NCBI GenBank assembly: GCA_001799195.1
Contig: MGSU01000087.1
Span: 1-13,478 of the forward strand
DNA length: 13,478 nucleotides
Direction of reading: 5' to 3'
Origin: Deltaproteobacteria bacterium RIFOXYA12_FULL_61_11
Lineage (GTDB): Bacteria; Bdellovibrionota_F; JAHFAK01; YA12-FULL-61-11
The position numbers and the translations under genes were made by a program. Under the pieces are notes generated by a model. It made no database searches. It was not told the origin of the DNA and was given only the letters and a program-made list of their open reading frames with translations. Shown piece by piece: positions 1 to 13,478 of this stretch; within the stretch, counting starts at the first letter, position 1; the number at the start of each line of letters is the position of its first letter.

Positions 1-1954
1 CGAAATCGGTCCATGCCACGGAATGTGTGTACCATTGGGTTCCGAAGTCCTCGCCGAGCAGCTCGATCCAGGGTAGTTGTTGGAACCAAGTGGCATAACC
101 GACCGTGGCGGTGACTGCGGAGGCAGGCAGGTCCCGGGAGGTCGTCAGATCGAGACCGTCGACCGCTGCGAGCGACACCTGGATGGAAGTACCGGTAGCC
201 TCGGCGGCTACCCGGGCAATGGCCTGGACGGTCAATGTTTCTCCAGCGGCCAGGGTTTGTCCAATCGCGATAACCAGGGGAGCTCCCGCCTCGTCGAGTA
301 AGGGAGCAGCTCCTGCGGTGTCGGTCAGCACAAGGTGATCGAGCAGCACTGGAGCCCCGCCGTTGTTGACGACGGTTACCGCGATGGGCACGTTGGCGGA
401 CATGGGCAATAATGATGAGGGAAGATTAATGCTGCTGACCAGCAGTCGGCCGGGTTCTAGAAGTTCGAGTTCTGCCTCGACCTCGTCACTGTCGATCACG
501 GCTGTTTCGTCGCCGACGGGATAACCCTCGGCTTTGATCGAGATGTTCACTACGCCGGAGACCTCCCCTGCGGTCGTGTAGCGATAGGTCACCTTGTACT
601 GTTGATCTGGGGCGAGCTTGGCGATGGCTCCTCCATGCAAACCGTCTTCCAGGAGTTGCAAATCCTCGCCTCCGATCAGTTCTAGGGTCGGGATGACCTG
701 CCGGACCTCCTTGGCCCCACGGTTGCGCAGTGTGATGGTCAGTACTAGCTCGGTGCCGAGGCTCAACGCTTCGGGTGCGGCGAGTTCGAGCGCGATGGCT
801 CGCCGCGGGGATAGGATCAGGGTTTCGACCTCGAGCATTTCTGCTGCTTTGATGATCCGGTTGACCAAACGTTCCGGGAAATACCCATCGCGGCTCGCGG
901 TGAGTTCGTACACACCGATTGGGATGTCCTCGAAATGGTAAGAACCGTCCGCGGCCGTCGCGACCGTTTGTTCGACCGTGGTTCCGACCTCTGAGGTTCC
1001 GTTCAAGCTGACTGTGGATTGACCATGAGCGTCGGCATCGTAGCGGACCACTTTGCCGGTCAAGGTGCCGGTGAGCTGTTCGAGCACCACTGCCGGGGTC
1101 GAGGTCGTTCTCTTGGCAGTGACCGCGATCTTCGTGAGAACCTGATCCTCGAACCCATGGCGGTTGAAGGTGAGGTCATAGGTGCCTTCGGGCAGGAAGA
1201 GCAGGATGAAGCGTCCATCTTGGTCGGTGCGTCCCGTGAAGGAGGTGCCCGCGATGTAAACCTCGATCCCGGTGTGCTCCTCGAGTCCAGTGAGGGTTAC
1301 TAACCCCTTTATTGCTCCGGTCTGGGCAAGGGTGAGGGTGGAGAGGTTGACGATATTGCCTGCCACGACCTGGATGTTGTCTTGACGGATGGCCAGGATA
1401 GTGCCCTCTTGGTCTTCGACGTTGCCGACGACGGAGTATTCTCCTGCCTCGATCTCATTGAAGGCATAGATGCCGTTCTCGTCGGTCGTGGTATGGGCGC
1501 GTTCATTGTTTTCCGCATCGAGGAGCAGAATGTCGACCCCGGCAGCAGGCTTGTTCTCCTCAGGGTCCTCGGGAACCAGTAGAAAGGTTGTAGCGAGCGC
1601 GGAAGCCGGTAGTGCTGCTGCGGGTATCGCAGCGGTGGGAATTGCCGAGGCCGGTAAAGCAAGGTTGACGCTTGCTCCGACCGTCATCTGCCCGATCAGG
1701 GCGCCGGTACCTGATTTGCTCAATAAGGCTGAGGAGTTGAAGTAAGAGGTGAGGTCCACACTTTCTTCCTGATGGATAGGGGGGGCCTCGGCAGGGGTTT
1801 CCGGGACAACGGTTTCCGAGGGACCGAGATCCGTTGTATCGGAGGAAGTGTCGGGCAGTACCTCGTCAGGCTTCTCGCCGTTGCTCGAGGAACAGTTCTG
1901 TAGCAACATGAGTACGGCGAGCAGAGAACAGACGAAGTACAAACGTGAGCGCAT
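1..1954 (-). CDS. Exported putative lipoprotein with carboxypeptidase-regulatory-like and CARDB/Ig-like domains (3' end outside window)
   Basis: An open frame of 651 codons runs without a stop to the left edge, so the C-terminus is missing. The N-terminus (MRSRLYFVCSLLAVLMLLQNC) is a signal peptide ending at C21. The lipobox is atypical (Leu-Gln-Asn before Cys), so lipidation is probable rather than certain; Ser at +2 would send it to the outer membrane. After a Ser/Thr/Pro/Glu-rich linker come three carboxypeptidase-regulatory-like beta domains, about residues 82-180, 213-285 and 295-375, each with the D-x-[DN]-G-x-[YF] turn and G-x-Y ending (for example DENGIYAF, DQDGRFIL, AADGSYHF). Two CARDB/Ig-like domains follow, about 384-475 and 485-585. 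Met at 1954 is chosen because AGGAGG (1961-1966 on the complement) lies 6 nt upstream and the hydrophobic segment starts there; in-frame ATGs farther upstream, such as 2026, lack this. It sits about 120 bp downstream of the C25 protease with no terminator between, so co-transcription is likely. A 12-bp palindrome (2009-2020) lies in the gap. Such domains usually serve adhesion or scaffolding; no catalytic motif is visible. Confidence 0.85.
   Translation of the reverse strand, partial: MRSRLYFVCSLLAVLMLLQNCSSSNGEKPDEVLPDTSSDTTDLGPSETVVPETPAEAPPIHQEESVDLTSYFNSSALLSKSGTGALIGQMTVGASVNLALPASAIPTAAIPAAALPASALATTFLLVPEDPEENKPAAGVDILLLDAENNERAHTTTDENGIYAFNEIEAGEYSVVGNVEDQEGTILAIRQDNIQVVAGNIVNLSTLTLAQTGAIKGLVTLTGLEEHTGIEVYIAGTSFTGRTDQDGRFILLFLPEGTYDLTFNRHGFEDQVLTKIAVTAKRTTSTPAVVLEQLTGTLTGKVVRYDADAHGQSTVSLNGTSEVGTTVEQTVATAADGSYHFEDIPIGVYELTASRDGYFPERLVNRIIKAAEMLEVETLILSPRRAIALELAAPEALSLGTELVLTITLRNRGAKEVRQVIPTLELIGGEDLQLLEDGLHGGAIAKLAPDQQYKVTYRYTTAGEVSGVVNISIKAEGYPVGDETAVIDSDEVEAELELLEPGRLLVSSINLPSSLLPMSANVPIAVTVVNNGGAPVLLDHLVLTDTAGAAPLLDEAGAPLVIAIGQTLAAGETLTVQAIARVAAEATGTSIQVSLAAVDGLDLTTSRDLPASAVTATVGYATWFQQLPWIELLGEDFGTQWYTHSVAWTDF
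1598..1657 (-). repeat. Four tandem Ala/Pro-rich pentapeptides
   Basis: Residues 100-119 of the lipoprotein read as four consecutive pentapeptides: LPASA, IPTAA, IPAAA, LPASA (consensus [LI]-P-[AT]-[SA]-A). They interrupt the first carboxypeptidase-regulatory-like domain, between its first strand (GALIGQMTVG) and the usual AGVDILLLDA strand. The codons differ between copies, so the repeat is kept at protein level and is not a recent DNA duplication. An extended hydrophobic loop or linker is likely. Confidence 0.7.
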
Positions 1955-2073
1955 GAGGGGCCTCCTCTCGTGATCGGATCGTTGTAGGAGTGTGCGGGTG
2001 ATGGACGTTCGGTTCACCGAGTTCATAGAAACCGCATCTGAGTTGCGCATGGCAGGAAAACGCACGCTGGCCC

Positions 2074-5000
2074 TTATTCGATCACATGCAGGAGTATGGG
2101 GAGGATAATCTTGCCATGGTCCGGGTCATTGCTGCGCAGGACGAGTTGAGCAGCGTGATCGCCGGGCTCGAGGTCCCGGGCATCGAACGCGAGCAGGAGT
2201 TCCATTTCCTGTCCCGTCGGGAGTTTCGCCGTCTTCGGAGAGTATCCCAACCATTCCACCTTGCGGCGTATCCGTGCTGCGACTCCGGCAAGATTGGCTT
2301 TCGGCCGGTAGTACACCAACAGACCCGTGATCGCTTGTTTGTCTTGAATGCCGGCGACCATCAAGGTGATGCTGTCGGTGCGTTGGTAGCGGAAGTCGAT
2401 ATGTCCGCTGGGGTACAGCACGACCTGGAAGGTTGCCCGGTACTTGTCGGCCGAGCCGATCCAGACGTCCTGGTATTGCACGATGAAGCGTTCGGCGTTG
2501 CCGTGGTAATAGACCGCGCTATCTGATCCGATGGTCAGGTTTTGCCAGAGCGGAGCAATCAATTCGCTCAGATTTTTGTAAGCATAGGGGATTTTGAAGC
2601 CATAGTTGGTGCTGTCGCTGATCGGGGCAAAGGTCAACAGTCCATTGCTGACCGCATGAACGGCAGTGTGCACAGCGGAGTAGTATGGGAAGGGGAAAGG
2701 CAAGGCCAGCGGGTCGCTGTAGCCGTCGTCGGTACCAGGCCGGTTGCTGACCGGGTGCCAGGTCGCGATAGCGGTGCCGAACGAGGAGATGTCTTCCCAG
2801 ACGAAAGCCGGTCCCTTGGGGTCATTGCTATCGCGGAAGGTGTAGCCCGCGTCGTCAGGGCCTCCGGCATCGCGATCTCGCAGGAGTTGGTGGCTCAGAC
2901 CGAGGTCCAGGATGCCGAGACCGCTGTTGCGCACGACGAGGGTGGCTTTACCAATCGAACCCGCCTGGAGAGTGAGTTCTACCGAGGTCTGGTCGAGTTC
3001 CAGGGCAGGAGCTGCTTGGACGACGATCGAGAGTTCCTGGTTCCAGGACAACCCGTCTTCGGCAGAGAAGGTCAGCCGCAGCGTAGCTTCGTACCCGTCG
3101 GGGGTCTCGGGTGCGATAGCCAGTAAGAAGCCATTGACCGGTCGGGCATCGCCGGGGTTCAGGTCGCCGATGCCGAGCATGGGGAGTTCGAGATTCAGAT
3201 AGCGGTCACCGAGCGTCAGCCGGGCCGAGACTGCTTGGACTGCTGCTTTGCCGAAGTTGTTGACCGTCATGGCCAGGGATACTTTTTCCCCGGCCTCGGG
3301 TATGCCATCCCCGTCACCGTGGGCTGTGTCGTCATAGCGCACAGAGGTGGCCGAAACAAAGGCTGCTCCGGTTGCGCTGGGGCGGATGACCGATCGATAG
3401 GGGAAGGCATCATGGGCAGAGCCGACCACGGTAATGAGGGTGTTGTCGGTGAGAGGGCGGAACAGGGAAATGGTGGCCCGACCCTGTTCGAGGTGTCCGG
3501 CGCCAATCATCTCGTCGTGCTGGAGCAAGGCAACGTGGGTCCCCGGGAGGTCGGTCTCGATGGTAACCTCGGTGGAGCCGAAGGGGATTTCTGCCGGGTG
3601 GGTGAGCCCCAGTTTCCGGGGATAGCGGGTGCGGAGTTGCATCGAAGGGTCGCCGAACCAATGGAACATCTCGAATTCGACGGTCTTGTATTCCGGCCAT
3701 TTTGCCCAGATGTTCTCACCGGCAACCTTCCCATAGGTCACGATGTGACCGAGGCGGTACTCGGGGGTTGAACCGCCATAGCCTGGGACGAAATCGGGGT
3801 ACACCGCGTCGTAGAATCCTTTGAAGATCATGTCGTTCCAGCCGCTATAGCTGACCCGGGTGGCGGCCACCACGCCGACGGCGCCGCCCTGCGGATTGCG
3901 TTCCCAGGCTTCCGAGAAATGCACTTCTTCGAAGGGGGTGGAATTGTTCTTGTCGGTCTCGTTGTCGAACCAACCGGTCTGACAATTGATGGAGAAGACT
4001 ACCGGAGTTTTCTTGCCATTGTTGATGGAGAGGACATCGGCGACGGTGAATTTCGGATCACCCCAACCCCAGGTTGCGCCGTGGTCGCGGTGATTGAGTA
4101 CGAGACGGCCCTGTTCGATGGCTGCAATGATATCCTCGCGATCACCGTCCCAGGCGAAGTTTGGCCGGCGCAGCTCGTCCGGGATCGGTTCGCCGTTAGC
4201 ATAGGTGCCTTTGTTCCAATACAGGGGATTGACGTCTGGCTCGGTCACATAGATGCGGTCCACTGCCAGACCCTTTTTCTGGAGGTGGGTGCGGGTTTCC
4301 TCCGAGGTGAGGACGAAACGACGTTCGGCGTAACCGTTTCCGGCGTGCTGGAAATAGGCAGCATTGGCCGCGCGGGTGTAATAGCTTTGATCGTCGATGG
4401 GGTCGAATTCGTAGGCCAGGATCTTGTTCACCGAGTGCTCGGCCTGCTCCAAGGTGTCGACCGAAATGCGGCCGTGGGAAATATCGGCGTAGAGATCCTC
4501 GCCGTCGATCGCGGCATAGTAGAGGTCGGTGCCGGTGAGGCCTGGGTTGTAGGGGTGTTTGGTGCGGTAATTGGTCGGCACGAATTCGGAGTCACCCAGC
4601 AGAAGAAGGAAAGAAGGAGCCGGTTGCCAGGTCGAGTAGGCGTTCTTGATATAGGCTACAAGCTGTTCGGCGCTGCGGCCGAGTTGGTCCATGGTCACGA
4701 TGCGGGTACTCAGGCCGAGTAATCGTTTGGCCTTGGCGAGGCGTTTCGCTGCGGGAAGGAAACGATCATCGGTGACGATGAGGTAGTCCGCACCCTCACC
4801 CCCGGAGCGGCGCCAGTCGTACTTGACCCGTTCGAGGCTGTCCCGGTTGACGACGAGGTTGCGATACAACCCGTCGAACCAGGGCGAATAGGTTCGAGTA
4901 TGAAAGAAATGGCCCTGGGAACCTTTGAAAGTGACGCGGACACGGATGGTGGGGTGGGTCACCAGGGTGCGTTCGGCTCCCAGGTATTGCACGGGGAAGA

Positions 5001-5529
5001 AACGTAAAAGGAGTAGATCCAGACCGCGTAGGGTGGTCCTTCCATCGGCCAGCACCGGTGCAGAGGGATAGAGGTTCCGGGAGCTGTAGCTGGCTGGATC
5101 GAAAGCGAAGGGAGGAGTAGGTAGGCCGACCCCGTCGGCGGCGGGTGGTTGGGACGGGTAGACCAGGTAGTCGCCGTACTCTAGGTTTTCCGTTTGCACG
5201 GTGACCTCGACCGAGGCTCCTTTCGGAACGGCCAGGAAGTGGGTATAGGTCGGCAGAGCCGGTTTCCCCGGGTCGATAATCATGCCCTGGTCGGGCATGG
5301 TCACGGTGTGGAAGGTCTGACCGGCAACCTCGAGTTCGTCGAGATAGGCGCCGGGGGAGCGCAGGATTAAACTCACCCCCTGATGATCCTGCCGTTCCAC
5401 CTCGAGGACCGGGGGGGCACTTTCATCACTGCTGCCGAAGGGGAGGAAGGTTGCAGCATGTGATCTTTCAGCGGTGAACAGGGAGAGTAAGATGATAGAG
5501 GTGACAATTGCAAGACCACGGACTATCAT
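2074..5529 (-). CDS. Gingipain-like secreted cysteine protease (peptidase family C25)
   Basis: The 1151-aa product begins with a signal peptide (about residues 1-26, cleavage likely after SHA). Residues 40-240 resemble the gingipain propeptide, with the conserved GKPALPTYTHFLAVPKG stretch. The catalytic domain is about 245-640: ADYLIVTDDRF, FLLLLGDSEFVPT, the His-Gly block RLVLNHRDHG (H483) and the Asn-Cys block VVFSINCQTG (C516). A hydrophobic strand before H-G and before [N]-C is the clan CD signature, and the 33-residue His-Cys spacing matches my recollection of RgpB (H211/C244). An Ig-like C25 C-terminal domain (about 641-715) follows, then a CARDB-like domain (725-835) with a DGDGIPEAGE turn, and finally an Ig-like domain (845-1151) interrupted by a beta-sandwich module (895-1060). 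It lacks a recognisable Bacteroidetes type IX sorting domain. The start has a GAGGGGGAAG ribosome-binding site just upstream on the complement. It likely cleaves proteins outside the cell or at the surface; substrate specificity cannot be read. Confidence 0.92.
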   Translation of the reverse strand: MIVRGLAIVTSIILLSLFTAERSHAATFLPFGSSDESAPPVLEVERQDHQGVSLILRSPGAYLDELEVAGQTFHTVTMPDQGMIIDPGKPALPTYTHFLAVPKGASVEVTVQTENLEYGDYLVYPSQPPAADGVGLPTPPFAFDPASYSSRNLYPSAPVLADGRTTLRGLDLLLLRFFPVQYLGAERTLVTHPTIRVRVTFKGSQGHFFHTRTYSPWFDGLYRNLVVNRDSLERVKYDWRRSGGEGADYLIVTDDRFLPAAKRLAKAKRLLGLSTRIVTMDQLGRSAEQLVAYIKNAYSTWQPAPSFLLLLGDSEFVPTNYRTKHPYNPGLTGTDLYYAAIDGEDLYADISHGRISVDTLEQAEHSVNKILAYEFDPIDDQSYYTRAANAAYFQHAGNGYAERRFVLTSEETRTHLQKKGLAVDRIYVTEPDVNPLYWNKGTYANGEPIPDELRRPNFAWDGDREDIIAAIEQGRLVLNHRDHGATWGWGDPKFTVADVLSINNGKKTPVVFSINCQTGWFDNETDKNNSTPFEEVHFSEAWERNPQGGAVGVVAATRVSYSGWNDMIFKGFYDAVYPDFVPGYGGSTPEYRLGHIVTYGKVAGENIWAKWPEYKTVEFEMFHWFGDPSMQLRTRYPRKLGLTHPAEIPFGSTEVTIETDLPGTHVALLQHDEMIGAGHLEQGRATISLFRPLTDNTLITVVGSAHDAFPYRSVIRPSATGAAFVSATSVRYDDTAHGDGDGIPEAGEKVSLAMTVNNFGKAAVQAVSARLTLGDRYLNLELPMLGIGDLNPGDARPVNGFLLAIAPETPDGYEATLRLTFSAEDGLSWNQELSIVVQAAPALELDQTSVELTLQAGSIGKATLVVRNSGLGILDLGLSHQLLRDRDAGGPDDAGYTFRDSNDPKGPAFVWEDISSFGTAIATWHPVSNRPGTDDGYSDPLALPFPFPYYSAVHTAVHAVSNGLLTFAPISDSTNYGFKIPYAYKNLSELIAPLWQNLTIGSDSAVYYHGNAERFIVQYQDVWIGSADKYRATFQVVLYPSGHIDFRYQRTDSITLMVAGIQDKQAITGLLVYYRPKANLAGVAARIRRKVEWLGYSPKTAKLPTGQEMELLLAFDARDLEPGDHAAQLVLRSNDPDHGKIILPILLHVIE

Positions 5530-5624
5530 GACTTCCCCCTCTTCTATTTTTCATTATCTGTAGGGATCCCGAAGATCATCCACACTTCCCATAGCTCAAT
5601 TATGAGGATTTCGCAACAGGTTCT

Positions 5625-5671
5625 GGAGCGTTGCTCCCCCGGGAGCCCTCCCCTGGGGTTGGGGGGGGCTC
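5625..5671. promoter_or_regulatory. Three overlapping, mutually exclusive stems in the protease leader region
   Basis: Stem A pairs GGAGC (5625-5629) with GCTCC (5633-5637). Stem B pairs GCTCCC (5633-5638) with GGGAGC (5641-5646). Stem C pairs 5643-5653 with 5661-5671 (11 pairs including one G-T, 7-nt loop). A and B share 5633-5637, and B and C share 5643-5646, so forming one excludes its neighbour. No poly-U tract follows on either strand, so this is not a plain intrinsic terminator. It lies about 95-140 nt upstream of the protease start codon, inside the leader if the promoter is in the AT-rich part beyond it. Confidence 0.4.
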
Positions 5672-5724
5672 GAATGGATTGTCTCGTATATTGGGCAGGT
5701 GTCTTGAGAAATGATCACTTCCTG

Positions 5725-5736
5725 ATTGTGAACAAT
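5725..5736. promoter_or_regulatory. Operator-like 12-bp palindrome
   Basis: ATTGT-GA-ACAAT is a perfect 5-bp inverted repeat around a 2-bp centre in the AT-rich half of the divergent promoter region. It is suitably placed for a transcription factor acting on either gene. A palindrome this short can occur by chance in AT-rich DNA, so this is only a candidate. Confidence 0.2.
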
Positions 5737-5825
5737 AAGGAATATATGTGAAAACAGAATATTAATGTTCATTTATTAAGGCATAGCATCTGCAGGGTTC
5801 CCTCAGGGATTTTTACAGGAGACAC

Positions 5826-6476
5826 ATGGAAATGAAATGTTTTTGGGGTTTTGTAGTGTGCTTGTGCAGCGGTTTCGCACTTGGTGCACCTTTACTCGAT
5901 GAGGTAGCCTCGCTTCCCCAACCTGAATTCCGAGAAGAGCTCCGCACTACTAGCTTCGAATTTGTGTATGACCATTGGCATAGTGCTCCCTTGGCTACCA
6001 GAATTTTACCTGAGATACAGGAACTCTTTTCCCTCAATGGGAAGGCCGTCTTTGCTCTGACGTTAGAAACCCGTTGTGAGCAAAGGTCTGCCTTGAATCG
6101 ATCAGTGTATTTGGTCTTTACCGATTTCACCATGGCCCAGCGCGCACTTGAAGAGTTCTTCACCCTCACGAATTATCAAATGGAAGCTTATCGACTTGGT
6201 ACTGAGGCTCTTTTCAAACCGATGAGGATACGATTAGAGACCGCATCTGGTTCCTTCGTTCAGTTTTTCCAGTGGAAGGCTGGACGGCGCTGGATTTTCC
6301 GGGAGAATGAGAAGGGGCTCTTTTCGATCGAGGTAGTCACCTTGCACGACTATCTGGTGTATCCAACCTCGGTGCAACCCTCAAGTCGTATTGATGAGGC
6401 CAAGGGATATTCTTTTTCTTCGATCGATTGCTCGGCAGAAGAGAGCCACCCTCGCTTCGATGCATGGTGCGACTAA
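5826..6476 (+). CDS. Exported protein of unknown function, 216 aa
   Basis: I do not recognise this family. The N-terminus (MEMKCFWGFVVCLCSGFALGAP) is a classical signal peptide with a likely cut after ALG, leaving a mature protein of about 195 residues. The mature part has no membrane segment and looks like a mixed alpha/beta fold, with a basic-aromatic patch (FFQWKAGRRWIF) and three cysteines, two of them close to the C-terminus (SIDCSAEE and the terminal AWCD). AGGAG (5817-5821) sits 4 nt before the ATG; a second in-frame ATG two codons later is a possible alternative start. The gene is divergent from the C25 protease and convergent with RNase D (51-bp gap). Its base composition is noticeably more AT-rich and its codons less biased than its neighbours, which may indicate acquisition or weak expression. 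A periplasmic or secreted location is inferred from the signal peptide only. Confidence 0.75.
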   Translation: MEMKCFWGFVVCLCSGFALGAPLLDEVASLPQPEFREELRTTSFEFVYDHWHSAPLATRILPEIQELFSLNGKAVFALTLETRCEQRSALNRSVYLVFTDFTMAQRALEEFFTLTNYQMEAYRLGTEALFKPMRIRLETASGSFVQFFQWKAGRRWIFRENEKGLFSIEVVTLHDYLVYPTSVQPSSRIDEAKGYSFSSIDCSAEESHPRFDAWCD

Positions 6477-6527
6477 TCAGTTTAACCATGTTGATAATAA
6501 ATATTAAGAGAAAACAATATATTGCTA

Positions 6528-7655
6528 TCAGCCACCCTCTTGTAAATAATCGGTAATGGCCTGACCCAGCAGCCGAGCTCGCCAGCCTTCCAATACCTCG
6601 AGTATCGAAGATTTCTCTTTACGAAGCTCGATCATGGCATGCATCCGGGCGAGGATCCAACTCGGCAGGGCGAGTTCCGGTGCTATTGAGACGCGTTCGC
6701 ATACCACGGCGCGTAGGGTGTGCAGCCAAGCATCTACTCGGTAGTCATGGAAGGTGGCATAGGGCCCTGGCATCATGGCTGGAAACGGCTCAGCGGGCGT
6801 CTGGCGTGCAGCTTCGGTGATCCGGTCGAGCAATTCCTTGCCGCGTCGCCGCACCAGACCTCGAGGCACTCCCTTCATTCCAGCCATGTCCTCGAGATTG
6901 TTCGGCATTCGCCGGGCTAGGGTGAAGAGGAGTTGCGTGCCGGACAGTTCTCTCCGTTCTTGGTCCGGCAGGGTGTGATACCAATGGAGGAGGACTTGGA
7001 GCACAGCCAGACCGGATTGGTCGAGCTGCCAGGCATTCCGGAAATCCTGGAGGGTTAGAATCTGTTGAGGTCTGGTGCGTGCGGTGCAGTATTCTCGCGA
7101 AACCTCATGAAGATATGAGTCTTTGGCACTTTCGCGCAACCGCAGGAGCAGAGCGTCGACTAGGTCTGGGAGGTGTAGCACGTCTTCTGCTGCATAGTTG
7201 AGCATGGAGGGTTGTAAAGGACGGCGAGTGAAGTCATCAACCTGATGTTCTTTACTCGAACGAAGTCCAAGCACGCGGAAGAGAAGATAGGCCAAAGAAA
7301 CTTGGTGCTCCGGGCCGAGCAAGGCCCATGCGATCTGGGTGTCGAACAAGTTCGGAGCTTGCGGTAGTTCCAAGTATTGGCAGAGCAGGGCTACGTCCTG
7401 TTCTCCGGCGTGGAGTACCCACTCGGCTTGGGACAAGGGGCCTGCCAAGGGTTCCAGGTTGTGCAGTCGCTGTACGTCGACGAGGAAGACTTCTTCTCCG
7501 TTGTGGATTTGGAGTAGGCAGAAAATGGTTCGATCCTTCCTCTTGTCGAATTCCGTATCCAAGTAGAGACGGGTACTACCGGTCAAATGTGCGGCGAGAC
7601 GTACCAGTGCCTGGGGTGTATCGACGAGGAGGTAGCTCTGGGGTTTCGAGTCCAT
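6528..7655 (-). CDS. rnd: Ribonuclease D (DEDDy 3'-5' exoribonuclease)
   Basis: The 375-aa length matches the RNase D family. All exonuclease motifs are present: Exo I in LYLDTEFDKRK (D33, E35), Exo II in WVLHAGEQDVALL (D87) followed by NLFDTQIAW, and Exo III in MLNYAAEDVLHL (Y154, D158), which marks the DEDDy subclass. Residues about 205-285 form the first HRDC domain (LQDFRNAWQLDQSGLAVLQ and a basic GLVRRRGKELL helix), and the C-terminal 80 residues fit the second HRDC-like helical domain. In the family the enzyme trims 3' ends of tRNA precursors and other structured RNAs using two metal ions. The ATG is the only reasonable start: an in-frame TAG lies 30-40 nt upstream with no other start codon between, although the ribosome-binding site is weak. 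The gene is divergent from the acidic lipoprotein gene and convergent with the 216-aa exported protein gene; nothing suggests an operon. Confidence 0.95.
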   Translation of the reverse strand: MDSKPQSYLLVDTPQALVRLAAHLTGSTRLYLDTEFDKRKDRTIFCLLQIHNGEEVFLVDVQRLHNLEPLAGPLSQAEWVLHAGEQDVALLCQYLELPQAPNLFDTQIAWALLGPEHQVSLAYLLFRVLGLRSSKEHQVDDFTRRPLQPSMLNYAAEDVLHLPDLVDALLLRLRESAKDSYLHEVSREYCTARTRPQQILTLQDFRNAWQLDQSGLAVLQVLLHWYHTLPDQERRELSGTQLLFTLARRMPNNLEDMAGMKGVPRGLVRRRGKELLDRITEAARQTPAEPFPAMMPGPYATFHDYRVDAWLHTLRAVVCERVSIAPELALPSWILARMHAMIELRKEKSSILEVLEGWRARLLGQAITDYLQEGG

Positions 7656-7751
7656 GTTGCGCTGAAGATGGTCAGCTCGGGTCAGTATCTATCCTGTTCT
7701 GGGGGGGCTGTCCATATCCAAATCAATCAAATATCTTTCTCGACCTGGGTT

Positions 7752-7808
7752 GAGAACAAGAGCCACTGCAGTTGCCTTCGGAAAAATCCTGTTGCACTCT
7801 TTGTTCTC
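7752..7808. promoter_or_regulatory. Long inverted repeat in the promoter region of the acidic lipoprotein gene
   Basis: GAGAACAAGAG (7752-7762) is matched by its reverse complement CTCTT-TGTTCTC (7797-7808), with 8 perfect pairs (GAGAACAA/TTGTTCTC) and three more after a one-base bulge. The spacer is 34 nt. It ends 42 nt before the lipoprotein start codon, inside the 195-bp divergent gap shared with RNase D. It could be a hairpin in the leader or two half-sites for a dimeric regulator. I could not fix a promoter here with confidence. Confidence 0.3.
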
Positions 7809-7850
7809 TCTTGTTAGGCAAAAGCAGCCCGAATAATCACGAGGTACACC

Positions 7851-9983
7851 ATGAAGAAGACCGTGCTGGTTGCGATACTCCTGTTTCTGGGGATCGGGTT
7901 GCTGTTGACCGTTGGGTGCAGCGACACGGTCAAGGATATCAAGGACGCGGCCGACAATGTCGGTGACACCGTCAGCGCATCCAAGCAGAACTTCAATCGC
8001 ACCGTCAGTACCCTGAAAGACCATAAACGCAGCCTGACCACGCTCAAGAAGAGCCAGTACAAACTGCAGAAGGTCAACAAGCAGCTCTCCAAGGTCAAGG
8101 AGAACACCAAGAAGATCAGCGAGAAATCCGGTGAGTTCAAGCAACGCGCCGAGCAGAGCCGCTCCCAGAGCGCCTTCTATTTCCTAACTCAGACCGATGA
8201 CGAGTTTTGCATCGAGTTCCCCGAGTATTGCACCGACCTCGATGCCAGTGACGACTACACCTATGACTACGATGTCAGCGACGATTACGACTACGATTAC
8301 GATCTCAGCGACGATTACACCTATGACTACGACCTGAGCGACGACTACGATTGGGACAGTTACGAGTGCGATCCCCAGGTCGATTGGTGGTGCAGCGAGG
8401 ACGACACGGACTGGGATTCCGGCCTGTGGGATTACGGCAGCTTCGACATGAGCGATGATTATTGCGCCGAGGACCCCTCTCTGTGCGAGTTCAGTTACCA
8501 GGACGAGACCAAACCCGAGCCTCCGACCCTCGAGATGGCCTTCGACTTCGAGGACGGTGGAGCCACGGTACATGTGACTACCTCGGCTGAAATGAGTGAT
8601 TCCGAGCTGTTCGGGAAAGCCAGCCTGCTCAAGGTGATTCTCGTCGAGACCTATGATCCCTCCACCCTCAGCAGCGGCTATGAGGATCTCGACTTCGATG
8701 AATTCGAGGAATTCGAGGAGTTCGACGACGACTATTATACCGACCTCTTTGGCGAGGACTACGATCTCGAGGGCGATGCGCCCCTGTTCCTGACTCAGGA
8801 CGAGGTCAGCGAAGACGAGCCGCTGCTCGGGTCTGACCTTGAGGATGATCCGCTGCTCGGGGAGGAACCCGAGGCGGTCGCCACCACCGCTGCGGACGAA
8901 GACGTCGCGCCGGCCTTTACCCTCGACACCTTCGGCCTGTGGTCCTTCGGCGATATCGTCAAGCGCACCACCACCTTCTACGTCTTCCCGGCTTACGATA
9001 GCCTGGAAACAGCGTGTTTCTCGGGCGATGAGAAGCAGTGCGTGCAGATGTCCAAGTTCTGGGAAGCCTGGGTCTTCTCATCCTGGGACGCGGTCATGGG
9101 CATGCCGCGCACCGAGGAGATCGAATACCTCGACGGCACGAAAGAGAACACCAGCACGGTCTTCGACACCTCCTCGGACGAAACCATGATGGTCTACGAG
9201 GAGACCGTCACCGGCACCACGACCTATCCCGAGGACCAGGATCTGCCCAAGCTCATGCTCGAAGGCGAGGAACAGGGCGAGGACGATACGGTCGTGCTCA
9301 CTGCCGATGGCGAAGCCAGCGGGGACGAATCGCTCGAAGATTACGACCTCGAAGATCTCGACGCGTTCTGGGCCGAACTCGAACTCGAGGCAGGGAGCTG
9401 GGTGGTGAAGAAAGAAGAGTACACCACCAGCTTCCGCATGGTTATGTACTTCGAGGGCGAGATGGTCGGCAAGGATGAGTTCAGCGGCAGCGAGGCCCGC
9501 AAGACTACCTATGCCGATGACCGGGTCGAGGAAGAGTACCTGCGCTACTCCTTCGACGACAAGGGCAACTACAAGGTCACCTATTACCCTGACAAGGACA
9601 TGACACCCGGGACCGAGGTCGACAGCTTTACCATCTCCGCCGATGGCAACACCATAGCCGGAGGTTTCGAGATGGATGAGGACGAGAGCATCCGCTATAC
9701 TTCGGCCGTGGATCCGGAAACCGGCAAAGAACTCCTGACCTTGGTCTTTGTCGACGCAGAGGGTGAGGATTATGCTGAGTTGAAGGTGACCCTCGACCCG
9801 ACCGGCGCGGGTAAGGGTATCTTCAAGGACCTGACTGACAATACCGAGTTCAAGGTCGAATACACGGCCGATGGTGACATTGTCATCCTCGGTGACGACG
9901 GCAAACCGATCCAGGAGCTACTCGAGGCCGATGCTTCCGCCGATGCTTCCGCCGATACTGCCGAAATACCGGTCGAAGAGTAA
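7851..9983 (+). CDS. Very acidic repeat-containing lipoprotein, 710 aa, function unknown
   Basis: I do not recognise a named family. The N-terminus is a lipoprotein signal (hydrophobic run then LLTVGC, C23 modified), with Ser at +2 favouring outer-membrane sorting. Residues 25-105 are rich in Lys, Ser and Leu in heptad-like spacing and likely form a coiled-coil stalk. Residues 115-220 are dominated by Asp/Tyr repeats, four copies of a 10-residue unit at 133-172. Further acidic runs follow (280-345, including FDEFEEFEEF and two PLLG motifs), while about 350-480 and 490-690 look like beta-rich domains with many Thr/Tyr/Asp strands (KTTYADDRVEEEYLRYSF, NYKVTYYPDKD). The C-terminus is low-complexity (ADASADASADT). 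Eight cysteines in the mature chain form four CX6-7C pairs (120/127, 173/181, 205/212, 389/397). GAGG at 7841-7844 precedes the ATG by 6 nt. Codons are strongly biased (GAC, GAG, CTC, ACC, AAG), consistent with high expression. Cation binding or a surface layer role is inference only. Confidence 0.85.
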   Translation: MKKTVLVAILLFLGIGLLLTVGCSDTVKDIKDAADNVGDTVSASKQNFNRTVSTLKDHKRSLTTLKKSQYKLQKVNKQLSKVKENTKKISEKSGEFKQRAEQSRSQSAFYFLTQTDDEFCIEFPEYCTDLDASDDYTYDYDVSDDYDYDYDLSDDYTYDYDLSDDYDWDSYECDPQVDWWCSEDDTDWDSGLWDYGSFDMSDDYCAEDPSLCEFSYQDETKPEPPTLEMAFDFEDGGATVHVTTSAEMSDSELFGKASLLKVILVETYDPSTLSSGYEDLDFDEFEEFEEFDDDYYTDLFGEDYDLEGDAPLFLTQDEVSEDEPLLGSDLEDDPLLGEEPEAVATTAADEDVAPAFTLDTFGLWSFGDIVKRTTTFYVFPAYDSLETACFSGDEKQCVQMSKFWEAWVFSSWDAVMGMPRTEEIEYLDGTKENTSTVFDTSSDETMMVYEETVTGTTTYPEDQDLPKLMLEGEEQGEDDTVVLTADGEASGDESLEDYDLEDLDAFWAELELEAGSWVVKKEEYTTSFRMVMYFEGEMVGKDEFSGSEARKTTYADDRVEEEYLRYSFDDKGNYKVTYYPDKDMTPGTEVDSFTISADGNTIAGGFEMDEDESIRYTSAVDPETGKELLTLVFVDAEGEDYAELKVTLDPTGAGKGIFKDLTDNTEFKVEYTADGDIVILGDDGKPIQELLEADASADASADTAEIPVEE
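8247..8366 (+). repeat. Four tandem 30-bp coding repeats (Asp/Tyr decapeptide)
   Basis: Units begin at 8247, 8277, 8307 and 8337, each starting with Ser-Asp-Asp-Tyr. They encode SDDYTYDYDV, SDDYDYDYDL, SDDYTYDYDL and the diverged SDDYDWDSYE. Units 1 and 3 are nearly identical in DNA, and all copies keep the reading frame. The core SDDY recurs at residues 200-204 (MSDDY) outside the array. This is a protein repeat, likely to bind cations or form extended acidic surface, and it could vary in copy number between strains. Confidence 0.85.
9927..9950 (+). repeat. 12-bp tandem repeat near the C-terminus of the acidic lipoprotein
   Basis: The 12-mer gccgatgcttcc occurs twice in perfect tandem, followed by a partial third copy (gccgatact). 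It encodes Ala-Asp-Ala-Ser twice, then Ala-Asp-Thr. Because the unit is a multiple of three, slippage would change length without breaking the frame. Confidence 0.7.
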
Positions 9984-10155
9984 GCTCGCGATCATTCTTG
10001 CTACCTCCTCCTCCCCTTGAAACGTGCCCAGGTCTACCCTTTCCCAGAGCATTTTTCATAAGTTGGAATGTGAGAAGGAAAGTGCTGGACTTCCCCTTCC
10101 GGATCGGCTAGGTAGTGATCCTTCGTCCGAGGCGCATGACCAACGGAGGTAGACG

Positions 10156-10245
10156 GTGTCCAGCGTCATCAAGAAACGGCGCAAGAAGATGCGCAAGCAC
10201 AAGCATAAGAAGTTACGGAGAAGGAACCGTCATAAGAAGAAGTAA
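10156..10245 (+). CDS. AURKAIP1/COX24-family small basic ribosomal protein (mS38/bS22-like), 29 aa
   Basis: A 29-codon frame starts with GTG. An excellent ribosome-binding site, GGAGGT (10145-10150), lies 5 nt upstream, and an in-frame TAG at 10150-10152 rules out a longer protein. The product begins (M)SSVIKKRRKK and ends RRRNRHKKK; 18 of 29 residues are Lys or Arg and 3 are His. The start S-V-[IV]-K-K-R-R-K, the central KHKHKKLRRR and the end NRHKKK match the AURKAIP1/COX24 family, which includes mitochondrial mS38 and the roughly 33-aa mycobacterial bS22. In those ribosomes the protein threads into rRNA of the small subunit near the decoding region; the same role here follows from family membership. 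It is a separate gene 172 bp after the acidic lipoprotein and converges on the RND gene. The intervening 9984-10155 holds a short inverted repeat (GGATC 10101-10105 / GATCC 10117-10121) but no clear terminator or promoter. Confidence 0.88.
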   Translation: MSSVIKKRRKKMRKHKHKKLRRRNRHKKK

Positions 10246-10262
10246 GTAGGCCTCACGTCCTC

Positions 10263-10317
10263 GGCTTCTCCCGGCACCTTCGCATTGGCTTCTCCGGCAC
10301 CGGAATCTTCTATTCCG
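10263..10317. other. Direct repeat and small hairpin between the two convergent genes
   Basis: A 16/15-nt near-identical direct repeat (ggcttctcccggcacc at 10263-10278; ggcttctccggcacc at 10287-10301) is followed by a 5-bp stem, CGGAA (10301-10305) / TTCCG (10313-10317), with a 7-nt loop. The hairpin lies about 55 nt past the stop codon of the small ribosomal gene but has no convincing T-tract, so it is at most a weak terminator. The rest of the 138-bp gap shows nothing else. Confidence 0.25.
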
Positions 10318-10383
10318 TTGTCCGTCATTAGCTCTGCTCTTGTAGCGACCTACTTATCCCTTCACTTCCGTAGTATACCTGCT

Positions 10384-12723
10384 TCACTGTTTTCTGAACG
10401 GTTTGAAAAGTATGAGCAAGAGGGGGAGGAGTACCAGATCTCCCGGAAGTGCGAAGAGCATGGTCAAGGCAGAGAGCAGACCGAAATTGGTCGTCGGATT
10501 GAAACTGCCCAGCACCAGGACCAGGAAACCCGACATCAGAACCAGGGAGGTCGCGACAATGGCCGGTCCGACCTTGGTAGCGGTATTGCGGGCTGCGAGG
10601 GGGTACTCGCCGTGACGCCGGAGTTCGAGAGAGAAGTGATTGAGATAGTGGATGGTGTCGTCGACCACAATGCCCAAGGCGATTCCCCCCATGAGTACGG
10701 TGCCGGGATCGATGGGTATGTGTAAGTACCCCATCAACCCCACGGTCAAGGCAATGGGTAGGATATTGGGCACCATGGCCAGGGCTGCGAGACCGACCTG
10801 CCGGGTGAGGCCCCACAGGAACAGGAACACCATACCGAAGGCTACGAGCAAGCTGGTCGTCTGACTGCGCAGTAGTAGCTCGTCGAGTTTACGGTACATG
10901 GGGACCAGACCGGTGACCCGCGCCCCGCTCTCACCGAACCAACGCTGCATACTGGCGCGAATGCGAGAAAGACCCTCGCGATAGGTTTGACTCACGCTGA
11001 GACGCAAGCGAGTGCTGATGCGAGCGGTCGAGTAATCGTGGTTCACGTAGCGCGGCAGGTCCTGGTCCCCGGCTGTTTCTGCCAAGAGAAGGTATTGCGC
11101 GGTCTGTTCGCGGGTTGGGGGCTGATCCTCCAAATCGAGGTCACCCAGCGAACGGTGGATGGCAGCGAGATAATCAATGTAGGAGGTAGTGCCGGTCACC
11201 CTTGGTTGGGTTTCGACTTCGGCTTGGAAGGCGGCGATGGCGCCAACCAGGTGAGGATCCTTGGCCGAATCTTCTTCACCTCGGAGCATGACCTCGACGT
11301 TGCCCAGCCCGGTAATCCGGTCCTGGATCTGGCGCAGCCCCTCGCGAACGGGATGGTCCTGGTGCAGGAATTCCATGGCACTGACCTCGATCCTGACCCG
11401 GGTGATACCCACGCACGCAACGACCAGGATCCCAAGGGTTATCGCCAAGACCAACCCTTGGTGGCGCAAGGTCCAATCCGTGGTCGAGCGAAGAATATGC
11501 ACGGAGGTGCCCATTGCAGGGGTTGTGATCCGTTGGGCATAGTTGCAGGGTATCCACTGTTTGGGCAGGAGTGAGAGCAGTACGGGGATATAGACAATGG
11601 TCAAGAGGTAGGCCAAGAGGCTGCCCAGACCGGCGAATAAACCGAGATTGCGGATGGGTGCAACCTCGGAGGTGAGGAAGGAGAAGAACCCGGCCGCGGT
11701 GGTAATCGAGGTGTAGAAGCATGGTCTGGCTTCTTCCGCCACCGCACACAAGAGGGTCGAGCGGAACTCGCATCCTCTATAGAGCGTCCGAAAACGATGC
11801 AGTATGTGAATGCTGTCCCCGATAGTCACCGCGAGGACGATCGGCACTACCATGGCGAAGACCATGTTGCTGGTGGGATGGAACCAGTAATAGCCCCCGA
11901 TGGTGGAGAAGATCACCGCGAGTTGGACGGAGAAGGGCACGAGCATGAGGCCGAAGTGCCTGAAAATGAGCAGAAAGAGGAGAGCTGAGACGAGGAGGAC
12001 CACGGGGAAGAATCGTTGTTGATCGGAGCACGCCAGCTTGTCGACCGTGATGTCCATCACCGGGGTGCCGGTGAAATGGGTAATGGATCCAGGCCGGCGC
12101 GTCTTGAAGTCGGACAAGATGGTCTCGATGGTGTGTATCAGAGTAGCTTTGATCGGATGGGAGAGATCGGCTTGGAGACGGCCGAGGATGAGGACAGCAT
12201 CCCGTTCGGGGGACAAGAGATGGCCGACGAAGCGGAGACCTCGGTCGATCCGGGCTCTGCCTCGCTCGATCACCTCTGGGGTCAATGGTTCGTCGAGGGA
12301 GAAGGGGGGGGCGATCACGAGTTCACCGGCACTGTTCTCGATAACGCTCGTCGTGAAGATGCTACTCACCTCGCGGAGGTTCGGAACGGTGCGTAACTGT
12401 TGTACCAGCTCTCGTTGAGCCTCGAGTTGGAGGCGGTCGAGTTGTTTTGAGCCCACTATCGCCACGGCGACGAGTTCGTCGGATTCGAATTCGTCCTTGA
12501 ACTGCCGGTAAAGCTGGTAATCGGGGTCATCGGCCTCGAACCACACATCGAAGGAATTGTCCTGTCGGCCGAAATGGGTCGCGGTGCGCCAGACCATAGG
12601 AGTAATCAGGCTCATTGCCAGGAGCAGGGCAAGGATGCGATGTTCCAGGGCAATATCCGCCAGGGCGGTCATCGCTCTCTCGAAGGGCAGGAGCTTACCC
12701 GGATCCTCGGATGTCTTTGTCAT
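10384..12723 (-). CDS. RND-superfamily exporter, MMPL/COG1033 type
   Basis: The 779-aa protein has the RND fold with an internal repeat: TM1 (about 28-46), a periplasmic loop (50-235), TM2-6 (238-388), TM7 (422-442), a second loop (445-618) and TM8-12 (622-775). The acidic residues expected in TM4 and TM10 are in VTIGDSIHILHRF (D303) and GIVVDDTIHYLNHF (D688, D689), the proton-relay positions of this superfamily. The paired [GD]-D-[ST]-I-H motifs and the short size (RND drug pumps are about 1030 aa) place it with COG1033/MMPL-like exporters, which move lipids or hydrophobic compounds; the substrate here is unknown. GAGAGG (complement of 12730-12735), 6 nt before the ATG, is its ribosome-binding site and lies inside the palindrome GAGAG-C-CTCTC (12725-12735). 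No membrane-fusion protein or outer-membrane channel gene is adjacent. A 14-codon ORF overlaps its start by ATGA. It converges on the small ribosomal gene. Confidence 0.93.
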   Translation of the reverse strand: MTKTSEDPGKLLPFERAMTALADIALEHRILALLLAMSLITPMVWRTATHFGRQDNSFDVWFEADDPDYQLYRQFKDEFESDELVAVAIVGSKQLDRLQLEAQRELVQQLRTVPNLREVSSIFTTSVIENSAGELVIAPPFSLDEPLTPEVIERGRARIDRGLRFVGHLLSPERDAVLILGRLQADLSHPIKATLIHTIETILSDFKTRRPGSITHFTGTPVMDITVDKLACSDQQRFFPVVLLVSALLFLLIFRHFGLMLVPFSVQLAVIFSTIGGYYWFHPTSNMVFAMVVPIVLAVTIGDSIHILHRFRTLYRGCEFRSTLLCAVAEEARPCFYTSITTAAGFFSFLTSEVAPIRNLGLFAGLGSLLAYLLTIVYIPVLLSLLPKQWIPCNYAQRITTPAMGTSVHILRSTTDWTLRHQGLVLAITLGILVVACVGITRVRIEVSAMEFLHQDHPVREGLRQIQDRITGLGNVEVMLRGEEDSAKDPHLVGAIAAFQAEVETQPRVTGTTSYIDYLAAIHRSLGDLDLEDQPPTREQTAQYLLLAETAGDQDLPRYVNHDYSTARISTRLRLSVSQTYREGLSRIRASMQRWFGESGARVTGLVPMYRKLDELLLRSQTTSLLVAFGMVFLFLWGLTRQVGLAALAMVPNILPIALTVGLMGYLHIPIDPGTVLMGGIALGIVVDDTIHYLNHFSLELRRHGEYPLAARNTATKVGPAIVATSLVLMSGFLVLVLGSFNPTTNFGLLSALTMLFALPGDLVLLPLLLILFKPFRKQ

Positions 12724-12764
12724 GGAGAGCCTCTCAGGGGTTTCATGGCGGGTGTGTAGCTCAT
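12720..12764 (-). CDS. Possible 14-aa leader ORF coupled to the RND gene
   Basis: A short frame encodes MSYTPAMKPLRGSP and its TGA overlaps the RND start codon as ATGA, the classic geometry of translational coupling. GGAGGAAA (complement of 12773-12780) lies 9-11 nt upstream of its ATG, a slightly long but usable spacing. The peptide resembles no known family. The same frame is open further upstream to 13016, but that longer version would run through a strong terminator and is unlikely. It could be a genuine regulatory leader or chance. Confidence 0.3.
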   Translation of the reverse strand: MSYTPAMKPLRGSP

Positions 12765-12849
12765 CGTCCGGGTTTCCTCCCTTCCTCGGCTCGAGTCCTC
12801 GTTGACCTTGGCCCGTGAGACAAAAGTGGGACCGAGGTATCCTGGCCCC

Positions 12850-12879
12850 GGTATAGCCTCAGGATGGAACCAAAGACAA
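12850..12879 (-). promoter_or_regulatory. Candidate sigma-70-type promoter for the RND gene
   Basis: On the complement, TTGTCT (12874-12879) and TATACC (12850-12855) are separated by 18 bp; each matches the consensus at 4 of 6 positions. It lies downstream of the strong terminator and about 125 nt upstream of the RND start, where an independent promoter is expected. This is prediction from pattern only. Confidence 0.3.
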
Positions 12880-12917
12880 GAGAACGTGTTCGAGTGATGT
12901 AGGGTCGTGCGCAAGGT

Positions 12918-12957
12918 AAAAAAAAGCCATGGGGAAAGGAGGAGGAAACCCCATGGC
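12918..12957 (-). terminator. Strong intrinsic terminator, minus strand
   Basis: GCCATGGGG (12926-12934) and CCCCATGGC (12949-12957) form a perfect 9-bp stem with a 14-nt loop. On the complement the stem is followed at once by eight T residues (12918-12925). This is a textbook Rho-independent terminator for leftward transcription, ending transcripts that come from the exonuclease gene or from the gap itself, and it isolates the RND gene from them. On the plus strand there is no T-run. Confidence 0.88.
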
Positions 12958-13263
12958 ATCGTTTCTACAATTCTGAGGGAAATAAAGCAGGTTCCGTGCC
13001 AAGGAAAAAATCCCATAGTATGTTGTAATAATTATGCTACCATGAACTACCTGCAGAAAATGTTCTTGATGTTCTTCTGAGTAGGTACCAAGCCTCGATC
13101 CAGCTTCCGCGCTGGAGAAAGGTAGCGGGAAGGATGGTTCAAGCGGCTCGTTCGCTTGCATCCATGGCGAGGATCTTGCCGTAGGTCGCGGTCGAGTTCG
13201 GCCGTCGGATCTTTTCTGGGTCAGGAGTTTTTCGCCGGCCTATTGGCAGTCAGGTTTTTGGGT
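12958..13263. other. Gene-free stretch between the exonuclease stop codon and the terminator
   Basis: No plausible protein is visible on either strand; the open frames here have no ribosome-binding site and unconvincing composition. The right half is GC-rich with two small stems, AAGCG/CGCTT (about 13140-13157) and TCCAGC (13099-13104)/GCTGGA (13111-13116, 6-nt loop). The left half (about 12960-13080) is AT-rich and contains CATAAT-like hexamers on the complement. Either the exonuclease mRNA has an unusually long 3' untranslated region of about 300 nt, or a small RNA is transcribed leftward and ends at the terminator. Confidence 0.45.
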
Positions 13264-13478
13264 TTACCGAGGGGTGGTCGGGAGGGTGGTCGAGAGCTCG
13301 TTCCAGCGTTGCAGGTAACGGCCTACGTGTTCCTCGCCCCGGACTGCCCGTCCTTCCAGCAGTTCGCGCAGGCGCTGTTGTTCACTTGTATAGTCTTCGG
13401 CGCTGAGCAGCCCGGCGAAATGCACGGTACGCAGCCACAACAAATACGTCGTCAGGGCGTCGCACTGGTTGTATTCGA
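13264..13478 (-). CDS. PolB-exonuclease-like 3'-5' exonuclease, C-terminal 70 residues (5' end outside window)
   Basis: The frame enters from the right edge and ends at TAA (13264-13266). The visible part starts EYNQCDALTTYLLWLRTVHF: YNQCD is the Exo III motif (Y-N-x-x-D) of the family B polymerase exonuclease fold, and the following LTTYLLWLR helix with a later AGLLSAEDY segment and RYLQRWNEL tail is what I expect from the stand-alone DNA_pol_B_exo2 proteins (PF10108), usually about 230-260 aa. These are predicted DEDDy 3'-5' exonucleases acting on nucleic acid; their physiological role is poorly known. Exo I and Exo II lie outside the window, so activity cannot be judged. The nearest clear terminator is about 300 nt downstream. 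Confidence 0.8.
   Translation of the reverse strand, partial: EYNQCDALTTYLLWLRTVHFAGLLSAEDYTSEQQRLRELLEGRAVRGEEHVGRYLQRWNELSTTLPTTPR

Follow-up and report, generated by a model that had tools for sequence, protein, structure and literature searches.

Within the 13,478-nucleotide stretch of DNA analyzed here (the window), from Deltaproteobacteria bacterium RIFOXYA12_FULL_61_11, an ORF of only 29 residues stands alone in a gap of about 400 bases, flanked by a 710-aa ORF on one side and a gene for an MMPL-family transporter on the other. Does so short a frame code for a ribosomal protein of the AURKAIP1/COX24 (bS22) family, as the original prediction had it, and does its sequence, held to combine a mycobacterial start with a Bacteroidetes end, help in placing its lineage?

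Reading frame and family assignment

The frame translates as MSSVIKKRRKKMRKHKHKKLRRRNRHKKK, and the signals ascribed to it are present at exact coordinates (Table 1), i.e., the GTG start with an open frame running to TAA, the Shine-Dalgarno sequence and the in-frame stop just ahead. Because of this TAG, the GTG is the sole common start able to open the full conserved motif, and both the sequence and the homologue read-out give it as the only in-frame start candidate between the two. Neither a sigma-70 promoter-like site nor a + strand terminator-like site was found beside the ORF, and its mRNA leader gave no signal of structure (z −0.44).

Table 1. Positions of the probable bS22 gene, its translation signals and its neighbors in the window
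Feature	Position	Strand	Remarks
bS22 (AURKAIP1/COX24 domain) ORF, probable	10156..10245	+	29 aa; GTG 10156-10158, TAA 10243-10245; from translation, profile matches and homologues
Shine-Dalgarno GGAGGT	10145..10150	+	5 nt spacing to GTG
In-frame TAG	10150..10152	+	two codons upstream of GTG
710-aa lipoprotein-like ORF	7851-9983	+	without Pfam match; called lipoprotein-like from its N-terminus
MMPL-family transporter	10384-12723	-	neighbor of bS22 ORF

The AURKAIP1/COX24 profile, named in the original prediction as a check, is the single Pfam family matched by the peptide in hmmscan (COX24_C, PF08213; 31.3 bits, E 1.9e-7; gathering cut-off 23 bits); with the full-length homologues described below, this upholds the family assignment. 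The only NCBIfam model matched, that for bS22 (NF047430), aligns at 28 of its 31 positions, and its score of 31 bits lies just short of the cut-off (34 bits); this model could be biased toward the actinobacterial form. Among PDB sequences the best phmmer matches are bS22 chains of mycobacteria and Cutibacterium (33-aa chains, E 0.001), with weaker matches to mS38, Borrelia bS22 and a Flavobacterium protein. An alignment with 15 homologues and three PDB chains places the conserved K6, K11, H15, K16, K19 and R25 in the ORF, and its length falls within the bS22 range of about 28–33 aa. Judged by its sequence, the ORF is very probably, indeed close to certainly, a gene of its own that encodes bS22, a ribosomal protein of the small subunit.

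Such ORFs are found in a wide range of genomes: COX24_C is detected at E <= 0.001 in 34 of the 386 sampled, the source genome included (30 above the cut-off), and homologues of 28–33 aa with identity up to 90% come from 33 of the 385 others. Of 30 such ORFs, the present one included, 16 begin with ATG, 10 with GTG and 4 with TTG, homologue starts having been assigned mechanically as the nearest candidate; GTG can thus be seen as a usual start in the family. AGGAGG-like sites precede many of the homologous ORFs.

Genomic setting and competing explanations

In the source assembly (4.64 Mb, 87% complete) the gene is single-copy in a whole-genome Pfam search (E 2.3e-7), and a search with the homologue alignment, which contains the query itself, recovers it at E 2e-10. 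The only other genome of the phylum in the comparison set, a 96% complete member of the same class (G001), yields no match to the homologue profile even at E 10. This absence, along with the presence of bS21 in that relative, the short contig (13.5 kb in a draft of 342) and a nearest homologue, 90% identical, from an unrelated lineage, would suit a genuine bS22 gene on a contig that was either misbinned or recently gained from a different phylum. Direct evidence of contamination is nevertheless absent (the estimate is 1.2%), and 29 residues of a protein strongly conserved across lineages cannot resolve ancestry, so that this account is improbable, albeit the best of the alternatives.

The surroundings contain no Rfam families or tRNAs within the window, and a plasmid comparison gave no match. 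When flanking ORFs were compared, small groups of homologue loci proved to have neighbors in common, and the window belongs to none of the clusters listed, many of which consist of mechanical ORFs opposite genes. At three homologue loci (L035, L041 and L046) an ORF that reads as GidA/MnmG-like lies just downstream on the same strand. As for the other proteins of the window, the N-terminus of the 710-aa ORF resembles that of a lipoprotein (LLTVGCSD), and the ORF also contains an acidic stretch, rich in Asp and Tyr, that is repeated (DDYDYDYDLSDDYTYDYD), while a 1151-aa protein (2074-5529, - strand) combines a C25 propeptide, a gingipain-type C25 peptidase and a C25 C-terminal Ig-like domain, all above the Pfam cut-off.

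Since lysine and arginine make up 62% of the peptide, a profile built from 29 distinct homologues, with the query left out, was used to score both the peptide and 20,000 random reorderings of its residues: the peptide reaches 47.8 bits and the best shuffle 15.7, with none of the 20,000 near it, and the match comes from residue order rather than composition. A functionless lysine/arginine-rich chance ORF—as the very short length, the low-complexity composition and the lack of conservation in the one same-class genome might suggest—deserves practically no credence in the face of this control, the exactly placed Shine-Dalgarno sequence and stop, and a homologue in another lineage identical at 26 of 29 positions. 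No more credible is the idea of a cationic peptide acting free of the ribosome, as an antimicrobial or to penetrate cells: the C. acnes bS22 does inhibit bacterial growth and cell-free translation (PMC10085706), but that activity belongs to a proven ribosomal protein, the 29 residues hold no secretion signal, and no export or immunity genes are evident beside the ORF. The gene for bS22 is a genuine but ordinary addition to a known family.

Sequence forms of bS22

With the bS22 of mycobacteria and Cutibacterium acnes (5o61, 5v93, 8crx), the protein of the window has in common a length of about 30 aa, a basic character and an N-terminal half of the form M-x-SVIKKRRK+M; the mycobacterial chain is identical to it at 18 of 29 positions but ends in RTRVQRRKLGK rather than NRHKKK. 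With the Borrelia burgdorferi protein (8fmw; PMC10618245) it shares a length of about 28 aa, the GUG start and the NRHKK end, whereas the N-termini differ (MPCGRKRKLKK versus MSSVIKKRRKK). The bS22-type chain of Flavobacterium johnsoniae (7jil) is likewise similar in length (30 aa) and in the NRHKKK near its end, and unlike it in its N-terminus, MPSGKKRKRHK. The sequence of chain 5 of 7jil is named inconsistently across entries, as "30S ribosomal protein S22" or "50S ribosomal protein L38". The mitochondrial mS38 (AURKAIP1/Cox24) shares the C-terminal COX24_C domain and, per published structures, the rRNA site, but is longer, an N-terminal extension being a feature of mS38.

The supposed mixture of a mycobacterial start and a Bacteroidetes end dissolves once other lineages are considered. 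The closest sequence, MGSVIKKRRKKMRKHKHKKLRDRMRHKKK (G227), is the homologue from another lineage with 26 of 29 identities mentioned above, and both it and MGSVIKKRRKKMRKHKHKKLMEKMRHKKKK (G032) show this pairing of termini; further lineages also pair an SVIKKRRKK start with an RHKKK or RHKRK end, and RHKKK, RHKRK or RHQRK endings are usual among bS22 outside the Actinobacteria-like form. At the two extremes of the range lie the form of Actinobacteria, ending in RVQRRKLGK, and that of Bacteroidetes and Borrelia, starting with MPxGxKRK, and by its sequence the protein described here represents the common bacterial form between them. A hybrid origin is ruled out by these shared combinations. As the combination is the common form, it is uninformative on placement, and the hope that it would help to place the lineage falls with it: 29 residues with cross-lineage identity of up to 90% hold no phylogenetic signal.

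Probable role in the ribosome and relation to bS21

In solved ribosomes bS22, with 55–65% basic residues, forms a bent helix in a 16S pocket of h27, h44 and h45 (with h2 too in Borrelia), contacts 23S H67/H68 and makes an inter-subunit bridge (PMC10085706, PMC10618245), and the yeast mS38 is required for efficient mitoribosome assembly and constrains h44 (PMC6582356). By analogy, we infer the same binding site and function for the present protein: it would form a short, bent helix within the 16S rRNA, buried in the pocket of h2/h27/h44/h45 close to the decoding region of the small subunit, would meet H67/H68 of the 23S rRNA upon subunit joining, and by this contact may stabilize h44 and the inter-subunit bridge. 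A search for 16S rRNA in the source assembly found none.

Mycobacteria have bS22 and lack bS21 (PMC7470450), and the source genome shows the same pattern, bS21 giving no match in its 87% complete draft, while the same-class relative has bS21 without a bS22 match; uS3 is detected in both. The missing bS21 may reflect the incompleteness of the draft. That one branch of the phylum has bS22 without bS21 and its relative the reverse, reflecting a lineage-level remodeling of platform and decoding region in the 30S subunit, is a speculative and rather doubtful reading. A general exclusion or replacement is unsupported since 24 of the 34 bS22-positive genomes in the 386-genome sample also have bS21; it is missing from 10 of these 34 as against 58 of the other 352 (Fisher p 0.09; genomes not on the positive list being scored as absent).

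The Borrelia bS22 was left out of annotation and likewise starts with GUG, and further cases of this kind were predicted from that work (PMC10618245). A short, GTG-started, unannotated bS22 was thus already known, and the gene described here fulfils that prediction; by itself it raises no new question. The anticipated widening of the known distribution holds insofar as one sparsely sampled phylum is added to the range of bS22, though the gain is modest in a family already present in many lineages. Gene callers often pass over so small a protein, and the gene also serves as an example for seeking ribosomal proteins of fewer than 30 residues with GTG or TTG starts by means of profiles rather than length-limited gene callers.
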